DNA of 64,000 nt, taken from assembly GCF_016907365.1 (NCBI RefSeq), contig NZ_JAFBBV010000001.1, forward strand, positions 1,178,001-1,242,000. The letters run 5' to 3'. Below are positions 1 to 64,000 of the stretch, one piece after another (the stretch's first letter is position 1; every line of letters starts with the position of its first letter). Made by a program: the position numbers and the translations under genes. This DNA is from Oerskovia paurometabola (lineage in GTDB: Bacteria; Actinomycetota; Actinomycetes; Actinomycetales; Cellulomonadaceae). The notes under the pieces were generated by a model. It did no database searches. It saw only the letters and a program-made list of their open reading frames with translations, and had not been told where the DNA came from.

Positions 1-238
1 CGAACGGATCACGGAGATCCTGCTCGCACAGCCGGACCCCCAGGCCGCAGCCGACCGTCTGGTCAACGAGGCCATCGTCGCCGGAGGGCGGGATAACATC
101 ACTGTCGTCGTCGTCGACGCGACCGGGGCGTGGGGGGACACCGACGACGGCTCCACGGCCCCCCGCGAGAACCTCGGGTATGCCGACGAGGACACCTTGC
201 CGCGAGAGATTCGCCTGCAGATGGGGGAGAGGTCGTGA
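1..238 (+). CDS. PP2C-type Ser/Thr protein phosphatase, C-terminal end (partial)
   Basis: Only the last 78 residues are present; the gene enters from the left edge and ends at TGA 236-238. The sequence AGGRDNITVVVVD is the conserved last strand of the PP2C/Stp1 fold, which holds the GRDN metal-binding aspartate. The enzyme would dephosphorylate Ser/Thr residues, most simply the targets of the kinase at 2190-3962. A short acidic tail follows the domain. The stop overlaps the GTG start of the next gene (GTGA), so the two are translationally coupled. Family assignment is firm; the substrate is inferred from neighbours. Confidence 0.8.
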   Translation, partial: ERITEILLAQPDPQAAADRLVNEAIVAGGRDNITVVVVDATGAWGDTDDGSTAPRENLGYADEDTLPREIRLQMGERS

Positions 239-2193
239 GACTGCGCTACGACACCGGGAGCGCGTTCGGGTTCGTCCGGGGTGGTGCGATCGTCGTCCTC
301 CCGGAGGGAGCGACGAGCGAGCTGGTCGGACGCCTGTGGGACGGCCTCGACGCGGCAGGAGACGCCGACGTCGAGGTCATCGAGGTCATCCAGCTCCTGA
401 CCGTGGTCCTCGGGGCGACCTTGCGGACCATGCCGCCGTTCGCCGTCGCGGTCGTGTCGGGGCGACGCGCCCAGGTCGCCGTCCGTGGCGCGGTCTCCGT
501 CACGCTCAGCACGTCCTCGTCCCGGGTCCACGTGGACGGCGACGACGTGACCACCTGGTCCGAGCGTCTCGTGGACGACGTCGAGGAGGTCTCCGTCCAG
601 CTCGGGGTCGAGGACGCCCCGGCCCTGGAGGCGGGTCCTGGACAGGTGGCGCTCGTCGGCCTGCCGCTCCACGAGGGCGTGGTGCTGGCGTCGCGGATCG
701 TCCGGCACCTCGTCGGGACGTCCGCCGTGCCCGCGGCCACCCCTCGTGCGGAGCACACCGGGCAGGCGACCGCCGAGCCCCCCGTCGCCCCTGCTGCGCG
801 CCCGGCGTCCGCGTTCGAGCCGGTCCTGGTGGGGAGCGCGGCGTTGGCCGAGGACGACGACCTGGAACCACCCCTCGTCGCGGTACCGAGCCTGGCCGCC
901 GTCGCCGTCGGGCCCGACGACGACGCCGCCCCGGTCGCCCTGGTCGCAGCAGTACCGGGCCTCGACGCCGCGCCGGACGACGAGGTCGTGCCGACCCGCT
1001 CGCCGGTCGACGAACGGTCGGCCGAGACGATCGTCTCGATGGAGACGATCGCGCCCGAGCTCACGGTCGTCCCTCCGGTCGACGACCTCGACGACCTCGA
1101 CGACGCGGTGGCGGCCGTCGACGACGGCTACGGGCACCTGTGGGAGTCCACCGTCCTGCGGACCGTCGAGGACGCCGCGATCCGCATCGACGAGGAGGAC
1201 GAGCAGGACGACGTGCCTCCCGTCCCCACCCCCGTCTCCGTGGCGTCGGTCGAGAACGCGACCCCCGTGCCGCCCGCTGCGACGCCCGAGCCTGTTGCGA
1301 GCATGATCGACGGCATCCCTCGGGAGTGGACCGGGTCGACGCCCGCCGCGTCGGTGCGCGCCGCCACGGTCACGGGCGACAAGGCCCGGCGACCGGGCCC
1401 CCCGGTGGACCTCGCGCCCGCCGGCGGCCACTCGACGACCGGGCACGAGGTGGCGGTCGGAGAAGACCTGGCGGGGGACGACCACGACGGGCACACCGTC
1501 TTCTCCTCGGTCATCGCCGACCTCCGCGCCCAGGTGTCCGGAGCCGGTGCGGGCATCGCCGTCCCTGCGCCGCCCGCACCTCCCGTGCCGCCCGCACCTC
1601 CCGTGCAGCCCGGAGCGGCCGTGCCGCTCGGCGGTGTGCCGCTCCCGACCGGCGTCCCGGCGCCAGGTCCCGCACCGGTCGACGGCCGGGCCTCGGCCGC
1701 AGGCCCGACCTTCGCGCCGCCCGCGCCTCCGGGCTCCCAGCAGATCCTGGCCCGCGTGTGCGTGGACGGTCACGCGAACCCTCCGTCGCGGGACACCTGC
1801 GGGAGCTGCGCACACGTCCTGGTGGGGGACGCCCACCTCGTGACCCGGCCCTCGCTGGGCCGGTTCACGCTCTCCAACGGGCAGGTCGTGGAGCTCGACC
1901 GCCCGGTGGTGCTCGGACGCCGCCCCCGCACGACGCGAGCGCAGAGCAACGACCTGCCGCGCCTGGTCGCGGTGCCGAGCCCGGAGCAGGACATCTCGCG
2001 CTCTCACGTCGAGATCCAGCTCGAGGGGTGGCACGTGCTGGTGTGCGACCTCAACACGACCAACGGCACCACGCTCCTGCGCCCTGGTCAGCCGCCTCGG
2101 CGCCTGCACCCGGGGGAGCCCGCGATGGTCGGGTCGCACGACGTCGTCGACGTGGGTGACGGCGTGACGTTCACCTTCGAAGGGTTGCTATGA
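235..2193 (+). CDS. FHA-domain protein with zinc-ribbon-like segment
   Basis: A 652-residue protein. The GTG start at 235 overlaps the phosphatase stop and has a GGGGGAG ribosome site about 7 bases upstream. The N-terminal 150 residues are unrecognised. The middle (about 180-500) is low-complexity, rich in Ala, Pro, Val and Asp, with a PPAPPVPPAPPV stretch, and is probably disordered. Near residue 510 a C-x(9)-C-x2-C pattern (DTCGSCAH) suggests a small zinc ribbon. The last ~100 residues are an FHA phosphothreonine-binding domain: VVLGRRPR, ISRSHVEI and LNTTNGT carry the binding Arg, Ser and Asn. It likely docks phosphorylated partners of the adjacent kinase. It overlaps the kinase gene by ATGA. 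Confidence 0.82.
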   Translation: MRLRYDTGSAFGFVRGGAIVVLPEGATSELVGRLWDGLDAAGDADVEVIEVIQLLTVVLGATLRTMPPFAVAVVSGRRAQVAVRGAVSVTLSTSSSRVHVDGDDVTTWSERLVDDVEEVSVQLGVEDAPALEAGPGQVALVGLPLHEGVVLASRIVRHLVGTSAVPAATPRAEHTGQATAEPPVAPAARPASAFEPVLVGSAALAEDDDLEPPLVAVPSLAAVAVGPDDDAAPVALVAAVPGLDAAPDDEVVPTRSPVDERSAETIVSMETIAPELTVVPPVDDLDDLDDAVAAVDDGYGHLWESTVLRTVEDAAIRIDEEDEQDDVPPVPTPVSVASVENATPVPPAATPEPVASMIDGIPREWTGSTPAASVRAATVTGDKARRPGPPVDLAPAGGHSTTGHEVAVGEDLAGDDHDGHTVFSSVIADLRAQVSGAGAGIAVPAPPAPPVPPAPPVQPGAAVPLGGVPLPTGVPAPGPAPVDGRASAAGPTFAPPAPPGSQQILARVCVDGHANPPSRDTCGSCAHVLVGDAHLVTRPSLGRFTLSNGQVVELDRPVVLGRRPRTTRAQSNDLPRLVAVPSPEQDISRSHVEIQLEGWHVLVCDLNTTNGTTLLRPGQPPRRLHPGEPAMVGSHDVVDVGDGVTFTFEGLL

Positions 2194-3962
2194 GCAGCAA
2201 GCGTGCCCCGTCGCCGCCCCCGCTGATCGACGGGTACGAGTACGTGTCGGTCGTCGGTTCGGGCGGGTTCTCCGACGTCTTCCTCTACCAGCAGCAGCGC
2301 CCCCGTCGCCGGGTGGCGATCAAGGTCCTGCTGCACGAGTGGTCGAGCGAGTCGCAGCGCGCCGCGTTCGACGTCGAGGCCGACCTCATGGCGACGCTCT
2401 CGACCCACCCGTCGATCGTGACCATGTACGAGGCGAACGTGACGTCCGACGGGCGCCCCTACCTCGCCATGGAGTACTGCTCGCGGCCCAACCTGGGGGC
2501 CCGCTACCGGTCCGAGCGGCTGAGCGTCGCCGAGGCGCTGCGCATCGCCGTGCAGATCGCGGGAGCGGTCGAGACCGCGCACCGGGCGGGGATCCTGCAC
2601 CGGGACATCAAGCCGGCGAACATCCTCGTGACCGAGTACGGCCACCCTGCGCTCACGGACTTCGGCATCTCCTCGACCATGGACGACGCCTCCCGGGCCG
2701 AGGGCATGTCGATCCCGTGGTCGCCCCCGGAGTCCTTCGCCGAGGACCCGTGGGCAGGCAAGGAGACGGACGTCTGGGCGCTCGCCGCCACGACGTACAC
2801 CCTGCTGGCCGGGCGGGCGCCGTTCGAGCTGCCAGGAGGGTCCAACTCGAGCGCGAGCCTCATCACGCGCATCGAGTCGACGCCGCTGGCCCCGACCGGA
2901 CGCACCGACGTGCCGCCGTCGCTCGAGCGCGTGCTCGGGACCGCCATGGCCAAGAACCCGGCCTCGCGGTACCCGACGATGCTCGCTTTCGCGCGAGCCC
3001 TCCAGCAGGTCCAGAACGAGCTCTCGCTCGCCGTCACCCCCATCGACGTGCTCGCCGACACGGGGATCACGCAGGAGGAGGAGGCCGACGACGACGGCGG
3101 TACGCGGCTGCGCGCGGTCGTCTCGATCGACCCCCGCGGAGGAGGTGCCGGGGGCACCTACTCGACCGGCGCGCCGTCGACGACGAGCGGTACCGCGCCG
3201 GTCCAGCGGCACGTGCCCGTCGGAGCGGCGACGGGCGGTTCCGCTCCTGCGGCGCACGCTCCTGCTCCGCACGCTCCCGAGGTGCCCGGTGCCTACGCCG
3301 CGCAGCCCGGGGCAGGGACGCCCGCCCAGGTCGCGTACTACGCGCCCGCACCCGCGCGCCCGGCCCAGGCTCCGGCGTCGGGCACCGGGTACGTCCCGCC
3401 GCGCCCCGCGCCCGGCCCGGGGACCGCCGCGACCGGGACCGCCGTGTGGGGGCCGCCGACCGACGACACCGTGCACCGCGCCCCGGGCTCCTCGCCCGAG
3501 CCCGAGCAGGCAGGACCGCGGCCGCGGCGTGCCCTCTGGCCGTTCCTGGCGGGCGCCGGGGTGCTCGTGCTCGTGGCGGTCGGGATCTACGCGCTCCTGC
3601 CCGACGGGACCGCGACCGACACGGACACGGGGGGCGGCACGACCTCGGCGGACGAGCCGGCCGACGTGCCCTACGACAACCTCGGCGACCTGGTCCCGCC
3701 CCCCGAGGACCTGCAGGCGCAGTACGACGCCGCGAACGGGAGCGCTCTGTTCACCTGGTCCGCCCCCGAGGGCGTCCTGATCGGCGACACCTACGTGTGG
3801 CAGCACATCGACCCGACCAAGGAGACCTCGCCGGCCCCGGCGCCCCCGGGAGGACTGTCCGTGGCGGTCCCCGCGGGAGCCAACGAGACCGTCTGCGTCG
3901 AGATCCGTACCGTCCGGGACGGTAAGCCGTCCGTCCCGGTGAAGGAATGCGTGACCCCATGA
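2190..3962 (+). CDS. PknB-like membrane Ser/Thr protein kinase
   Basis: A 590-residue Hanks-type kinase. The glycine loop is GSGGFSDVF at residues 21-29, the ATP lysine (VAIK) is near 45, HRDIKPAN begins at 137 and DFG at 157. All catalytic residues are present, so it should be active. A Pro/Ala-rich linker follows (about 320-445), then one membrane segment near 450-471 (LAGAGVLVLVAVGIYALL). The ~115-residue outer part has a fibronectin-like look and no PASTA repeats. It lies between an FHA gene and an FHA-like gene, with 4-base overlaps on both sides, upstream of the secretion ATPase. It probably phosphorylates components of the type VII apparatus or the FHA proteins. Confidence 0.9.
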   Translation: MSSKRAPSPPPLIDGYEYVSVVGSGGFSDVFLYQQQRPRRRVAIKVLLHEWSSESQRAAFDVEADLMATLSTHPSIVTMYEANVTSDGRPYLAMEYCSRPNLGARYRSERLSVAEALRIAVQIAGAVETAHRAGILHRDIKPANILVTEYGHPALTDFGISSTMDDASRAEGMSIPWSPPESFAEDPWAGKETDVWALAATTYTLLAGRAPFELPGGSNSSASLITRIESTPLAPTGRTDVPPSLERVLGTAMAKNPASRYPTMLAFARALQQVQNELSLAVTPIDVLADTGITQEEEADDDGGTRLRAVVSIDPRGGGAGGTYSTGAPSTTSGTAPVQRHVPVGAATGGSAPAAHAPAPHAPEVPGAYAAQPGAGTPAQVAYYAPAPARPAQAPASGTGYVPPRPAPGPGTAATGTAVWGPPTDDTVHRAPGSSPEPEQAGPRPRRALWPFLAGAGVLVLVAVGIYALLPDGTATDTDTGGGTTSADEPADVPYDNLGDLVPPPEDLQAQYDAANGSALFTWSAPEGVLIGDTYVWQHIDPTKETSPAPAPPGGLSVAVPAGANETVCVEIRTVRDGKPSVPVKECVTP

Positions 3963-4657
3963 GCGACCTCGCGATCGAGTTCTGCGGAGAGTGGTTCCGC
4001 CCCGTCCCCGGCGGGACGTTCGACATCGGGCGCGACGGCGACCTCGAGATCGAGGACAACCCGTACCTGCACCGGCACTTTCTTCGCATCTCGCACGAGA
4101 ACGGCATCTGGTGGCTGGCGAACGTCGGCTCGCTGATCTCGGCGACCGTCTGCGACGCCGGCGGCGGCGTCCAGTCGTGGCTGTCGCCCGGCAACCGCCT
4201 GCCGCTCGTGTTCCCGTCCATGTCGGTCGTCTTCACGGCCGGGCCGACCACCTACGAGCTGCTGGTCCAGCTCCAGGGAGCGCCCTACCAGGAGATCCGC
4301 TCCGAGGAGCCGTCCGACGGCGCGACCACGATCGGGGCCATCCCGTTCACGATCACCCAGAAGCAGCTCATCCTGGCGCTCGCCGAGCCCGTGCTGCGCC
4401 GGGACGGGACCGGGCTCTCCGAGATCCCGACCTCCGCCGACGCCGCACGCCGCCTCGGCTGGGCCACGACCCGCTTCAACCGCAAGCTCGACAACGTGTG
4501 CGAGCGGCTGGACCGCATCGGCGTCAAGGGGTTGCGCGGGGGAGTCGGGGCGCTCGCCACGAACCGTCGTGCACGGCTCGTGGAGTACGCGGTGGCCTCA
4601 CGCCTCGTGACGACCGAGGACCTGCCCCTGCTCGACCTGGTGGACGAGAGCTCCTGA
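3959..4657 (+). CDS. FHA-like regulatory protein of the type VII locus
   Basis: A 232-residue soluble protein. ATG 3959 (MSDLAIEF) overlaps the kinase stop as ATGA; an in-frame ATG 12 bases earlier is less likely. The first ~110 residues look like a divergent FHA fold: a GRDGDLEIEDNPYLHRHF stretch resembles the GR-x-SRxH core, followed by a run of beta strands. The C-terminal half is helical and charged (about 125-215; ITQKQLILALAEPVL, ADAARRLGWATTRFNRKLD), like a winged-helix DNA- or protein-binding region. The kinase/FHA neighbours suggest a phospho-dependent regulator. I do not know a named family for it. Confidence 0.7.
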   Translation: MSDLAIEFCGEWFRPVPGGTFDIGRDGDLEIEDNPYLHRHFLRISHENGIWWLANVGSLISATVCDAGGGVQSWLSPGNRLPLVFPSMSVVFTAGPTTYELLVQLQGAPYQEIRSEEPSDGATTIGAIPFTITQKQLILALAEPVLRRDGTGLSEIPTSADAARRLGWATTRFNRKLDNVCERLDRIGVKGLRGGVGALATNRRARLVEYAVASRLVTTEDLPLLDLVDESS

Positions 4658-4694
4658 ACCCCGTCCACGCACCTGCTACGAAGGACACGTCCCT

Positions 4695-7600
4695 GTGCGT
4701 CTCAAGATGACTCTCGTGCGCCACGACGGCACGAGCGACGACATCGTCGTCACGGCCGACGCCGGCAGCACGGTCGGCGACGTCGCCCGCGCCGTCGCAG
4801 TGCGCGACCCCCGGAACATGGGGTCGCTCGTCGACGTCCCCCCGCTCACCCTGCGCGCCCAGCTCCCCGGGCAGGAGCAGTCGGTCGTCCTCGACCCCGA
4901 CGTCCCGATCGCGGAGGCGTGGCTCGGTTCCGGGGCCGTCGTGCACCTCCTCGACGCCGCCCGCGCCGCCAGCACGATGCAGGACGTCCAGAACGTGCTG
5001 GCCCGTGTGCGGGTCGTGGCCGGGCCGGACGCCGGGCTGCAGCGCGACCTCGTCGCGGGGCGCTACGTCGTGGGACGCGAACCGGGGTGCGACCTCGTGC
5101 TGTCCGACCCCCTCGTCTCGAAGAAGCACGCCCGGATCGACGTGTCCGACCGTACCGAGGTCGTCGACCTGGGCTCGGCCAACGGCATCGTCGTCGACGG
5201 CGGTCTGGTCACCCGGCTGCGCGTCGACCGGCAGCAGACCCTCGTGCTCGGCGACACCGTCGTCGTGGTCGACCCGCTCGGCAGCGCTGCGGGTGGTCCG
5301 GTCGCGGGGCCCGTCCCGTTCAACCGCTCGCCCAAGGTCGAGCCGCGCTACGCGGGGGAGAAGTTCACGGCGCCCAGCGCCAACCGTGAGGAGGAGCCCC
5401 AGACCTTCCCGGCGCTGGCCCTCGTCGCGCCGGTGGTGATGGGCCTCCTGATGTTCTTCGTCACGCAGCGCCCGACCGCGCTCCTGTTCATCCTCATGAG
5501 CCCGCTCATGCTCGTCGGCAGCTACGTGACCGAGCGCCAGCGGCGCCGTCGTCGTCTGGAGCGCGACGTCAAGAGGTTCGACGAGCGGCTCGAGGGCCTG
5601 CGGGCCGCGCTGCGCGACGAAGAGGTCGCCGAGCGGTCGGCGAGGCTCCAGGAGGCACCGGCGACGCCGCTCACGCTGGCCGAGGGGCTGCGTCGCGGGC
5701 CGCTGCTGTGGACGCGCCGCCCCGAGCACTGGTCCTTCCTCAACGTGCGGCTCGGGCTCGGCTCGATGCCCTCGCGCAACGAGGTCGAGACGCCGGGGCG
5801 CGGTGAGATGGTCCCCGAGCTCCAGGGGCGTCTCGACGAGCTGGTCGACCGGCACGAGCTCGTCTCGGGCGTGCCCGTGGTCGAGAACCTGCACGACGCC
5901 GGTGCGCTGGGGCTGGCCGGGGCCAAGAACCTCGTGGAGCCCGTGGTCAACTCCGTGCTCGTCCAGCTCACGGTGCTGCACTCGCCCACCGACCTCGTGG
6001 TCTGCTCCCTCGTGACACCGACGTGGTCGCGCTCGCTCGAGTGGCTCAAGTGGATGCCGCACACGTCGGCCTCGACGAGCCCGATCGAGGGCAACCACCT
6101 CGCCGACAGCGCCAGCAGCGGCGCCGTGCTCCTGGCCCAGCTCGAGGAGCTGATCCGGACCCGGCTCAAGAGCCAGCGCGCCACGCGTCGAGGCGCGGCC
6201 CGGACCCGCGACGCCGCCCTCGAGCGGGGTGCGAGCGTCGGGGAGGGCGGAGGCGGACCCGTCGAGGGGACGAGCTCGCCGTTGCCCGCGGTCGTCGTCC
6301 TCGTGTCCTCCGAGGTCGACGTGGACCGTGCACGTCTCGCCCAGCTCGCGGAGACGGGGCCCGACGCGGGGGTGTTCCCCGTGTGGGTCGCCGACAGCGT
6401 CCGGGGACTGCCCGCCGCGTGCCGCACCTACGTCGAGGTCGGTCCCGACCGCACCTCGGTGGGCATGGTCCGGCTCGGCCTGTCCGTCGACGACGTCGTG
6501 CTCGAGACGGTCGACGCGGCCGCCGCGGTCGAGTACGGCCGTCGCATGGCACCGGTGTTCGACGCGGGGGTCGTCGACGAGGACGCGAGCGACCTGCCGC
6601 GCACCGTGTCCCTGCTGACGCTGCTCGGCCCCGACATGGCGACGTCCGGCGAGGCCGTGATCGACCGGTGGAACCAGAACCTCTCGATCACCGACCGGAC
6701 GCCGGGGGCCGTGCCGAGGCGACGTCGCGCCGGGGGGCTGCGGGCGCTCGTCGGCTCGGCCGGGTCGGAGGCCATGCAGCTCGACCTGCGCACGCACGGC
6801 CCGCACGCCCTCGTGGGCGGGACGACCGGCTCGGGCAAGAGCGAGTTCCTCCAGGCGTGGGTGCTGGCCATGGCTGCCGAGTACAGCCCGGACCGGGTCA
6901 CGTTCCTGTTCGTGGACTACAAGGGCGGCTCCGCGTTCGCGGACTGCGTCCAGCTCCCGCACTGCGTGGGCCTCGTGACCGACCTGTCGCAGCACCTCGT
7001 GCGGCGTGCCCTGACGAGCCTGCGGGCCGAGCTCCACCACCGCGAGCACCTGTTCAACCGCAAGAAGGCCAAGGACATCCTCGAGCTCGAGAAGCGGGGC
7101 GACCCCGACGCTCCGCCGGCCCTGGTGATCGTCATCGACGAGTTCGCGGCGCTCGTCTCCGACGTGCCCGACTTCGTGGACGGCGTGGTCGACATCGCGC
7201 AGCGAGGGCGCTCGCTCGGGATCCACCTCATCATGGCGACCCAGCGCCCGGCGGGCGTCATCCGCGACAACCTGCGGGCGAACACGAACCTTCGCGTCGC
7301 CCTGCGCATGGCTGACGAGTCCGACTCGTCCGACGTCGTCGGGACCCCCGAGGCGGCCCACTTCGATCCCGGGCTCCCGGGGCGCGGGCTGGCCAAGACG
7401 GGCCCCGGCAGGGTGCGCCCGTTCCAGTCGGCCTACGCCGGCGGCTGGACCTCGGACGAGGCGCAGCCGCTGCGCATCGAGGTCGCGGCCCTGCGGTTCG
7501 GCGGCGAGATCCGCTGGGACGCGCCGCAGCCCGCGGTCGTGCCCGAGGAGACGGACCTCGGCCCCAACGACCAGCAGCGCCTCGTGGCGTGCATCGGGGC

Positions 7601-9152
7601 CGCGAGCAGGCACGCCGAGATCCCGAGCCCGCGCCGCCCGTGGCTCGACTCGCTCGCCGGGGTCTACGACCTCGCCCGCCTGCGTCAGCGCACCGACACC
7701 GAGCTGTTGATCGGCGTCGCCGACCTGCCCGAGGTGCAGGCCCAACGGCCGACGTACTTCCGCCCGGACACCGACGGCCACCTCGCCGTGTACGGCACGG
7801 GCGGTGCGGGCAAGAGCACCGCGCTGCGCACGCTGGGCATCGCGGCGGGGATCACGCCCCGGGGCGGGGCGGTCCAGGTCTACGGCCTCGACTTCGCGGG
7901 CGGTAGCCTGCGGATGCTCGAGTCCCTGCCTCACGTCGGGTCCGTGATCATGGGCGACGACGTCGAGCGCGTGGTCCGCCTGCTGCGCATGCTGCGCGCC
8001 GAGCTCGACCGTCGCGGCCCGCTCTTCGCGGAGGCCTCCGCGTCGAGCGTCACCGAGTACCGCGCGCTCACGGGCCGCACGGACGTGCCGCGCATCCTCC
8101 TGCTCGTCGACGGCTTCGGCGCGTTCCGCGACGACTTCGAGCAGGGCGCGGGCCGGGCCGTGTGGTTCGACGTGTTCCGTGACGTGCTCGCCGAGGGACG
8201 CCAGCTCGGCATCCACGTGGCCCTCACGGCCGACCGTGCGGGCGCCGTGCCGACCGCGGTCCGCTCGGCCGTGCAGCGCAACGTCGTGCTCCGGCTCTCC
8301 GACGACGGGTACGGGCTGCTCGACGTCCCCGGCGACGTGCTCACCCCGTCGTCGCCGCCGGGCCGCGCGGTGGTCGACGGTGCGGAGACCCAGGTCGCGG
8401 TCATCGGCGGGACGACCTCTGCCGCCGAGCAGGCGCGTTCCTGCGTGCGGCTGGGCGACTCGATGCGCAAGGCCGGGGTGCTCCAGGCACCGAGGATCGG
8501 CGCCCTGCCGCAGGAGTACACGGCCGACGTGCTGCCGGACGAGGTCGACGGGCAGCCCGTGCTGGGGATCGGCGACGAGACGCTCGACGCCCTCGGCTGG
8601 GCACCCGAGGGGACGTTCCTCGTGTCGGGGCCCGTCGGCAGCGGTCGGACGACGGCGCTCGCGGCGCTCGCGAGGTCCCTGGTCCGCGCGGCCCCGAAGA
8701 CCCGGATCGTCCTCGCGGCGCACCCCGGGTCCTCGCTGGTGTCCGCTGCGCCCTGGGACCGGGTCGCGCGGAGCGTCGACGAGGTCGTGGCCCTCGCCCA
8801 GGACGTCGCCGAGGACCTGGCGGCCGGACCCGTCGCCGTCTTCGTCGAGGGGGTCGACGAGTACCTGCAGTCACCGGCGGACGCACCGCTCGTCGCGCTC
8901 ATGAAGGCGGCCCAGCGAGGCTCGTGCCTCGTGGTCGCGGAGGCCGAGTCCTCCCGGTGGGGCTCGCCGTGGCCCCTGCTCGCCGAGATGAAGAACGGCC
9001 GCCGCGGGCTGCTGCTGCAGCCCGAGGCGCTCGAGGGCGACTCGTTGCTCAAGACCTCCCTGCCCAGGGTCTCCCGTGCGGAGTTCCCCCCTGGCCGGGG
9101 CTACTACATCGCGCGCGGCAGCACCACCCGGGTACAGGTCCCGATGGGCTGA
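4695..9152 (+). CDS. essC/eccC: EssC/EccC-type type VII secretion ATPase (FtsK/SpoIIIE)
   Basis: A 1485-residue motor that drives WXG100 export. The GTG start (VRLKMTLVRHDG) has GAAGGA upstream. Order: an N-terminal beta domain (1-95), an FHA domain (about 100-190, GREPGCDLVLSD ... SKKHARI ... LGSANGI), two membrane segments (about 237-275), then three FtsK/SpoIIIE ATPase modules. Walker A of module 1 (GGTTGSGKS, ~708) and module 2 (GTGGAGKST, ~1033) are intact; module 3 has GPVGSGRTT (~1312) with Arg replacing the lysine. Module 1 has a full Walker B (VIVIDEFAAL); module 2 has LLVDGFGAF. N-terminal FHA domains are typical of Firmicutes EssC rather than mycobacterial EccC. No EccB, EccD, EccE or mycosin is visible in the window. 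Confidence 0.93.
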   Translation: MRLKMTLVRHDGTSDDIVVTADAGSTVGDVARAVAVRDPRNMGSLVDVPPLTLRAQLPGQEQSVVLDPDVPIAEAWLGSGAVVHLLDAARAASTMQDVQNVLARVRVVAGPDAGLQRDLVAGRYVVGREPGCDLVLSDPLVSKKHARIDVSDRTEVVDLGSANGIVVDGGLVTRLRVDRQQTLVLGDTVVVVDPLGSAAGGPVAGPVPFNRSPKVEPRYAGEKFTAPSANREEEPQTFPALALVAPVVMGLLMFFVTQRPTALLFILMSPLMLVGSYVTERQRRRRRLERDVKRFDERLEGLRAALRDEEVAERSARLQEAPATPLTLAEGLRRGPLLWTRRPEHWSFLNVRLGLGSMPSRNEVETPGRGEMVPELQGRLDELVDRHELVSGVPVVENLHDAGALGLAGAKNLVEPVVNSVLVQLTVLHSPTDLVVCSLVTPTWSRSLEWLKWMPHTSASTSPIEGNHLADSASSGAVLLAQLEELIRTRLKSQRATRRGAARTRDAALERGASVGEGGGGPVEGTSSPLPAVVVLVSSEVDVDRARLAQLAETGPDAGVFPVWVADSVRGLPAACRTYVEVGPDRTSVGMVRLGLSVDDVVLETVDAAAAVEYGRRMAPVFDAGVVDEDASDLPRTVSLLTLLGPDMATSGEAVIDRWNQNLSITDRTPGAVPRRRRAGGLRALVGSAGSEAMQLDLRTHGPHALVGGTTGSGKSEFLQAWVLAMAAEYSPDRVTFLFVDYKGGSAFADCVQLPHCVGLVTDLSQHLVRRALTSLRAELHHREHLFNRKKAKDILELEKRGDPDAPPALVIVIDEFAALVSDVPDFVDGVVDIAQRGRSLGIHLIMATQRPAGVIRDNLRANTNLRVALRMADESDSSDVVGTPEAAHFDPGLPGRGLAKTGPGRVRPFQSAYAGGWTSDEAQPLRIEVAALRFGGEIRWDAPQPAVVPEETDLGPNDQQRLVACIGAASRHAEIPSPRRPWLDSLAGVYDLARLRQRTDTELLIGVADLPEVQAQRPTYFRPDTDGHLAVYGTGGAGKSTALRTLGIAAGITPRGGAVQVYGLDFAGGSLRMLESLPHVGSVIMGDDVERVVRLLRMLRAELDRRGPLFAEASASSVTEYRALTGRTDVPRILLLVDGFGAFRDDFEQGAGRAVWFDVFRDVLAEGRQLGIHVALTADRAGAVPTAVRSAVQRNVVLRLSDDGYGLLDVPGDVLTPSSPPGRAVVDGAETQVAVIGGTTSAAEQARSCVRLGDSMRKAGVLQAPRIGALPQEYTADVLPDEVDGQPVLGIGDETLDALGWAPEGTFLVSGPVGSGRTTALAALARSLVRAAPKTRIVLAAHPGSSLVSAAPWDRVARSVDEVVALAQDVAEDLAAGPVAVFVEGVDEYLQSPADAPLVALMKAAQRGSCLVVAEAESSRWGSPWPLLAEMKNGRRGLLLQPEALEGDSLLKTSLPRVSRAEFPPGRGYYIARGSTTRVQVPMG

Positions 9153-9159
9153 CGCGCGC

Positions 9160-9177
9160 GTGGGGAGTTCTCCCCAT
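9160..9177. promoter_or_regulatory. 18-bp inverted-repeat element upstream of WXG100 gene
   Basis: GTGGGGAGTTCTCCCCAT: a TGGGGA/TCCCCA inverted repeat with a 4-base centre, ending 82 bases before the WXG100 start. A near-identical copy (one base different) lies at 11111-11128 ahead of the second small-protein operon. The shared position and sequence suggest a common operator or promoter part rather than a terminator of the ATPase gene. Function is inferred. Confidence 0.5.
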
Positions 9178-9259
9178 ACCCATGCGACCGCACCTTCGGT
9201 ACGGTTGCGACGACAACGGGCCGCGAGGCCGACGATGGATCAAGAGAGCGGGAATCGAC

Positions 9260-9556
9260 ATGGCGAACGTCAACGTCACCTACAGCGAGATGCGGGACGC
9301 AGCGGGCCGTCTGGAGATCGGCAAGGGGCACCTCGACGAGATCCTCGCGGATCTGATGAAGCAGGTCACGGCGCTCGTCTCGTCCGGCTTCGTGACGGAC
9401 CAGGCCTCGACGCAGTTCATGGCCTCCTACGACCAGTTCAACCTCGGCGCGAAGAACGCGGTCGAGGGGCTCGTCGAGATGCACACGTTCCTCGCGCGCG
9501 CCGCGGACTCGATGGAGGAGCTCGACGCGCGTCTCGGCTCCGCGATCGCCCGGTGA
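9260..9556 (+). CDS. WXG100-family small secreted protein (ESAT-6-like)
   Basis: A 98-residue, all-helical protein of WXG100 size, directly after the secretion ATPase. The start is ATG 9260 (MANVNVTYSEMRDAAGRL). Two helices flank a turn at about residue 40 (LVSSGFVTDQAS), where the usual W-x-G reads S-S-G, so the tryptophan is missing. Helix 2 carries QFMASYDQFNLGAKNAVEGL, the usual ending of these hairpins. The family forms dimers exported by EccC/EssC. The stop overlaps the next gene (GTGA). Family assignment rests on size, helical pattern and position. Confidence 0.8.
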   Translation: MANVNVTYSEMRDAAGRLEIGKGHLDEILADLMKQVTALVSSGFVTDQASTQFMASYDQFNLGAKNAVEGLVEMHTFLARAADSMEELDARLGSAIAR

Positions 9557-10098
9557 CGACTGCTGGACCCTCGGACGGCCGCCCCGACGTCGGGGCGGCC
9601 GTCCTGCCGTACCGGGAGTCGGGCGGCGGGTACGGCCGCGCGGCGACGTGGGTCGCGGTACCGACGGCCGTCGCGTTCCTCGTGGACACCGTGGTCCGGG
9701 GCTGGTGGGACGCGCTCGTGTGGCCCATGATCGGCGTGATCGTCGGGGCGGTCGTGCTGGTGACGGTGTACTCCACCCGGCGGTACCAGAAGATCGTCGT
9801 GGACCAGACGGGTCTGCGGGCCGGCAGGGACCACTTCCCCGCCGCCACGATCGACCCGAGCGTGGTCGCGCACGTCGCAGCCCATGGCCTGCTCCACGAG
9901 GGCGAACGTCTGCCGGACGGCACGACCGTCGCCGGGGGCAAGCTTGTCGGCGGAGCCTATGCCCCCACCCTGGGTGCAGGGCTCCTGCTGCTGCGCCTCA
10001 CGGACGGAAGCTGGATCCGCGTGCAGTGCAGCAAGCCTCAGCAGGTCGTCGCTGCCCTGCAGGTCTGCCTCGCCGGGGCGGCCGGCGCGACGGTCTGA
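9553..10098 (+). CDS. Small membrane protein with PH-like domain, type VII locus
   Basis: A 181-residue protein starting at GTG 9553, which overlaps the WXG100 stop. Two membrane helices lie at about 36-52 and 58-77 (WPMIGVIVGAVVLVTVY), followed by a ~100-residue soluble region starting YSTRRYQKIVVDQTGLRAG. This pattern (two helices then a beta-rich PH-like domain) is common in actinobacterial proteins of unknown role. Translational coupling to the WXG100 gene suggests a secretion accessory function. No precise family is recognised. Confidence 0.65.
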   Translation: MTTAGPSDGRPDVGAAVLPYRESGGGYGRAATWVAVPTAVAFLVDTVVRGWWDALVWPMIGVIVGAVVLVTVYSTRRYQKIVVDQTGLRAGRDHFPAATIDPSVVAHVAAHGLLHEGERLPDGTTVAGGKLVGGAYAPTLGAGLLLLRLTDGSWIRVQCSKPQQVVAALQVCLAGAAGATV

Positions 10099-10113
10099 AC
10101 GACGGGCCGACGG

Positions 10114-11070
10114 TCAGGTGCCTGCACCCCACCAGCAGAGCGCCGCTGCCCAGACGAGCAGAGCCTCGTCGTCGGCGGTGAGGTCGCGGACGGTGAGCAT
10201 GCGCTGACGGTCCTCCGTGCGGATCGACGCGAGCTCGTCGAGGCCGCGCCAGACACGCGCGGCGTTGTCCCGGCCGGGGTAGAGGTCGAGAAGGTCCGTG
10301 AGCACGGGGGCGCCGCGGAGCGCGCCGCGGGGCACGACCTCGCGATGGTGGGCCTTTCGTGAGCCCCCCACGACGGCTGCGACCGGGGTCCCGTCCGCGA
10401 GCGACACCTCGCGCAGGGTCCTGTCGTGGCGACGAGGGACGAGGGGCGTGCTGCGCAGGAGCACGTGCCCCTCGGGGTCGAGCAGCTCGACGGTGTGAGG
10501 GTCGTCGCTGCCGCCGGTGTGCTGGCCGACGAGCCCTTCCACCGCCAGCTCCAGGAGGCCGGAGGCGATCTCCCCCGTGCCGAGCGGAGCGCGAGGACAG
10601 CGGCGGACCAGGTATCCCGGTGAGTGCTCACCGACCAGGAAGACTCGCCCGGTCCACCCCCGTTGGCCGACGTCCCCCCGCGCCTCGGGCACGGCGACCT
10701 CGAACGAGCGGGGGAGGAGCGCGGCGACCTCGGCCTGGCTGCGGTGCAGAGGTTGCTCGGGCGCGGCAGGGACGCCGACCGCGGGTGCCGGCGGCCCGAA
10801 GAGCGCGCCCGGTGCGCGCAGCCGTCGACCGAGGCCGCGCATGCTCGCACCGGTGGCCTCGACGTTCGCGCGGGCCGACTCGACCCCGGCGAGCGCCGCG
10901 CGGCCCCGGTCGAGCAAGGACCCCGGCACGAGCGCGTCGAGCCGTGGGACCCGCCGCGCGTCAGGTCGACGAGCGGCGTCGGCGGCGTCCGTCGCAGTCT
11001 CGGCGGAGGTCTCCCGGGCGTCGCCCTGCGGCTGCGGGAGCGCGCCGCCGTTCTCGTCGTGGTGCGTCAC
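10114..11070 (-). CDS. Hypothetical protein in type VII locus
   Basis: A 318-residue protein read from GTG 11070 (VTHHDENGGAL). The first ~100 residues are Ala/Arg-rich and of low complexity, so a later start is possible. The remainder holds a Gly/Pro-rich linker (RLRAPGALFGPPAPAVGVP) and a folded C-terminal part (about 150-318) ending in a Trp-rich helix (LVWAAALCWWGAG). There is no signal peptide and no clear membrane segment. It is the only minus-strand gene in the secretion locus and is divergent from the EspC-like gene, so both may share the control region holding the inverted repeat at 11111. Function unknown. Confidence 0.55.
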   Translation of the reverse strand: MTHHDENGGALPQPQGDARETSAETATDAADAARRPDARRVPRLDALVPGSLLDRGRAALAGVESARANVEATGASMRGLGRRLRAPGALFGPPAPAVGVPAAPEQPLHRSQAEVAALLPRSFEVAVPEARGDVGQRGWTGRVFLVGEHSPGYLVRRCPRAPLGTGEIASGLLELAVEGLVGQHTGGSDDPHTVELLDPEGHVLLRSTPLVPRRHDRTLREVSLADGTPVAAVVGGSRKAHHREVVPRGALRGAPVLTDLLDLYPGRDNAARVWRGLDELASIRTEDRQRMLTVRDLTADDEALLVWAAALCWWGAGT

Positions 11071-11110
11071 GGGAGTCAGGCTACCGTCGGTGGCTGCCGC
11101 GACAGCGCGT

Positions 11111-11128
11111 GTGGGGAGTTGTCCCCAT
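11111..11128. promoter_or_regulatory. Second copy of the 18-bp inverted-repeat element
   Basis: GTGGGGAGTTGTCCCCAT differs from the element at 9160-9177 only at one central base. It ends 66 bases before the EspC-like start and lies between divergent genes. Two copies in matched positions before the two small-protein genes support a regulatory role, probably co-regulation of substrates. Confidence 0.5.
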
Positions 11129-11194
11129 GGTGAAGCATCGGCAGCATCTGGCAGCATGGCCACGCGCGGTGGAGAGCCGTGCGGACGAGAGGAC

Positions 11195-11497
11195 ATGACG
11201 ATGACGCTTCGCGTCGACACCGAGGCGATCGATGCGGCAGCGATCTCGCTCGGAACCACCGCGGGGACGCTGGGGGACCTGGCAGGCGACATCGCTCAGC
11301 AGGCAGCAGCTGCCTCGGCAGCAGGTGGCCACCCGCACGTCGTTGCGGGCGCGAGCGAGTTCGGAGACTACTGGGGTGCCGGTCTCGGCGCCCTGGCGGT
11401 GGCGCTGGGTGAGCTCGCGACGCAGTTCGGCGACGCTGCGGCGGCCTATGCGGAGCAGGACCAGGTGCTGGCCAACGGTGCGAGGGAGCTCCGATGA
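11195..11497 (+). CDS. EspC/WXG100-like small type VII protein
   Basis: A 100-residue protein from ATG 11195 (MTMTLRVDTEAIDAAA) with GAGAGGAC upstream. It is helical and Ala-rich, and resembles the actinobacterial ESX EspC-like family (LRVDTEAID ... LAGDIAQQA). A YWGAG motif near residue 55 may correspond to the W-x-G turn. No signal peptide. The stop overlaps the next gene as ATGA, the usual pairing of a small helper with its larger co-secreted partner. The assignment is by size, composition and context. Confidence 0.7.
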   Translation: MTMTLRVDTEAIDAAAISLGTTAGTLGDLAGDIAQQAAAASAAGGHPHVVAGASEFGDYWGAGLGALAVALGELATQFGDAAAAYAEQDQVLANGARELR

Positions 11498-12909
11498 CCT
11501 ACTTCGTCGACACGCCGGCGCCGTCCGCTCCCCGGCTCGCCCCGGTCGAAGGTGACCCGGAGGGGCTGCGTACCGCCGCCCGCGGCCTCGAAACGGTGCA
11601 CGACGGCCTCGGCGACGCGCTGCGGGCACTGCGAGCCCGAGCCCGTGCGCTCGGCGACGACTGGGTCGGGGTCGCCGGCGAGGCGGCGCCCGTCGCTGTC
11701 GAGGGCGTCGCGCTGCTCGTGGAGAACGTGCAGGGGGCGATGAGCACGGGAGCCGGCGCGCTGCGGACCTATGCCGACGCGCTCGAGACGGCGCGCACGA
11801 CCGTCGCCACGGCACAAGGGTTCGCCGACGACGCTGCCGCGTCGTGCGGCTCCGCGCTGCGGACGATCGACACGACGGCTAGCCCCGACATGGCCTTCTA
11901 CACCGGCCAGCAGCGCCAGGCAGCGATCTGGGACGCGCAGGTGGCGTTCCAGGCGCAGACCGCTGCGGCGGACCGGGCTCGGGAGACGCTCGAGGCCGCG
12001 GCGCTCGCGTGCCGCCGTGCGCTCGAGGACACCCGTTCGGTGCTGGTGCGGGGGCACCGGGAGTCGTTCGAGGACTACGTCAACGGCATCGTCGCCAACG
12101 GTCTGAGCATGCTTCCCGGCATGGCCGGGCACGAGGGGACTCTCGGCTCGACGGTGTGGGCGGCGACGGCGGCAGGCGGGGTCGCCTACTCGGGCTTCTA
12201 CACGGCGAAGTACGGCGCGGCGCTGTGGATGCACTGGGCCAGGGACAAGATGCTGACCCAGAACTCGGTCTCGAGCCTGATCGTCAAGGCTCTGAGCCCG
12301 CGGCTCGACGCTCTCGGGCTCCGCCTGGGCCTCGGGGCCGGTGTCGGGGCGAACACGTTCAACGGGCTCAACGCCTTCGGACGAGTCATGTTCGGCACGT
12401 CCGGGGTGACGGGGACGGCCGGTGGGATGACGCCGTGGGCAGCAGGTCGAGCGGCTGCCGCGGCCGCTGACACCGGTGCTCTGCGCGCAGGCCTCAGCGC
12501 AGGTGCGAAGGCCTCGGGCGTCCTGCGCGGCCTGGGCGTGGTCGGTGCCGTCGGCGCGACAGGCATGAGCCTCGTGAACGTGGCCTCCCAGGGCAACCCG
12601 ATCGATGCGTTCCAGGAGAACGGCATCGACTACGTCGCGGACGTCGCGGAGCTCGGTTTCAACGTAAGCCTCACGGCTGCGATGATCGCCCCCAACCCCG
12701 TGACGATCGGCGCTGCCGTCATCACGGGAGCGATCTATGGCACGACCGAGATCATCGCCCACTGGGACGAGATCGAGGACCTCGCCGCGAACGGCGCGGA
12801 GATGGTCGCTGACGGATGGAACGCCACGACCGAGGTCGTGGGCGACGCGGTGGACGCCGGCGTCGAGAAGGCAAAGGAGTTCGGCTCGTGGCTCAACCCG
12901 TTCGACTGA
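11494..12909 (+). CDS. Large putative type VII secretion substrate
   Basis: A 471-residue protein. The N-terminal ~200 residues are helical with a WVGVAGEAA turn near residue 55 (a W-x-G motif) and a second helical hairpin, as in PPE/LXG-like substrates. The C-terminal half is Gly/Ala-rich with hydrophobic stretches (GLGVVGAVGATGMSLVNVA; AAMIAPNPVTIGAAVITGAI, about 395-420) that could insert into membranes. The extreme C terminus is amphipathic and charged. A secreted effector or pore-forming protein is possible; no catalytic toxin domain is recognisable. It overlaps both neighbouring genes, so they are probably one operon. Confidence 0.65.
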   Translation: MTYFVDTPAPSAPRLAPVEGDPEGLRTAARGLETVHDGLGDALRALRARARALGDDWVGVAGEAAPVAVEGVALLVENVQGAMSTGAGALRTYADALETARTTVATAQGFADDAAASCGSALRTIDTTASPDMAFYTGQQRQAAIWDAQVAFQAQTAAADRARETLEAAALACRRALEDTRSVLVRGHRESFEDYVNGIVANGLSMLPGMAGHEGTLGSTVWAATAAGGVAYSGFYTAKYGAALWMHWARDKMLTQNSVSSLIVKALSPRLDALGLRLGLGAGVGANTFNGLNAFGRVMFGTSGVTGTAGGMTPWAAGRAAAAAADTGALRAGLSAGAKASGVLRGLGVVGAVGATGMSLVNVASQGNPIDAFQENGIDYVADVAELGFNVSLTAAMIAPNPVTIGAAVITGAIYGTTEIIAHWDEIEDLAANGAEMVADGWNATTEVVGDAVDAGVEKAKEFGSWLNPFD

Positions 12910-13676
12910 CCGAAGGGCTGCCCGCGGCGATGGATCGTCGTCGTCGGCGCTTCCTGCTCTTCCCCGACCACCTCGCTGTCCTGGGCCAGCTGGCCCAGGA
13001 GGGCGTGGTGGAGGAAGGGCTCGACGCCGCCGTCGACGCGCTGCGCGAGGCGGGCGTGCTCGGCGCCGACGACGCGGTCGACCCGGCGGCCGGCGAGCTC
13101 GCCCAGGCGCTGGCGGGGAGCTCGCTCCTCGTCGACGTCGAGACGAGCAGCGACGACGGGATCGTCTACCACGGCCTCGCCTTCGCCTCGGTCGGCGGCG
13201 TGGCCGTGTGCTGGGCGCGCTCTGGCTGGCCGGGGACCGCGCAGGCCGAGTACCTCCCGGTCGACGTCGGGATGGTCGTGCCGTGGATCGCCACGACGGT
13301 CGGGCTCGGGCGGGACGGCGCCACCGGGGGCGGCTCCCTGCCCGACGTCCTCACCACGACGGTCGGCGCGCTGGGTGCGTCCGACGGCACGGCCGACCCG
13401 GAGGAGGCGCTGGGCGGCGCCGCCGACGTCCTCGACGCCGCCAGGCTCACGTGGCGCGTGACGGTCCATGCGCCCGGCGGGTCCACGGTCCGCGCGCTCG
13501 CGGTCGTCGACGCGGGGCCGCTCGGCCTGTGGGAGCGCGTCGCGCCCGCGGAGCCGTTCGGGCTCGACGTCCCGGATCCCGCGACGCCCGTCGTCCTGGA
13601 ACGGCGGAGCCCGGGTGACGTGTGGCGTGCCCTCGTCGGGCTGCTGCAGGACGCCGGCGAGGTCGCGGCGTCCTGA
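12888..13676 (+). CDS. EspG-like secretion chaperone candidate
   Basis: A 262-residue protein. GTG 12888 is chosen because AAAGGAG lies 8 bases upstream inside the previous gene; ATG 12930 (MDRRRRRFLLFPD) is an alternative. It is a soluble alpha/beta protein with no signal peptide or membrane helix. Size, lack of export signal, and place directly after the candidate substrate resemble EspG proteins, which bind ESX substrates before export. Sequence similarity alone does not prove this. An immunity role for the preceding protein is a less likely alternative. Confidence 0.5.
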   Translation: MAQPVRLTEGLPAAMDRRRRRFLLFPDHLAVLGQLAQEGVVEEGLDAAVDALREAGVLGADDAVDPAAGELAQALAGSSLLVDVETSSDDGIVYHGLAFASVGGVAVCWARSGWPGTAQAEYLPVDVGMVVPWIATTVGLGRDGATGGGSLPDVLTTTVGALGASDGTADPEEALGGAADVLDAARLTWRVTVHAPGGSTVRALAVVDAGPLGLWERVAPAEPFGLDVPDPATPVVLERRSPGDVWRALVGLLQDAGEVAAS

Positions 13677-13715
13677 CGTCCCGCGAGGCCCGGGCCGTCA
13701 GGACGCGCTGCCGCC

Positions 13716-13721
13716 TAGACT
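13716..13721 (+). promoter_or_regulatory. Candidate -10 box before LpqN-like gene
   Basis: TAGACT lies in the 79-base gap between the EspG-like and LpqN-like genes, 34 bases before the GTG start. It is a good actinobacterial -10 match; no convincing -35 is seen. It would give the two genes at 13756-14756 their own transcript. Confidence 0.35.
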
Positions 13722-13755
13722 GTCCGGGCCCCGTGGACCCCGAAGAGGAGTGACC

Positions 13756-14232
13756 GTGCCGTCGACCCTGCAGTTCCCGAGCGAGCAGTTCCCCGCCTAC
13801 CCCGGTGTGAGCCTCGACCAACCGGACGGCTGGCAGCCGCTCCCTGAGGTGGGCCTGCCGCTCGCGTTGGCGAAGGACGCCGCCGGTGGGGAGTTTCGCG
13901 CCAACGTCATCACGGTCCTCAACCGGGTCCGGGCCGAGCACACGCTCGACCAGGCGATCGGCGAGGTCGTCGCGCGGCTGACCGCGCTTCCGCAGTACAA
14001 GGAGCTCGGGCGCTCGGAGATCGACGTCCAGGGGCACGCCGGGTTCCGTATCGAGGGGATCTTCGCGGAGCCGACTCTCGGCGCGCTCGTCCAGGCGGTG
14101 CGGATCGTGCTCGTCGACCGCGGGCCCGTCAAGGACCTGGTGCAGGTGACGGGGTCGTGCACGGGGGCACAGATGCCGAGCACGCTGCCGGAGATCCGTG
14201 CGATCCAGGACAGCCTGAGCATCGCCCTGTGA
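13756..14232 (+). CDS. LpqN/LpqT-like protein without lipobox
   Basis: A 158-residue protein from GTG 13756, with AAGAGGAG 8 bases upstream. The arrangement (YPGVSLDQPDGWQPLP ... FRANVITVLNRV ... GRSEIDVQGHAGFRIEG) matches the LpqN/LpqT-type fold, a cone-like beta sheet with helices. Unlike typical LpqN proteins there is no signal peptide or lipobox, so it would stay in the cytoplasm unless exported another way. It sits next to the secretion genes and overlaps the next gene (GTGA). Role unknown. Confidence 0.6.
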   Translation: MPSTLQFPSEQFPAYPGVSLDQPDGWQPLPEVGLPLALAKDAAGGEFRANVITVLNRVRAEHTLDQAIGEVVARLTALPQYKELGRSEIDVQGHAGFRIEGIFAEPTLGALVQAVRIVLVDRGPVKDLVQVTGSCTGAQMPSTLPEIRAIQDSLSIAL

Positions 14233-14756
14233 CCGGCGCGGTGGCGGACGCCGCACCGCTCGACGACGTGGTCGCGGCCCTGCTGGGTCTCGGCTCCGGC
14301 GACCTGCCGTACTCGGCATCGGTCGAGGAGTGGAAGCACGGCGCCCAGGTCACGCTGACCTGGACGGGCTGGGAGGCCCGGTGGCGCTCGTTGCTCGGGG
14401 CGGGGAAGGCGACCAGGTCGTACCGGCTCGTGGTGCGGCTCGACGCCCGACGCGCGGTCTACCGGTTCACGGAGATCAGCGGGAGGTCGCGCAGGAGCGT
14501 GGCCGCCTCGCCGGTCGGTGTCCACGCCGAGGCGCGCTGGGACGCCCACCGCGGCAAGACCTTCGGTACACGGTCGGGAAGCCTGGTGGTCGCGCAGCGC
14601 GTGACCTCGTCGGGGGACCGGGCCTACGAGGTCGCGCACCTCGCCGCCGTGTCGGCGAGCCCGTCGACCATCAAGGTCCCGGTCTTCTCGACGCTCCGGT
14701 CTCTCGGCTGGCGGCCTCGCGTCGACAACCGTTTCGTGCGCCTCTTCGAGAGGTGA
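14229..14756 (+). CDS. Conserved hypothetical protein, end of type VII locus
   Basis: A 175-residue soluble protein from GTG 14229, overlapping the LpqN-like stop. It is predicted mostly beta-stranded (VTLTWTGWEARWRSL, SYRLVVRLDARRAVYRFTEIS) and has no signal peptide or membrane helix. Similar small proteins accompany LpqN-like genes in actinobacterial type VII regions, but no named family is recognised. It is the last gene before a 242-base gap that separates the secretion locus from housekeeping genes. Confidence 0.55.
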   Translation: MTGAVADAAPLDDVVAALLGLGSGDLPYSASVEEWKHGAQVTLTWTGWEARWRSLLGAGKATRSYRLVVRLDARRAVYRFTEISGRSRRSVAASPVGVHAEARWDAHRGKTFGTRSGSLVVAQRVTSSGDRAYEVAHLAAVSASPSTIKVPVFSTLRSLGWRPRVDNRFVRLFER

Positions 14757-14881
14757 GGCTCACGAGCGGAGGCTGCCTCTGACCGCCGCCCGCCCCGCCC
14801 GCGCCGTAACATTCGGCCGGATCATGAGACGCCATTCCACTAGGCGAGATTCGCTGGCAGTGTGAAGGTTCACCTCAGTCG

Positions 14882-14887
14882 TACAAT
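14882..14887 (+). promoter_or_regulatory. Candidate -10 box of the fprA promoter
   Basis: TACAAT lies in the 242-base non-coding stretch 14757-14998, which is visibly less GC-rich than its surroundings. A transcript from here would have a leader of about 105 bases. No good -35 hexamer is visible at 16-18 bases. Nothing else is recognisable in this gap. Confidence 0.35.
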
Positions 14888-14998
14888 CGAGTGGTTCTCC
14901 CGTTGGCGGCCGCGGACTCACCCGGACAGCCCGCGTGACCGGTCCGCCCACCTCCTGCGGGCCGACCTCCCCTCCTCGACCGGAAGGCGTTCTTTCCT

Positions 14999-16429
14999 GT
15001 GAGCAGCTCTCGTCCGTTGCGTGTCGCCATTGTTGGCGCTGGTCCTGCTGGTATCTATGCGGCGGACATTCTGTCGAAGACGGGCGTCGAGGTGAGTATC
15101 GACTTGTTCGAGCGTCTTCCTGCGCCGTTCGGGTTGGTGCGGTACGGGGTGGCGCCGGATCATCCGCGGATCAAGGCGATCATCGTGGCGTTGCACAAGG
15201 TGTTGGCCCGGGGTGATGTGCGTCTGCTCGCGAATGTGGAGTATGGGGTGGATCTGAAGCTGGATGATCTGCGGCAGTTCTATGACGCGGTGATCTTCTC
15301 GACGGGTTCGATCCGGGATGCGGCGTTGGCGATCGAGGGGATCGATCTGCCGGGGTCGTTCGGTGCGGCGGATTTCGTGTCGTGGTACGACGGGCACCCG
15401 GATGTGGCGCGCACGTGGCCGTTGGAGGCCGAGCAGGTCGCGGTGCTGGGGGCGGGGAACGTGGCGCTGGACGTGGCGCGGGTGCTGGCCAAGCATGCGG
15501 ACGACTTGTTGCCCACGGAGATCCCGGAGAACGTGTATCAGGGGTTGAAGGAGTCGCCGGTGACGGACGTGCACGTGTTCGCGCGTCGTGGTCCGGCGCA
15601 GGCGAAGTTCTCCCCGTTGGAGCTGCGTGAGCTGGGGCACGTGCCGGACGTGGACGTGATCGTGTATCCGGAGGACTTCGAGTTCGACGAGGGGTCGATG
15701 GCCGCGATCAATTCCTCGAACCAGACCAAGCAGGTCGTCAAGACGTTGACGGACTGGACGCTCAAGGACCCGTCGCAGTTCACGGCTTCGCGGCGGTTGC
15801 ACCTGCATTTCTTGCATGCGCCGGTCGCGGTGCTGGGCGAGGGCAGGGTCGAGGGGTTGCGTACCGAGCGGACCCGGTTGAACGGGGACGGGACGGTCAG
15901 CGGGACGGGGGAGTTCTTCGAGTGGCCGGTGCAGGCGGTGTACCGGGCGGTGGGGTACTTCGGGTCGCCGTTGCCCGAGATCCCGTTCGACGACCTCAAG
16001 GGTGTGATTCCCAACCGTGAGGGTCGGGTCATCGACATCGATGGTGCGCAGATCCCGGGGGTGTATGCCACGGGGTGGATCAAGCGTGGCCCGGTCGGGC
16101 TGATCGGGCACACCAAGTCCGACGCGTCCGAGACCGTCCGCCACCTCGTCGAGGACGTGACCGGTGCGGTCGCCGCCTCGGAGGGCGTGGAGGCGGTCGA
16201 GGGTGACCTCGAGGCCGGTCGCGTCGCGCCGCACGGTTCGCCCGAGGCGGTCCTGGAGTTCCTGACCGAGCGCGGCGTGGACGTCGTCCAGTGGGCCGAC
16301 TGGGAGGTCCTGGACGCCCACGAGCGCACCCTCGGGGAGCCGCACGGGCGCGAGCGCATCAAGGTCGTGCCCCGCGAGGACATGATCCGCATCGCCCGCC
16401 GCCAGACCGAGGCAGCCACCGAGGCCTGA
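14999..16429 (+). CDS. fprA: Ferredoxin/flavodoxin--NADP+ reductase
   Basis: A 476-residue, adrenodoxin-reductase-type FAD enzyme that passes electrons between NADPH and ferredoxin. The FAD Rossmann motif [11 protein letters not shown] lies at about 13-23 and is followed by [19 protein letters not shown], a family hallmark. The NADP site is [32 protein letters not shown] near the C terminus closes the FAD pocket. Length fits the family. The GTG start is followed by [14 protein letters not shown]. Codon use is unusual: roughly the first 1090 bases use many T- and G-ending codons (TTG, GAT, GGT), then the gene returns to the C-ending style of its neighbours. A hairpin follows at 16452. Confidence 0.95.
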
Positions 16430-16451
16430 CCCGCACGACGCGCACCACGCC

Positions 16452-16485
16452 ACGGCGCCCCAGCCCACCCGGGCCGGGGCGCCGT
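16452..16485 (+). terminator. Hairpin after fprA
   Basis: ACGGCGCCCC (16452-16461) pairs with GGGGCGCCGT (16476-16485); an inner GCCC/GGGC helix extends it after one mismatch. It lies 22 bases after the fprA stop with no U-run, as is common in high-GC genomes. Confidence 0.7.
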
Positions 16486-16634
16486 CGTCGTCCTTGCGAG
16501 GACGGAGCCGCGCTCAGGCCCGGCATGCCGAGCCGTCCGGGTCAGGCGGCGCAGGGAACCCCCCGCGTGCGCCGAGCGTTCTCCCGGTGGATGCTCGCAC
16601 CACGGCATCCTGTGCTCGACGGAAGGGGCTGAGC

Positions 16635-17510
16635 GTGGGTCATCAGCATTTCAACGGTCTGAAGACCGCAGGGCTCTTCGGGATCATGTGGGTCGTGATC
16701 CTGGGCCTGTGGGCCGTGTTCGGACGGTCGGCCAGCACGTTGTGGATCTTCGTCGCGATCGGTCTCGTGACCACGGCGTACGGGTACTGGAACTCCGACA
16801 AGATCGCGATCCGGGCCATGCACGCGCGGCCGGTGAGCGAGCTCGAGCAGCCCGCGATGTACCGGATCGTGCGGGAGCTCTCGACCGCCGCGCGTCAGCC
16901 GATGCCCAAGCTGTACGTCTCGCCCACGCAGGCCCCCAACGCGTTCGCGACGGGTCGCAACCCCAAGAACGCCGCGGTCTGCTGCACCGAAGGCATCCTG
17001 ACGCTCCTCGACGAGCGCGAGCTGCGCGGCGTGCTGGGGCACGAGCTCATGCACGTGTACAACCGCGACATCCTCACGTCGTCCGTGGCCAGCGCCATGG
17101 CCGGCGTGATCACGTCGCTGGCCCAGTTCCTGCTGATCTTCGGTGGCAACCGCGAGCGTGGGGGCAACCCGCTCGCGGCGATCGCCATGTCGCTCCTCGC
17201 GCCCGTGGCCGCGATGGTGATCCAGCTCGCGATCTCCCGCACACGCGAGTACGACGCCGACGAGGACGGCGCCAAGCTCACGGGCGACCCGCTCGCGCTC
17301 GCCTCGGCGCTGCGCAAGCTCGAGCAGGGGACGGCACGCGCGCCGCTGCCGCAGAACCGCGACCTCGTCGACGTCTCGCACCTCATGATCGCCAACCCGT
17401 TCCGCGGCGCGGGCGTCGCGAAGATGTTCGCGACGCACCCGCCCATGGCCGACCGCATCCAGCGCCTCGAGCGCATGGCGGGCCAGCAGGGTGGCATCAC
17501 GCGCTACTGA
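16635..17510 (+). CDS. htpX: HtpX-family membrane zinc metalloprotease
   Basis: A 291-residue membrane protease that degrades damaged membrane proteins. The GTG start ([13 protein letters not shown]) follows GGAAGGGG. Two N-terminal membrane helices (about 10-50) precede the catalytic motif HELMH at 136-140, whose two histidines bind zinc and whose Glu acts in catalysis. Two further helices (about 155-200) are followed by [12 protein letters not shown], the third zinc-ligand region. Length matches the family (280-300). It appears to be transcribed alone. Confidence 0.95.
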
Positions 17511-17573
17511 GCCCGCGTCGCCGAGGCACCCGTCGCTGAAGGTCCCTGCCGCCGAGGGAGAGCCGAGCTCCCT

Positions 17574-18626
17574 CTATCTCGCGGCCCCCGCCGACGTGAT
17601 GCCGCGCTCGGCCAGCCAGTCGCGCACCGCGGCCCACGCGCCCGAGCGGGGGTTCTGGGGCGACAGGTGGTCCTCGCCAGGGATCACCGCGAGCGTCACG
17701 TCGTCCCCGGCCGCTCGCGCCGCCTCGGCATAGCCGGTCGCGACCGAGGGCAGGACCACGGCGTCCAGGTCGCCGGTCGTCACGAGCGTCGGGACGCCGA
17801 GCGGGAGCCGCGCGGTGGGGTCCGCCAGGTCGTACCGGTCGTCGGTGACCTCGCTCGTCGAGCCGCCCATGAGCGCCTCGACCGGCCCCCGCGACCCGTG
17901 CACCGACCCCGCGGCCGCCAGGTCGTTCACGCCCGCCTGGGTGACCACGAGGTCGGGCCGGACGTGCGGGGAGGCTCCGGGGGCGCCGTCGGGCAGGGTG
18001 TGCCGGGCCGCGAGCCACAGGGCCATGGTCCCGCCCGCGGAGTGCCCGACGACGGCCACGCGCCCGGGCGTCAGGCCCACGGTCCCGAGGGCTTCGGGGA
18101 GCAGGTCGAGGCCTGCCGCGACGTCCTCGAACGTGCCGGGCCAACCGCCGTCGTCGGCAGGGTCGGCCGCGCCCACGCCGCGGTAGTCGAGGTTCCACAC
18201 CACGACGCCGTCGTCGGTGAGGTCGCGGGCCACCGCGGCCTCGGACGAGCGGTCGTACTCGGCGCCCCAGCCGCCGCCGTGGACCAGGACGACGACGTCG
18301 ACGGTCTCTCCCGCCTCCTTGACCTCCGTGGTCTCGGACGGCGTACGCAGTTCCTCGGTGCCTGCGGCGAGCGCTGCGGGCAGGATCAGGTCGGCGGTCC
18401 GGGCCGGGCGCGGGCCGTAGGAGAACGTGGTGAGCATCGCGTCGTCGGGCGCGGTGGCCGGGGAGGAGGTCGATGCGGGCACCTGTTGATCCGCAGGGGC
18501 GGGGCTCGTGCACCCGGTGGTCGCGAGCGCGAGCGCGAGCGCGAGCGCGAGGGCCGCCGTCCGGCCGCGTCGGCCGGTCGCGGCCGAGGGTGCCTGGCGG
18601 GGCCCGGTGCCCTGTCGGGCGCGCAT
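17574..18626 (-). CDS. Alpha/beta-hydrolase lipoprotein (BD-FAE/esterase-like)
   Basis: A 350-residue exported lipoprotein. The signal peptide contains an Arg-rich start, an unusual ALALALALA core and a lipobox ending TTGC (Cys about 38). The hydrolase domain has the oxyanion motif HGGGWG, the nucleophile elbow GHSAGG, and a C-terminal catalytic His in GEDHLSP, as in esterase/lipase 'HGGXW' families. Its substrate is probably an ester at the cell surface. The ATG start overlaps the stop of the upstream HAD gene, so the two are coupled. The ALALA core is encoded by a 6-bp tandem repeat at 18522-18551. Confidence 0.85.
   Translation of the reverse strand: MRARQGTGPRQAPSAATGRRGRTAALALALALALATTGCTSPAPADQQVPASTSSPATAPDDAMLTTFSYGPRPARTADLILPAALAAGTEELRTPSETTEVKEAGETVDVVVLVHGGGWGAEYDRSSEAAVARDLTDDGVVVWNLDYRGVGAADPADDGGWPGTFEDVAAGLDLLPEALGTVGLTPGRVAVVGHSAGGTMALWLAARHTLPDGAPGASPHVRPDLVVTQAGVNDLAAAGSVHGSRGPVEALMGGSTSEVTDDRYDLADPTARLPLGVPTLVTTGDLDAVVLPSVATGYAEAARAAGDDVTLAVIPGEDHLSPQNPRSGAWAAVRDWLAERGITSAGAAR
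18522..18551. repeat. Five tandem copies of CGCGAG within a signal peptide
   Basis: CGCGAG repeats five times without error. Read on the minus strand it gives alternating Leu-Ala in the hydrophobic core of the lipoprotein signal peptide. Each gain or loss of a unit would change the core by two residues and keep the reading frame. Confidence 0.9.
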
Positions 18627-19474
18627 CAGCTGCCCTGTCTCTCGGTTGCCGTCGGCGTGCTCGATGGGGCTGCCCCGTCGAGCAACCGCTCCAGGGCTAC
18701 CGCGACACCGTCCTCGTCGTTCGACGCCGTCACGTGGGTCGCGGCCTCGAGCACCTCCGGGTGCGCGTTCGATACGGCGTACGAGGTTCCCGCCCAGGTG
18801 AGCATCGGCAGGTCGTTGGGCATGTCGCCGAACGCCCAGACCTCGTGGGCCCCGATGCCGTGGGACGAGGACCAGGCGGCCAGCGCACCGGCCTTGGTCA
18901 CGTCGGGAGGGAGGAGCTCGGCGAGCCCCGCGGCCCCGGAGAACGCGAGCAGGGCACGGTCTCCCACGACGTCGAGCACCTGCTCGAAGAACTCGTCCTG
19001 GCCCAGGGCGTCCGTGCGCGCGAGCAGCTTGGCGACGGGGGAGTCGAGCGCGCGCTCGACCGGCCCGCGCCAGGAGTCCGGCATGTCCTCCTCGTGCCGG
19101 AACGTCGAGTCGAACACCGGGCCGTCGATCTGCTCGACGGCCAGCGCGACACCGGGCACCGCGGCGCGCAGGTCGCTGACCACGTCACGCAGGGCGGGCA
19201 GCGCGAAGCCACGGGACTCGACGACCTGGCGCGTGCCGACGTCGTACACGCACGCCCCGCCCAGGCAGATGATGACGCCGTGCCCTCCCACCAGGCGCCC
19301 GACCTCGGTCAGCCAGCGGGGCGGGCGGGCCGTGACGAACACGACCTGGGTGCCGGCCTCGTCCAGAGCGGCCAGGACACGGCGGGTGCGGTCGGAGACC
19401 GTGCCGTCCGAGCGCAGCAGCGTCCCGTCGAGGTCGGTCGCGATCACGCGAGGACGGCGCAGGGGGCTGGTCAT
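18626..19474 (-). CDS. HAD-superfamily hydrolase, Cof type
   Basis: A 282-residue cytosolic phosphatase. ATG 19474 (MTSPLRRPRVIATDLDG) is chosen because motif I, DLDGTLL, then lies at the usual distance from the N terminus. Motif II is VFVTARPPRW, motif III holds a Lys (DVTKAGAL), and motif IV is AFGDMPNDLPML. This is the Cof/YbjI subtype with a large C2 cap, which acts on sugar phosphates and nucleotides. The stop overlaps the start of the downstream lipoprotein gene. Confidence 0.9.
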   Translation of the reverse strand: MTSPLRRPRVIATDLDGTLLRSDGTVSDRTRRVLAALDEAGTQVVFVTARPPRWLTEVGRLVGGHGVIICLGGACVYDVGTRQVVESRGFALPALRDVVSDLRAAVPGVALAVEQIDGPVFDSTFRHEEDMPDSWRGPVERALDSPVAKLLARTDALGQDEFFEQVLDVVGDRALLAFSGAAGLAELLPPDVTKAGALAAWSSSHGIGAHEVWAFGDMPNDLPMLTWAGTSYAVSNAHPEVLEAATHVTASNDEDGVAVALERLLDGAAPSSTPTATERQGS

Positions 19475-19695
19475 GCCGGGGACCCAGCGGCGCGCGCCGG
19501 GACGGTGTCGAGGGCCCCGTGGCTCAGCACGGGCGCCACCGCCGGGAGTCGGTGAGTGTCCACGCCGCGAGTCTAGGTCGGCGCGGTAGCGACACGCCCG
19601 CACGTCGCGGGCGTGACACGGCGGGGCCCGGAACGCGGACGGGCGCGCCACCGTCGGGCAGGAGCCCGAGCAGCGACGCGCCCGTCAGGAGCTGG

Positions 19696-20190
19696 TCAGC
19701 GGTAGTTCGTGAACTGCACCGCGAAGTCCAGGTCCGCGCCCTTGAGCAGCGCCTGGACGGTCTGGAGGTCGTCGCGCGACTTGCTCGTCGCGCGGACCTC
19801 GTCGCCCGTGATCTGCGTCTTGACGCCCTTGGGCCCCTCCTCGCGGATGATCTTGGTGACCTTCTTCGCGTTCTCGCCCGCGAGGCCCTCCTTCAGCACA
19901 CCCTCGAGGCGGTACTCCTTGCCCGACAGCTTGGGCTCGTTCTCGCCCGTGTCGAACGCCTTGAGCGAGATGCCGCGCTTGATGAGCTTGGTCTGGAACA
20001 CGTCGAGGATCGCGAGGACGCGCTCCTCCGAGTTCGCGACCATGACGATCTTCTCGCCGCTCCAGGCGATCGACGCGCCGATGTTCTTGAAGTCGTAGCG
20101 GGTCTGGATCTCCTTGATCGCCTGGTTGAGGGCGTTGTCGACCTCCTGGCGGTCGACCTTGCTGACGATGTCCATCGATGAATCGGCCAC
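19696..20190 (-). CDS. yajQ: YajQ-family nucleotide-binding protein
   Basis: A 164-residue protein matching the YajQ family over its full length: [19 protein letters not shown] at the start, YDFK near 32 and [12 protein letters not shown] at the end. GTG 20190 is preceded by AGGAGAG. YajQ proteins have two ferredoxin-like domains and bind RNA or nucleotides; some relatives bind cyclic di-GMP. Transcribed alone on the minus strand. Confidence 0.95.
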
Positions 20191-20299
20191 GGTGCTCTCC
20201 TGACACGGTAGGTGGATTGGTCTGGGGTCAACGGTAGTGGGCGGGGGCCGGGGGCGTCGCCTCGGGCACCCGCCTGCGAGCCGACCGCGGTCCGATCGG

Positions 20300-21286
20300 T
20301 CAGCGAGCCGCGAGCCGGGACACGCGCATCGCGCGCAGGGCGTCGACGCTGAGCACGATCAGCGCGAGCCACACGAGCGAGAAGCCGGCCCACCGAGCGG
20401 GCGGCATGGACTCGTGGAACACGAGCAGCCCGACGAGGAACTGGAGCACGGGCGCGAGGTACTGGAGCATGCCCACGAGGCTCAGCGGCAGGCGTCGGGC
20501 CGCCGCGCCGAACAGCAGGAGGGGCAGGGCCGTGACGACGCCGCTGGATGCGAGCAGGAGGGCGTGACCGGTGCCCTCGGCGGCAAACGTCCCGACACCC
20601 GTGACCCCGAGGAAGACCAGGTAGCCGAGCGCCACGGGGAACAGCAGGGTCGTCTCGACCGCCAGGCCGGGAAGGGCCTCGACGTCGCGCCCGACACGGT
20701 TCTTGACGAGTCCGTACAGGCCGAACGAGGCGGCGAGGGTCAGCGCGATCCACGGGAGCCGGCCGACGCCGATCGTGAGGACGACCACGGCGGCCGTGCC
20801 GATCCCGAGCGCGACCCACTGCGCGGGGCGCAGCCGCTCCTTGAGCACGAGCACCGCGAGCAGCACCGTGACGAGGGGGTTGATGAAGTACCCGAGGGCC
20901 GCGTCGAGCACGTGCCCGGACAGCACGCCGTAGACGTACACGGTCCAGTTCGTGGCCACGAGCACCGCGGCGATCGCCAGCAGCCCCACGGTCCGGCGCA
21001 CGCGGAACGCGGCCCGGAACGCGGGCAGCTTGCGCATCACGAGCAGCAGGAGGAGGCAGAACAGCAGGCTCCACACCACGCGGTGGGAGATGATCTCGAG
21101 CGGCCCCGCCGGCTGGAGCAGCGGGAAGAAGAGGGGCATCGCGCCCCACAGGAAGTACGCGCTCGCCCCGAGGACCACGCCGAGGCGGTCGATCGGGGCC
21201 GGCGTGGGGATGCCCGGAGCGCCCGGACGGGAGGCGCCCGGTGGCGCGGAGAGGTCGTTCACGGGGTGCTGGGGTGCCTGGCTCAC
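20300..21286 (-). CDS. rarD: RarD-type EamA-family membrane transporter
   Basis: A 328-residue membrane protein with about ten hydrophobic helices in two EamA repeats. The RarD signature is clear: [56 protein letters not shown] and [16 protein letters not shown] 21286 (VSQAPQHPV) is the most plausible start. RarD relatives are drug/metabolite exporters with poorly known substrates. It appears to be a single-gene unit, divergent from the tRNA-Tyr gene. Confidence 0.93.
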
Positions 21287-21444
21287 GGTCCACTGTAAGC
21301 GTGTGCAGGCGGATCGTGAGGGGTCGATTTTCCTCCGGGGTCCGATTCGCTGTACTGTTGCCACGCTCCCGCAGTTCGGAAGCGTCTTTCGGTTGTGCCT
21401 CGGCACGGTCGGGGCGAGGCCGACGGGAGTGCACAACTCAACAT

Positions 21445-21526
21445 GGCAGGTTGCCCGAGCGGCCAAAGGGATCTGACTGTAAATCAGACGGCATAGCCTT
21501 CGTGGGTTCGAATCCCTCACCTGCCA
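21445..21526 (+). tRNA. tRNA-Tyr (GTA)
   Basis: The 82-base gene has acceptor stem GGCAGGT/ACCTGCC, the anticodon GTA in CTGACTGTAAATCAGAC, a long variable arm (class II) and the T-arm loop GGTTCGAATCC. Discriminator base is A 21526; CCA is not encoded. Confidence 0.97.
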
Positions 21527-21533
21527 CGCACAT

Positions 21534-21568
21534 GAACGAGGCGTCACCCGTCGGGTGGCGCCTCGTTC
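21534..21568 (+). terminator. Hairpin after tRNA-Tyr
   Basis: A 16-bp stem (21534-21549 with 21553-21568, one G-U pair) and a 3-base loop GTC begin 8 bases after the tRNA. It is a strong factor-independent type of terminator. Confidence 0.8.
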
Positions 21569-21891
21569 GCGTTGAGGTCGACGTGCGGGGTCGAGCCCTG
21601 GGGGCGCGGGCAGGGTCTCCCGGGGCGCGGTCTGCGGCCCGACCGCGGAGCTCACCAGGGTCGTCCGGCCGGCGGCGCACCTCCGGGACGCGTCGGTGTG
21701 CACGGGCAGTTCGTGCGGGCGGGGGTGAAGTCGTGACATGTCGGACCGGTTCCGCTCGCCCGACGCGCGTCCGCAGAGCGAGGAGGGCGACTCCCGGTCG
21801 GGCCGCAGAATCGGCCTGATCACTGGGGTCCGGGGCGGTCGCCGGGGTCGATTTCGCACCACGCCAGAACCCGTGTAATCTTCTTACCGCT
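21569..21891. other. Non-coding gap between tRNA-Tyr and tRNA-Thr
   Basis: No reading frame here has a convincing start, codon pattern or family similarity. The only recognisable element is the candidate promoter for tRNA-Thr near its right end. Confidence 0.5.
21853..21881 (+). promoter_or_regulatory. Candidate tRNA-Thr promoter
   Basis: TTCGCA (21853) and TAATCT (21876) are separated by 17 bases, and the -10 ends 10 bases before the mature tRNA-Thr 5' end. Position and spacing fit a stable-RNA promoter. Confidence 0.45.
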
Positions 21892-21964
21892 GCCCCGATA
21901 GCTCAGTCGGCAGAGCGTCTCCATGGTAAGGAGAAGGTCAAGGGTTCGATTCCCTTTCGGGGCT
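21892..21964 (+). tRNA. tRNA-Thr (GGT)
   Basis: 73 bases with acceptor GCCCCGA/TCGGGGC, D arm GCTCAGTCGGCAGAGC, anticodon GGT in TCTCCATGGTAAGGAGA and T arm AGGGTTCGATTCCCT. Discriminator T; CCA is not encoded. Confidence 0.97.
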
Positions 21965-21974
21965 CTGTGAAGTG

Positions 21975-22018
21975 ACGCGGGGTCGTCTCGCTGGAATACT
22001 GGCGACACGACCCCGCGT
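21975..22018 (+). terminator. Hairpin between tRNA-Thr and tRNA-Met
   Basis: ACGCGGGGTCGT (21975-21986) pairs perfectly with ACGACCCCGCGT (22007-22018) around a 20-base loop. It may be a terminator or a processing structure between the two tRNAs; the sequence does not decide. Confidence 0.5.
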
Positions 22019-22027
22019 TCATCACGC

Positions 22028-22104
22028 GGCGGGGTAGCTCAGCTGGTCAGAGCGCACGGCTCATAATCGTGAGGTCGCGGGTTCGAGCCCCGCCCCCGCT
22101 ACCA
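22028..22104 (+). tRNA. tRNA-Met, elongator (CAT)
   Basis: Acceptor GGCGGGG pairs with CCCCGCT (G-U at the end), D arm GCTCAGCTGGTCAGAGC, anticodon CAT in CACGGCTCATAATCGTG and T arm GCGGGTTCGAGCCCCGC. The encoded CCA ends at 22104. The G1-U72 end and lack of three GC pairs in the anticodon stem argue for elongator rather than initiator tRNA. Confidence 0.93.
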
Positions 22105-22190
22105 CTTCCTGACAACACCGTACGGCGGCCGGCGCCGTGCGGCCTAGCAAGCACGTAGCGCCCTCCGGAGGCGCGAGAGGTGGCACTACC

Positions 22191-22361
22191 GTGGCAAGCA
22201 AGAGCTCAGACGTTCGCCCGAAGATCACGCTCGCATGCGTGGACTGCAAGGAGCGGAACTACATCACCAAGAAGAACCGCCGCAACGACCCCGACCGTCT
22301 CGAGCTGGCGAAGTTCTGCCCGCGCTGCGGCAAGCACACCGCTCACCGCGAGACCCGCTGA
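22191..22361 (+). CDS. rpmG: 50S ribosomal protein L33, zinc-binding form
   Basis: A 56-residue protein from GTG 22191 ([16 protein letters not shown]). Cysteines at 16, 19, 43 and 46 (CVDC and CPRC) form the zinc ribbon of the C+ type, so under zinc starvation it would normally be replaced by a cysteine-free paralogue elsewhere. It lies 86 bases after tRNA-Met and 31 bases before the HadA-like gene, the usual actinobacterial order. Confidence 0.97.
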
Positions 22362-22392
22362 TCCAGCGGCTCCACTGAGCAGCTCCGCACGC

Positions 22393-22860
22393 ATGGCGAT
22401 CAACGCTGACTACGCCGGTCGCGAGTACCCGGCCACCGCCCCGTACTCGGTCGGCCGCGAGAAGATCCGCGAGTTCGCCGCTGCTGTCGGTTCGACCCAC
22501 CCCGCGCACCACGATGTGGCCACTGCGCGGGGTTTGGGCTATCCGGACCTGATCGCGCCGCCCACGTTCGCGGTCATCGTCGCGCAGCGCGCCGAGGCCC
22601 CGTTCATCCAGGATCCTGAGGCAGGCGTCGACTTCACGCGCGTCGTGCACGCCGACGAGCGGTTCGTGCACCACCGTCCGATCGTCGCCGGCGACGAGCT
22701 CGTGACGGTGCTGCACGTCGACTCGATCACGCAGCGGGCCGGCATCTCGATGGTCACGACGCGCGCCGAGATCGGCGCCCTGGTGGCAGACGGTTCCGGA
22801 ACCGTCGAGCCCGTCGCGACCGTCACGTCGAGCCTCGTCGTCCGCGGGGAGGACGCATGA
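22393..22860 (+). CDS. HadA-like MaoC-fold dehydratase subunit
   Basis: A 155-residue hot-dog-fold protein from ATG 22393. It matches the actinobacterial UPF0336/HadA group (HPAHHD ... GYPDLIAPPTFAVIVAQR ... DFTRVVHADERFVHHRPI). The Asp-x4-His catalytic dyad is absent, as in HadA, which serves as the substrate-binding partner. The next gene supplies the catalytic subunit and overlaps it by ATGA. The pair hydrates/dehydrates (3R)-hydroxyacyl thioesters. In non-mycolate actinobacteria the true substrate is unsettled. Confidence 0.9.
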   Translation: MAINADYAGREYPATAPYSVGREKIREFAAAVGSTHPAHHDVATARGLGYPDLIAPPTFAVIVAQRAEAPFIQDPEAGVDFTRVVHADERFVHHRPIVAGDELVTVLHVDSITQRAGISMVTTRAEIGALVADGSGTVEPVATVTSSLVVRGEDA

Positions 22861-23309
22861 CCGAGCACATCGCCTCTCCGGTGAGCACCGCTCGACCGGA
22901 CCTCGCCGCCCTCGCGGTGGGCGACGTCGTCGGGAGCCGCGAGGTTCTCGTCGACCGGGCGCGCCTCGTCCGCTACGCCGGTGCGAGCGACGACTTCAAC
23001 CCGATCCACTGGAACGACGCCTTCGCGCAGAGCGTGGACCTGCCCGGCGTGATCGCGCACGGCATGTTCACCATGGGGGCCGCCGTCGCGCTGGTCGAGG
23101 ACTGGGCCGGGGACCCGGGCGCGGTCGTCGACTACCAGACCCGCTTCACTCGTCCCGTGCCCGTGCCGAACCCGGGCGAGGCCGTGATCTCGGTGTCGGG
23201 AGCGATCGGTGCGATCGATCTCGAGGCCCGCACGGTCCGTGTCGACCTCACGGTCACGTTCGAGGGCGCCAAGGTCCTCATGAAGGCGCAGGCGGTCGTC
23301 CGCCTCTAG
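22857..23309 (+). CDS. HadB-like MaoC dehydratase, catalytic subunit
   Basis: A 150-residue hot-dog-fold enzyme. The catalytic dyad of (R)-specific hydratases is in GASDDFNPIHW (Asp46, His51), followed by LPGVIAHGMFTMG. It should form a heterodimer with the product of the overlapping upstream gene and act on 3-hydroxyacyl-thioesters. rpmG-hadA-hadB order is conserved in actinobacteria. In many relatives murB comes next; here murB is 32 kb away. Confidence 0.92.
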   Translation: MTEHIASPVSTARPDLAALAVGDVVGSREVLVDRARLVRYAGASDDFNPIHWNDAFAQSVDLPGVIAHGMFTMGAAVALVEDWAGDPGAVVDYQTRFTRPVPVPNPGEAVISVSGAIGAIDLEARTVRVDLTVTFEGAKVLMKAQAVVRL

Positions 23310-23328
23310 CCGCCGGACACAGCTCGCA

Positions 23329-23364
23329 GAAGGGTGCCTCTCCCGCACGGGAGAGGCGCCCTTC
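23329..23364. terminator. Bidirectional hairpin between hadB-like and lacI-type genes
   Basis: A 16-bp stem (23329-23344 with 23349-23364, one G-U pair) and a 4-base loop lie between convergent genes, 19 bases after the hadB stop and 31 before the LacI-gene stop. Confidence 0.8.
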
Positions 23365-23394
23365 GTGCGTCACGGTTCGGGGGAGCGGGGCGGT

Positions 23395-24495
23395 TCAGGC
23401 GCTCGGCGCGGGTCCTGTCGTGGTCCCGAGCACGAGCCCGACGTCGAGCATGACGGTCTCCGGCTCCTTGCCGGCGAGGAGCGCCACGACCGCGTTGCCC
23501 AGCTCGGCGCCCTTCTCGGCGAGGGGCTGGTGGACGCTCGTGAGGGTGTCGGGGCTGAGCCAGGGGAGGTCGAGGCCGTCGAACCCGGCGATGGACAGGT
23601 CTTCTGGCACGCGCAGCCCGAGCTCCTTGGCACCGAGGAGCGCGCCCGCGGCGAGCAGGTCGGAGTGGGCGATGATCGCGGTGGGCCGTTCGTCGTCGGG
23701 GACCCAGGTCCCGAGGATCTCGACGGCCGCGGCGTGCCCGTGCTCGACGAGCGAGGCCTCGGTCTCCCACGAGATGAGGGGCTCGACGACGTCGCGCACC
23801 CCGGTGAGGCGGTTGAGGGTGGGGGTGCGGTCGGCCTGGGCGAGGCGCTCGGCGTCGATGACCCCGCTGCGACGCGAGTTGTCGAGGGGGAGCGAGATCT
23901 CGGCGATGCGGGTGTGGCCGAGGTCGACGAGGTGGCGGACGGCCTCGGCCGTGCCGCGCCGGTCCTCGATGCCGACGAGCGGCGTGCCGGGCACGGGGCG
24001 TCCTTCGCCGATCACGACGGGCACGCCGCGGCGTTGCAGGGCGGCGAGGGTCGCGTCGTCGGTCCCGACGCCCCACACGAGGACCGCGACGTCCATCGCG
24101 GCGCTCTCGATGAGGGGGTCGACCGCGCGGGACGGGTCGTCGGAGGGGATGCCGGGAATGAGCAGGACGCCGAGGCCGCTGGTCCCGAGGGTGGAGACGA
24201 GGCCGTCGAGGACCTGGACGGCGACCGGGTCGCGGAACGCGCGCTTGAGCTGGTCGCCGATCACGACGCCCACGATCCCGGACTTCCCGGAGCGCAGCTG
24301 GCGCCCGAGGGGGTTGGGGCCGGTGTAGCCGAGCTCGTCGGCTGCGGCCATGACGCGGTCGCGCGTCTCGGGGGTGATGGGGCCCGCGCCCGAGAACGCG
24401 AGGGACGCAGTGGAGACGGAGACCCCGGCGAGCGCGGCGACGCGGGCGAGGGTCGGGCGGCCTGGCGGCCTGGGTGCCTGCTCGGTCTCGGTCAT
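23395..24495 (-). CDS. LacI-family transcriptional regulator
   Basis: A 366-residue repressor. ATG 24495 has AGAGGGG 5 bases upstream; an in-frame ATG at 24516 would add 7 residues. The helix-turn-helix is in TLARVAALAGVSVSTASLAF (about 14-33), followed by the hinge helix LGYTGPNPLGRQLRSG. The rest is a periplasmic-binding-like sugar sensor (GIVGVVIGDQ, GHTRIAEISLP, SIAGFDGLDLPWL). It is divergent from two transporters whose start region carries two LacI-type palindromes (24610-24658), so it very likely controls them. The ligand is unknown, probably a sugar. Confidence 0.92.
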   Translation of the reverse strand: MTETEQAPRPPGRPTLARVAALAGVSVSTASLAFSGAGPITPETRDRVMAAADELGYTGPNPLGRQLRSGKSGIVGVVIGDQLKRAFRDPVAVQVLDGLVSTLGTSGLGVLLIPGIPSDDPSRAVDPLIESAAMDVAVLVWGVGTDDATLAALQRRGVPVVIGEGRPVPGTPLVGIEDRRGTAEAVRHLVDLGHTRIAEISLPLDNSRRSGVIDAERLAQADRTPTLNRLTGVRDVVEPLISWETEASLVEHGHAAAVEILGTWVPDDERPTAIIAHSDLLAAGALLGAKELGLRVPEDLSIAGFDGLDLPWLSPDTLTSVHQPLAEKGAELGNAVVALLAGKEPETVMLDVGLVLGTTTGPAPSA

Positions 24496-24567
24496 CGTCG
24501 CCCCTCTGTCGGTCATCTGCCGGTCATCTGGTGGTTCTCGGGTCCGGCGTGGCGCGCGGAAAGGTGT

Positions 24568-24597
24568 TTGACGGCGCGGCCAGACTACCCGCAGAAT
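24568..24597 (+). promoter_or_regulatory. Promoter of the first MFS transporter gene
   Basis: TTGACG (24568-24573) and CAGAAT (24592-24597) are separated by 18 bases. Transcription would begin at or next to the ATG at 24605, giving a leaderless transcript; no ribosome site precedes that ATG. Confidence 0.5.
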
Positions 24598-24604
24598 TGA
24601 CCCC

Positions 24605-26161
24605 ATGTCTCGAATCGTTTCGAAGGCCACCCACGACGCAGGAATCGAATCGATTCGACCCGTTCTTGATCCTGGCCTCTCCCGCGCCCGCTGGTCCCTC
24701 CTGGGGATCTTCCTGCTCAACGGCATCACCATGTCGAGCTGGCTCGCCCGCATCCCGTCGGTCCGCGACGCGCTCGACATGACGCCCAAGGACCTGGGCT
24801 TCGTGCTGCTCGCGGGTGCGATCGGCGCCCTGATGACCGTCACGCTGGCCGGTCCGATCGTCAACCGTTTCGGCGGCAAGGCGACCATGCTCGCCTCGAC
24901 GGCCTTCTTCGCCGCGGCGCTCGTTCTCCTGGGCGTCGGCCCGGCCACGGGGTCCGTCGCGCTGCTGGCCGCGGGCATCTTCCTCAACGGTGTGGCCTTC
25001 TCGCTCGGCAACGTGCCCATGAACGTCGAGAGCGCGAGCGTCGAACGGCGCACCGGGCGCACGATCCTGCCGCAGTTCCACGCGGCCTTCAGCATCGGTG
25101 CAGTCGTCGGTTCTCTCATCGGCGCCGCGTGCGCCGCGGGTGACGTCCCGGTCCTCGTGCAGTTCGCGGGCACCGCGGTCGTCGCGACGGTCTGGCGCCT
25201 GGTGAGCATCCCGATGTTCATCCACGCGACGCCGCCGCGCCCTCGCGTCGACGGTCGCCTGGGAGACGCAGGTCCCGACGGTGTCGAGGCCGCCGCCGTC
25301 CTGCACCCGCGCTCGCGCCGCGTGCGCCTGGGGGCCGCGCTGAGCGCGTGGCGCGAGCCGCGCACGCTGCTGATCGGCCTGGTCATCATGGCCGCGGCGC
25401 TCTCCGAGGGCTCCGCGAACGACTGGCTGTCCCTCGCCGTCGTCGACGGGTTCGACCAGACCGAGGCGGTCGGCGCCGTGGTCTTCGGTGCCTTCGTCGG
25501 TGCCATGACGATCATGCGCCTGCTCGGCACGCGCCTCATCGACCGCTACGGGCGGGTCGTCGTGCTGCGCTTCTCGGGCGTGGCCTCGATCGGCGGCCTG
25601 CTGCTCTTCGGCTTCGCGCCGAACCTGCCGCTCGCCGGTGTCGGGGTCCTCGCGTGGGGCATGGGGGCGGCCCTCGCGGTCCCCATCGGCATCGCCGCTG
25701 CGTCCGACGAACCGCTCCAGGCCGCGAGCCGCGTCTCGGTCGTCTCGGCGTTCTCGTCGATGGCGTCGCTCGCCGCGCCGCCGCTGCTGGGCATCGCGGC
25801 GGAGACCATGGGTGCGCGGCACGCGCTCGTGCTCATCGTGGTCGCGATGGTCGTCAGCGTGCTGCTCTCGACCAAGGTCGCGCCGCTCGCCCCGAGCAGC
25901 TCGCCGCACCCGCTGCCCGACGGCGGCGCTCCCGTCACCGGACCGGGTCGCGTCGTGCACACGATCGGGGAGGGGGACGAGGTCTCCGGCGTCCAGCGGC
26001 CGGAGCCTGACCATGTGGTAAGCAATCACCCGGTACCGTCGACCGTGGGCACACGTCGTCGCCGGTCGCTCCGTCGGCACGCCCCCGGCGGCAGCACCCC
26101 GACGACGCAGCCGGCCCCGACCGGCTCGACCTCTCACCGACGCGAGGAGACCTCCGCATGA
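24605..26161 (+). CDS. MFS transporter (YbjJ/FucP-like)
   Basis: A 518-residue membrane protein. About twelve helices span residues 25-430; the MFS motif GPIVNRFGGKATM follows helix 2, and a long basic loop (about 205-245) separates the halves. The N-terminal ~20 residues are encoded by the operator region, so the start may be constrained by regulation; no alternative start exists before helix 1. A ~90-residue polar, Arg/Pro-rich tail (from about 428) is unlike the family and reads like former non-coding sequence. It overlaps its paralogue downstream by ATGA. Sugar or metabolite transport is likely given the LacI regulator. Confidence 0.88.
   Translation: MSRIVSKATHDAGIESIRPVLDPGLSRARWSLLGIFLLNGITMSSWLARIPSVRDALDMTPKDLGFVLLAGAIGALMTVTLAGPIVNRFGGKATMLASTAFFAAALVLLGVGPATGSVALLAAGIFLNGVAFSLGNVPMNVESASVERRTGRTILPQFHAAFSIGAVVGSLIGAACAAGDVPVLVQFAGTAVVATVWRLVSIPMFIHATPPRPRVDGRLGDAGPDGVEAAAVLHPRSRRVRLGAALSAWREPRTLLIGLVIMAAALSEGSANDWLSLAVVDGFDQTEAVGAVVFGAFVGAMTIMRLLGTRLIDRYGRVVVLRFSGVASIGGLLLFGFAPNLPLAGVGVLAWGMGAALAVPIGIAAASDEPLQAASRVSVVSAFSSMASLAAPPLLGIAAETMGARHALVLIVVAMVVSVLLSTKVAPLAPSSSPHPLPDGGAPVTGPGRVVHTIGEGDEVSGVQRPEPDHVVSNHPVPSTVGTRRRRSLRRHAPGGSTPTTQPAPTGSTSHRREETSA
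24610..24623. promoter_or_regulatory. LacI-type operator, copy 1
   Basis: TCGAATCGTTTCGA: 5-base arms TCGAA/TTCGA about a central CG, the layout of LacI-family operators. It covers about +6 to +19 of the presumed transcript, where a bound repressor would block elongation. Confidence 0.65.
24645..24658. promoter_or_regulatory. LacI-type operator, copy 2 (perfect)
   Basis: TCGAATCGATTCGA is a perfect 14-bp palindrome centred on CG. Its centre is 35 bp from that of copy 1, a distance that could let a tetramer or two dimers cooperate. It lies inside the codons of the transporter N terminus. Confidence 0.65.
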
Positions 26162-27453
26162 CCACCCCGCCCTCGCCGCTCACCGGCGGCCAGAGCGCCG
26201 TGAGCGCCGCCCGGACCGTGCAGGCGGCCACCTGGTCCGTCTTCGCGGTGTTCTTCCTCAACGGGTTCAACTTCGCGAGCTGGGCCTCTCGCCTGCCCGC
26301 GGTCCGGGACGCGCTCGGGCTCAGCGAGGGCAGCATGGGCCTCCTGCTGCTCTTCGCCGCGATCGGGTCGCTCCTCGCGCTGCCGCTCGCGGGCATGGTC
26401 GTGCAACGGATCGGCGCGTCGCGCGCCGTCCTGTTCTTCGCCACCGTCAACGTCGCCGGTCTCGTCGTCGCCGTCACCGGGGTGTCCCAGGGCTCGGTCG
26501 ACGTCGTGCGAGTCGGCCTGTTCCTGTTCGGGATCGGGACCGGCGTCTGGGACGCCGCCATGAACATCGAGGGTGCAGCGGTCGAGCAGCGACTCGGCAA
26601 GGCGATCATGCCCCGCTTCCACGCAGGCTTCTCGTTCGGCACCATGGCGGGAGCCGGCGTCGGCGCCCTGGCCGCGCTGGCGGCCGTGCCCGTCCAGTGG
26701 CACCTCGCGGTCGCGCTCGCGCTCAGCCTCCTGGGCGTCGTCTGGTGCGTGCGGTCCTTCCTCCCTGCGGGCGACGTCCACGCGACGCCGTCCGGCTCCG
26801 GGCGCGACGCCGCCGCCGGTGAGGACCCGGCGACCGCCGTCCACTCGTCGAACGGGGCGCGCAGCGCCCTCGCGGCCTGGCGCGAGCCGCGGACCCTGCT
26901 GATCGGCCTCGTCGTCCTGGCGGCAGCCCTGACCGAGGGCGCCGCCAACGACTGGGTCGGGCTCGCGGTCGTCGACGGCTTCGGCACGTCGGACGCGATG
27001 GGCGCCGTGGGGCTCGGGATCTTCCTGACCGCCATGACGGGCATGCGACTGCTCGGCACGGGCCTGCTCGACCGCTTCGGGCGTGTGGCCGTGCTGCGCA
27101 TCTCCGCGGGCCTCGCGTTCGTGGGACTGCTCGTGTTCACGCTCGTGCCCAACCTGTGGGTCGCGCTCGTCGGCGTGGTCCTGTGGGGCATGGGCGCGGC
27201 GCTCGGCTTCCCCGTGGGGATGAGCGCGGCCTCGGACGACCCCGCGCACGCCGCCGTCCGGGTCAGCGTCGTCTCGACGATCGGCTACTCGGCCTTCTTC
27301 GTCGGGCCCCCGCTCATCGGCTTCCTCGCCGAGCACATCGGGGGCTACCGCCCGGCGCTCCTCGTCATCGCGGTGCCGCTCGTGATCGGTCTGCTCGTGG
27401 TCAACGCGGCCAAGCCGCTGCCCACGGCCGCGGGGGGTGCGAAGGGTCGGTGA
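26158..27453 (+). CDS. MFS transporter, paralogue of the upstream gene
   Basis: A 431-residue transporter with about twelve helices. It resembles the upstream protein along its length: FFLNGFNFASWASRLPAVRD matches FLLNGITMSSWLARIPSVRD, and AAWREPRTLLIGL matches SAWREPRTLLIGL. The pair arose by tandem duplication. It ends close to the last helix, without the long tail of its neighbour. It is co-transcribed with the first gene and so also under the LacI regulator. Two half-similar carriers may act as a pair or differ in substrate. Confidence 0.88.
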   Translation: MTTPPSPLTGGQSAVSAARTVQAATWSVFAVFFLNGFNFASWASRLPAVRDALGLSEGSMGLLLLFAAIGSLLALPLAGMVVQRIGASRAVLFFATVNVAGLVVAVTGVSQGSVDVVRVGLFLFGIGTGVWDAAMNIEGAAVEQRLGKAIMPRFHAGFSFGTMAGAGVGALAALAAVPVQWHLAVALALSLLGVVWCVRSFLPAGDVHATPSGSGRDAAAGEDPATAVHSSNGARSALAAWREPRTLLIGLVVLAAALTEGAANDWVGLAVVDGFGTSDAMGAVGLGIFLTAMTGMRLLGTGLLDRFGRVAVLRISAGLAFVGLLVFTLVPNLWVALVGVVLWGMGAALGFPVGMSAASDDPAHAAVRVSVVSTIGYSAFFVGPPLIGFLAEHIGGYRPALLVIAVPLVIGLLVVNAAKPLPTAAGGAKGR

Positions 27454-27631
27454 CCCCCATGAGGAGCGCGCGCCGGTACGAGATGTCTGCCATCTGATCG
27501 GCCGCAGGCTCGCCCGTGGGCACAAGACCAGTACGAGCGTGTCATACGGATATCATGTGGGATCCGCCACCATGACCCCCGTCTCGATCGGTGTGCAGCG
27601 CACTTCATCGAACCCAGAACATCGAGGTCAC

Positions 27632-29263
27632 ATGCCGCTCAACACCGCCGCTGTCGCGGCACATCTACGTGCGGATGCGCGTTCTGTCGGACGGGCCGGC
27701 GGGATGCCGTCGATCACCAAGGTACGCCGACTCGCCGAACCGCCCACCAGGACGCTGGACCCGGACGAGCTCTTCCTGATCGGGCTCTACGACGGCCTCC
27801 TGGGCCGTGAGCCGGACGGCGAGGGCTTCTCCACCAACCTCTCGGCGTTGCGGCAGGGACTGCCTCGTATGGCGATGTACGAGGCGATGAACGTGTCGGA
27901 CGAGGCCATGAAGCACAGAGGGACGCAGGACCGTGTCCCGCCGACTGACTCCGCACTCGACGCCTTCGTCCTGCGCGGGCTCCACCTGGTCACGCTCGGT
28001 GTGCCGTCGGCCCCTGAACAGCTGAGCGCAGAGGTCGCCCGCTGGCGGTCGGGCGTCCCTCTCGGGGTCATCGCCTATGAGATGGCGCCCTCTGGTGCTC
28101 GTCCGTGGGAGCTCCTGCTGGTGGACGAGCTGCTGCGCGGGACTCCTGCCGAGAACGACGCGGCCGCCGTCGACCGTGCCCTCGTGCGCCTCAACCATCG
28201 AGAGGCGCCCGAGTCGATCCTCGCCTCGCTCGTCCCGGGTCGGGGACCGGTAGCGAGGGCGCGCCGTCACCGCCGGGCCCGCCGTGCCGAGATGTACGCG
28301 ACGTTCGCCCTGCTCCAGGCGGCTCAGAACGCACGAGTCGAGGGCACATCTCGCCCGGTGCCAGGGGACGACGACCCGGTCGTCCGTCTCGGGGAGCTCG
28401 CCTCCCGGCAGGATCGCAGACTTGGCTCCATCGAGACGACGCTCGCGAAGATCGGGCAGGACACCGCGGCCGCCGCCACCTGGCGCGACGAGGTGTCGGT
28501 CGTCGAGGTCGACGGACTGCTCTTCGGGGTCCCGGCGCGCGAGTGGCGCCTCGCGGCCTACCTCGAGCACCGCGGCCACCCCGAGCCTGGTCTCGCCGCC
28601 ATCCTGACGACGTACCTCAAGCCGGGTGGCCGATTCATCGACGTCGGAGCGAACATCGGGCTCTACACCGTCGCCGCGGCAGCCGTCGTGGGGCCGACAG
28701 GTTCCGTCGTGGCCGTCGAGCCGACGCCGACGACCGTCGAGATGCTGCGGGAGAACGTGCAGCTCAACGGGTTCCTCGAGTCGGACATCGTCCGGGTCGT
28801 CGAGGGAGCCGCCGGCGCACGTCGGGGCCGGGCGAAGCTGGCCGTCTACGCGCACGACTCGGGCCACAACACCCTGTACGCCAAGGACGCGCGAGACGCC
28901 TCCGTCGAGGTGGACGTCGTCCCGCTCGACGAGGTCGTCGAGCGCGGTTCCACGGTGGACGTCGTCAAGATCGACGTCGAGGGCGGTGAGCTCGCGGTGC
29001 TTCGCGGCATGCAGCGGATCGTCGACGAGAACCCTCACATCGTCGTCTTCGCCGAGCTGGCAGACATCCACCTGCGGCGCGCCGGGACGAGCGCCCAGCG
29101 GTTCCTGGACACGGTCGTGGAGCTCGGGTGGGAATGGGACATCTTCGAGACGGTCTCGGGTGCTAGCGCGACGACCGAGACGGACGTCCCGCTCAGCGTC
29201 TTCCTCCGGCGGGCCGCTGCCAGCCCTGCCGCCTCCACCCCTGTCGATCGAGAAGCCCAGTGA
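27632..29263 (+). CDS. FkbM-family methyltransferase with N-terminal DUF4214-like region
   Basis: A 543-residue protein from ATG 27632 with GAGG upstream. Residues 48-95 (FLIGLYDGLLGREPDGEGF) match the DUF4214 pattern LYxxLLGRxPDxxG, also found in the wall proteins at 53027 and 54948. A second, weaker unit follows (about 110-150). An Arg-rich region and a helix lead to an FkbM SAM-dependent methyltransferase (about 330-530): FIDVGANIGLYT, AVEPTPTTVEMLRENV, VVKIDVEGGE. FkbM enzymes O-methylate sugars or lipids. The stop overlaps the first of three GT4 genes, so it probably methylates the glycan they build. Confidence 0.85.
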   Translation: MPLNTAAVAAHLRADARSVGRAGGMPSITKVRRLAEPPTRTLDPDELFLIGLYDGLLGREPDGEGFSTNLSALRQGLPRMAMYEAMNVSDEAMKHRGTQDRVPPTDSALDAFVLRGLHLVTLGVPSAPEQLSAEVARWRSGVPLGVIAYEMAPSGARPWELLLVDELLRGTPAENDAAAVDRALVRLNHREAPESILASLVPGRGPVARARRHRRARRAEMYATFALLQAAQNARVEGTSRPVPGDDDPVVRLGELASRQDRRLGSIETTLAKIGQDTAAAATWRDEVSVVEVDGLLFGVPAREWRLAAYLEHRGHPEPGLAAILTTYLKPGGRFIDVGANIGLYTVAAAAVVGPTGSVVAVEPTPTTVEMLRENVQLNGFLESDIVRVVEGAAGARRGRAKLAVYAHDSGHNTLYAKDARDASVEVDVVPLDEVVERGSTVDVVKIDVEGGELAVLRGMQRIVDENPHIVVFAELADIHLRRAGTSAQRFLDTVVELGWEWDIFETVSGASATTETDVPLSVFLRRAAASPAASTPVDREAQ

Positions 29264-30297
29264 GAATCGTCGTCGCCACCACCTCTGTGCCGTTCGTCAG
29301 CGGCGGCGCCAGCATCATCGTCGACTGGCTCGAGCGTGCGCTCGTGGAGCGCGGCCACGAGGTCGACGTCTTCACGCTGCCGTTCCGAGCGCATCCACCC
29401 ACGATGACCACCCAGATGGTGGGTCTGAGGTCGCTCGACTTCAGCGACCGGTGCGACCGCCTCATCGCAGTGCGGACACCGAGCCACCTGGTGCAGCACC
29501 CACGCAAGAGCGTCTGGTTCCTTCACCACCATCGGCCGGCCTACGACCTGTGGAACTCCGCGCCAGACGTTCCCCACGACGCGGACGGGCGTGAGTTCCG
29601 ACGCATGCTCTTCGCGTCCGACGAGGCCGCGCTGGCCGAGTCGAACGTGTTCTGCAACTCCGACGTCATCCGTCGGCGTCTCGCTGACTACAACGGGGTC
29701 GACGCCGAGATCCTCTACCCACCGCTCGATCCTGCCGGGGGCTATGCCATGGAGCAGGCGGAGGACACCATCGTCTACGTCTCGCGTCTCATGGACCACA
29801 AGCGCCAGCTGCTCGCGGTCCAGGCGCTGGCGACGACCCAGACTCCGGTCCGCCTCCACCTGGTGGGCGCCTTCGACGCCACCGACGACTCCTACCGCCG
29901 GTCGATCCTCGAGACGATCACCCGGTACGACCTGCAGGACAGGGTGACGCTGTCCGAGGGATGGGTCGACGAGCAGACCAAGCGGAGCATCGTGGCACGC
30001 GCGCTCGCGGTTGCGTACTTCCCGTTCGACGAGGACTCCTACGGCTACCCGTCACTCGAGGCTGCGGCGATGGGGCGCCCTGTCGTCACGACGACCGACA
30101 GCGGGGGAGTGACCGAGCTCGTCGAGGACGAGGTGAACGGCCTGGTGGTGGAACCGGACGCACTAGCTCTCGGGGCAGCGTTCGACCGACTCTGGGAGGA
30201 CCGAGCCCTGGCCGACAAGCTCGGAGCGGGTCAGGCTGCCAAGGTGGCAGCGCTGAAGATCTCCTGGGATCACGTGACGGAGAGGTTGCTGGCATGA
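29260..30297 (+). CDS. Glycosyltransferase family 4, first of three
   Basis: A 345-residue GT-B enzyme. GTG 29260 overlaps the upstream stop. The N-terminal domain begins MRIVVATTSVPFVSGGASI; the donor-site motif is YFPFDEDSYGYPSLEAAAMGRPVV with the ExxxxxxE pair of retaining GT4 enzymes. YVSRLMDHKRQLLAVQAL is the strand-helix after the linker. It shares many positions with the next gene (VWFLHHHRPAYDLW against VWLLHQFRQVYDMW), so the two are paralogues. Donor and acceptor are unknown. No membrane helix. Confidence 0.9.
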   Translation: MRIVVATTSVPFVSGGASIIVDWLERALVERGHEVDVFTLPFRAHPPTMTTQMVGLRSLDFSDRCDRLIAVRTPSHLVQHPRKSVWFLHHHRPAYDLWNSAPDVPHDADGREFRRMLFASDEAALAESNVFCNSDVIRRRLADYNGVDAEILYPPLDPAGGYAMEQAEDTIVYVSRLMDHKRQLLAVQALATTQTPVRLHLVGAFDATDDSYRRSILETITRYDLQDRVTLSEGWVDEQTKRSIVARALAVAYFPFDEDSYGYPSLEAAAMGRPVVTTTDSGGVTELVEDEVNGLVVEPDALALGAAFDRLWEDRALADKLGAGQAAKVAALKISWDHVTERLLA

Positions 30298-31331
30298 GGG
30301 TGCTCGTTGCGACGAACGGAGTCCCGTTCGTCCGTGGGGGGGCCGAGCTGTTGGCGGATGCTCTGATCCGCGAGCTGCGGACCAGAGGGCACGAGGCGGA
30401 TCTGATGCGGATCCCGTTCCGTTGGGAGTCCCCCGCAGATCTCGCCGACACGATGATCTACGCGTCGACCATCGATCTGCACGGGGTCGACCGTGTCATC
30501 GCGTTGAAGTTCCCGGCCTACCTGGTCGACCACCCGAACGTGACGGTGTGGCTGTTGCACCAGTTCCGTCAGGTGTACGACATGTGGGACACCCCGTGGA
30601 GCCCCCCGGTCGACGACCCGCAGTGGCAGAGGATCCGGGATGCTATCCACGAGGCCGACACGCGCCAGCTGCGGCGCGCACGTCGCCTCTTCACCAACGA
30701 CAACGTCACCCAGCAGCGGCTCAAGGTGCACAACGGGCTCGACGCCGCCGTCCTGCATCCGCCGCTGCCCGACGAGGGCGACATCCGTCAGGGGCAGTTC
30801 GGCGACTACATCCTGTGTCTCGGACGCGTCTCGGGAGGAAAGCGGCCTCTGCTGGCGGTCGAGGCCCTCGCGCACTCGTCGTCCGGTGTCCGCCTGGTCG
30901 TCGCGGGGCAACCCGACAGCGAGGACGTGGTCCGCGAGCTCCACGAGGCGATCGAGGAGCACGGACTGCAGGACAGGGTCACGATGCACCTCGAGTTCGT
31001 CGAGACGGAGTTCAAGCGTGACCTCCTCGCGGGGGCGTTGGGCGTCGCCTACTTCCCGATCGACGAGGACTCGTTCGGCTACGTGACGGCCGAGGCGATG
31101 ACCGCCGGCAAGCCGGTGGTCACGCTCTCCGACTCGGGCGGGATCCTGAACCTGGTGCACGACGGCCGGACGGGACTCGTCGCCGCGCCGGACCCCCGTT
31201 CGATCGCCACTGCGTTCGATCGCCTGTTCACCGACCGTCCGGCGACGGAGAAGATGGGTGCGAGCGCGGAAGAAGCCGTCGCTCGACTGAACCTCTCCTG
31301 GGACCACGTCATCGAGGAGCTGCTCCGATGA
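30294..31331 (+). CDS. Glycosyltransferase family 4, second of three
   Basis: A 345-residue paralogue of the preceding enzyme, from ATG 30294 overlapping its stop. The first domain starts MRVLVATNGVPFVRGGAEL; the donor site is YFPIDEDSFGYVTAEAMTAG with both glutamates. LCLGRVSGGKRPLLAVEAL marks the second domain. The equal length and shared features suggest a duplication followed by a change in specificity. Acts in the cytosol on a lipid-linked or protein-linked acceptor, by inference. Confidence 0.9.
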   Translation: MRVLVATNGVPFVRGGAELLADALIRELRTRGHEADLMRIPFRWESPADLADTMIYASTIDLHGVDRVIALKFPAYLVDHPNVTVWLLHQFRQVYDMWDTPWSPPVDDPQWQRIRDAIHEADTRQLRRARRLFTNDNVTQQRLKVHNGLDAAVLHPPLPDEGDIRQGQFGDYILCLGRVSGGKRPLLAVEALAHSSSGVRLVVAGQPDSEDVVRELHEAIEEHGLQDRVTMHLEFVETEFKRDLLAGALGVAYFPIDEDSFGYVTAEAMTAGKPVVTLSDSGGILNLVHDGRTGLVAAPDPRSIATAFDRLFTDRPATEKMGASAEEAVARLNLSWDHVIEELLR

Positions 31332-32662
31332 GGATCGCTTGGTGTACCCCGTTCTCCGAGCAGAGCGCGATCGGTCGTGTCAGTGCGATCGTCGCCGAGG
31401 AGCTCGTCCGCCGTCCGGAGGTCCAGATCGACATCTGGCAGCCCGTGGAGTCGACCGGTCGGGTGTGGTCGGGCGAGACCTACACGATCGATCTCGAGGA
31501 CCTGAGCCCTCTGCTCGAGTACGACGCCGTCGTCTACCACCTCGGGAACTACGCGCCGAACCACCTGGACATCTGGAAGGCATCGGAGCAGGTGCCGGGG
31601 ATCGTCGTGCTCCACGACATCTCGCTGGGTGGCCTCTTCCACCAGTACCTCCTGGACAGGGGGGACTACAGCGACGAGATCGGTCGCTGGTACGGCCACG
31701 GTGTGGAGAACCTCGCGCGACGGGTGCTGGGGGGCTCGGGGGAGACACCGCCCTGGGAGCTCGACGGCGGGGCCGCGTTCTCGTTCCTCGGCCTGGCTGC
31801 CAGGAACGCACGTACCGTCGTCGTCCATTCGCAGTTCGCCGCACGAGAGGTCGAGACGTCGGTCCTGGCCGACGTCGTGGTGGTCGGGCTACCGGTCGAG
31901 GGGGCCGAGCCCGAGGACGACATCGCCGCGGCGCTCCCTGCGTTGATCCCGGAGGGCATACCCCTCGTCCTCCAGGCAGGGATCATGAACCCCAACAAGC
32001 GGATCGACGTCGTCGTCGAGGCGTTCGCCGACGTGGTGAGCCGACGACGAGCCCACCTCGTCGTCGCGGGCCGGGCCGGCGGACTCTCGAGCTCGGACGT
32101 CGAGAACCTGCTGGCCGCCCAGGGAATCGTCGACGCCACCGTGCTCGACGACCCCTCGGACGCCATGCTTGCCAAGCTGAGGGCCAACGCGGCGGTGGCC
32201 GTGGTGCTCCGCGAGCCCTGCCTCGAAGGAGCGTCGTACGCCCTGCTCGAGAGCCTCGTCGCCGGTGTGCCGGTCGTGACGGTGGACGACGGCAGCTACG
32301 CAGAGGTGCACGGGACGTTCATCCAGCACGTCCCGACGCCCCCGCGCGCACAGTCCGTCTCCGACGCGATCGTGCGCAGCCTGGACGACGCCGGGCAGGA
32401 GGTCAGGGAGTCGGCGCAGTCGTTCGTGGCGCAGGGCCACACGGCGCGCGACTATGCGGACGGGATCATCGAGGTCGTCCGTCGCGATCGCGGCGTCGGT
32501 CCGCGGCTCCAGCTGCTCGACGAGCTGACGCTCAGGCTGCGGCGCATGGGACTGTCGGAGAACGACGACGCGGTCCGTCGCACGGCGGAGCGCGTCGAGT
32601 TCCTGTACTCACGCACGCCGCGGATCCTGGGCGAGGACGTGGCACCTGCCCTCAGCGTGTAG
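31328..32662 (+). CDS. Glycosyltransferase family 4, third of three
   Basis: A 444-residue GT-B enzyme, ATG 31328 overlapping the previous stop. MRIAWCTPFSEQSAIGR opens the acceptor domain; VLQAGIMNPNKRIDVVVEAF and ASYALLESLVAGVPVV mark the donor domain. A C-terminal extension of about 60 residues (LQLLDELTLRLRRMGL) is helical. It differs clearly from the other two transferases. End of the four-gene FkbM-GT4 unit, followed by a strong hairpin. Confidence 0.88.
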   Translation: MRIAWCTPFSEQSAIGRVSAIVAEELVRRPEVQIDIWQPVESTGRVWSGETYTIDLEDLSPLLEYDAVVYHLGNYAPNHLDIWKASEQVPGIVVLHDISLGGLFHQYLLDRGDYSDEIGRWYGHGVENLARRVLGGSGETPPWELDGGAAFSFLGLAARNARTVVVHSQFAAREVETSVLADVVVVGLPVEGAEPEDDIAAALPALIPEGIPLVLQAGIMNPNKRIDVVVEAFADVVSRRRAHLVVAGRAGGLSSSDVENLLAAQGIVDATVLDDPSDAMLAKLRANAAVAVVLREPCLEGASYALLESLVAGVPVVTVDDGSYAEVHGTFIQHVPTPPRAQSVSDAIVRSLDDAGQEVRESAQSFVAQGHTARDYADGIIEVVRRDRGVGPRLQLLDELTLRLRRMGLSENDDAVRRTAERVEFLYSRTPRILGEDVAPALSV

Positions 32663-32712
32663 TCACCGCTCGGATGCGGTTGGTTCGCGGAACTGCAACC
32701 CGCGCGAACCGA

Positions 32713-32754
32713 CGTCGCCATCTGATGCCTCGTGGTAGGCATCAGATGGCGACG
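32713..32754. terminator. Bidirectional terminator with 17-bp perfect stem
   Basis: Bases 32713-32729 pair with 32738-32754 without mismatch around the loop TCGTGGTA. It lies between convergent genes, 51 bases after the GT4 stop and 23 before the WxcM-like stop. Confidence 0.88.
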
Positions 32755-32776
32755 GGTAGATCACGCGCTCAGGACG

Positions 32777-33736
32777 TCACCGTCCAGTCGACCCGCTGAC
32801 GGTGGAACCCTCGCGTCGGGTAGCGGGTGCCAGCTCGGTCAAGAACTCCTCGTAGCTGCGGATGTAGTCCGCGTTGTCATACGGCTGTGAGGCAAAGACT
32901 CCGAGGACCGAGTCTGGCGAATACCTATACTGCGTGCCCCACGTCATCGGAGGCATGTAGAGTCCGACACCCGGCTGGTCCAGCCGGACCTGCTCGCGCG
33001 TCATTCCGTCATCGACGATGCAGGTGACCGCGCCGCGCAGACAAACGAGGACCTGCTCGCACCGTCTGTGGGCGTGCTCCCCTCTGACGTCGGTGGACGG
33101 CACGTCGAACACGGCGAAGAAGCGCGCAGGAACGAACGGCAGGTCGGCTCCGAGCTCGACCGCTGCCAGGGATCCACGCATGTCGCTAGCGACCTTCAGT
33201 GGGATCAGACGGGCACCCGCAGACAGCCTTCCCGGGGCGGACACCGGGGTGTCGGTGGCTTCGATGGTCGTCGCGTCTGCGTAGCCGACGATCCGGGCAG
33301 GATTGCCCACCACCACGGCGTTTGCTGGAACGTTCTTCGTGACGACGGAACCTGCTCCGACCATGGCATTCCGCCCGATGCGGACGCCAGGAAGAACGAC
33401 GGACCCTGCCCCCAATGACGCGCCGTCGTCGACGCGTGTGACGGAGAACTCCTGCGGGTACCGCTTGCTTCGCGGGAACCTGTCGTTCGTAAAGCTGACG
33501 TTCGGGCCGACGAACACGTCGTTCCCCAGCCGGATACCGTCCCAGAGCTGGACCCCGCTCTTGAGCGTCACACGGTCGCCGACGACGACGTCGTTCTCGA
33601 TGAACACGTGGTCGCAGACGTTGACGTCCTTGCCGATCCTTGCCCCCGGAAGGACATGGGCAAAGGCCCAGATGCGTGTGCCGTCGCCGATGTTCTCGGA
33701 CTCGCAGATGCCGGCAGGGTGGACGTGATAGTTCAT
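32777..33736 (-). CDS. WxcM-like bifunctional sugar N-acyltransferase/3,4-ketoisomerase
   Basis: A 319-residue fusion. Residues 1-150 are a left-handed beta-helix acyltransferase (GARIGKDVNVCDHVFIEND, LPGVRIGRNAMVGAGSVV). Residues 180-310 are a cupin ketoisomerase of the FdtA/QdtA group: VRGEHAHRRCEQVLVCLRG contains the catalytic His region, and PPMTWGTQYRYSPDS and YDNADYIRSYEEF are family hallmarks. FdtA-type enzymes turn dTDP-4-keto-6-deoxyglucose into the 3-keto sugar; the aminotransferase at 35106 and this acyltransferase would complete a dTDP-3-acylamino-3,6-dideoxyhexose. The same fusion is known as WxcM in Xanthomonas. It overlaps the GtrA gene by ATGA. Confidence 0.9.
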   Translation of the reverse strand: MNYHVHPAGICESENIGDGTRIWAFAHVLPGARIGKDVNVCDHVFIENDVVVGDRVTLKSGVQLWDGIRLGNDVFVGPNVSFTNDRFPRSKRYPQEFSVTRVDDGASLGAGSVVLPGVRIGRNAMVGAGSVVTKNVPANAVVVGNPARIVGYADATTIEATDTPVSAPGRLSAGARLIPLKVASDMRGSLAAVELGADLPFVPARFFAVFDVPSTDVRGEHAHRRCEQVLVCLRGAVTCIVDDGMTREQVRLDQPGVGLYMPPMTWGTQYRYSPDSVLGVFASQPYDNADYIRSYEEFLTELAPATRREGSTVSGSTGR

Positions 33737-34152
33737 GAGCTCTGTCCCCGGTCGCGGATGGTGTTGGTATGGACAAGGCGGGCTATCAAACGTCCGCCGA
33801 CAAACGTGAGTGGTGCGGTGACGAGGACGACGAGGGCTGAGGCGCTCGAGGGCAGTCCCGTTCGCTCGAGGAGCGTGACCACACCGAGGCCTATCAGGTA
33901 GACGACGAGGTAGCAGGCGGCGTACGCCAGCTTCCCGCCGGTGCCCAGCCGGACGCCATAGACGAACCTGCCTGCCATGAGAGTCGAGAACACCACGCCC
34001 GCCGCGAACACGACCGTGTAGGCGAGTTGCGGCGTCATCACGGTGGCCAGCAGCGCGAGCAGGACCCCGGTGCCTACCGTGTTGAGCCCGCCCACCAGGA
34101 GGAAACGGATGCCCGAGTCACGAAGGCTCCGCGGTGCGGGTACGTTGCTCAC
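33733..34152 (-). CDS. GtrA-family small membrane protein
   Basis: A 139-residue protein with four membrane helices, starting at GTG 34152 with GAGG five bases upstream and 4 bases after the GT2 stop. FLLVGGLNTVGTGVLLALL is the typical first GtrA helix. GtrA proteins are thought to flip polyprenyl-phosphate-linked sugars made by a GtrB-type GT2, which is the gene directly upstream. Together they would add a side sugar to a surface polymer outside the cell. Confidence 0.9.
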   Translation of the reverse strand: MSNVPAPRSLRDSGIRFLLVGGLNTVGTGVLLALLATVMTPQLAYTVVFAAGVVFSTLMAGRFVYGVRLGTGGKLAYAACYLVVYLIGLGVVTLLERTGLPSSASALVVLVTAPLTFVGGRLIARLVHTNTIRDRGQSS

Positions 34153-34156
34153 TACC

Positions 34157-35119
34157 TCACGTCCCGTCGAACATCTCGCGCGACATCGAGAGCGACAGAG
34201 GCCTGCCTTTGCTGTTCTCGTAGCCACGCCAGACGTAGGACCCCACGACGCCCAAACCGGCGAGGATCAGGAACGTCGTGAAGAGCATGGTGAGCATCAG
34301 GGGTGTATAGCCAACCTCATCGATCCTTCCCGTGCTCCACGAGAGGAGGACTACCAGCCCGATCGCCACGGTCGAGAGGCTGCCGACGACGCCAACCCCG
34401 GTGAGCATCCGGATGGGGATGTCCGTGAAGGAGAACACGCTGTCCAGCAAGTACTTGAACTTCTTCGTGAACGTCCAGCCGGACTTTCCGTGCATCCGGA
34501 TGAGGCGCTCGTACGGCACTTCGGTACGTCGGTACCCGACCCAGTAGAGCAGGCCGACCAGGCTCGAGTGAGCCTCGTCCAGCTCGAGCAGTCTCGCTGC
34601 CACCTCTCGCGTGCACGCGAAGACATCCACACCACCCTGCGGAATGTCGCGGTTGATGAACCGGCGGTACAAGCCCCAGAAGGTCCGTGAGAACACTGAT
34701 GACACGGCGGGGTCCAGACGCGACTGGCGCCTGCCCACGACGACGTCGTACTCGTTGCCAGCCAGTTGCGCGAAGAACTCCTTCATCAGCTCCGGCGGTT
34801 CCTGGAGGTCGGCCGCCATCACTCCGATGAACTCGCCTCGTGCGGCATCCAGTCCGGTCCTGATCGCTGGGAACGACCCGAAGTTTCGGGAGTGCACGAC
34901 GAGCTGGCTCGCGATCGACGCCGCGGGAAGGATCTTGCGGAGGACCGCCAACGAGTCGTCCGGGGAACCGTCGACGACGAACACCGCTTCCATGGCGCCG
35001 TCGAGCTCGACGGCGACGGAGGCAAGCCGTTCCACGACGTCGGGGAGAGTCGCCTCGTTCCCGTACACCGGAATGACGACGGAGTAGCGGATCTGCGGGA
35101 TCGCCTCAGAACGTTGCAA
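34157..35119 (-). CDS. GT2 polyprenyl-phosphate glycosyltransferase (GtrB/ArnC-like)
   Basis: About 320 residues. A TTG start at 35119 is used because the first strand (YSVVIPVYGNE) follows closely; GTG 35152 is an alternative that overlaps the upstream gene by 47 bases. The GT-A domain shows FVVDGSPDDSL, MAADLQEPPEL (the metal site, DLQ in place of DxD) and a Lys/Trp-rich region HGKSGWTFTKKFKYLLDS. Two C-terminal membrane helices end the protein. It would load a sugar onto undecaprenyl or decaprenyl phosphate for the GtrA protein next door. Confidence 0.87.
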   Translation of the reverse strand: MQRSEAIPQIRYSVVIPVYGNEATLPDVVERLASVAVELDGAMEAVFVVDGSPDDSLAVLRKILPAASIASQLVVHSRNFGSFPAIRTGLDAARGEFIGVMAADLQEPPELMKEFFAQLAGNEYDVVVGRRQSRLDPAVSSVFSRTFWGLYRRFINRDIPQGGVDVFACTREVAARLLELDEAHSSLVGLLYWVGYRRTEVPYERLIRMHGKSGWTFTKKFKYLLDSVFSFTDIPIRMLTGVGVVGSLSTVAIGLVVLLSWSTGRIDEVGYTPLMLTMLFTTFLILAGLGVVGSYVWRGYENSKGRPLSLSMSREMFDGT

Positions 35120-36197
35120 GAGCGTCGCACACCCGTTCGATCTCGTCCTCACGAAGCTCGGGAAAGAGCGGGACCGAGAGGATTCGGCTCGCCAGTGCCT
35201 CGGTCGTGGGGAGACTGGTGTCCAAGTAGTCGTCGGCAACCGCCGGTTGTCGATGGTCGGGAATCGGGTAGTGGACGTCGCTCTGGATCTTCTGGTCGGT
35301 CAGGTGCTTGCGCAGCGCCTCGATATCGTCGGTGACGACGACTGCCAGATGAGCGGCATGTGACTCGTCGAGACCGCCGAGCACCGTTGCGCGGTGTGAA
35401 GCTGCTTGAGCGTACCGGCGGAGGATCTCCCGTCGCCGCGTGGTGAGGTCGTCCAGCCGGGCGAGACGCATCCGCAGGACGGCCGCTTGCAGCTCGTCGA
35501 GCCTGGAGTTCCGACCGCCGTCGTCGGCGGTCGAGTACTTGCGGTCCCAACCGTACTGTCGCAAGCGACGAATCGTCGCATCTGTCTCTGCCGTTCGGGA
35601 GACGACGGCGCCACCGTCACCGAGCGCCCCGAGATTCTTGGTCGGGTAGAAGCTGAACGCTGCGGCATCGCCGAAGGAACCCGAACGCGCTCCTGGGAGA
35701 CCTGCGCCGAGGGCCTGGGCGCAGTCCTCCACAACCATGACACCCCACGGCTCGCAGATCGCCCGGATGGCTGCCACATCCACGGCGTGACCGTAGAGGT
35801 GCGTCACGACGACAGCGCCGACCGTCTCGTCGAGCACGGGGGCAAGGGTTGTCGGCGTGAGCACGTGAGTCTGCGCGTCGATGTCCGCATAGGCGACGTC
35901 GTACCCGCCTCGACGGGCCGCTGTCGACGTGTACCCGCCGCAGTTTGCGGCAGTCACCACTCGTGTCCGTCCCGCGGGCATGATGGCCCGCAGGGCGAGC
36001 TCCAGCGCGTCGGTACCGTTGGCGACTCCGGCTGCGTGCGGTGCAGCAAGGTAGGTGGCCAGCTCCTTCTCGAATGCGCTGTGCTGCGGACCGTGCACGA
36101 GCCATCCAGAGTCGAGCACCTCCGCCATGGTGGAGTCGAGCGCTTCGCGCTGTGCAGAGATGGCACGTGACAAGTCGTTGAACGGGATCCAGTCCAC
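35106..36197 (-). CDS. FdtB/QdtB-like dTDP-sugar 3-aminotransferase (DegT family)
   Basis: A 363-residue PLP enzyme. GTG 36197 has AAAGGAAG upstream. The PLP lysine is in SFYPTKNLGALGDGG and the phosphate-binding Gly/Thr in GVANGTDALELAL. IPFNDLSR at the N terminus and RNSRLDELQAAVLRMRL are typical of the 3-amino branch (FdtB, QdtB, TylB). It would aminate dTDP-3-keto-6-deoxyhexose from the isomerase at 32777. RmlA/RmlB, needed to make the precursor, are not in the window. Confidence 0.87.
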   Translation of the reverse strand: MDWIPFNDLSRAISAQREALDSTMAEVLDSGWLVHGPQHSAFEKELATYLAAPHAAGVANGTDALELALRAIMPAGRTRVVTAANCGGYTSTAARRGGYDVAYADIDAQTHVLTPTTLAPVLDETVGAVVVTHLYGHAVDVAAIRAICEPWGVMVVEDCAQALGAGLPGARSGSFGDAAAFSFYPTKNLGALGDGGAVVSRTAETDATIRRLRQYGWDRKYSTADDGGRNSRLDELQAAVLRMRLARLDDLTTRRREILRRYAQAASHRATVLGGLDESHAAHLAVVVTDDIEALRKHLTDQKIQSDVHYPIPDHRQPAVADDYLDTSLPTTEALASRILSVPLFPELREDEIERVCDALATF

Positions 36198-36405
36198 AAG
36201 CTTCCTTTCATAGATGTCGAGCCGTGCTCGACATCAGGCCGACCAAGAGAACGGCTCCGGTGTATCCGCCAAGATCGCGGCGGCAGGGAGACTCGGCAGG
36301 GGCAGTCTGCGCTCGGTCCGTTGCCGTTGCCGTTGCAGTGGGCATCGGCGGGTCGGTTGTGCGCATCCCCGCCTCGACGTCCCTGAGAGGTTCACTATCC
36401 GTCCC

Positions 36406-38298
36406 CTATGGACCGTTCGGACTCGGGAGAGGAAATGCGGACCAGTCCCCGCCATGGCCGACGGCGACCGGCGGGCCGAGGAGCTGCTGGATGCTCGCGG
36501 CGAAGGCGGCCGCGTCCTCATCGCTGTATCCGCGCCAGTCGACGTGGACGGCACAGAATCCGGCCTCAGACAGCTCGGGAAGTTCCGACGCGTCGATGTC
36601 TGCACCGAGCTGCTCCAGCCAGACACTGTCCGGTGTCTCCTTCATGGCGCCGAACGACCAGTACTTGGCAGGGTTCGTCAGAGCCGGAAGGAGATGTCCG
36701 TAGGCGCTCAGGTCAGCAACCGGCGGTACTTCCGGATAAGCCACGTACGGAAGCTGGAGCACCCCGCAGGTTCCAGGTAAGTCCTCGTTGAGATCTGCGG
36801 CGTAGCTGAGTCCGGAGTCCCGCTCCGTGATCCCGGCGCTCGACCATGCGTCGAACACCGCGCGGTAGGGCGTGACGGAGTCGAGGAGCACGATGGCCGC
36901 GCAGACCAGCGCTACGATCCACCCGCTCCGCGTTACTGACGGGAACATGTCCCGCCACACGACAGCCCCAGCCACGACGACGAGTGTGAGGACTACGGGA
37001 ACGAGCCGGTCCCAACCGCGCAGCTGCGAGGAGATGCTCAGGGCGAAGAGGTAGTTGAGGCCCCACGGGACGAAGAAGAGAAGTGCTCCGGTCATCAGTG
37101 TGGTGACGAGGCCGAGAGACACCGTCCGACGTTCTGGTGTCGGAGTGGCGCGCGCGTGGGACCGTCGCCTCACGACGAGAGCCCCGACCACCGTGAACAC
37201 GATCAGCAGCGTCGTCAGTACTGAACCCGAGTTTGCGTTCCACAGGACGCCCGACGTGTCGATCACGTATGCCTGGGCGTACGCCTCTTCGACGAATCGG
37301 ACCAGGGGACCTAGACCAGGAAAGTCCGTGAACGGGGCGGGGAGCATGGTGAACGCCAGTGCTCCGCTGTACTCGACCGACTCGACTGGGGCGCGTTCCG
37401 CGACTGCGCTCAAGGCAGGGTTGGCGCGAGTCCATAGGGTGGCCGGGAGCAGCACTGCGGCGAGGACCAGCATGATCGTGACGGCGGGGAGCGCGCCTCG
37501 CAGCACCACAGCCCACCCGTCGCCCCGAAATGCTCGGTAGAGGCACGCGAATGCCACGAGGAGGATCGCGAAGCACGCATAGTAGATCCCGCTCGAACCG
37601 ACGACGAAAGCTGCAGCCGCCGTGCCGATCAGTGCGGGGTAGTCGCGGGTCCGTAGCGCTTCCGAGAACCGGCCCGAGCCGACGAGCAGGGCGAGGGCGA
37701 CGCCGAGGACGGCGGAGTACATCGTCGCGAGGTAGACGTGCTCGACACGCAGCCAGTGGTACGGGATCGTCGTGAGACCCACAGCGAGCACGACGGCAAG
37801 GGGGCCCCGCAACCCGGCGATGCGCAGCGTCCACAGTGCAGCGACGGCGGTGAGCGGGAAGGACGCGACGAAGACGAGGTTGAGCGGGAGGAACGGGTTC
37901 TCGGTCAAGAGGGAGAACCCTGCAGTCATGAGGTTCTGCGTGAGGTCCCCGGTCGGAAAGTAGGGGAGGTGCATCCCGTGGGGAAAGCCCAGCGAGTTGT
38001 CGCCGAACGGGGTGCCGTTGGACCACATGCCCGACATCGCGTAGGCGGGAAGCAGATCTCCATACCCCAGCGGTGCGCGCAGAGTGTCGAGCGTCCATCG
38101 AAAGACGTAGAAGACCGCGAGGAGAGACAGCACGACGACGGTCGCATACTCGCCCGCCGCAGCTCTCCGCTCCGTGAGCCAAGACTTGCCGGTGGAACTC
38201 GTGCTCGAGGAAGCTCCGGTGCCCTCCTCGGGGGAAACGGGGAGCTCCCCGTCTGGTGCTTGGCTGGGCAGGACGGTCGGGGCAGGTCGGGACGTCAC
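36406..38298 (-). CDS. Polytopic membrane protein, GT-C-like
   Basis: A 630-residue protein with a ~45-residue polar N terminus, about 11-12 membrane helices (50-500), and a ~110-residue outer C-terminal domain. After the first helix comes a loop with GYGDLLPAY and PHGMHLPYFPTGD, resembling the first outer loop of GT-C glycosyltransferases with acidic residues. The C-terminal part is soluble and Asp/Glu-rich. Function is probably sugar transfer on the outside of the membrane from a polyprenyl-linked donor. It overlaps the aminotransferase gene upstream (ATGA). A 208-base non-coding gap separates it from the preceding gene. Confidence 0.7.
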   Translation of the reverse strand: MTSRPAPTVLPSQAPDGELPVSPEEGTGASSSTSSTGKSWLTERRAAAGEYATVVVLSLLAVFYVFRWTLDTLRAPLGYGDLLPAYAMSGMWSNGTPFGDNSLGFPHGMHLPYFPTGDLTQNLMTAGFSLLTENPFLPLNLVFVASFPLTAVAALWTLRIAGLRGPLAVVLAVGLTTIPYHWLRVEHVYLATMYSAVLGVALALLVGSGRFSEALRTRDYPALIGTAAAAFVVGSSGIYYACFAILLVAFACLYRAFRGDGWAVVLRGALPAVTIMLVLAAVLLPATLWTRANPALSAVAERAPVESVEYSGALAFTMLPAPFTDFPGLGPLVRFVEEAYAQAYVIDTSGVLWNANSGSVLTTLLIVFTVVGALVVRRRSHARATPTPERRTVSLGLVTTLMTGALLFFVPWGLNYLFALSISSQLRGWDRLVPVVLTLVVVAGAVVWRDMFPSVTRSGWIVALVCAAIVLLDSVTPYRAVFDAWSSAGITERDSGLSYAADLNEDLPGTCGVLQLPYVAYPEVPPVADLSAYGHLLPALTNPAKYWSFGAMKETPDSVWLEQLGADIDASELPELSEAGFCAVHVDWRGYSDEDAAAFAASIQQLLGPPVAVGHGGDWSAFPLPSPNGP

Positions 38299-39401
38299 CG
38301 GACGGGGGCCCCGGCACGCGCGGCAAGACGGCTCGCCACGTGCTCGACGTCGTCCGGCGTCAGCGCCAGGTGGGTCGGCAGGGAGATGCCCGTCGCGCCG
38401 AGGCGCTCGGCCGCAGGGTAGGACCGGTCCGGCTGGTGGTACGGGGGGAGGTGGTGCAGGGGGTGGAACACGGGACGAGTCTCGATCCCGTCCTCCGCGA
38501 GCTCTGCCATGACGCGGTCGCGCCTCGCGGCGTCGGCTCCGTCGAGGGTGACGGTGTAGAGCCAGTTCACGCGGCGCGTCCCGGGGCGCTGCTCGGGCAG
38601 GCTCAGTCCGGGGATCCCGCCGAGCAGTGCGTCGTACTGCTTCGCGAGCGCGTCCCGCGCGTCGAGGATGGCGTCGAACCGCTCGAGCTGGCCGAGACCG
38701 ATCGCGGCGGCGACGTTCGTCATGCGGTAGTTGAACCCGACCTCGGGGAACCAGTACCGACGCTCGGGGTCCATGCCCTGTCCACGCAGCAGGCGCAGGC
38801 GGGCGGCGAGCTCGTCGTCGTCGGTCGTGACGGCGCCGCCCTCGCCCGTGGTGATGACCTTGTTGCCGAAGAAGCTGAAGGCGGTCACGTGCGCGAGCGA
38901 TCCGACCCGGCGCCCGTCGACCTCGGCGCCGTGCGCCTCGGCAGAGTCCTGGACCACGGTGAGCCCGTGACGCGCCGCGATCTCCATGATCTCGACGATC
39001 GGGGCAGGGTTGCCGTAGAGGTCCACGGGGATGATGGCCTTGGTCCGCGGCGTGATGGCGGCCTCGATGAGCGCGGGGTCGATGTTCATCGTCTCCGCGT
39101 CCACGTCCACGAAGACGGGCTCGGCGCCGCAGTAGCGCACGGCGTTGGCGCTCGCGATATACGTCAGCACCGGGAGGATGACCTCGTCACCAGGCCCGAT
39201 GCCGAGGGCCACAAGCGCGAGGTGGAGCGCGGTCGTGCCGTTGTTGGTGGCGATGGCGTGCTTGGCACCGCAGAGGTCGGCGAACGTCCGCTCGAACTCG
39301 GTGATGAACCTGCCCGCCGACGAGATCCAGGTGGTCTCCATGCACTCGGCGACGTACGCCTTCTCGTTGCCGGACAGGACGGGGTACGCGACGGGGATCA
39401 T
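38295..39401 (-). CDS. NDP-sugar aminotransferase (perosamine-synthase-like, DegT family)
   Basis: A 368-residue PLP enzyme. The lysine is in FFGNKVITTGEGG, a pattern shared with GDP-perosamine synthase and other C4 aminotransferases. IPVAYPVLSGNEKAYVAECM is the N-terminal family region and NNGTTALHLAL the phosphate cup. Its gene overlaps the PglD-like acyltransferase gene (ATGA), so the likely product is a 4-amino-4,6-dideoxyhexose that is then N-acylated. The nucleotide carried by the substrate cannot be read from the sequence. Confidence 0.87.
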   Translation of the reverse strand: MIPVAYPVLSGNEKAYVAECMETTWISSAGRFITEFERTFADLCGAKHAIATNNGTTALHLALVALGIGPGDEVILPVLTYIASANAVRYCGAEPVFVDVDAETMNIDPALIEAAITPRTKAIIPVDLYGNPAPIVEIMEIAARHGLTVVQDSAEAHGAEVDGRRVGSLAHVTAFSFFGNKVITTGEGGAVTTDDDELAARLRLLRGQGMDPERRYWFPEVGFNYRMTNVAAAIGLGQLERFDAILDARDALAKQYDALLGGIPGLSLPEQRPGTRRVNWLYTVTLDGADAARRDRVMAELAEDGIETRPVFHPLHHLPPYHQPDRSYPAAERLGATGISLPTHLALTPDDVEHVASRLAARAGAPVR

Positions 39402-40045
39402 GAGGCGATCTTTCGAACGGAGCGGGTAGGGACGCCGACGACTGTCTCGCCAGCGCGTACATCGGAGATGACGACCGATCCGGCGCCGACGACGGCACCC
39501 TCACCGATCGTGACGCCAGGAATCACGCTGACCCCGACGCCGAGCATCGCCCTCTTGCCGACGGTGACGCTGCCCGCCAGGTGCGAGCCCGGAGCGATGT
39601 GGGCAAACTCGCCCACGACGCAGTCGTGGTCGACGGAGGCACCTGTGTTGACGATCGCGCCGGCTCCGACGCGGGCGTAGGCGCCGACGATCGCGCCGTG
39701 CAGGATCGCCGCCCCGGGACCGATCTCGGCGGTCGGCGCCACGCGGGCGGTCGGAGCGACCAGCGGCACGAGGTCGAAACCGGAGGACACCAGGTCCGCG
39801 CTGAGCCGGGCGCGCAAGGAGTTCGACCCGATCGCGACGAAGGCGTGGCGGACCCCCTGCTCCAGGAGCCCTGGGATGATCGAGTCGTCGCCGAGGTAGG
39901 GGAGCTCGCCGTGCTCGGCCGGGTCGTTGCCTGTGCAACCGAGAGGTCGGAAGGGAGCGTCGGGGTCCCAGGCGTCGATGCATGATCGCGAGTGACCGCC
40001 GTTGCCGACGACGACCACTGGTTGCGTTCCCACTCCGTCGACCAT
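39398..40045 (-). CDS. PglD-like sugar O/N-acyltransferase
   Basis: A 215-residue enzyme from ATG 40045 with AGGGGGAA upstream. The N-terminal Rossmann-like part (PVVVVGNGGHSRSCIDA) binds the NDP-sugar; a left-handed beta-helix follows, with GASVDHDCVVGEFAHIAPG (catalytic His region) and GVSVIPGVTIGEGAVVGAGS. This is the PglD/NeuD architecture, acetylating an amino sugar with acetyl-CoA. First gene of the minus-strand unit 40045-36406, divergent from the GT2 gene at 40239. Confidence 0.9.
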   Translation of the reverse strand: MVDGVGTQPVVVVGNGGHSRSCIDAWDPDAPFRPLGCTGNDPAEHGELPYLGDDSIIPGLLEQGVRHAFVAIGSNSLRARLSADLVSSGFDLVPLVAPTARVAPTAEIGPGAAILHGAIVGAYARVGAGAIVNTGASVDHDCVVGEFAHIAPGSHLAGSVTVGKRAMLGVGVSVIPGVTIGEGAVVGAGSVVISDVRAGETVVGVPTRSVRKIAS

Positions 40046-40238
40046 CGGCGGTTCCCCCTGTGCGCAGCTGTATTGTCCGGCACAAACCATACCGGAGTCC
40101 CGCACCGGCCCCGTATGACGCCTACCAGGGGACGTGCGCCGACAGAGCGCGGGACGGTAGCCTTCACCGGTCCCGGGCTGCAGCGCACCCGCGTCTCGCA
40201 TGCCGGGAGCCCCCTTGAGGACGAACGGAAACGGCCCG

Positions 40239-41192
40239 ATGCACGAAAGACGCCCCACCCTGTCCCTGATCATCCCTGCCTACGACGAGGTGGAGGGCGC
40301 TCAAGGCATCGTCGACTTCTATCGCGAGATCCGGGTCGCCCACCCTGCGCTGGACTTCGAGCTCGTCCTGGTCGACGACGGCTCGACCGACGGCACCGCC
40401 GACGCCGTGGTCGCACGGCTCGACGGCTCGGACACCGCGCAGGTCGTCCGGCTCTCCCGCAACTTCGGGTCGCACGCAGCCATCAGCGCGGGCCTCGCGC
40501 ACGCTCGCGGCGATGCCGCACTGACGCTCAGCGCGGACCGCCAGGAGCCCCTCGAGGCCATCGGGTCGTTCATCGAGGCCTGGCAGGGGGGTGCACAGAT
40601 CGTCTGGGGCCTGCGCTCGGTGCGGGCGTCCAAGGGCGGCACCCAGGACTTCTTCGCGACCACCTTCTCCAAGGTGTTCAACGCGGTCTCGACGGTGCCG
40701 ACCTATCCGCAGGAAGGGCCCTCGCACATCCTGGTGGACCGGGCCGTGATCGACGTCCTGACGGCCATGCCCGAGGCCAACCGCAACGTGCTGGCCATGG
40801 CGGCCTGGTCCGGGTTCACGCAGGTGCGGATCTTCTTCGAGCAGCTGCCGCGTCCCTACGGCAAGAGCAAGTGGACCTCGGCCAAGAAGGTCAAGCTCGT
40901 CGTCGACTCGCTCGTCGAGTTCTCGTCGGCCCCGGTGCGCTGGATCCAGGTCGCCGGCTTCGGCGCGGCCGCGCTCGGTGCGGTCCTGCTGGTGGTCGCG
41001 GCCGTGGTCGCGCTCGTCCCGGGCGGGTCGAACGGGTTCGGGTGGACGATCAGCGGTCTCGTGCTGGCCCTCGGAGGGCTCCAGCTCGGGGCGATCGGCG
41101 TCGTCGGGGAGTACGTCTGGCGCACCGGCGACGACGCCCGACGCCGTCCCCTCTACGTGGTGCGTGGGGTGCACTCTCAGTCGGCCGACTGA
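40239..41192 (+). CDS. GT2 glycosyltransferase, GtrB/ArnC-like
   Basis: A 317-residue enzyme. ATG 40239 (MHERRPTLSLIIPAYDE) is chosen because it starts just before the first strand; ATG 40200 would add 13 residues. The GT-A motifs LVDDGSTDGT and LSADRQEPLEA are clear (ADRQ in place of DxD). Lys/Ser-rich GKSKWTSAKKVKLVVDSL is typical of polyprenyl-phosphate enzymes. Two C-terminal membrane helices end the protein (WIQVAGFGAAALGAVLLV). It is a single-gene unit and may charge a polyprenyl carrier for the GT-C-like protein at 41268-43505. Confidence 0.88.
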   Translation: MHERRPTLSLIIPAYDEVEGAQGIVDFYREIRVAHPALDFELVLVDDGSTDGTADAVVARLDGSDTAQVVRLSRNFGSHAAISAGLAHARGDAALTLSADRQEPLEAIGSFIEAWQGGAQIVWGLRSVRASKGGTQDFFATTFSKVFNAVSTVPTYPQEGPSHILVDRAVIDVLTAMPEANRNVLAMAAWSGFTQVRIFFEQLPRPYGKSKWTSAKKVKLVVDSLVEFSSAPVRWIQVAGFGAAALGAVLLVVAAVVALVPGGSNGFGWTISGLVLALGGLQLGAIGVVGEYVWRTGDDARRRPLYVVRGVHSQSAD

Positions 41193-41204
41193 CACGAGCA
41201 CCGA

Positions 41205-41256
41205 GGAACGGGAGAGGCTCCCTGCGACGACCGTCGCAGGGAGCCTCTCCCGTTCC
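41205..41256. terminator. Bidirectional terminator with 24-bp perfect stem
   Basis: Bases 41205-41228 pair with 41233-41256 without mismatch; the loop is GACC. It is located between convergent genes that end at 41192 and 41268. This is an exceptionally long perfect stem. Confidence 0.9.
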
Positions 41257-41267
41257 CTACCGCAGGC

Positions 41268-43505
41268 TCAGCCGGCCGGGACCAGCGCGGCCTCGTCCTC
41301 GGGGACCGCGACGAGCGCGGGCTGGCACTCCGCCACGGCGGCCGACGGGACGGCCGTCGCGACGAGGCCGCCCAGGCCGTACACGCCCGTTCCGTCGAGA
41401 CGCCTGATGTCGATCGGGGTCTCGGCCTCGCTGACCGGTCCCGACCAGGTGATCGTCTCGGTCGTGTTCGGCTCGACGGTCTGGGTGCTGCCGTCGGGGA
41501 ACGTGATCTCGAGACGGACGTCCGCGGTGCCGACGCTGAACGACGTGCTCACGTCGTCCCAGCCGCCCTCGCGCAGGGTGACGATCCGCAGCTGGGCGTC
41601 TCCCTCGTCGTTGCTGCGCACACCCGGCAGGACGTCGATCCCGTCGCCCGGGTAGAGCATCGGCGGCCGGACCGCCAGATCACCCATCTCCTCGATCACG
41701 CCGGCCGGGCACGACGCGAGGACGTCGTCGGACAGCTCGTAGTACTCCCAGCGTCCGCTGTCGGAGGTGAAGGTGGGCTCGCCCAGGACCGCGCGGACCT
41801 GGTCGCGCAGCAACGGCTGCGTCGTGAGCGCAGCGGTGTCGAGCGAGATGCCGCTGAAGCCCGCCGCCCTCAGCAGCGGGACCTGCTGCTCGAACGGGCG
41901 GGCGGTCAGCCACTGCTGCCAGTCGACCGTGGGGTCGCCCTCGAGCCCGCCGAAGGACCACCGGGAGTCCGTCGAGTACAGGTACGGCAGGAACCCGTCG
42001 TAGATCGTGGCAGGCGAGGGGTCGAACTGCGGGACGGGGAAGTTCACCTGGGGGAGCTGGAACACCATGGCGTCGTCGCCCGCCCGGTCCTCGACCTGGC
42101 TCGTGAAGCTCGTGACGTCGTCGCGCAGGGCCAGGGCCGACACGGGATCGGGGCGCGCCAGGGGGGTGGTCTGGTCGACCACGCCGACGACGAGGACCAG
42201 GCCCACCGCGGCAGCCCGCCACCATCGCTTGCGGAGACGGTCCAGGGTGATGGCGATCGCCAGGAGGACGATGAGACCGATCACGACGTGCATGCGGCTC
42301 CACACACGGATCCCGCCACCGTCCAGGAGGAAGGACCAGATCGAGCCCAGGCCGCCGACCGAGTAGGCGAGCAGGCTCATCCAGAGGAGGCCGGCGAGGA
42401 TGCGCAGGCGCGAGTCGGCGACGTCGGGACGACGCCGGAAGAAGAGGAGGATCGCCCACACGACGAGCGCGACGAAGCCGACCGCGGACACGAGGCCGAG
42501 GGCGGGGGTCTCTGCCGGGTTGGGGAACGTGGCGTCATAGCTGTTGCGCAGGGCCCGGAAGGCCTCGAACCGGTGCGCGGCAGCAGGCAGGAGCATCGCG
42601 AAGATCTTGCCGCCGTAGATCTCGGCGTCCGCCTGGGACCGCGTGATCTCGAAGGACGAGTAGCCGTACGGGTCGGGCGAGTAGATCGCGTCCACGACCA
42701 TCGCGACCACGACCGACCCGATGAGGACCGCACAACGGGCCAGCCCCGTCCACAGGATCCGCCACGAGCGGGCTGCCATCGCGCCGCCGACCGCGGCGAC
42801 GGCCACGATCATCGCGATGAACGTCGCGTAGTAGGCGTTCGTGAGGCCGATCACGAGGCACGAGACGAGCATGGCGACCTGGAACCAGGTGCGTCGCCGA
42901 CCCGTGGCACGCGGGGCGACCACGAGCGAGAGAGCGACGATCATCCCCAGGGAGATCGCCCAGGTCGAGGAGAGGCTGAAGTGTCCGCCGGCCCGCAGGA
43001 AGTGGTCGGGGAGCAGGGGGAACAGGATGCCCGGGACCAGCGCGGCGAGCCGCCCGATGCGCAGGTAGCGGGCCGCGCCGACCGCGAACAAGGCCGCCAC
43101 GGGGAAGCAGAGGACGACGTACCAGGTGACCGCGGCCCCTGCGCTGCCGGTCAGGGGGCCGAGCACCTTGCCGATGAAGGCGAAGAGGAACTCGTCGGTG
43201 ACCGTGTAGGTGTGGCTGTTCTGGGCGAAGGGGGCCGAGAGTCTGCTGGCGTTCTCGTACCAGCCGTCCTCGATCGTCGCCTGGACCCAGGCGTGGAACG
43301 CCAGGGCGTCCCCGTGCGGGGAGGCGATGGCTCCCTTGAACGCCCAGGGTCGGTACGTCCAGAGCGCGACGAGAAGGGTGAACGCCGCGGACACGAGGTA
43401 GGGGAGCGATGCGTGCTCGAGCGCTCGCGACCACCATGGAGGTCTGGGCGCGGTGGTCCTTGCGGCTTCGGGCGCGCTCGGCTGCCCGTCGACGACGGTG
43501 CTCAT
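41268..43505 (-). CDS. Large polytopic membrane protein, GT-C/YfhO-like
   Basis: A 745-residue protein; ATG 43505 is used (MSTVVDGQPS). About 11 membrane helices lie between 35 and 480, then a ~260-residue outer domain rich in beta strands. The first outer loop contains PHGDALAFHAWVQATIEDG, a GT-C-like acidic site, as in the shorter relative at 36406. No sequence identity beyond this architecture is obvious. Probably an outer-leaflet glycosyltransferase using a polyprenyl-phosphate sugar. Divergent from the aminotransferase at 43683. Confidence 0.7.
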   Translation of the reverse strand: MSTVVDGQPSAPEAARTTAPRPPWWSRALEHASLPYLVSAAFTLLVALWTYRPWAFKGAIASPHGDALAFHAWVQATIEDGWYENASRLSAPFAQNSHTYTVTDEFLFAFIGKVLGPLTGSAGAAVTWYVVLCFPVAALFAVGAARYLRIGRLAALVPGILFPLLPDHFLRAGGHFSLSSTWAISLGMIVALSLVVAPRATGRRRTWFQVAMLVSCLVIGLTNAYYATFIAMIVAVAAVGGAMAARSWRILWTGLARCAVLIGSVVVAMVVDAIYSPDPYGYSSFEITRSQADAEIYGGKIFAMLLPAAAHRFEAFRALRNSYDATFPNPAETPALGLVSAVGFVALVVWAILLFFRRRPDVADSRLRILAGLLWMSLLAYSVGGLGSIWSFLLDGGGIRVWSRMHVVIGLIVLLAIAITLDRLRKRWWRAAAVGLVLVVGVVDQTTPLARPDPVSALALRDDVTSFTSQVEDRAGDDAMVFQLPQVNFPVPQFDPSPATIYDGFLPYLYSTDSRWSFGGLEGDPTVDWQQWLTARPFEQQVPLLRAAGFSGISLDTAALTTQPLLRDQVRAVLGEPTFTSDSGRWEYYELSDDVLASCPAGVIEEMGDLAVRPPMLYPGDGIDVLPGVRSNDEGDAQLRIVTLREGGWDDVSTSFSVGTADVRLEITFPDGSTQTVEPNTTETITWSGPVSEAETPIDIRRLDGTGVYGLGGLVATAVPSAAVAECQPALVAVPEDEAALVPAG

Positions 43506-43682
43506 GTTCTCGGTGGTCCCCACATCGTTCGGTCCGGCCGCGGCGTTCGGCCGATCAGCGCCCCAGCCTAGTGGGTCTCGCAGGGCGGGACAGGCCTGCT
43601 CAGGGTCTCGCTCCGCCCGACCCGTGCGAGACGGACGAGTCGGGCGCACTGATAGTCTGACGCGGTCTGATGGGAGGACGAT

Positions 43683-44819
43683 GTGACGAGCGTGGCATTG
43701 GGCCAGCCGACCGTGGGTTCCGAGGAGCTCGAGGCGATTGCAGCAGTCTTCGAGTCGGGGTGGCTGTCCGGTGCCGGCCCCGCGTGCAAGGCCTTCGAGG
43801 AGCAGTTCGCCCGGACGGTGGGTACGGCCCACGCGCTCGCGACCTCCAACTGCGGCTCCGCGCTGCACCTCGGTCTCGAGGTCCTCGGCGCAGGGGCCGG
43901 CGACGAGGTGATCGTCGGCGACTACACCTTCCCGGCGACCGGCCACTCCGTGGTCTGGAGCGGGGCGACACCGGTGTTCGCGGACGTCCGGCCCGACATC
44001 TGGAGCGTCGATCCCGCCGCCGTCGAGGCCGCCATCACGCCGCGCACCGTCGGGATCCTCGCGGTCGACGTGTTCGGGCAGCCTGCGGACTACGACGAGC
44101 TCAGGGCGATCGCCGACCGGCACGGGCTGTGGCTCATGGAGGACGCAGCCTGCTCGGCCGGCGCCACCTACAAGGGCCGCCCGGCGGGGAGCCTGGCCGA
44201 TGTCGCGACGTTCAGCTTCCACGGACGCAAGGGCATCACCGCCGGCGAGGGCGGCGCGCTGGTGACGGACCGCGCCGACCTGGCGGACCACGCCCGCAAG
44301 CTCCACACCTACGGGATCGAACCGGCGATCTCGCGCGAGGGCTCGCGCGATCTCCCCGTTCCCTCGTTCGACGAGGCCGGGTACAACTACCGCCTCTCCG
44401 ACATCTCTGCGGCGATCATGCAGGTCCAGCTCAGGAGGCTGCCGGAGCTGCTCGCGTCCCGTCGCCGTGCCGCCTCCGCGTACGAGCACCTTCTGGGTGA
44501 CCTCGACCTCCTCACGCTGCCCGTCGCGCTGGACGACCGTGAGCACCCGTGGCAGTCGTACGTGCTGACGCTCGACCCCTCGGTCGACCGCGGGGTCGTG
44601 GCGACCGAGCTGCGCGCTCGAGGCGTCCAGTGCAACTTCGGGACGTACGCCTCGCACCTCCAGCCTGTCTATGCGAGCACCGCTTCCTGCCCCGTGTCGG
44701 CCGACCTCTTCGCTCGGCACCTGGCCATCCCGATGCACGCCAACCTCACCGAGGCCCAGATCGAGGTCGTCGCCTCCACGGTGCGCGACGTCGTGACCTC
44801 ACCCGACGCCCGCCGCTGA
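43683..44819 (+). CDS. NDP-sugar aminotransferase (DegT family)
   Basis: A 378-residue PLP enzyme from GTG 43683 with GGGAGGA upstream. The PLP lysine is in SFHGRKGITAGEGG; SNCGSALHLGLEVL forms the phosphate cup. FESGWLSGAGPACKAFEEQF is the usual N-terminal segment. It starts a three-gene unit with a 4-epimerase/dehydratase-type SDR and an acyltransferase, pointing to an acylated amino sugar. It differs clearly from the other three aminotransferases in this cluster, especially in the Lys motif. A TAGTCT -10-like box lies at 43653. Confidence 0.87.
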   Translation: MTSVALGQPTVGSEELEAIAAVFESGWLSGAGPACKAFEEQFARTVGTAHALATSNCGSALHLGLEVLGAGAGDEVIVGDYTFPATGHSVVWSGATPVFADVRPDIWSVDPAAVEAAITPRTVGILAVDVFGQPADYDELRAIADRHGLWLMEDAACSAGATYKGRPAGSLADVATFSFHGRKGITAGEGGALVTDRADLADHARKLHTYGIEPAISREGSRDLPVPSFDEAGYNYRLSDISAAIMQVQLRRLPELLASRRRAASAYEHLLGDLDLLTLPVALDDREHPWQSYVLTLDPSVDRGVVATELRARGVQCNFGTYASHLQPVYASTASCPVSADLFARHLAIPMHANLTEAQIEVVASTVRDVVTSPDARR

Positions 44820-44854
44820 TCGCGGCGGCAGAACCGAACCCCAGGAGCGATCAC

Positions 44855-45784
44855 GTGGCGGAAAAGACCGTCTTCTTCACCGGCGGCGCCGGCTTCATCG
44901 GCCTGCACGTCGTCCCCATGCTGCTCGAGCGCGGGTACAAGGTCAGGATCTTCGACAACATGTTCCGCGGCGACCGTGACGCGGTCGCGCGTCTCGCGCA
45001 GAGCGGTGCCGTCGAGCTCATCGACCAGGACGTGCGCTACGGCGGGGCCGTCCACCAGGCCATGAAGGGCTGCTCGCACGTCATCCACTTCGCGGCAGTC
45101 TCGATCAACAAGAGCCAGTCGGACCCGTACGAGTCCATGGACATCAACATGATCGGCGAGCACAACGTCTTCGCGGCCGCCGCGGACCACGGCGTCGAGC
45201 GCCTGGTGTTCGCGTCCAGCGCGTCCGTCTACGGCGACCCCGAGAAGCTGCCCATGCACGAGGACGACACGCTCTCGCCGCTCACGCCGTACTGCATCTC
45301 CAAGCGTGCCGGTGAGGACCTGCTCGGCTTCTACCAGCGCCGCGCGAACCTGTCGTGGATCGCGCTGCGGTTCTTCAACGTCTACGGACCGGGGCAGAAG
45401 ACGACGGCGTATTACACGTCCGTGATCAACCACTTCGTCAACCGCCTGCGCAACGGCGAGCCCCCCGTGATCGACGGCAAGGGTGAGCAGTCGATGGACT
45501 TCATCCACGTCCACGACATCGCGCGCTCGGTCGTCATGGCGCTCGAGGCCGAGCAGTCGAACGTGCCGATCAACGTCGGCACCGGGATCGACACCTCGAT
45601 CGCGGACCTCGCCAGGATCCTGATCGACGCCGTGGGCGCCGACGTCGAGCCCGTCTTCAACCCGCGCGACGTGCTGGTCAGCCGCCGTGCGGCGGACACG
45701 ACCCGGGCGAAGGAGATCCTCGGGTTCGAGCCGACGATCGCCGTGCGCGACGGCATGACGGACCTCATCCGAAACGGCGGCTGA
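44855..45784 (+). CDS. NAD-dependent NDP-sugar epimerase/dehydratase (extended SDR)
   Basis: A 309-residue enzyme; GTG 44855 has AGGAG seven bases upstream. The NAD motif is TGGAGFIG at 9-16. The catalytic SSASVYGD and Y146-x3-K150 (YCISK) are intact, and FFNVYGPGQ and DFIHVHDIA are typical. The family includes UDP-glucose 4-epimerase and WbpP-like enzymes; without a partner the exact reaction cannot be told. Stop and next start overlap (TGATG). Confidence 0.87.
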   Translation: MAEKTVFFTGGAGFIGLHVVPMLLERGYKVRIFDNMFRGDRDAVARLAQSGAVELIDQDVRYGGAVHQAMKGCSHVIHFAAVSINKSQSDPYESMDINMIGEHNVFAAAADHGVERLVFASSASVYGDPEKLPMHEDDTLSPLTPYCISKRAGEDLLGFYQRRANLSWIALRFFNVYGPGQKTTAYYTSVINHFVNRLRNGEPPVIDGKGEQSMDFIHVHDIARSVVMALEAEQSNVPINVGTGIDTSIADLARILIDAVGADVEPVFNPRDVLVSRRAADTTRAKEILGFEPTIAVRDGMTDLIRNGG

Positions 45785-46233
45785 TGCCTCCGCGCACCCC
45801 GGGCGCGCTGCCGCCCAACCCCTACCACGAGCAGGCGTGGATCGTCGGCGAGCCGGTGATCGGCGAGGGAACGTGGATCGGCGCCTTCACCGTCATCGAC
45901 GGCTCGGGTGGGCTGACCATCGGCGCGGGGTGCGACATCAGTGCGGGCGCTCAGATCTACACCCATTCGAGCGCGCGTCGTTGCGTCTCGGGACGACGGT
46001 GGAACGAGGTCGAGCGCGAGCCGGTCAGCATCGGTGACCGGGTCTTCATCGGTGCGGGGGCCATCGTGATGATGGGCGTGTCGATCGGGGACGAGGCCGT
46101 CGTGGGTGCGGGGGCGGTCGTCACCGCCGACGTCCCCCCGCGTACGGTCGTGGCCGGTGTCCCGGCACGGCCGGTGGCCCGGGTCGAGCTGCCCGACGAC
46201 GACGGCCGCCCCGTCTTCGCCCCCGTCGACTGA
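45784..46233 (+). CDS. Left-handed beta-helix acyltransferase
   Basis: A 149-residue enzyme of the hexapeptide-repeat type. Repeats run from GEPVIGEGTWIGAF through GAGCDISAGAQIYTHSS to DRVFIGAGAIVMMGVSIGDE. HSS in the loop and the single catalytic His fit small sugar O-acetyl/N-acetyltransferases of the WbbJ/maltose-type. It probably acetylates the sugar made by the two upstream genes. The last coding bases (46201-46233) form the 5' arm of a large terminator hairpin, so the protein end (DDGRPVFAPVD) is fixed partly by RNA structure. Confidence 0.83.
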   Translation: MPPRTPGALPPNPYHEQAWIVGEPVIGEGTWIGAFTVIDGSGGLTIGAGCDISAGAQIYTHSSARRCVSGRRWNEVEREPVSIGDRVFIGAGAIVMMGVSIGDEAVVGAGAVVTADVPPRTVVAGVPARPVARVELPDDDGRPVFAPVD

Positions 46234-46258
46234 CGGGGGCGAAGACGGAGCGGCCGTC
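46201..46258. terminator. Terminator hairpin overlapping a coding end
   Basis: Bases 46201-46227 pair with 46232-46258: 9 bp, one C-A mismatch, then 17 perfect bp, loop GACT. The stop codon (46231-46233) lies in the loop and first base pairs. It ends 6 bases before the stop of the convergent gene. Confidence 0.87.
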
Positions 46259-46264
46259 GGGCCG

Positions 46265-47233
46265 TCAGACCGTGAGTGCGCTGAGGCCGGCGTCGAGCGC
46301 CTGCTGGACGATCCGGTGAGCCGGGACGATCGAACGCCGCTCGACGTCGGCGTCCACCCGCCCGTCGACGAGGTCGACGAACCGGTCGAGCTGGGTGGCC
46401 AGCGGCTCCCGCCCGACGATCTCCGGCACCTCCATCTCGGTCGCCTGCCGGAACCCACGCCCTGACTCGTCGGACTCGATCGTGGTGTGCCGGTAGGACG
46501 TCACGCCGCGGCGCAGCAGGTCCACCTCGATCATCCGGTCGAGCTCCTGGATCATCAGGGTGCGGATCTTGCGCTGCCCGATCCTGCTGGCCGAGGCCGA
46601 GGCGATGCCGCCACCGTCGAAACGCAGGCTGGTCTCCACGACGTCCTCGGCACCCGGCACCGACGACGGGTGGAAGTGCCCGACCTCGACCGAGAGCCCG
46701 AGGGGGTCGCTGCCGCCGAAGATCTGGGAGATCAGGTCGACGTCGTGGACGAGCAGGTCCCAGCCCACACCGGTACGGATCCGCGGCGCGTAGGGCGAGT
46801 GGCGCTCCGCCCGGACGAAGCGGGGCTCCTCCACCATCTGACGCGCGACCAGGACCGCGGGGTTGTAGCGCTCGAGGAAGCCGCACATGAGCGGGGTGCC
46901 TGCGGCCTCCGCCGCGTCGAGCACCTCGTACGTCTGGGCGAGAGACGGGCACACGGGCTTCTCGATCAGGAGCGGCAGGCCCGCGCCGATCACGTCCAGC
47001 GCGAGCCGGTAGTGATGCTCGGTGGCGGCGGCGACGACCACGGCGTCGACGTCGCCGATCCCGTCGAGGTCGGCCGCCCAGCGGGAGCCGAGCTGGTCGG
47101 CCACCGGACGTCCGACGGACTCGGCGGGGTCGACGACGACCGCGAGCTCGGTGCGGGACGACTCGGCGATCACCCGGGCGTGGTTCCTGCCCATCGATCC
47201 CGCGCCGACGAGCGCGATCCGGAGGGCGCTCAC
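46265..47233 (-). CDS. Gfo/Idh/MocA-family NDP-sugar dehydrogenase (WbpB/GnnA-like)
   Basis: A 322-residue NAD(P)-dependent enzyme from GTG 47233, overlapping the aminotransferase stop. The dinucleotide motif is GAGSMGRNH; LLIEKPVC contains the catalytic Lys, and WDLLVHDVDL holds the conserved Asp/His pair. In this family WbpB and GnnA oxidise C3 of a UDP-GlcNAc-type sugar so that a DegT enzyme can add an amino group. The partner aminotransferase is the adjacent gene and the LpxA-like acyltransferase is nearby, which supports a 3-amino sugar product. WbpA is not seen. Confidence 0.83.
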   Translation of the reverse strand: MSALRIALVGAGSMGRNHARVIAESSRTELAVVVDPAESVGRPVADQLGSRWAADLDGIGDVDAVVVAAATEHHYRLALDVIGAGLPLLIEKPVCPSLAQTYEVLDAAEAAGTPLMCGFLERYNPAVLVARQMVEEPRFVRAERHSPYAPRIRTGVGWDLLVHDVDLISQIFGGSDPLGLSVEVGHFHPSSVPGAEDVVETSLRFDGGGIASASASRIGQRKIRTLMIQELDRMIEVDLLRRGVTSYRHTTIESDESGRGFRQATEMEVPEIVGREPLATQLDRFVDLVDGRVDADVERRSIVPAHRIVQQALDAGLSALTV

Positions 47234-48327
47234 GAGAGGACCTTGCGTACTGCGGAGGCGACGGTCTCGACGTCGTCCTCGCTCAGGCGCCCGTGGACGG
47301 GCAGCGACAGACAGCGGCTGGAGACGTCGTCGGCGACCGGGGTCTCGGAGATCACGACCCCAGGGTGCGAGCGGTAGCAGTCGTAGTCGTAGACCGGGCG
47401 GGGGTAGTAGACGCCGCTCGTGACGCCCTCCGCGCGGAGCGCCTCCATGATGCGGTCGCGCTCGTGCGCCACCTCGCTGGGCAGGAGGACGGTGAACTGG
47501 TGCCAGACGTGCTCCCGGCCAGGAAGCTGCTGGGGCAGGACGAGGCCCTCGACGCCGTCGAGGAGCTCGACGAGCCGGGCGGCGTTGGCGCGCCGGCGGG
47601 TCAGCTGCTCGGCGTAGCGGTCGAACTGGGGCAGCGCGACGGCTGCCTGGAGGTCCGTGAGCCGGTAGTTGTGGCCGGCGACCTCGTACTGGTAGCGCTG
47701 GCGCATGCCCTGGTTGCGCAGCACGCGCAGGCGGTCGGCGATCGCCGCGTCGTTCGTCGTGATCATGCCGCCCTCACCGCTCGTGAGGTTCTTCGTGGCG
47801 TAGAGGGAGAAGCAGCCGATCCCGAACGACCCGGCCCCGGCGCCCTCGAACGTGGCGCCGTGCGACTGCGCCGAGTCCTCGACGAGAGCGAGGCCCTGGC
47901 GGCCCGCCAGGTCGGTGAACGCCGTCATGTCTGCGGTCTGGCCGTACAGGTGCACCGGGAGGAGAACCTTCGTCCGGTCCGTGACCTGGGCCTCCGCGGA
48001 CGCTGCGGTCAGGTTGAAGTCGGTCGCGCTGATGTCGCCGAACCGTGCCGTCGCGCCGGCCTCGAGGATCGCGTTGAGGGTGGCGACGAACGTGAACGGG
48101 CTCGTGACGACCTCGTCGCCGGGCTCGAGGTCCAGCACCTGGAGAGCAGCGACGAGGGCGGTCGTCCCGTTGTTCACGGCCACAGCGTGCTCGACGCCCA
48201 CCAGCTCGGCGAACCGTGACTCGAGCTCGGCGACCACCGGTCCTTGGGCGATGATCCCGGACCGGATCACCCCCAGGACCTTCTCTTCAACCTCGGGGCC
48301 GAGCTCGACGACGGAAATCGGGATCAC
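47230..48327 (-). CDS. NDP-3-keto-sugar aminotransferase (WbpE/GnnB-like, DegT family)
   Basis: A 365-residue PLP enzyme. The lysine is in SLYATKNLTSGEGG, the signature of WbpE/GnnB-like enzymes. IPISVVELGPEVEEKVLGV, NNGTTALVAALQVL and YYPRPVYDYDCYR complete the fold. It overlaps the MocA-type dehydrogenase (4 bases) and would add the C3 amino group to its product with glutamate as donor. A short hairpin (48350-48366) lies just upstream of the start, in the presumed leader. Confidence 0.87.
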   Translation of the reverse strand: MIPISVVELGPEVEEKVLGVIRSGIIAQGPVVAELESRFAELVGVEHAVAVNNGTTALVAALQVLDLEPGDEVVTSPFTFVATLNAILEAGATARFGDISATDFNLTAASAEAQVTDRTKVLLPVHLYGQTADMTAFTDLAGRQGLALVEDSAQSHGATFEGAGAGSFGIGCFSLYATKNLTSGEGGMITTNDAAIADRLRVLRNQGMRQRYQYEVAGHNYRLTDLQAAVALPQFDRYAEQLTRRRANAARLVELLDGVEGLVLPQQLPGREHVWHQFTVLLPSEVAHERDRIMEALRAEGVTSGVYYPRPVYDYDCYRSHPGVVISETPVADDVSSRCLSLPVHGRLSEDDVETVASAVRKVLS

Positions 48328-48536
48328 GTGGGCACGTCCTCACCTCTCGTTCCCGCGAAGCGGGAAGACCTCCTGGACGGCGCCGGAGCACGCGAACGAA
48401 GGCACTCGGACTACGGGTAGCATCGGTGCGGAACATCCACCGACGCAGCATCATCCTAGCGACCGTCGGCGCGCCCATCGTGCCCCCTTCTGTGGTGGTA
48501 CGCGGATGGTCAACACTCGGGACGTAGGGGAAGTGC

Positions 48537-49274
48537 GTGGTAGCAGAGAAGATCCATCGGACGGCGTCGGTCGGTCCAGGGGTCGAGCTCGGGCAGGACG
48601 TCGTCGTCGGTCCGTACGCGGTGCTGACGGGGCCCATGACGGTCGGCGACCGGACGTGGATCGGTGCGGGAGCGGCCCTCGGCGGCCCGCCCGAGACCAA
48701 GTCGGCCCGGATGAACTCGGCATGGGTCGGTGACCTCGACCACGCCGGAGTCGTCGTCGGCGCGGACGTGGTGGTCCGCGAGAACGCCGTGGTGCACCAG
48801 GGGACCTGGCGACCGACCGTGGTCGGGGACGGGGTGTGGCTGATGAACCGCAGCTACGTCGCCCACGACGTCGAGGTCGGCGAGTCGGCCGTGCTGTCGG
48901 CGGGCGTCAGCGTCGGGGGGCACGTCACGATCGGTGCTCGTGCCAACATCGGGCTCAACGCGAGCGTCCACCAGCGACGGGTCGTCGGTCCCGGCGCGAT
49001 GGTCGGGATGGGCACGGCGCTCGCGCGTGACGTCCCGCCGTTCGCGCTCGTCTACGGTTCCCCGGCCCGGCTCGAGGGGGTCAACGCGCACCTCCTGCGC
49101 CTGTGCGGATACTCGGACGAGGTCGTCGACGCCCTGCGACGCGCCTACGAGGCGTCGGACGACCTGACGGCCGTGACCGTCACCGACGAGCTCGCGCCCG
49201 TGACGGCCGAGCTCGACGCGTGGAACCTCCTCGTCGCGCCGCGTCCCGTGCGCTCCGGCTCGGCAGCCCGATGA
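48537..49274 (+). CDS. LpxA-like acyltransferase
   Basis: A 245-residue enzyme from GTG 48537, with AGGGGAA upstream. It resembles LpxA (UDP-GlcNAc acyltransferase) along its length: VRENAVVHQGT, SYVAHDVEVG (catalytic His), NASVHQRRVVGPGAMVG and DVPPFALVYGSPARLEGVN, with a helical C terminus. The organism is a Gram-positive type that should make no lipid A, so the acceptor is likely the amino sugar made by the MocA/DegT pair on the opposite strand. In Acidithiobacillus and Leptospira, LpxA acylates a GnnA/GnnB product. Chain length of the acyl group is unknown. Confidence 0.85.
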   Translation: MVAEKIHRTASVGPGVELGQDVVVGPYAVLTGPMTVGDRTWIGAGAALGGPPETKSARMNSAWVGDLDHAGVVVGADVVVRENAVVHQGTWRPTVVGDGVWLMNRSYVAHDVEVGESAVLSAGVSVGGHVTIGARANIGLNASVHQRRVVGPGAMVGMGTALARDVPPFALVYGSPARLEGVNAHLLRLCGYSDEVVDALRRAYEASDDLTAVTVTDELAPVTAELDAWNLLVAPRPVRSGSAAR

Positions 49275-50293
49275 CCGACCAGCAGACCGATCCGCTCAAC
49301 GAGGACACCGGCAGCGACGTGGTCGCACCCCCGACCACGAAGTCGTCGCGTGGTGCGCTCCTGGCCGTCGCCCGCGTGGTCCTGCTGGTCGTGGTCATCG
49401 CCGCGGCCGGGTTCACGCTCTGGCGCTACTGGGACGACGTGTCCGTCACGGTCCAGGCGATGTCGTGGACGAGCCTCGTCCCGGCGACCCTGCTCGTGGC
49501 AGTGGGGATCGCGTGCGGGACCCTGAGCTGGCAGGTCCTGGTCGACGACCTGGGCAAGCCGATCGGGGCCCGTCGCGGCTCGCAGATCTTCCTCGTCGGG
49601 CAGCTCGGGAAGTACCTGCCCGGGTCGGTCTGGGCGTACGTGCTCCAGCTCGAGCTCGGGCGTCGAGCCGGGCTCGCGCGCGCACGTGTCTTCGCGGCCA
49701 CGGTCTTCTCGCTCGCGGTGGCCGTCGTGGCCGCGCTCGTCGCGGGCGCCCTCGCCCTCCCGGAGCTCATGCAGGAGGATCCTTCCCTGGGCTGGATGCG
49801 CTGGCTCTACCTGCTGCTGCCCGTCGGTCTCGCCTGCCTCCACCCCAAGATCCTCACCGCGCTCGCGACGTTCGGCTTCCGGGTGCTGCGACGGCCTCGC
49901 CCGCCGCACCCGGTCCGGCTGCGGACGGTCCTCCACTCGCTGGCCTGGGCGCTCGGCTCCTACACGTGCTACGGCGTGCACCTGTGGCTCCTCGCGGGAA
50001 CCCCCGACGGTGCGGGCCTGCGCCCGCTCGCCCTGTGCATCGGCGCCATGGGCATCGCGATGGTCTCCGGCCTGTTCGCCTTCGTGCTGCCGTCGGGCGC
50101 GGGCATCCGCGAGCTCGTGATCGTCACGGCACTGGCCCCGATGGTGGGGACCGGCCCCGCCGTGGCCGCCGCGGCCGTGTCGCGGGTCATCTTCACACTT
50201 GCCGACCTCGCGATGGCGGGCGGTGCGGCCGGTCTTGCGGTGATCGCGCGGCGCCGCGAGGGGCGGTACATCGGCGACGACGGACTCACCTGA
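49271..50293 (+). CDS. Flippase-like integral membrane protein (LPG synthase TM/AglD-like)
   Basis: A 340-residue protein with about eight membrane helices, ATG 49271 overlapping the LpxA-like stop. FLVGQLGKYLPGSVWAYVLQ is the hallmark of the flippase-like family (PF03706-type) and PSGAGIRELVIVTAL is a second conserved region. Relatives act in polyprenyl-sugar or lipid transfer. It would help carry or attach the acylated sugar across the membrane. The next gene follows after 29 bases with a perfect ribosome site. Confidence 0.83.
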   Translation: MTDQQTDPLNEDTGSDVVAPPTTKSSRGALLAVARVVLLVVVIAAAGFTLWRYWDDVSVTVQAMSWTSLVPATLLVAVGIACGTLSWQVLVDDLGKPIGARRGSQIFLVGQLGKYLPGSVWAYVLQLELGRRAGLARARVFAATVFSLAVAVVAALVAGALALPELMQEDPSLGWMRWLYLLLPVGLACLHPKILTALATFGFRVLRRPRPPHPVRLRTVLHSLAWALGSYTCYGVHLWLLAGTPDGAGLRPLALCIGAMGIAMVSGLFAFVLPSGAGIRELVIVTALAPMVGTGPAVAAAAVSRVIFTLADLAMAGGAAGLAVIARRREGRYIGDDGLT

Positions 50294-50322
50294 TCCGCCG
50301 TCGCCCCGACAAGGAGGTTCAG

Positions 50323-51516
50323 ATGGCACGCGTGGTCGTGGTGGGTGCAGGGATCGTCGGACTGGCGGTCGCTCGGCAGCTCGCCGCACGGGGGGACGAC
50401 GTCGTCGTCCTCGACAAGGAGGACGCTCTCGCCAGCCACCAGACGGGACGTAACTCCGGAGTGATCCACTCCGGCCTCTACTACACGCCTGGTAGTGCGA
50501 AGGCCCGGATGTGCGCTGCGGGTGCACGCTCGATGACCGAGTTCGCCCGGGAGCGAGGGGTCCCCTTCGACATCTGCGGCAAGCTCGTCGTCGCGGTCGA
50601 CGAGAGCGAGCTCCCCAGCCTTCGGCGGATCGAGGAGCGGGCGCGCGCGAACGGTGTACCGGTCACGATGCTGACTCCCGAGCAGGCCCGCGAGCACGAG
50701 CCGTACGTCCGGTGCGTGGCCGCGCTGCGTGTCGAGTCGACCGGGATCATCAACTACCTCGGCGTGTGCCGGGAGCTGGCGGCCGACGTCGCCGGTGCCG
50801 CAGGCGGAGAGGTGCGGCTCGGGGAGAGCTTCGTCTCCGCAGAGACCACGCCGCACGGGGTGCGCGTGACGACCGATCGCCAGGTGCTCGAGGCCGACGC
50901 CCTGGTCACGTGCGCCGGCCTCCAGAGCGACCGGGTGGCCGCCGCCTCGGGCGTCGACCCGGAGGTGCGGATCGTCCCCTTCCGGGGCGAGTACTTCGAG
51001 CTGACCCCCGAGCGCGAGCACCTCGTCCGCGGGCTCATCTACCCGGTGCCCGACCCGCGCTTCCCGTTCCTCGGTGTGCACCTGACGCGGTCGGTCTCGG
51101 GCGGCGTGCACGTCGGCCCGAACGCGGTCCTCGCCCTCGCCCGTGAGGGGTACCGGTGGCGCGACGTCGTCGTGGGCGACGTGGTCGACTCTCTGACGTG
51201 GCCGGGGCTGTGGCACCTGGGTGCACGCAACGTCGTCCCCGGTGCCCAGGAGGTGCTCCGGTCCTGGTCGAGGCGGCGATTTGCGGCCAGCCTGTCCCGG
51301 CTCGTCCCGGGCATCGAGGCCAAGGATCTCACCCGCGCGCCTGCGGGTGTCCGCGCGCAGGCGATGCGTCGCGACGGTAGTCTCGTGGACGACTTCCTGA
51401 TCCAGTCCGACGCGCGCCAGGTACACGTCCTGAACGCCCCGTCCCCTGCTGCGACCTGCGCTTTTGAGATCGCCGAGCACATCGTGGGGCGCGTGGACGA
51501 GCACTTGATCCACTGA
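50323..51516 (+). CDS. lhgO: L-2-hydroxyglutarate oxidase (LhgO)
   Basis: A 397-residue FAD enzyme from ATG 50323, preceded by AAGGAGGT, a perfect anti-16S match. The FAD motif is VVVGAGIVGLAVARQL; RNSGVIHSGLYYTPGSAKA is the LhgO signature. The enzyme oxidises L-2-hydroxyglutarate to 2-oxoglutarate. In this setting it could recycle the 2-hydroxyglutarate that WbpB-type dehydrogenases form when they regenerate NAD+ with 2-oxoglutarate. A general DAO-type oxidase with another hydroxy acid is possible but less likely. Confidence 0.9.
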   Translation: MARVVVVGAGIVGLAVARQLAARGDDVVVLDKEDALASHQTGRNSGVIHSGLYYTPGSAKARMCAAGARSMTEFARERGVPFDICGKLVVAVDESELPSLRRIEERARANGVPVTMLTPEQAREHEPYVRCVAALRVESTGIINYLGVCRELAADVAGAAGGEVRLGESFVSAETTPHGVRVTTDRQVLEADALVTCAGLQSDRVAAASGVDPEVRIVPFRGEYFELTPEREHLVRGLIYPVPDPRFPFLGVHLTRSVSGGVHVGPNAVLALAREGYRWRDVVVGDVVDSLTWPGLWHLGARNVVPGAQEVLRSWSRRRFAASLSRLVPGIEAKDLTRAPAGVRAQAMRRDGSLVDDFLIQSDARQVHVLNAPSPAATCAFEIAEHIVGRVDEHLIH

Positions 51517-51616
51517 TCGGACTCGACGGGTGGCGTACCGCGTGCGGGCCTTCCGCAGCGCGGACCGAGTTGCCGCCGGGGACCTGCCCGATGGTCGAGT
51601 GTGAGGGTAGCTGACG

Positions 51617-53656
51617 ATGAAGTACTCACGAGCAGGAGTCTCGGGGATCGCCGTGCTGGCGCTCCTCGTCGGGGGCGGCACAGCGTCTGCGAGTACCGTC
51701 GCGCAGCTGTCGTCGACGCTCGGCGCCGAGAACCAGGTCACCGACGGGATCACCTCGTCGGAGCCGTCGGTGACCGAGGTCCCGCTCGACGTGGTCGCGG
51801 TGCAGGCAGGGGGCGCTGCCGCTCCCGACGCCGAGGCCGACGCCGGGTCCCGAGCACAGGAGGGGCCCGCCGAGGGCGTGGAGTCCGTCCCCGCGGACGG
51901 AGGCCAGGTCACCGTGGAGGCCCAGGTCGCGGACGACAGGATCGAGAGTCCGGTCCTGGAGTCCGACGGCTTCCAGACCCTCGGGGTCACGTGGCCAGAC
52001 GGTGCCGCCCCTGAGGGGATCGCGGCGCAGGCTCGGACCCGGTCGGTCGACGGGGAGTGGACCGCCTGGGTGGACCTCGAGATCTCCGACGACGCTCCCG
52101 ACCAGGGGACGGCCGAGGCCGAACGCGAGCTGCGTGGCGGGACGGCACCGCTGTGGGTCGGTGAGGCCGACGCCGTCCAGCTGGCGTTCTCGGCCGAGGC
52201 GGAGGGGGTCCCTGACGTGACGCTCGCTCTCGTCGACTCCCCGGCCGACGAGAGCGCATCGGCGACCGTCCAGAGCAGCAGCACCGTTCCGAGCGGCAGC
52301 AGCACGACTCCGAGCGGCGTCGCACAGTTCTCCACGGCGCAGTTCTCCGCCGCACAGTTCTCCGACGCGGCCCTCACCGGAGCCGTCGAGGGCTCGGTCC
52401 GGGCGGCCGCCGTCCCCACCGTCATCACGCGTGCGCAGTGGGGGGCTGCGGCGCCGATCTGCACGCCTGACACCGCCGCGGCCCTGGTCGGTGCGGTCGT
52501 GCACCACACGGCTGGACCGAACGGGTACTCGACGGTCGCGCAGGCGATGCAGCAGATTCGCAACGACCAGAAGTACCACCAGGCGACGCGAGGCTGGTGC
52601 GACCTGGGGTACAACTTCATCGTCGACAAGTGGGGGAACATCTACGAGGGCCGTGGGGGAAGCCTCACCTCTGCCGTGATCGGCGTGCACGCCGGCGGTT
52701 TCAACACCGGCACGGTCGGGATCTCGATGCTCGGCAACTTCCACGGCCCCGCCGGCGGGATGGCCACGACCCCCGCCATGATCGACGCGGTCGGTCGGAT
52801 CGCCGGTGCCCGGCTCGGTGCGTACAACATCAACCCGCAGGGGTGGTTCACCTACCGGACCCTCGGCGGGGAGAACTCGAAGTACCCTGCCGGGTCCAAC
52901 GTTTCCCTGCCACGGATCTTCGGTCACCGGGACACGGCGTACACGGCCTGCCCCGGCGACTACGGATACGCGCAGCTGGACAACATCCGCGCGATCGCGC
53001 TCGCCCACTCGGACCCGCAGGCGTATGCCGCTGCGCAGTCGGTGGTGAAGGCGTTGTACACGGATCTGTTGGGTCGTGGTCCGGATCCGACGGGGTTGGA
53101 GGGTTGGTCTGCGGCGTTGGTGTCGGGTGCGGGGCAGCCTGAGCTGGTGGCGTCGTTGACGCGTAGTCAGGAGTATGTGGCGTTGCGTGTGTCGAACGCG
53201 TACATGGAGGCGTTGGGTCGTGGTCCGGATCCGGTGGGTGCGCAGGACTGGGCGCGGGAGATTCATGCGGGGCGGGCGACGGTTGATGATGTGAAGCGTC
53301 GGTTCTACGACTCGTCGGAGTTCTTCGCGCGGGCTGGTGGGACGCCGCAGGGTTATGTGCAGGTGTTGTATCAGACGATGTTGGGTCGGGGGGCTGCGCC
53401 GTCGGAGATCGATGCGTGGGTGAAGGTCATGGAGGTCAGGGGTCGTTCGCGGATGGTGGACGAGCTGTGGTTCTCGATGGAGGCTGCGCGGATGCGTGCG
53501 GGTGGTTACTACTCGACGTTCTTGCAGCGTGGTCCGGATCCGACGGGGTTGACGGCGTGGGCGCAGGTGTTGTTGTCGCACGGTGAGGGGGCGGTGCGTG
53601 TGGGTATCGCGGGCAGCTCCGAGTACCGGGCGTTGGCACAGACGCGTTTCCCCTGA
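51617..53656 (+). CDS. Secreted PGRP/N-acetylmuramoyl-L-alanine amidase with DUF4214 module
   Basis: A 679-residue exported protein. Signal peptide about 1-26 (AVLALLVGGGTASAS). Residues 100-200 hold the amidase-associated region (TLGVTWPDGAAPEG, GEWTAWVDLE). A low-complexity linker with repeated AQFS (about 235-250) follows. The PGRP/amidase_2 domain spans 270-455: VVHHTAG and HRDTAYTACPG contain the zinc ligands (His, His, Cys) and the Tyr. The enzyme cleaves the bond between MurNAc and L-Ala in peptidoglycan. Residues 471-679 carry four DUF4214-like units (LYTDLLGRGPDPTG and copies). The module is encoded by a 641-bp sequence repeated exactly in the next gene. Confidence 0.9.
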   Translation: MKYSRAGVSGIAVLALLVGGGTASASTVAQLSSTLGAENQVTDGITSSEPSVTEVPLDVVAVQAGGAAAPDAEADAGSRAQEGPAEGVESVPADGGQVTVEAQVADDRIESPVLESDGFQTLGVTWPDGAAPEGIAAQARTRSVDGEWTAWVDLEISDDAPDQGTAEAERELRGGTAPLWVGEADAVQLAFSAEAEGVPDVTLALVDSPADESASATVQSSSTVPSGSSTTPSGVAQFSTAQFSAAQFSDAALTGAVEGSVRAAAVPTVITRAQWGAAAPICTPDTAAALVGAVVHHTAGPNGYSTVAQAMQQIRNDQKYHQATRGWCDLGYNFIVDKWGNIYEGRGGSLTSAVIGVHAGGFNTGTVGISMLGNFHGPAGGMATTPAMIDAVGRIAGARLGAYNINPQGWFTYRTLGGENSKYPAGSNVSLPRIFGHRDTAYTACPGDYGYAQLDNIRAIALAHSDPQAYAAAQSVVKALYTDLLGRGPDPTGLEGWSAALVSGAGQPELVASLTRSQEYVALRVSNAYMEALGRGPDPVGAQDWAREIHAGRATVDDVKRRFYDSSEFFARAGGTPQGYVQVLYQTMLGRGAAPSEIDAWVKVMEVRGRSRMVDELWFSMEAARMRAGGYYSTFLQRGPDPTGLTAWAQVLLSHGEGAVRVGIAGSSEYRALAQTRFP

Positions 53657-53667
53657 GCACCCACCAC
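53027..53667 (+). repeat. 641-bp perfect direct repeat, copy 1
   Basis: Identical to 54948-55588 at every base I compared, from GCCGCTGCGCAGTC to GAGCACCCACCAC. It encodes the DUF4214 module, the stop codon and 11 bases beyond. Its codons (TTG, GAT, GGT, GTG) differ from the surrounding coding sequence. The pair is 1921 bases apart. Confidence 0.95.
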
Positions 53668-53681
53668 TCTTGGAGCAGTTC

Positions 53682-55577
53682 ATGACCCGCACGTCATCTC
53701 GGCCCTTCGCCGTCGCGCTCGCAGCTGCGCTGGCCTTGGCACTCACCGGGGTCGGACTGACCCCGCCGGCCCCCGCGGCAGCGACCGTCGCGACCTCCGA
53801 CTTCGGGGAGGGGACGGTGTCGTTCGTCGGTCACGGCTACGGTCACGGTCGGGGGATGGGCCAGTACGGCTCGCTCGGCTACGCCGTCGACCACGGGTGG
53901 GACTACCAGCAGATCCTGGACCACTACTACGGCGGCACCGCCACGACGGGCGGCGCACCGGCCACCATCTCGGTGGAGCTCCTCGCGCACACCTCTTCGC
54001 TCACGGCGATGGGGCGTGGCCTCGTCGTCAACGGCTTCCCCCAGGCCGAGACCGGGTCGGCGGGCAGTGCCGTCCGTGTGCTGCCGAAGTCGAACGGCGC
54101 GTTCGACGTCTACGTCGGGCCGTCGTGCTCCGGCCCCTGGAGCGCCGCCGGGTCGTCTGCGACGGTCGAGATCTCCACGAGCTCGCCGAGCGACGTCTCG
54201 CGATATGTCCGCACCTGCGAGTCGGGTGGCGAACGGTCGTACCGCGGCACGCTCAGCGTTCGCCGCAACCAACGGACCGCCGGGCTCATGGTGGTCAACA
54301 ACGTGGCGACCGAGGACTACCTGCGCGGAGTGGTGCCGCGTGAGTCGCCCGACGGTTGGGGGGCTCGTCCGAACGGGTTGGAGTCCCTGAAGGCCCAGGC
54401 CGTGGCGGCACGTTCGTACGCGCTCTCGCAGCAGAGCGCTCGTCCTTCCGGCGCGCAGACGTGCGACACGACGACCTGCCAGGTGTATCTCGGAGCGGCC
54501 TACCAGCCCAACGGTGGAGCCCGCACCAGCCTCGACGGCCCCAACGCCGACCGGGCGATCGCAGCGACCGCGGGCCAGGTCCGGTACCGTCCGGGCTCGG
54601 TCCCGGTGCAGATCGTCCGGACCGAGTTCAGCTCGTCGACCGGCGGGTGGACGGCTGGCGGGACCTTCCCCGCGGTCCAGGACGTCGGTGACGCGACCGC
54701 GTCGAACCCGAACAGCACGTGGTCCGTCTCGTTCACGCTCTCGGACGTCGCCAAGGCCATGGGGACGGGCCCCATCACCAGGTTCGACGTGACCCAGCGC
54801 AACGGGCTCGGTGCAGAGGGCGGGCGCGTCCTCCAGGTGGCAGTGACCGGGGGCGGGACGACGCGCACCTTCACGGGCAACCAGGTCCGTACCCTGCTCG
54901 GGCTCAAGAGCGACTGGTTCACCCCGACGCTGACCCAGGGCGGGGAGGCCGCTGCGCAGTCGGTGGTGAAGGCGTTGTACACGGATCTGTTGGGTCGTGG
55001 TCCGGATCCGACGGGGTTGGAGGGTTGGTCTGCGGCGTTGGTGTCGGGTGCGGGGCAGCCTGAGCTGGTGGCGTCGTTGACGCGTAGTCAGGAGTATGTG
55101 GCGTTGCGTGTGTCGAACGCGTACATGGAGGCGTTGGGTCGTGGTCCGGATCCGGTGGGTGCGCAGGACTGGGCGCGGGAGATTCATGCGGGGCGGGCGA
55201 CGGTTGATGATGTGAAGCGTCGGTTCTACGACTCGTCGGAGTTCTTCGCGCGGGCTGGTGGGACGCCGCAGGGTTATGTGCAGGTGTTGTATCAGACGAT
55301 GTTGGGTCGGGGGGCTGCGCCGTCGGAGATCGATGCGTGGGTGAAGGTCATGGAGGTCAGGGGTCGTTCGCGGATGGTGGACGAGCTGTGGTTCTCGATG
55401 GAGGCTGCGCGGATGCGTGCGGGTGGTTACTACTCGACGTTCTTGCAGCGTGGTCCGGATCCGACGGGGTTGACGGCGTGGGCGCAGGTGTTGTTGTCGC
55501 ACGGTGAGGGGGCGGTGCGTGTGGGTATCGCGGGCAGCTCCGAGTACCGGGCGTTGGCACAGACGCGTTTCCCCTGA
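53682..55577 (+). CDS. SpoIID/LytB-domain exported protein with DUF4214 module
   Basis: A 631-residue protein from ATG 53682 with GGAG upstream. Signal peptide about 1-33. GHGYGHGRGMGQYGSLGYA (about 49-67) and DYLRGVVPRESPDGWG plus SLKAQAVAARSYAL (about 210-245) are SpoIID/LytB hallmarks. SpoIID is a lytic transglycosylase whose catalytic Glu lies in the VVPRESP-like segment. Residues 423-631 are the DUF4214 module, identical to that of the amidase. Both are likely exported wall hydrolases; the module may bind the cluster's glycan. No sporulation genes are nearby. Confidence 0.9.
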   Translation: MTRTSSRPFAVALAAALALALTGVGLTPPAPAAATVATSDFGEGTVSFVGHGYGHGRGMGQYGSLGYAVDHGWDYQQILDHYYGGTATTGGAPATISVELLAHTSSLTAMGRGLVVNGFPQAETGSAGSAVRVLPKSNGAFDVYVGPSCSGPWSAAGSSATVEISTSSPSDVSRYVRTCESGGERSYRGTLSVRRNQRTAGLMVVNNVATEDYLRGVVPRESPDGWGARPNGLESLKAQAVAARSYALSQQSARPSGAQTCDTTTCQVYLGAAYQPNGGARTSLDGPNADRAIAATAGQVRYRPGSVPVQIVRTEFSSSTGGWTAGGTFPAVQDVGDATASNPNSTWSVSFTLSDVAKAMGTGPITRFDVTQRNGLGAEGGRVLQVAVTGGGTTRTFTGNQVRTLLGLKSDWFTPTLTQGGEAAAQSVVKALYTDLLGRGPDPTGLEGWSAALVSGAGQPELVASLTRSQEYVALRVSNAYMEALGRGPDPVGAQDWAREIHAGRATVDDVKRRFYDSSEFFARAGGTPQGYVQVLYQTMLGRGAAPSEIDAWVKVMEVRGRSRMVDELWFSMEAARMRAGGYYSTFLQRGPDPTGLTAWAQVLLSHGEGAVRVGIAGSSEYRALAQTRFP

Positions 55578-55588
55578 GCACCCACCAC
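54948..55588 (+). repeat. 641-bp perfect direct repeat, copy 2
   Basis: Second copy of the sequence at 53027-53667, forming the 3' end of the SpoIID-domain gene. The copies diverge immediately outside the borders (TGCC/GGCC at the left; TCTTGG/CCGTCG at the right). Confidence 0.95.
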
Positions 55589-55623
55589 CCGTCGAGCACG
55601 CAGGGGGAGCGGCGGTCTGCGCC

Positions 55624-55629
55624 TACGCT
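55624..55629 (+). promoter_or_regulatory. -10 box of a leaderless murB transcript
   Basis: TACGCT lies six bases before ATG 55636, which puts the transcription start at or one or two bases before the start codon. No Shine-Dalgarno sequence is present. Leaderless starts are frequent in actinobacteria. Confidence 0.5.
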
Positions 55630-55635
55630 GGACCC

Positions 55636-56853
55636 ATGACCGCCACCTCCCCGCGCCGCGCGTCCGCCGTCGAGTCCGTCACCGAGGCCACTGCTCCCGG
55701 ACCCCGAGAGGTGCTCGAGCAGCCGACGCTCGCCGAGCTCACGACGCTGCGCGTCGGGGGCCCCGCCGACGCGTACGTCGAGGCCACGACCGAGGCCGAG
55801 CTCGTGGACGCTGTCCGGGCGGCCGACGACGCGGGCGAGCCGCTCCTCGTGATCGGTGGCGGGTCCAACCTGCTCGTGAGCGACGAGGGCTTCGGTGGGG
55901 TCGTGGTGCGCGACGTGCGCGCCGAGATCCGCATCGACGCCGAGGACACGTGCGGCGGCGGGAGCCTGACCGTGACGGCCGGCCAGGACTGGGACCAGCT
56001 CGTGGAGCGGGCCGTGGCCCAGGAGTGGGTCGGGGTCGAGGCGCTGTCCGGCATCCCCGGCACCGTCGGGGCTGCGCCCGTCCAGAACATCGGCGCGTAC
56101 GGCCAGGAGGTCGCCGGGGTCGTTGCCTCGGTGCGCGTGTGGGACCGTGCGCAGTCGCGGATCCGGACCCTGGCGCTGGTCGACCTCGACTTCGGATACC
56201 GCACGTCGGTCCTCAAGCGGAGCATGCACGCCTCGCCCGACGGTGGCGACATCTGGTACCCGTCCCCGCGCTACGTCGTGCTCGAGGTCAACCTCCAGAT
56301 GCGCCTCGGGACGCTGTCCGCACCGATCGGCTACCCCGAGCTCGCGCGACGGCTCGGCGTGCAGGTCGGCGAGCGCGCGCCCAGCGCGGACGTCCGCGCG
56401 GCGGTCCTGGAGCTGCGGGGTGGCAAGGGCATGCTGCTCGACGACCCCGCGGCCCCCGACCACGACCGGTGGAGCGCCGGCTCGTTCTTCACCAACCCGG
56501 TCGTCGCCGCTGACCTGGCGGACCTCCTGCCGGCCGACGCCCCGCGCTTCCCCGTCCGTTCGGCCCTCCCGGCCCGCACGACGGGGCCGAGCCTCGGCGA
56601 GATCGACCCGACGCTCGTCAAGACGTCCGCGGCCTGGCTCATCGAGCACGCCGGGTTCACCAAGGGGTTCGGGGTGCACGGCCCGGCGAGCGCCGCGACG
56701 CTCTCGACCAAGCACACGCTCGCGCTCACCAACCGCGGCGGTGCGAGCGCGGCGGAGGTCGTCGAGCTTGCGCGGGCCGTGCGCGACGGCGTGCTCGACG
56801 CGTTCGGGATCGAGCTCGTCCCGGAGCCCGTGCTCGTGGGCGTCGCGCTCTGA
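55636..56853 (+). CDS. murB: UDP-N-acetylenolpyruvoylglucosamine reductase
   Basis: A 405-residue flavoenzyme that reduces enolpyruvyl-UDP-GlcNAc to UDP-MurNAc in peptidoglycan synthesis. The start is ATG 55636 (MTATSPRRASAVESV), which leaves a short extra N terminus. TLRVGGPADAYVEA, LVIGGGSNLLVSDEGF and ALSGIPGTVGAAPVQNIGAYGQEV are FAD-binding signatures; GSFFTNPVV contains the catalytic Ser and STKHTLALTNRGGA the C-terminal region. This is the type with a Tyr loop (FGYRTSVLKRSMHA). It is followed by a wall L,D-transpeptidase on the other strand. Confidence 0.96.
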   Translation: MTATSPRRASAVESVTEATAPGPREVLEQPTLAELTTLRVGGPADAYVEATTEAELVDAVRAADDAGEPLLVIGGGSNLLVSDEGFGGVVVRDVRAEIRIDAEDTCGGGSLTVTAGQDWDQLVERAVAQEWVGVEALSGIPGTVGAAPVQNIGAYGQEVAGVVASVRVWDRAQSRIRTLALVDLDFGYRTSVLKRSMHASPDGGDIWYPSPRYVVLEVNLQMRLGTLSAPIGYPELARRLGVQVGERAPSADVRAAVLELRGGKGMLLDDPAAPDHDRWSAGSFFTNPVVAADLADLLPADAPRFPVRSALPARTTGPSLGEIDPTLVKTSAAWLIEHAGFTKGFGVHGPASAATLSTKHTLALTNRGGASAAEVVELARAVRDGVLDAFGIELVPEPVLVGVAL

Positions 56854-56954
56854 GGTCGCTCCGCGCTCACCGGGAGGCGACGGGCTACGTCGAGGGAGGG
56901 CCTGGAGGCCTCCGGCTCGACGCCGGTCCTCGATCTCGTGGACCGGCAGGACCC

Positions 56955-57857
56955 TCAGTAGACCAGCACGGTCGTGCCCGGAGGGGCGCCCCAGGAGTCC
57001 CAGATCCAGTTCATGGCGGCGTTGGTGACCCGCACGCACCCGTGGGACGCGGGGCTCGGAGGCACCGAGCCCGAGCCGTGCACCGCGATCCCGCCGGTGA
57101 AGAACTTGGGTCGCCACATGCTGCCGAGCTCGAGCGATGACTCGTAGTTGGCGTCGACCTGCCGCCCCACCTGGAAGGTGCCGCGCGGGGTCTTGGCGAC
57201 GTACGTCCGGCCCTTGGCCTCGTACCGTTCGCCGTTGCCCGAGGACGCGTTGAAGACCTTGACGACCTGCCCGTCGTCGACCGCGAGGACGAGCTGGCGG
57301 GCGATGTCGATCTCGATCACGTGACCTGAACCGCTCTGCGCTGCGGGGCGCACCCCCTGGTCGAGCGCGGCCTGCGTGGCGGGACCCACGCGGCCGTCGC
57401 GGCTGATGCCCGCAGCCTTCTGCAGCGCCCACACGGCCTGCTGGGTGCCCGAACCGAACACGCCGTCGGGGGCGGCACCCCAGTAGCCCAGGTCGACGAG
57501 CCGCTGCTGGAGCGCCGTGACCCGCTCGCCCGTGCTGCCACGGACGAGCTCGACGGTCGCGGGGTCGGGCTCGACCGGCGGGGGTTCGACGGGCGGGGGC
57601 TCGACAGGAGGAGGCTCGACGGGCGGGGGAGGGGTCGGGACGACGGTGGGCGTCGGGAGGGGCGTCGGCGTCGGCGTCGGGGAAGGTGACTCGCTCGGTG
57701 TCACAGAGGGGCGTGGCGTCGTGTGCGGGGACGACGACGCCGGTCCCGCCCCGCCGTCGACCCGAGGTCCGAGCGCGTCGCACCCGCCCACGAGCAGCAT
57801 CGTGAGCACCGCGGCCGTCACCGCTGCCCATCTCGTGCCGGTCGGTCGATCCGTCAT
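56955..57857 (-). CDS. L,D-transpeptidase (YkuD) lipoprotein with peptidoglycan-binding domain
   Basis: A 300-residue protein. ATG 57857 has AGGGGGAG upstream. The N terminus has a signal peptide with lipobox LVGGC (Cys about 26). A Pro-rich linker (PPPVEP repeated four times, about 70-100) leads to a peptidoglycan-binding domain (GERVTALQQRLVDLGYWG) and then a YkuD domain: GIAVHGSG and SHGCVRVTN with catalytic His and Cys. It makes 3-3 cross-links or attaches proteins to peptidoglycan. Single-gene unit, opposite to murB. Confidence 0.92.
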   Translation of the reverse strand: MTDRPTGTRWAAVTAAVLTMLLVGGCDALGPRVDGGAGPASSSPHTTPRPSVTPSESPSPTPTPTPLPTPTVVPTPPPPVEPPPVEPPPVEPPPVEPDPATVELVRGSTGERVTALQQRLVDLGYWGAAPDGVFGSGTQQAVWALQKAAGISRDGRVGPATQAALDQGVRPAAQSGSGHVIEIDIARQLVLAVDDGQVVKVFNASSGNGERYEAKGRTYVAKTPRGTFQVGRQVDANYESSLELGSMWRPKFFTGGIAVHGSGSVPPSPASHGCVRVTNAAMNWIWDSWGAPPGTTVLVY

Positions 57858-58047
57858 GCGTGCTCCCCCTCGACGTGGGATCCTCCGCAGACCCCGAGTG
57901 ACCACGGTCCCACGTGGCGCCGAGACGTGGCACATCGGGTGGGCAGGGGTTGCGCAATCGTTGTGAAGAGTGGCGTCGGGGGCCGCGCGGACGCAGGCCC
58001 CGGCGCCCCGGGCCTGGCGGACTCCACCCCACCGGGCCCTTCGTCGC

Positions 58048-58443
58048 TCAGTCGCCGTGGCGACGCAGGAGCTCGCCGCGCACGAGGTCGAGGATCGCGT
58101 CGTCGTCCAGGCCTGCCTCGTGCGCGGTCGCGACGAAGGTGTGGGCGGCCTGCCGGGCGACGACGTCGGCGGGGGCCACGCCGTCGGACACGACCGTACC
58201 CGCACGCCGGTTCGTGGCGGTGATCCCCGCCGCCTCGAGCTCGCGGTACGCGCGAGCGACGGTCCCGGCCGCGACGCCGAGGTCGGCGGCGAGCGCGCGG
58301 ATGGTCGGGAGCCGGTCGCCGACCAGGAGCCGCTCCGAAGTGACGTGCGCGACGACCTGCGCACGGATCTGCTCGTAGGGCGGGACCCCCGAGGCGGGGT
58401 CGATCTCGACGTGCAGGGAACCGTGTCCGGATTGTGTCACCAT
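58048..58443 (-). CDS. GntR-family regulator, YtrA subtype
   Basis: A 131-residue regulator, the short YtrA-type length. The winged helix is in PPYEQIRAQVVAHV, LPTIRALAADLGVAAGTVARAYRELEAAG. The C-terminal ~35 residues form the dimer helix (DDDAILDLVRGELLRRHGD). ATG 58443 lies at the centre of a 22-bp palindrome that is probably its own operator; GTG 58440 is an alternative start. YtrA-type genes often sit before ABC transporters; none is visible here. Confidence 0.9.
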   Translation of the reverse strand: MVTQSGHGSLHVEIDPASGVPPYEQIRAQVVAHVTSERLLVGDRLPTIRALAADLGVAAGTVARAYRELEAAGITATNRRAGTVVSDGVAPADVVARQAAHTFVATAHEAGLDDDAILDLVRGELLRRHGD

Positions 58444-58453
58444 GTTGGCACAA
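58432..58453. promoter_or_regulatory. Palindromic operator over the gntR start codon
   Basis: TTGTGTCACCATGTTGGCACAA: arms TTGTG/CACAA and centre CATG match, with 9 of 11 positions paired. The gene's start codon lies in the centre. Autorepression is the natural reading. Confidence 0.6.
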
Positions 58454-58486
58454 TGTCAGCGTGGTGCTCCGGTGTCAACGCGTGTG

Positions 58487-58512
58487 TGAGAGCTCTCTCA
58501 TGCCGTCCTCAT
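58487..58512 (+). promoter_or_regulatory. TGAGAG/CTCTCA box upstream of the phosphotransferase gene
   Basis: TGAGAG-CT-CTCTCA (58487-58500), then TCCTCAT beginning at 58506, exactly 11 bases after CTCTCAT at 58495. Direct repeats spaced by 11 bp are the layout of OmpR/PhoB-type response-regulator sites. Matches sites at 59817 and 63087. Confidence 0.5.
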
Positions 58513-58546
58513 GTGCCCATCACCCCTGGGCTGTCTCCTTGCTTCC

Positions 58547-59908
58547 ATGGACACCGCTGCGCAGCTCCTCACCGGTCCCCGGGCGGGTGACCTCCTGGAG
58601 GCTGCGCTCGCCGTCGACCACGTGAGCCTGGGCTCGTGGCGCGTGCACCAGGTGCACGCACGCCCCGGGGCCGAGGTGAGCGTGGGGTACGAGGTCACGG
58701 TGCGCGGCGGCCGCGGTGGCACGGACGGCCCCCGCACCCCGGCCGGACGGCCCGAGTATCTCGTGGCGACGACTGCGGACCTCCCGCCCGACGTCGTCGA
58801 GCGGCGCGGGATCCTGCGCCTCGTCGACGGCGAGCAGACCGTCCACGTGTGGCGTCATCCCGTGGACCCCCTGCTGCCCGGCCTGGCGACCGCCTGCGAC
58901 GCCGCGGCGCTCACCGACCGGTGGCGCTCGCTCGACCCGCACGCCCCGCTCGTCCTGGGGCTCGATCTCGTGACGTACCGGCCGTTGCGCCGCGCGGTGC
59001 TGCGCGCACGGACCGCCGACGGCGACGTCTACCTCAAGGTCGTCCGCCCGGACCGGGTGACGGACCTCCGCATCCGGCACGACCTCTTCCTGGTCGCCGA
59101 GGCTGCGCCCATGGGCTACGCGCTCTCGGCCCCGCCCGCGGCTCCCCGCGTCCTCGCCTCGCTCGGCGAGGGAATCCTCGTCCTCGCGGCGCGGCCGGAG
59201 GAGACGCTCGCGTCGGCGATCGCGTCCACGGCCAGGCACGAGCAGCCGCTGACGATCGACCCGCACGAGCTCCTGCGTGCACTCGTCGCCCTCCCGCAGG
59301 ACCCCGTCCTGCTCGAGCGTCGCGCCGCATGGGCCGAGCGGTCCGAGCACTACGCGCGCGCCGCCGTCGGGCGTCTTCCTGGCCATGCGGGACGCATCGA
59401 GGCCCTCGAACGCGCGGTGCGCCGGATCGTGGCAGACCGCGACCCCGGCCCCGTGGTCGCGACGCACGGCGACTTCTACGAGGCGAACGTGCTGCTCGTG
59501 GGCGGTGCCGGCTGTCGTCGCGTCGCCGCGGTCCTCGACGTCGACACGCTGGGCCCCGGTCACCGCATCGACGACCTGGCCTGCATGACGGGCCACCTCG
59601 CGGTCCTCGAGACGCTCGCGCCCCAGGTCTACCCGGGCGTCCAGGGCCTCGTCGACCGCTGCCTCGCAGTGTTCGGCGACGCCACCGACCCGATCGGGCT
59701 CCGCGCGCGCAGCGCGGGGGTCGTCCTGTCCCTCCTGCCCGGGGCGCCCCGCGAAGCACTCGCGGAGACCTGGCTCGGTGTGGCCGAGGAGCTTCTCGCG
59801 GGAGCGCAGACGCGTCTGAGAGTCCTCTCACCTGCGGCTCCTGCTCCTCTCACGTCGGCCTGTGAGTCTCGTGACGACGGGGCGGCAGCCCGGCCGCCCA
59901 TCGTCTGA
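58547..59908 (+). CDS. Phosphotransferase of the APH/kinase-like fold
   Basis: A 453-residue soluble protein from ATG 58547. The core shows VYLKVVRP (ATP lysine), THGDFYEANVLL (catalytic HGDxxxxN) and VLDVDTLGPGHRIDDLA (metal Asp), the three motifs of aminoglycoside/choline-kinase-like phosphotransferases. The first ~100 residues are a separate domain with acidic, Arg-rich character. The substrate is unknown; such enzymes phosphorylate hydroxyl groups of drugs, sugars or amines. The 3' end of the gene contains the second TGAGAG/CTCTCA box. Confidence 0.82.
   Translation: MDTAAQLLTGPRAGDLLEAALAVDHVSLGSWRVHQVHARPGAEVSVGYEVTVRGGRGGTDGPRTPAGRPEYLVATTADLPPDVVERRGILRLVDGEQTVHVWRHPVDPLLPGLATACDAAALTDRWRSLDPHAPLVLGLDLVTYRPLRRAVLRARTADGDVYLKVVRPDRVTDLRIRHDLFLVAEAAPMGYALSAPPAAPRVLASLGEGILVLAARPEETLASAIASTARHEQPLTIDPHELLRALVALPQDPVLLERRAAWAERSEHYARAAVGRLPGHAGRIEALERAVRRIVADRDPGPVVATHGDFYEANVLLVGGAGCRRVAAVLDVDTLGPGHRIDDLACMTGHLAVLETLAPQVYPGVQGLVDRCLAVFGDATDPIGLRARSAGVVLSLLPGAPREALAETWLGVAEELLAGAQTRLRVLSPAAPAPLTSACESRDDGAAARPPIV
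59817..59852 (+). promoter_or_regulatory. TGAGAG/CTCTCA box upstream of the small exported protein
   Basis: TGAGAG-TC-CTCTCA (59817-59830) with a further CTCTCAC at 59847, 22 bases (two 11-bp turns) after the one at 59825. It lies inside the coding end of the phosphotransferase gene, 71-106 bases before the next start. Confidence 0.5.
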
Positions 59909-59922
59909 GGAGGTAAGGAATC

Positions 59923-60243
59923 ATGGACGCTCGCAGGATCTGGATCGCCACCGGCACGCTCGGGGTGCTCGGCGCCGGGCTCGGCGCCACGATCGCGGCG
60001 GCGGAAGAGCGCGCGGACGTCGAGGCCCCCGCCGTCGTCGAGACGAACGACGCCACGACGACGCCGGGAGCCGTCCCGAGCCCGAGCCCGTCGGACCTCG
60101 ACCCGTCGAGCTCCACGACGACCGTGTCCACGGTCACCGCGGGATCGACGACCTCGGCCCAGACCGCGACCACCGCTCCGAGTCCTGTGAGCTCGCAGAG
60201 CCCGGTCTCGGCACAGACGTCCCCGTCGGCGCCCACCCCCTAG
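59923..60243 (+). CDS. Small exported Ser/Thr/Pro-rich protein
   Basis: A 106-residue protein from ATG 59923 with GAGGAGGTAAGG upstream, a very strong ribosome site. An N-terminal hydrophobic segment (IWIATGTLGVLGAGLGATIAAA, residues 6-27) acts as a signal or anchor. The other ~75 residues are low-complexity Ser, Thr, Pro and Val, typical of cell-surface stalks. No cysteine or catalytic motif. It is transcribed after the phosphotransferase gene, 14 bases later, and probably also from its own promoter. Function unknown; it may be a target of the two-component system. Confidence 0.7.
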   Translation: MDARRIWIATGTLGVLGAGLGATIAAAEERADVEAPAVVETNDATTTPGAVPSPSPSDLDPSSSTTTVSTVTAGSTTSAQTATTAPSPVSSQSPVSAQTSPSAPTP

Positions 60244-60295
60244 GGGGAGGGCGCCCCGGCGGGGCTCAGCGGTCGGCGCGTCACCGGCCGTACGT

Positions 60296-60329
60296 GAGAG
60301 GGCGGAGGCACACGGGCCTCCGCCCTCTC
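60296..60329. terminator. Bidirectional terminator between convergent genes
   Basis: GAGAGGGCGGAGGC (60296-60309) pairs perfectly with GCCTCCGCCCTCTC (60316-60329) around a 6-base loop. It lies between the small exported protein and the response-regulator gene. Confidence 0.85.
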
Positions 60330-60368
60330 GTCGTCCCGCGCGTCCCGCACGGGGCTTTGTCAGCGCGC

Positions 60369-61037
60369 TCAGGCAGCAGGGTCCGCCAGCCGGTAGCCCA
60401 TGCCGCGGACCGTCACGACGCGCTCGGCGCCGAGCTTGTTGCGCAGGTACCGCACGTAGACGTCGACCACGTTGGAGCCCGGGTCGAAGTCGTAGCCCCA
60501 CACCCGGGACAGCAGCTGCTCGCGGCTCAGGACCTGCCCGGGGTTGCGCAGGAACGTCTCGGCCAGCGCGAACTCACGGGCCGACAGGTCGACCTCGCGG
60601 TCCTCGGTGCGGGCCCGACGGGTGCGCAGGTCCAGGCTGAGCGACCCGTGCGAGAGGACCGTGACCTCTCCGGCGGGCTCGGTCCGCAGCCGCAGCCGGA
60701 TGCGTGCCAGGAGCTCCTCGAAGCGGAACGGCTTGACCATGTAGTCGTCGGCACCGCCCTCGAGCCCCGCGACGGTGTCCGTCACGGACGACCGTGCCGT
60801 GAGGATGATGACCGGGATGGTGCTGCGGGAGGCGCGCAGACGGCGGAGCACGGTGAACCCGTCCTGGTCGGGCAGCCCCAGGTCGAGGATCATGAGGTCG
60901 TAGTCCCCGGTCTGGGCGAGGTCGTACCCCTCCCGGCCCGTGGTCACGGCGGCGCTCGCGTATCCGGCGGCCCGCAGCCCCTTGGTCACGAACGACGAGA
61001 TCCGGGTCTCGTCCTCGACGACGAGGATCTGGCTCAC
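60369..61037 (-). CDS. OmpR-family response regulator
   Basis: A 222-residue regulator from GTG 61037 with AAAGGA eight bases upstream. The receiver domain has VVEDE, the phosphorylated Asp52 (ILDLGLPDQDG), Thr in LTARSS and Lys in VKPF. The winged-helix domain (VLSREQLLSRVWGYDFD ... VRYLRNKLG ... VRGMGYRL) is of the OmpR/MprA type. It is the last gene of a three-gene unit with its kinase (4-base overlap). Its likely DNA sites are the CTCTCA/TGAGAG boxes at 58487, 59817 and 63087. Confidence 0.95.
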   Translation of the reverse strand: MSQILVVEDETRISSFVTKGLRAAGYASAAVTTGREGYDLAQTGDYDLMILDLGLPDQDGFTVLRRLRASRSTIPVIILTARSSVTDTVAGLEGGADDYMVKPFRFEELLARIRLRLRTEPAGEVTVLSHGSLSLDLRTRRARTEDREVDLSAREFALAETFLRNPGQVLSREQLLSRVWGYDFDPGSNVVDVYVRYLRNKLGAERVVTVRGMGYRLADPAA

Positions 61038-62641
61038 AGCGATGTCCTTTCACCCTGACGTGCCCGAGAGGAGACCGGGATCTCCATGGTGAGGGGGGTC
61101 TCGGCCGTGCTGCCGAGGGGAGTCCTCGGGACGATGGAGGCTGCACCCGGGCCGCCGTGGTCGGCAGCGTCGGGGCCGGGCGCCGAGGGGCCGGGGTCGA
61201 GCGGGAGGTCGAGCGTGAAGGTCGACCCGAAGCCACGGGTCGAGGAGACCTCGACCCGCCCCTCGTGCCCCCCGGCGATCGCGCTGACGATCGCGAGGCC
61301 CAGCCCCGCACCGTCCCGGAACGCCGGCTCGCGCTCGGCCTGCGCGAAGCGGACGAAGATGCGTTCGAGCTGGTCGGGCGAGACGCCGATGCCCTCGTCG
61401 CGCACCCAGAGGCGGATGCGACCGTCGCGGACCGCCGATCCCAGGGTGATCGTGGAACCCGGTGCGGAGAACTTCACGGCGTTGGACGCGAGCTGCAGCC
61501 AGGCCTGGGTGAGACGCTGCTCGTCGACGTGGGCCGTGGCCCCGGTACGCGAGTCGACGGCCCACCGGCGGTCGCCCAGGAGACGCGCCTTGTCGAGGAT
61601 GTCGTCCGTGAGCCGCCCGAGGTCGGTCTCCTCGAGCCGCACGAACCCAGGGCTGCCCGCCGTGGCGAGGGTCATGAGGTCGTCGACGAGGCGGTGCATC
61701 CGGTCGAGCTCGTCGAGCGCGAGGTCGCGCGTGCTCGCGGCGTCCTCCGGGTCATCGGGGTCCATGAGCTCGAGGTGTCCCCGCACGATCGTGAGCGGGG
61801 TGCGCAGCTCGTGCCCGACGTCGTCGAGGAGCTCGTGCTCGGCGTCGAAGGCCGCGGCGAGGCGGTCCAGCATCTCGTTGAACGCCTGCGTGAGGTCCGA
61901 GATGTCGTCGTTGCCCGTGACCGGGATGCGCTCGGAGGTGTGGGTGTCGCTGATGCGCCGGGCCGTCTGGCCGAGGAGCCGTACGGGCCGCAGGAGGCGC
62001 CCCGCGACGAGCCAGCCCACTGCTGCGATCAGCAGCAGCGTGACGACCGCGATGATCGCGTAGGTGCGGAAGACCTGGTCGAACTCGGCGTGCTCGGCGC
62101 TGCGGTCGAACGCCAGGACGAGCGCCGACGGGACGTCGCCGTCGGTCACCGGCACGACGAGGACCCGGTAGCTCGAGACCGGGGTCGTGATCTCCCGGAG
62201 CACCACGTCCCGACCGGTCGAGAGAGGTTCGAGCGCGTCCATGAGGACCTCGTCGTCCTCGAGCCGCAGGGGGACGGGCGTCGCGGCGATCCACTGGGCC
62301 CGGCCGCCGCGGAAGCCGACCATGCCTTCGTGCGGGGCGGGGACGGTCTGGCGCATCGCGGTGTTCACGAGGTCGTCCGAGGACGTGAAGCGCTCGCCGG
62401 TCGAGGGGTGCACGCCCTCGTGCGCGAGGGCCTCGAACTCCTCCAGAGAGCGCATGAGGGACTGGTCCATGCGGTCGTCCACGTGCGCTCGCTGGGCCGT
62501 GTACGCGACGCCGCCCGCGATGAGCAGGCCGAGGGCGGCCAGGGCGAGGACAGCACCGAGTATCCGCGCGCGGACCGTCTGGAGCCGGGACGGTGCGCGA
62601 CGAGGCGCGGGCCCGCTGCCCGGGGAGTGCTGCGCCATCAT
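61034..62641 (-). CDS. Sensor histidine kinase, HAMP type
   Basis: A 535-residue membrane kinase. The start is ATG 62641 (MMAQHSPGS), overlapping the upstream stop; ATG 62638 is one codon later. Two membrane helices (about 28-48 and 180-200) flank an outer sensor of ~130 residues; HAMP follows. The phosphorylated His277 is in VGHELRTPLTIVRGHLELM; the ATP site has QLASNAVKFSAPG, DEGIGVSPDQLERIF and GAGLGLAIVS. A ~60-residue Pro/Ala-rich tail (after LPLDPG) is unusual. It signals to the regulator downstream. Confidence 0.95.
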   Translation of the reverse strand: MMAQHSPGSGPAPRRAPSRLQTVRARILGAVLALAALGLLIAGGVAYTAQRAHVDDRMDQSLMRSLEEFEALAHEGVHPSTGERFTSSDDLVNTAMRQTVPAPHEGMVGFRGGRAQWIAATPVPLRLEDDEVLMDALEPLSTGRDVVLREITTPVSSYRVLVVPVTDGDVPSALVLAFDRSAEHAEFDQVFRTYAIIAVVTLLLIAAVGWLVAGRLLRPVRLLGQTARRISDTHTSERIPVTGNDDISDLTQAFNEMLDRLAAAFDAEHELLDDVGHELRTPLTIVRGHLELMDPDDPEDAASTRDLALDELDRMHRLVDDLMTLATAGSPGFVRLEETDLGRLTDDILDKARLLGDRRWAVDSRTGATAHVDEQRLTQAWLQLASNAVKFSAPGSTITLGSAVRDGRIRLWVRDEGIGVSPDQLERIFVRFAQAEREPAFRDGAGLGLAIVSAIAGGHEGRVEVSSTRGFGSTFTLDLPLDPGPSAPGPDAADHGGPGAASIVPRTPLGSTAETPLTMEIPVSSRARQGERTSL

Positions 62642-63063
62642 CCGTTCCCTGTGTCTGGTGTCCACATGCCGTCGTCGTACTCGTCGGACGGCCGGTACAT
62701 GCCGTCGTCGTACTGCTCGCCCGGGTGGTACATGCCGTCGTCGTAGGTCTGCTCGGGGGTCTTGCCGATCGTGTCCGTGCCGCTGCGAGGAGGGGCGGGT
62801 TGCACGGGGACCAGCGGTGAGCTCGGGGTCGCCGACTCGTCGTCGTCGCCGTCGTCCTCCGGCTCGTCGGTGGTCTCGTCGGGGGGCGGGGTGAGGGTCG
62901 GAGACGGTGACGTGGTCTCCTGGGGGGTCGGGGCTGGTGTCAGGACGACGAGGCCTCGCAGGTCGCGGTCGGGTGGGCTTGCCGAGACCAGCGCGACCGC
63001 GCCGGCGCCGGCCCCGAGTGCGACCAGCACGAGGGCGATCACCCACACCGTCGTCCGTCGCAT
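62638..63063 (-). CDS. Small exported protein with three YDDGM repeats, linked to the two-component system
   Basis: A 141-residue protein from ATG 63063 (MRRTTVWVIALV); ATG 63087 would add 8 residues. A signal/anchor helix (about 5-25) is followed by a Pro/Thr/Asp-rich stretch (PPDETTDEPEDDGDDDES). The last ~35 residues contain three units YDDGMYHPGEQ, YDDGMYRPSDE and YDDGMWTPD, encoded by a 27-30-bp DNA repeat. No cysteine. It is first in the operon with the kinase and regulator, and is therefore likely sensed by, or regulates, the kinase. Confidence 0.75.
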   Translation of the reverse strand: MRRTTVWVIALVLVALGAGAGAVALVSASPPDRDLRGLVVLTPAPTPQETTSPSPTLTPPPDETTDEPEDDGDDDESATPSSPLVPVQPAPPRSGTDTIGKTPEQTYDDGMYHPGEQYDDGMYRPSDEYDDGMWTPDTGNG

Positions 63064-63086
63064 GGCGCGAGTATCTCGGGTGCGCA

Positions 63087-63103
63087 TGAGAGAGGGATGA
63101 GAG
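63087..63103. promoter_or_regulatory. TGAGAG direct-repeat box before the two-component operon
   Basis: TGAGAG at 63087-63092 and at 63098-63103, exactly 11 bases apart (CTCTCAT-CCCT-CTCTCAT on the transcribed side). Lies 24 bases upstream of the ATG 63063 start, fitting autoregulation of the operon by its OmpR-type regulator. Confidence 0.55.
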
Positions 63104-63143
63104 CGTGTGTCACCCGCCTCCGGCCGCCCGACGGTCCCTCCCG

Positions 63144-64000
63144 TCATCGCACCGCCCGCCCCCCTTCGGGGCCGGGAGCGCCCGCGGGGCCGGGAGCGCC
63201 CTCGGGCGCCGCGGGCTCCTCGGCGAGCCAGGCGTCGACGCCCGCGAGCAGCCGTGCCCGCGTCGCCGTGCCTGCGCGGCTCGCCCGGATCGAGGACCGG
63301 GCCAGGTCCGCGAGCTCCGCGTCGGAGAACCCGTGCTCGGTCCGCGCGGACTCGTACTGCGCCACGAGCCGTGAGCCGAACAGCAGCGGGTCGTCGGCGC
63401 CGAGGGCGACCTGGGCCCCCGCGTCGACGAGCGCCCCGAGCGGGACCTGCGCGCCGTCGTCGTACACCCCGAGGGACACGTTCGAGGCGGGGCAGACCTC
63501 GAGCGCCACCCCGCGCTCGACGACCTGGTCGAGGACTCGCGGGTCCTCGACCGAGCGCACCCCGTGCCCTATCCGGTCGGGGTCGAGGTCGGTGAGCACC
63601 TCCGTCACGTGGTCGGGGCCGAGCAGCTCGCCCCCGTGCGGGACGAGCGCGAGGCCCGCCCGGCGGGCGATCGAGAACGCCGGGGCGAAGGCCGCGGTGT
63701 CACCGCGCCGCTCGTCGTTGCTCAGTCCGAAGCCGAGGACCTCGCCCGGGCCGTCGCCCACGTACTGGGCCGCGAGACGCGCGAGGGTCCGCGCGTCGAG
63801 CGGGTGCCGCATGCGGGAGGCCGCGACGATCACGCCGACCTCGGTCCCGGTCGCCGCACTGGCCTCTCGCGCCGCGTCGAGCACGATCTCCACGGCGGGG
63901 GAGATGCCGCCCACGAAGGGCGCGTAGGACGTGGGGTCGACCTGGATCTCGAGGCGGCCCGACCCCTCGGCGGCGTCGTCCTCGGCCGCCTCGCGCACGA
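63144..64000 (-). CDS. add: Adenosine deaminase, C-terminal part (partial)
   Basis: About 285 residues of the C-terminal domain; the 5' end lies beyond the right edge. Conserved features are LVPHGGELLGPDHV (metal His and Glu), DRIGHGVRSVED (catalytic His), LEVCPASNVSLG, and GADDPLLFG (metal Asp pair). It converts adenosine (or 2'-deoxyadenosine) to inosine. The extreme C terminus ends in a Pro/Gly/Ala-rich tail. The order murB ... add matches the actinobacterial arrangement near secE-nusG. Confidence 0.92.
   Translation of the reverse strand, partial: VREAAEDDAAEGSGRLEIQVDPTSYAPFVGGISPAVEIVLDAAREASAATGTEVGVIVAASRMRHPLDARTLARLAAQYVGDGPGEVLGFGLSNDERRGDTAAFAPAFSIARRAGLALVPHGGELLGPDHVTEVLTDLDPDRIGHGVRSVEDPRVLDQVVERGVALEVCPASNVSLGVYDDGAQVPLGALVDAGAQVALGADDPLLFGSRLVAQYESARTEHGFSDAELADLARSSIRASRAGTATRARLLAGVDAWLAEEPAAPEGAPGPAGAPGPEGGRAVR

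Follow-up and report, generated by a model that had tools for sequence, protein, structure and literature searches.

In the 64,000-nucleotide stretch of Oerskovia paurometabola DNA analyzed here (the window), lhgO, the gene of a putative L-2-hydroxyglutarate oxidase, is located in an operon-like cluster with genes of a GnnA-like dehydrogenase, a GnnB-type aminotransferase, an LpxA-like acyltransferase and a flippase-like protein, and the association of LhgO with such loci is recurrent. The cluster probably makes an unusual cell-surface sugar. Many relatives with the cluster keep lhgO inside it, which suggests that the sugar synthesis yields L-2-hydroxyglutarate. We tentatively propose, at a little under an even chance, that LhgO serves the locus by reoxidizing the L-2-hydroxyglutarate formed as GnnA regenerates NAD+.

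Layout of the locus

The features of the locus are as follows (window positions).

46265..47233, minus strand: GnnA-like Gfo/Idh/MocA dehydrogenase, putative UDP-GlcNAc 3-dehydrogenase (322 aa)
47230..48327, minus strand: GnnB/WbpE-like DegT/DnrJ/EryC1/StrS aminotransferase (365 aa; PF01041, 380 bits)
48328..48536, no strand: divergent intergenic region between two presumed transcription units
48537..49274, plus strand: LpxA-like left-handed beta-helix acyltransferase (245 aa; LpxA models and structures)
49271..50293, plus strand: flippase-like membrane protein, LPG_synthase_TM (PF03706, 54 bits)
50323..51516, plus strand: LhgO, L-2-hydroxyglutarate oxidase/dehydrogenase, FAD, DAO family (397 aa; NF008726)
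43683..46233, plus strand: second cassette in the wider locus (three genes)
43683..44819, plus strand: second-cassette DegT aminotransferase
44870..45784, plus strand: second-cassette SDR epimerase/dehydratase
45784..46233, plus strand: second-cassette hexapeptide acetyltransferase

All five genes from the dehydrogenase to lhgO (46265–51516) were open and full length in the ORF and profile check, and the grouping proposed in the first-pass annotation was recovered intact. The dehydrogenase and aminotransferase genes adjoin and overlap by 4 bases on the minus strand. The ATG of the flippase-like gene overlaps the stop codon of the LpxA-like gene, and lhgO starts 29 bases past the flippase stop, with aaggagg preceding its ATG. 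No sigma-70-like site was found in 48328..48536 by a simple scan; the promoter/terminator scan returned zero promoter-like sites and a single terminator-like site, which was intragenic, and the Rfam scan yielded three tRNAs and nothing else.

Enzyme assignments

The best sequence match of the dehydrogenase among solved structures was GnnA (7bvj, 26% identity; 7bvj and 7bvk are GnnA structures by PDB title). GnnA was also among its top fold matches, and WlbA ranked lower both by sequence and by fold. The earlier label of a WbpB-type (WlbA family) enzyme was therefore dropped, as the protein resembles GnnA more than WbpB. Since it scored 123.8 bits against NF040723 (an equivalog of archaeal enzymes, cut-off 450), it was filed as GnnA-like, outside that equivalog. 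Its second beta strand is followed by Asp35, and it has an EKP motif at 91–93; both would fit an NAD+-dependent sugar dehydrogenase. When GnnA residues were compared between loci with and without LhgO, seven positions differed, none recognized as catalytic; L063 and L064 were kept out of the main GnnA group in this comparison. The GnnA alignment (A2) comprised the window and 39 of 43 GnnA sequences picked for diversity; Arg144, His145 and Arg151 are invariant in it.

The aminotransferase is a member of the DegT/DnrJ/EryC1/StrS family, and its PDB matches included perosamine synthetase (3bn1, E 2e-66) and WbpE (3nyu, E 3e-54), in agreement with its earlier description as WbpE/GnnB-like. The acyltransferase matched two LpxA models (E 7e-46 and 7e-42) with 156.5 and 143.5 bits, and was filed as LpxA-like because both equivalog scores were under the cut-offs (226 and 231 bits, respectively); LpxA structures matched it from E 5e-31.

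LhgO scored 531.8 bits against the NCBIfam equivalog NF008726 (cut-off 299), covering model positions 2–388 of 389, and matched PDB 8w75 (listed as FI05204p, presumably the Drosophila L-2-hydroxyglutarate dehydrogenase) across nearly its full length (E 3e-94). Oxidation of L-2-hydroxyglutarate is its putative function. Across 101 LhgO sequences, 93 conserved columns were listed, one of them a gap column, and the window protein keeps 90 of the 92 residue positions; it deviates at 144 (Asn, where 99 of the 101 aligned sequences have Asp) and at 381 (Phe). Some oxidases in the wider DAO family act on other substrates, and the change of Asp144 could likewise point to a different substrate, for example a hydroxy acid bound to a glycan or precursor. 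We consider this very improbable: the equivalog score is far above the cut-off, and by the criterion applied, a single column (position 46) distinguishes LhgO sequences linked to the locus from the others, and that only partially.

Proposed pathway and known systems

From family knowledge, we infer C3 oxidation, transamination and acylation by the locus enzymes. The product would be a UDP-activated 3-amino GlcNAc-type sugar, probably 3-N-acylated. GnnA would oxidize C3 of the sugar with bound NAD+, the aminotransferase would bring an amine onto C3 while converting glutamate to 2-oxoglutarate, the LpxA-like enzyme would acylate the amine, and glycosyltransferases and the flippase would use the finished sugar. 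We further infer that 2-oxoglutarate is the oxidant of GnnA, that the product is the L isomer and that LhgO acts on it: the NADH of GnnA would be discharged onto 2-oxoglutarate, and LhgO would convert the resulting L-2-hydroxyglutarate back to 2-oxoglutarate, passing electrons to the respiratory chain. The net reaction would be sugar-OH + glutamate + quinone -> sugar-NH2 + 2-oxoglutarate + quinol. We know of no demonstration of GnnA using 2-oxoglutarate.

In the GnnA/GnnB/LpxA pathway of Acidithiobacillus ferrooxidans and Leptospira, a UDP-GlcNAc 3-dehydrogenase, a 3-aminotransferase and an LpxA-like acyltransferase are neighbors as in the window, but the window host is an actinobacterium, presumably without lipid A, and its locus adds the flippase-like protein and LhgO. 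The WbpB/WbpE/WbpD (WlbA/WlbC/WlbB) system of Pseudomonas aeruginosa and Bordetella pertussis recycles NAD+ with 2-oxoglutarate. It shares C3 oxidation and transamination with the window locus and, under our proposal, also the reoxidation of NADH by glutamate-derived 2-oxoglutarate; its substrate is a uronic acid, and the window dehydrogenase is closer to GnnA. To our knowledge, LhgO is not a part of the described WbpB/WbpE/WbpD pathway. In Pseudomonas stutzeri, SerA is paired with a D-2-hydroxyglutarate dehydrogenase, so that 2-oxoglutarate reduction drives a biosynthetic dehydrogenase and a dedicated enzyme restores 2-oxoglutarate from 2-hydroxyglutarate; the D isomer and serine synthesis are involved there, the L isomer and sugar synthesis in the scheme proposed here. 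In glutarate breakdown by Escherichia coli and Pseudomonas (the LhgO/CsiD pathway), CsiD is the source of L-2-hydroxyglutarate and LhgO feeds its electrons into the respiratory chain, as would be the case here, but no CsiD match was found in the window genome. Neither was a second full-length LhgO (four partial matches, about 44 bits or less).

L-2-hydroxyglutarate is mostly viewed as an error product of metabolism; in bacteria, it is otherwise known from the degradation of glutarate, where it is an intermediate. If the proposal is true, it gains a regular biosynthetic origin, with its oxidase paired with a sugar 3-dehydrogenase in a conserved locus; 2-oxoglutarate-driven NAD+ recycling would extend from WbpB to GnnA-type enzymes, and LhgO would supply the missing step that returns 2-hydroxyglutarate.

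Linkage of LhgO and GnnA

Linkage was surveyed in the best 80 of 395 GnnA-type loci, which are the nearest relatives of the window GnnA. The first-pass annotation was to fall if lhgO occurred near wbpB/gnnA homologues no more often than by chance; LhgO was found ≤10 kb from GnnA in 49 of the 80 loci, and 19 further ones have it on the GnnA contig at up to about 21 kb. The control genes MurB, SpoIID and amidase were near GnnA in 0, 2 and 5 of the same 80, respectively. The linkage was found in six named families and in several gene orders. The GnnB query matched 78/80 of these loci, although it also picks up other DegT enzymes. LhgO is recurrent in GnnA-type loci of Actinomycetota, so its place among glycan genes is no peculiarity of the window genome, and chance or single-genome grouping was ruled out by the counts searched from the GnnA side.

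Searched from the LhgO side, the LhgO loci of 16 relatives had no GnnA, GnnB, LpxA-like or flippase matches, which looked like a refutation until the GnnA-side search reversed the picture. Among 248 genomes of the host's order, LhgO was present in 75 and GnnA, LpxA-like protein and LhgO together in four, in all of which the three lie within about 8 kb. A class sample of 374 genomes had LhgO in 166 and GnnA in four, three of the latter with LhgO; linkage in this sample was seen in the window genome and G477 only. No MocA-type dehydrogenase match was found in 30 LhgO stretches unlinked to GnnA, which were selected for absence of GnnA linkage and not for absence of other MocA genes. In the plasmid collection, 29 records were GnnA-like (all but one haloarchaeal by name) and 207 had LhgO (the 40 listed being mainly Sinorhizobium, Rhizobium and Pseudomonas by name), with no record common to both among the matches listed.

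The tie of LhgO to the glycan locus held in the survey, but strict pairing with GnnA did not, as some GnnA genomes are free of LhgO and the neighbor of LhgO is often another aminotransferase. At least seven GnnA-positive genomes had no LhgO match. LhgO was absent from the genome for six of the best 80 of 395 loci; five of these six have MAG titles, so the genomes may be incomplete, and the Schumannella one (L075) has not. GnnA and LpxA-like matches were also found without LhgO in G265 (rated 100% complete) and G245 (67% complete), and in L081, L105 and G424 LhgO is elsewhere in the genome, away from GnnA.

Gene orders, LhgO lineages and alternative explanations

Pseudonocardiaceae account for 45 of the best 80 of 395 loci, and serS is present in the locus or LhgO stretch in 26 of these 45. 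In two GnnA-free genomes (L176 and L178), LhgO is about 1 kb from serS and groups with Pseudonocardiaceae on the LhgO tree; the linkage in this family may therefore be an inherited position. LhgO is moreover common without GnnA, as in the class sample, and is single-copy in 32 of 34 LhgO-positive genomes (40 searched). These observations would fit housekeeping repair, in which LhgO clears a side product of lactate/malate dehydrogenase and its position was inherited in a variable glycan island spread by descent and transfer. We consider this somewhat unlikely, as the linkage survives several gene orders and families, the control genes are rarely near GnnA, Nocardioides LhgO forms a separate lineage that is also at the locus, and there is a second LhgO on a separate contig in G309 and two LhgO matches in G477. 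On the LhgO tree (a quick tree, its 30 unlinked rows being a non-random pick from high-scoring LhgO matches), the linkage label requires 8 changes, at least four of them forced by well supported branches. The tree was built without L097, L101, L115, L125, L131 and L132, in which the edge of the locus truncates LhgO, and without L173 (genome shared with L071).

In the 80 GnnA loci, the SDR query of the second cassette matched in 57 and the hexapeptide query in 56, some of the matches being distant (24–45% identity). The nearest module neighbor of LhgO is mostly the second aminotransferase, in divergent orientation (22 cases <600 bases), and in the four cases with LhgO and GnnA on different contigs but LhgO still in a locus of this kind, LhgO adjoins this cassette. 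LhgO might thus serve the locus through the step of the second DegT aminotransferase and SDR enzyme, with L-2-hydroxyglutarate or a similar hydroxy acid arising there instead of at GnnA. This seems quite improbable to us: in two Nocardioides loci (L080 and L082; gaps of 57 and 27 bases) lhgO is the gene immediately before gnnA, on the same strand, and we know of no SDR or DegT enzymes reducing 2-oxoglutarate. LhgO is also ≤10 kb away in 15 of 27 GnnA loci without the cassette (no match ≥60% identity within 10 kb), which is weak evidence because 14 of the 15 are Pseudonocardiaceae.

Returning to GnnA as the source, we regard as possible, short of probable, a widespread actinobacterial electron-disposal loop: GnnA would pass its hydride to the 2-oxoglutarate released by the aminotransferase, and a co-located, repeatedly recruited LhgO would pass it on to the respiratory chain, making aminosugar synthesis a physiological source of L-2-hydroxyglutarate that is pulled by respiration. 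LhgO follows the flippase in tandem, as in the window, in L059, L067, L072 and L084. In G131 and G234, the frame before lhgO, a glycosyltransferase by look only, shares 4 bases with it. G287 carries a second LhgO, which is oriented divergently from another MocA dehydrogenase inside an SDR-DegT cluster (L156).

Gene arrangement in the window

The host genome was a single, high-GC contig of 4.33 Mb, actinobacterial judging from its relatives. The five genes grouped in the first-pass annotation, including LhgO (L-2-hydroxyglutarate oxidase/dehydrogenase), were all intact, confirming that observation, and were directly preceded by a second cassette:

43683-46233, plus strand, second cassette: aminotransferase, SDR enzyme, hexapeptide acetyltransferase
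46265..47233, minus strand, GnnA-like dehydrogenase
47230..48327, minus strand, GnnB-like aminotransferase
48537..49274, plus strand, LpxA-like gene
49271..50293, plus strand, flippase
50323..51516, plus strand, LhgO

The gnnA/gnnB-like pair (4-base overlap) was separated by a 209-base gap from the divergent LpxA-like/flippase/LhgO unit, in which the flippase start overlapped the LpxA-like stop and LhgO began 29 bases past the flippase, preceded by a strong ribosome-binding site. Residue 144 of LhgO (50752-50754) was Asn; Asp was present in 99 of 101 aligned LhgO proteins, and the only Asn-type exception outside the window was locus L149.

The adjacent genes for an amidase (51617-53656) and a SpoIID-domain protein (53679-55577) had DNA-identical DUF4214 tails, forming a 641-base exact direct repeat (53027-53667 and 54948-55588) that by inspection looks like a recent duplication or gene conversion.

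LhgO in the vicinity of GnnA

One draw of 248 genomes of the order was searched three times at set E-value limits, yielding matches to GnnA in 7, LpxA-like in 6, and LhgO in 75. All three were present in four genomes (that of the window, G251, G131, and G234), each time within ~8 kb. LhgO was not matched in G265 (rated complete) or G245 (67% complete), and G178 had a distant GnnA match and nothing else of the three.

A GnnA alignment was scanned against genomes of 84,980 species; 395 relatives were confirmed and the best 80 loci kept. LhgO lay within 10 kb of GnnA in 49 of these 80. For the remaining 31, the genomes were searched for LhgO (40 genomes in all), and the LhgO regions were fetched and overlapped with the loci: LhgO was on the same contig in 19 (up to ~21 kb away), on another contig beside a cassette resembling the second one of the window in 4, and elsewhere in the genome in 2. 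The genome searches detected no LhgO for 6 of the 80 loci, five of them from MAGs. The co-occurrence anticipated in the first-pass annotation was found, with LhgO on the contig of GnnA in 68 of 80 loci; a query for MurB, a gene expected in all such genomes, matched within none of the 80 loci. The 68 are not independent events, because descent and transfer relate the loci to one another and the survey took the 80 closest among 395.

Independence of the association

Same-contig LhgO occurred in six named families; G251 was placed in family f13 and G131 and G234 in f20, families that may coincide with some of the six.

Same-contig LhgO by family (loci with it / all GnnA loci)
Pseudonocardiaceae, 43/45
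Micromonosporaceae, 8/9
Microbacteriaceae, 5/10
Nocardioidaceae, 5/5
Cellulomonadaceae, 4/4
Promicromonosporaceae, 1/1
Geodermatophilaceae, 0/1
Propionibacteriaceae, 0/1
Without family placement, 2/4

Gene orders varied: flippase then LhgO (window type), LhgO then gnnA (L080, L082), LhgO and flippase convergent (L069, L071, L073), LhgO and the second aminotransferase back to back on opposite strands (22 closely spaced cases), and LhgO following a frame that by inspection resembles a glycosyltransferase (G131, G234). A quick tree built from 101 LhgO sequences required 8 changes of the linkage label, of which well supported branches forced at least 4; Nocardioides LhgO was set apart from the others. 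Cryobacterium ruanii (G287, locus L111) had two LhgO copies (L155, L156), each in a sugar cluster; the second (L156, 8094-10678) was divergent from a MocA dehydrogenase only ~30% identical to GnnA, beside SDR and DegT genes. Among 30 LhgO stretches outside GnnA loci (mostly ~9 kb per side; L037, 6.9 kb total), MocA-type matches were found in none and DegT in one; since these were picked as not GnnA-linked, the absence of other MocA genes is the sole informative point. We would defend two or three independent LhgO-GnnA associations.

Much of the linkage in Pseudonocardiaceae, which supplied more than half of the 80 loci, may instead be inherited position, because 26 of the 45 cases had serS in either the locus or the stretch around LhgO, and serS lay ~1 kb from LhgO in two GnnA-free genomes (L176, L178) whose LhgO clustered with that of this family in the tree. 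In these two, LhgO was also near other genes that the Pseudonocardiaceae loci contain, and its serS-side position is an old chromosomal neighbourhood. In a class draw of 374 genomes, GnnA was rare (4) and LhgO common (166), and LhgO therefore has work beyond this locus. The four GnnA genomes included three with LhgO, linked in two (window, G477) and on a separate contig in G424. Some GnnA loci manage without LhgO, as in the six whose genomes gave no match and in G265.

Proposed role of LhgO

WbpB-type enzymes recover NAD+ with transamination-derived 2-oxoglutarate, leaving 2-hydroxyglutarate. From family knowledge, GnnA would oxidise C3, and transamination would then free 2-oxoglutarate beside the NADH-holding enzyme; like WbpB-type enzymes, GnnA may spend its NADH on 2-oxoglutarate, and may yield the L isomer of 2-hydroxyglutarate. 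If so, LhgO would be the enzyme needed to reclaim the carbon and send electrons to quinone. CsiD had no match in the genome of the window, and CsiD glutarate hydroxylation is therefore not the source of 2-hydroxyglutarate. The recycling proposed in the first-pass annotation is partly supported: its genomic side is strengthened and its chemical side unproven.

LhgO was also found in a cluster common to two Streptomyces plasmids (L187, NZ_CP109336.1; L188, NZ_CP108363.1), with an aminotransferase, an ATP-grasp enzyme, an Ldh-family oxidoreductase, and Nramp and MFS transporters. Because Ldh-family enzymes reduce 2-oxo acids, the oxidoreductase and LhgO may form another recycling pair.
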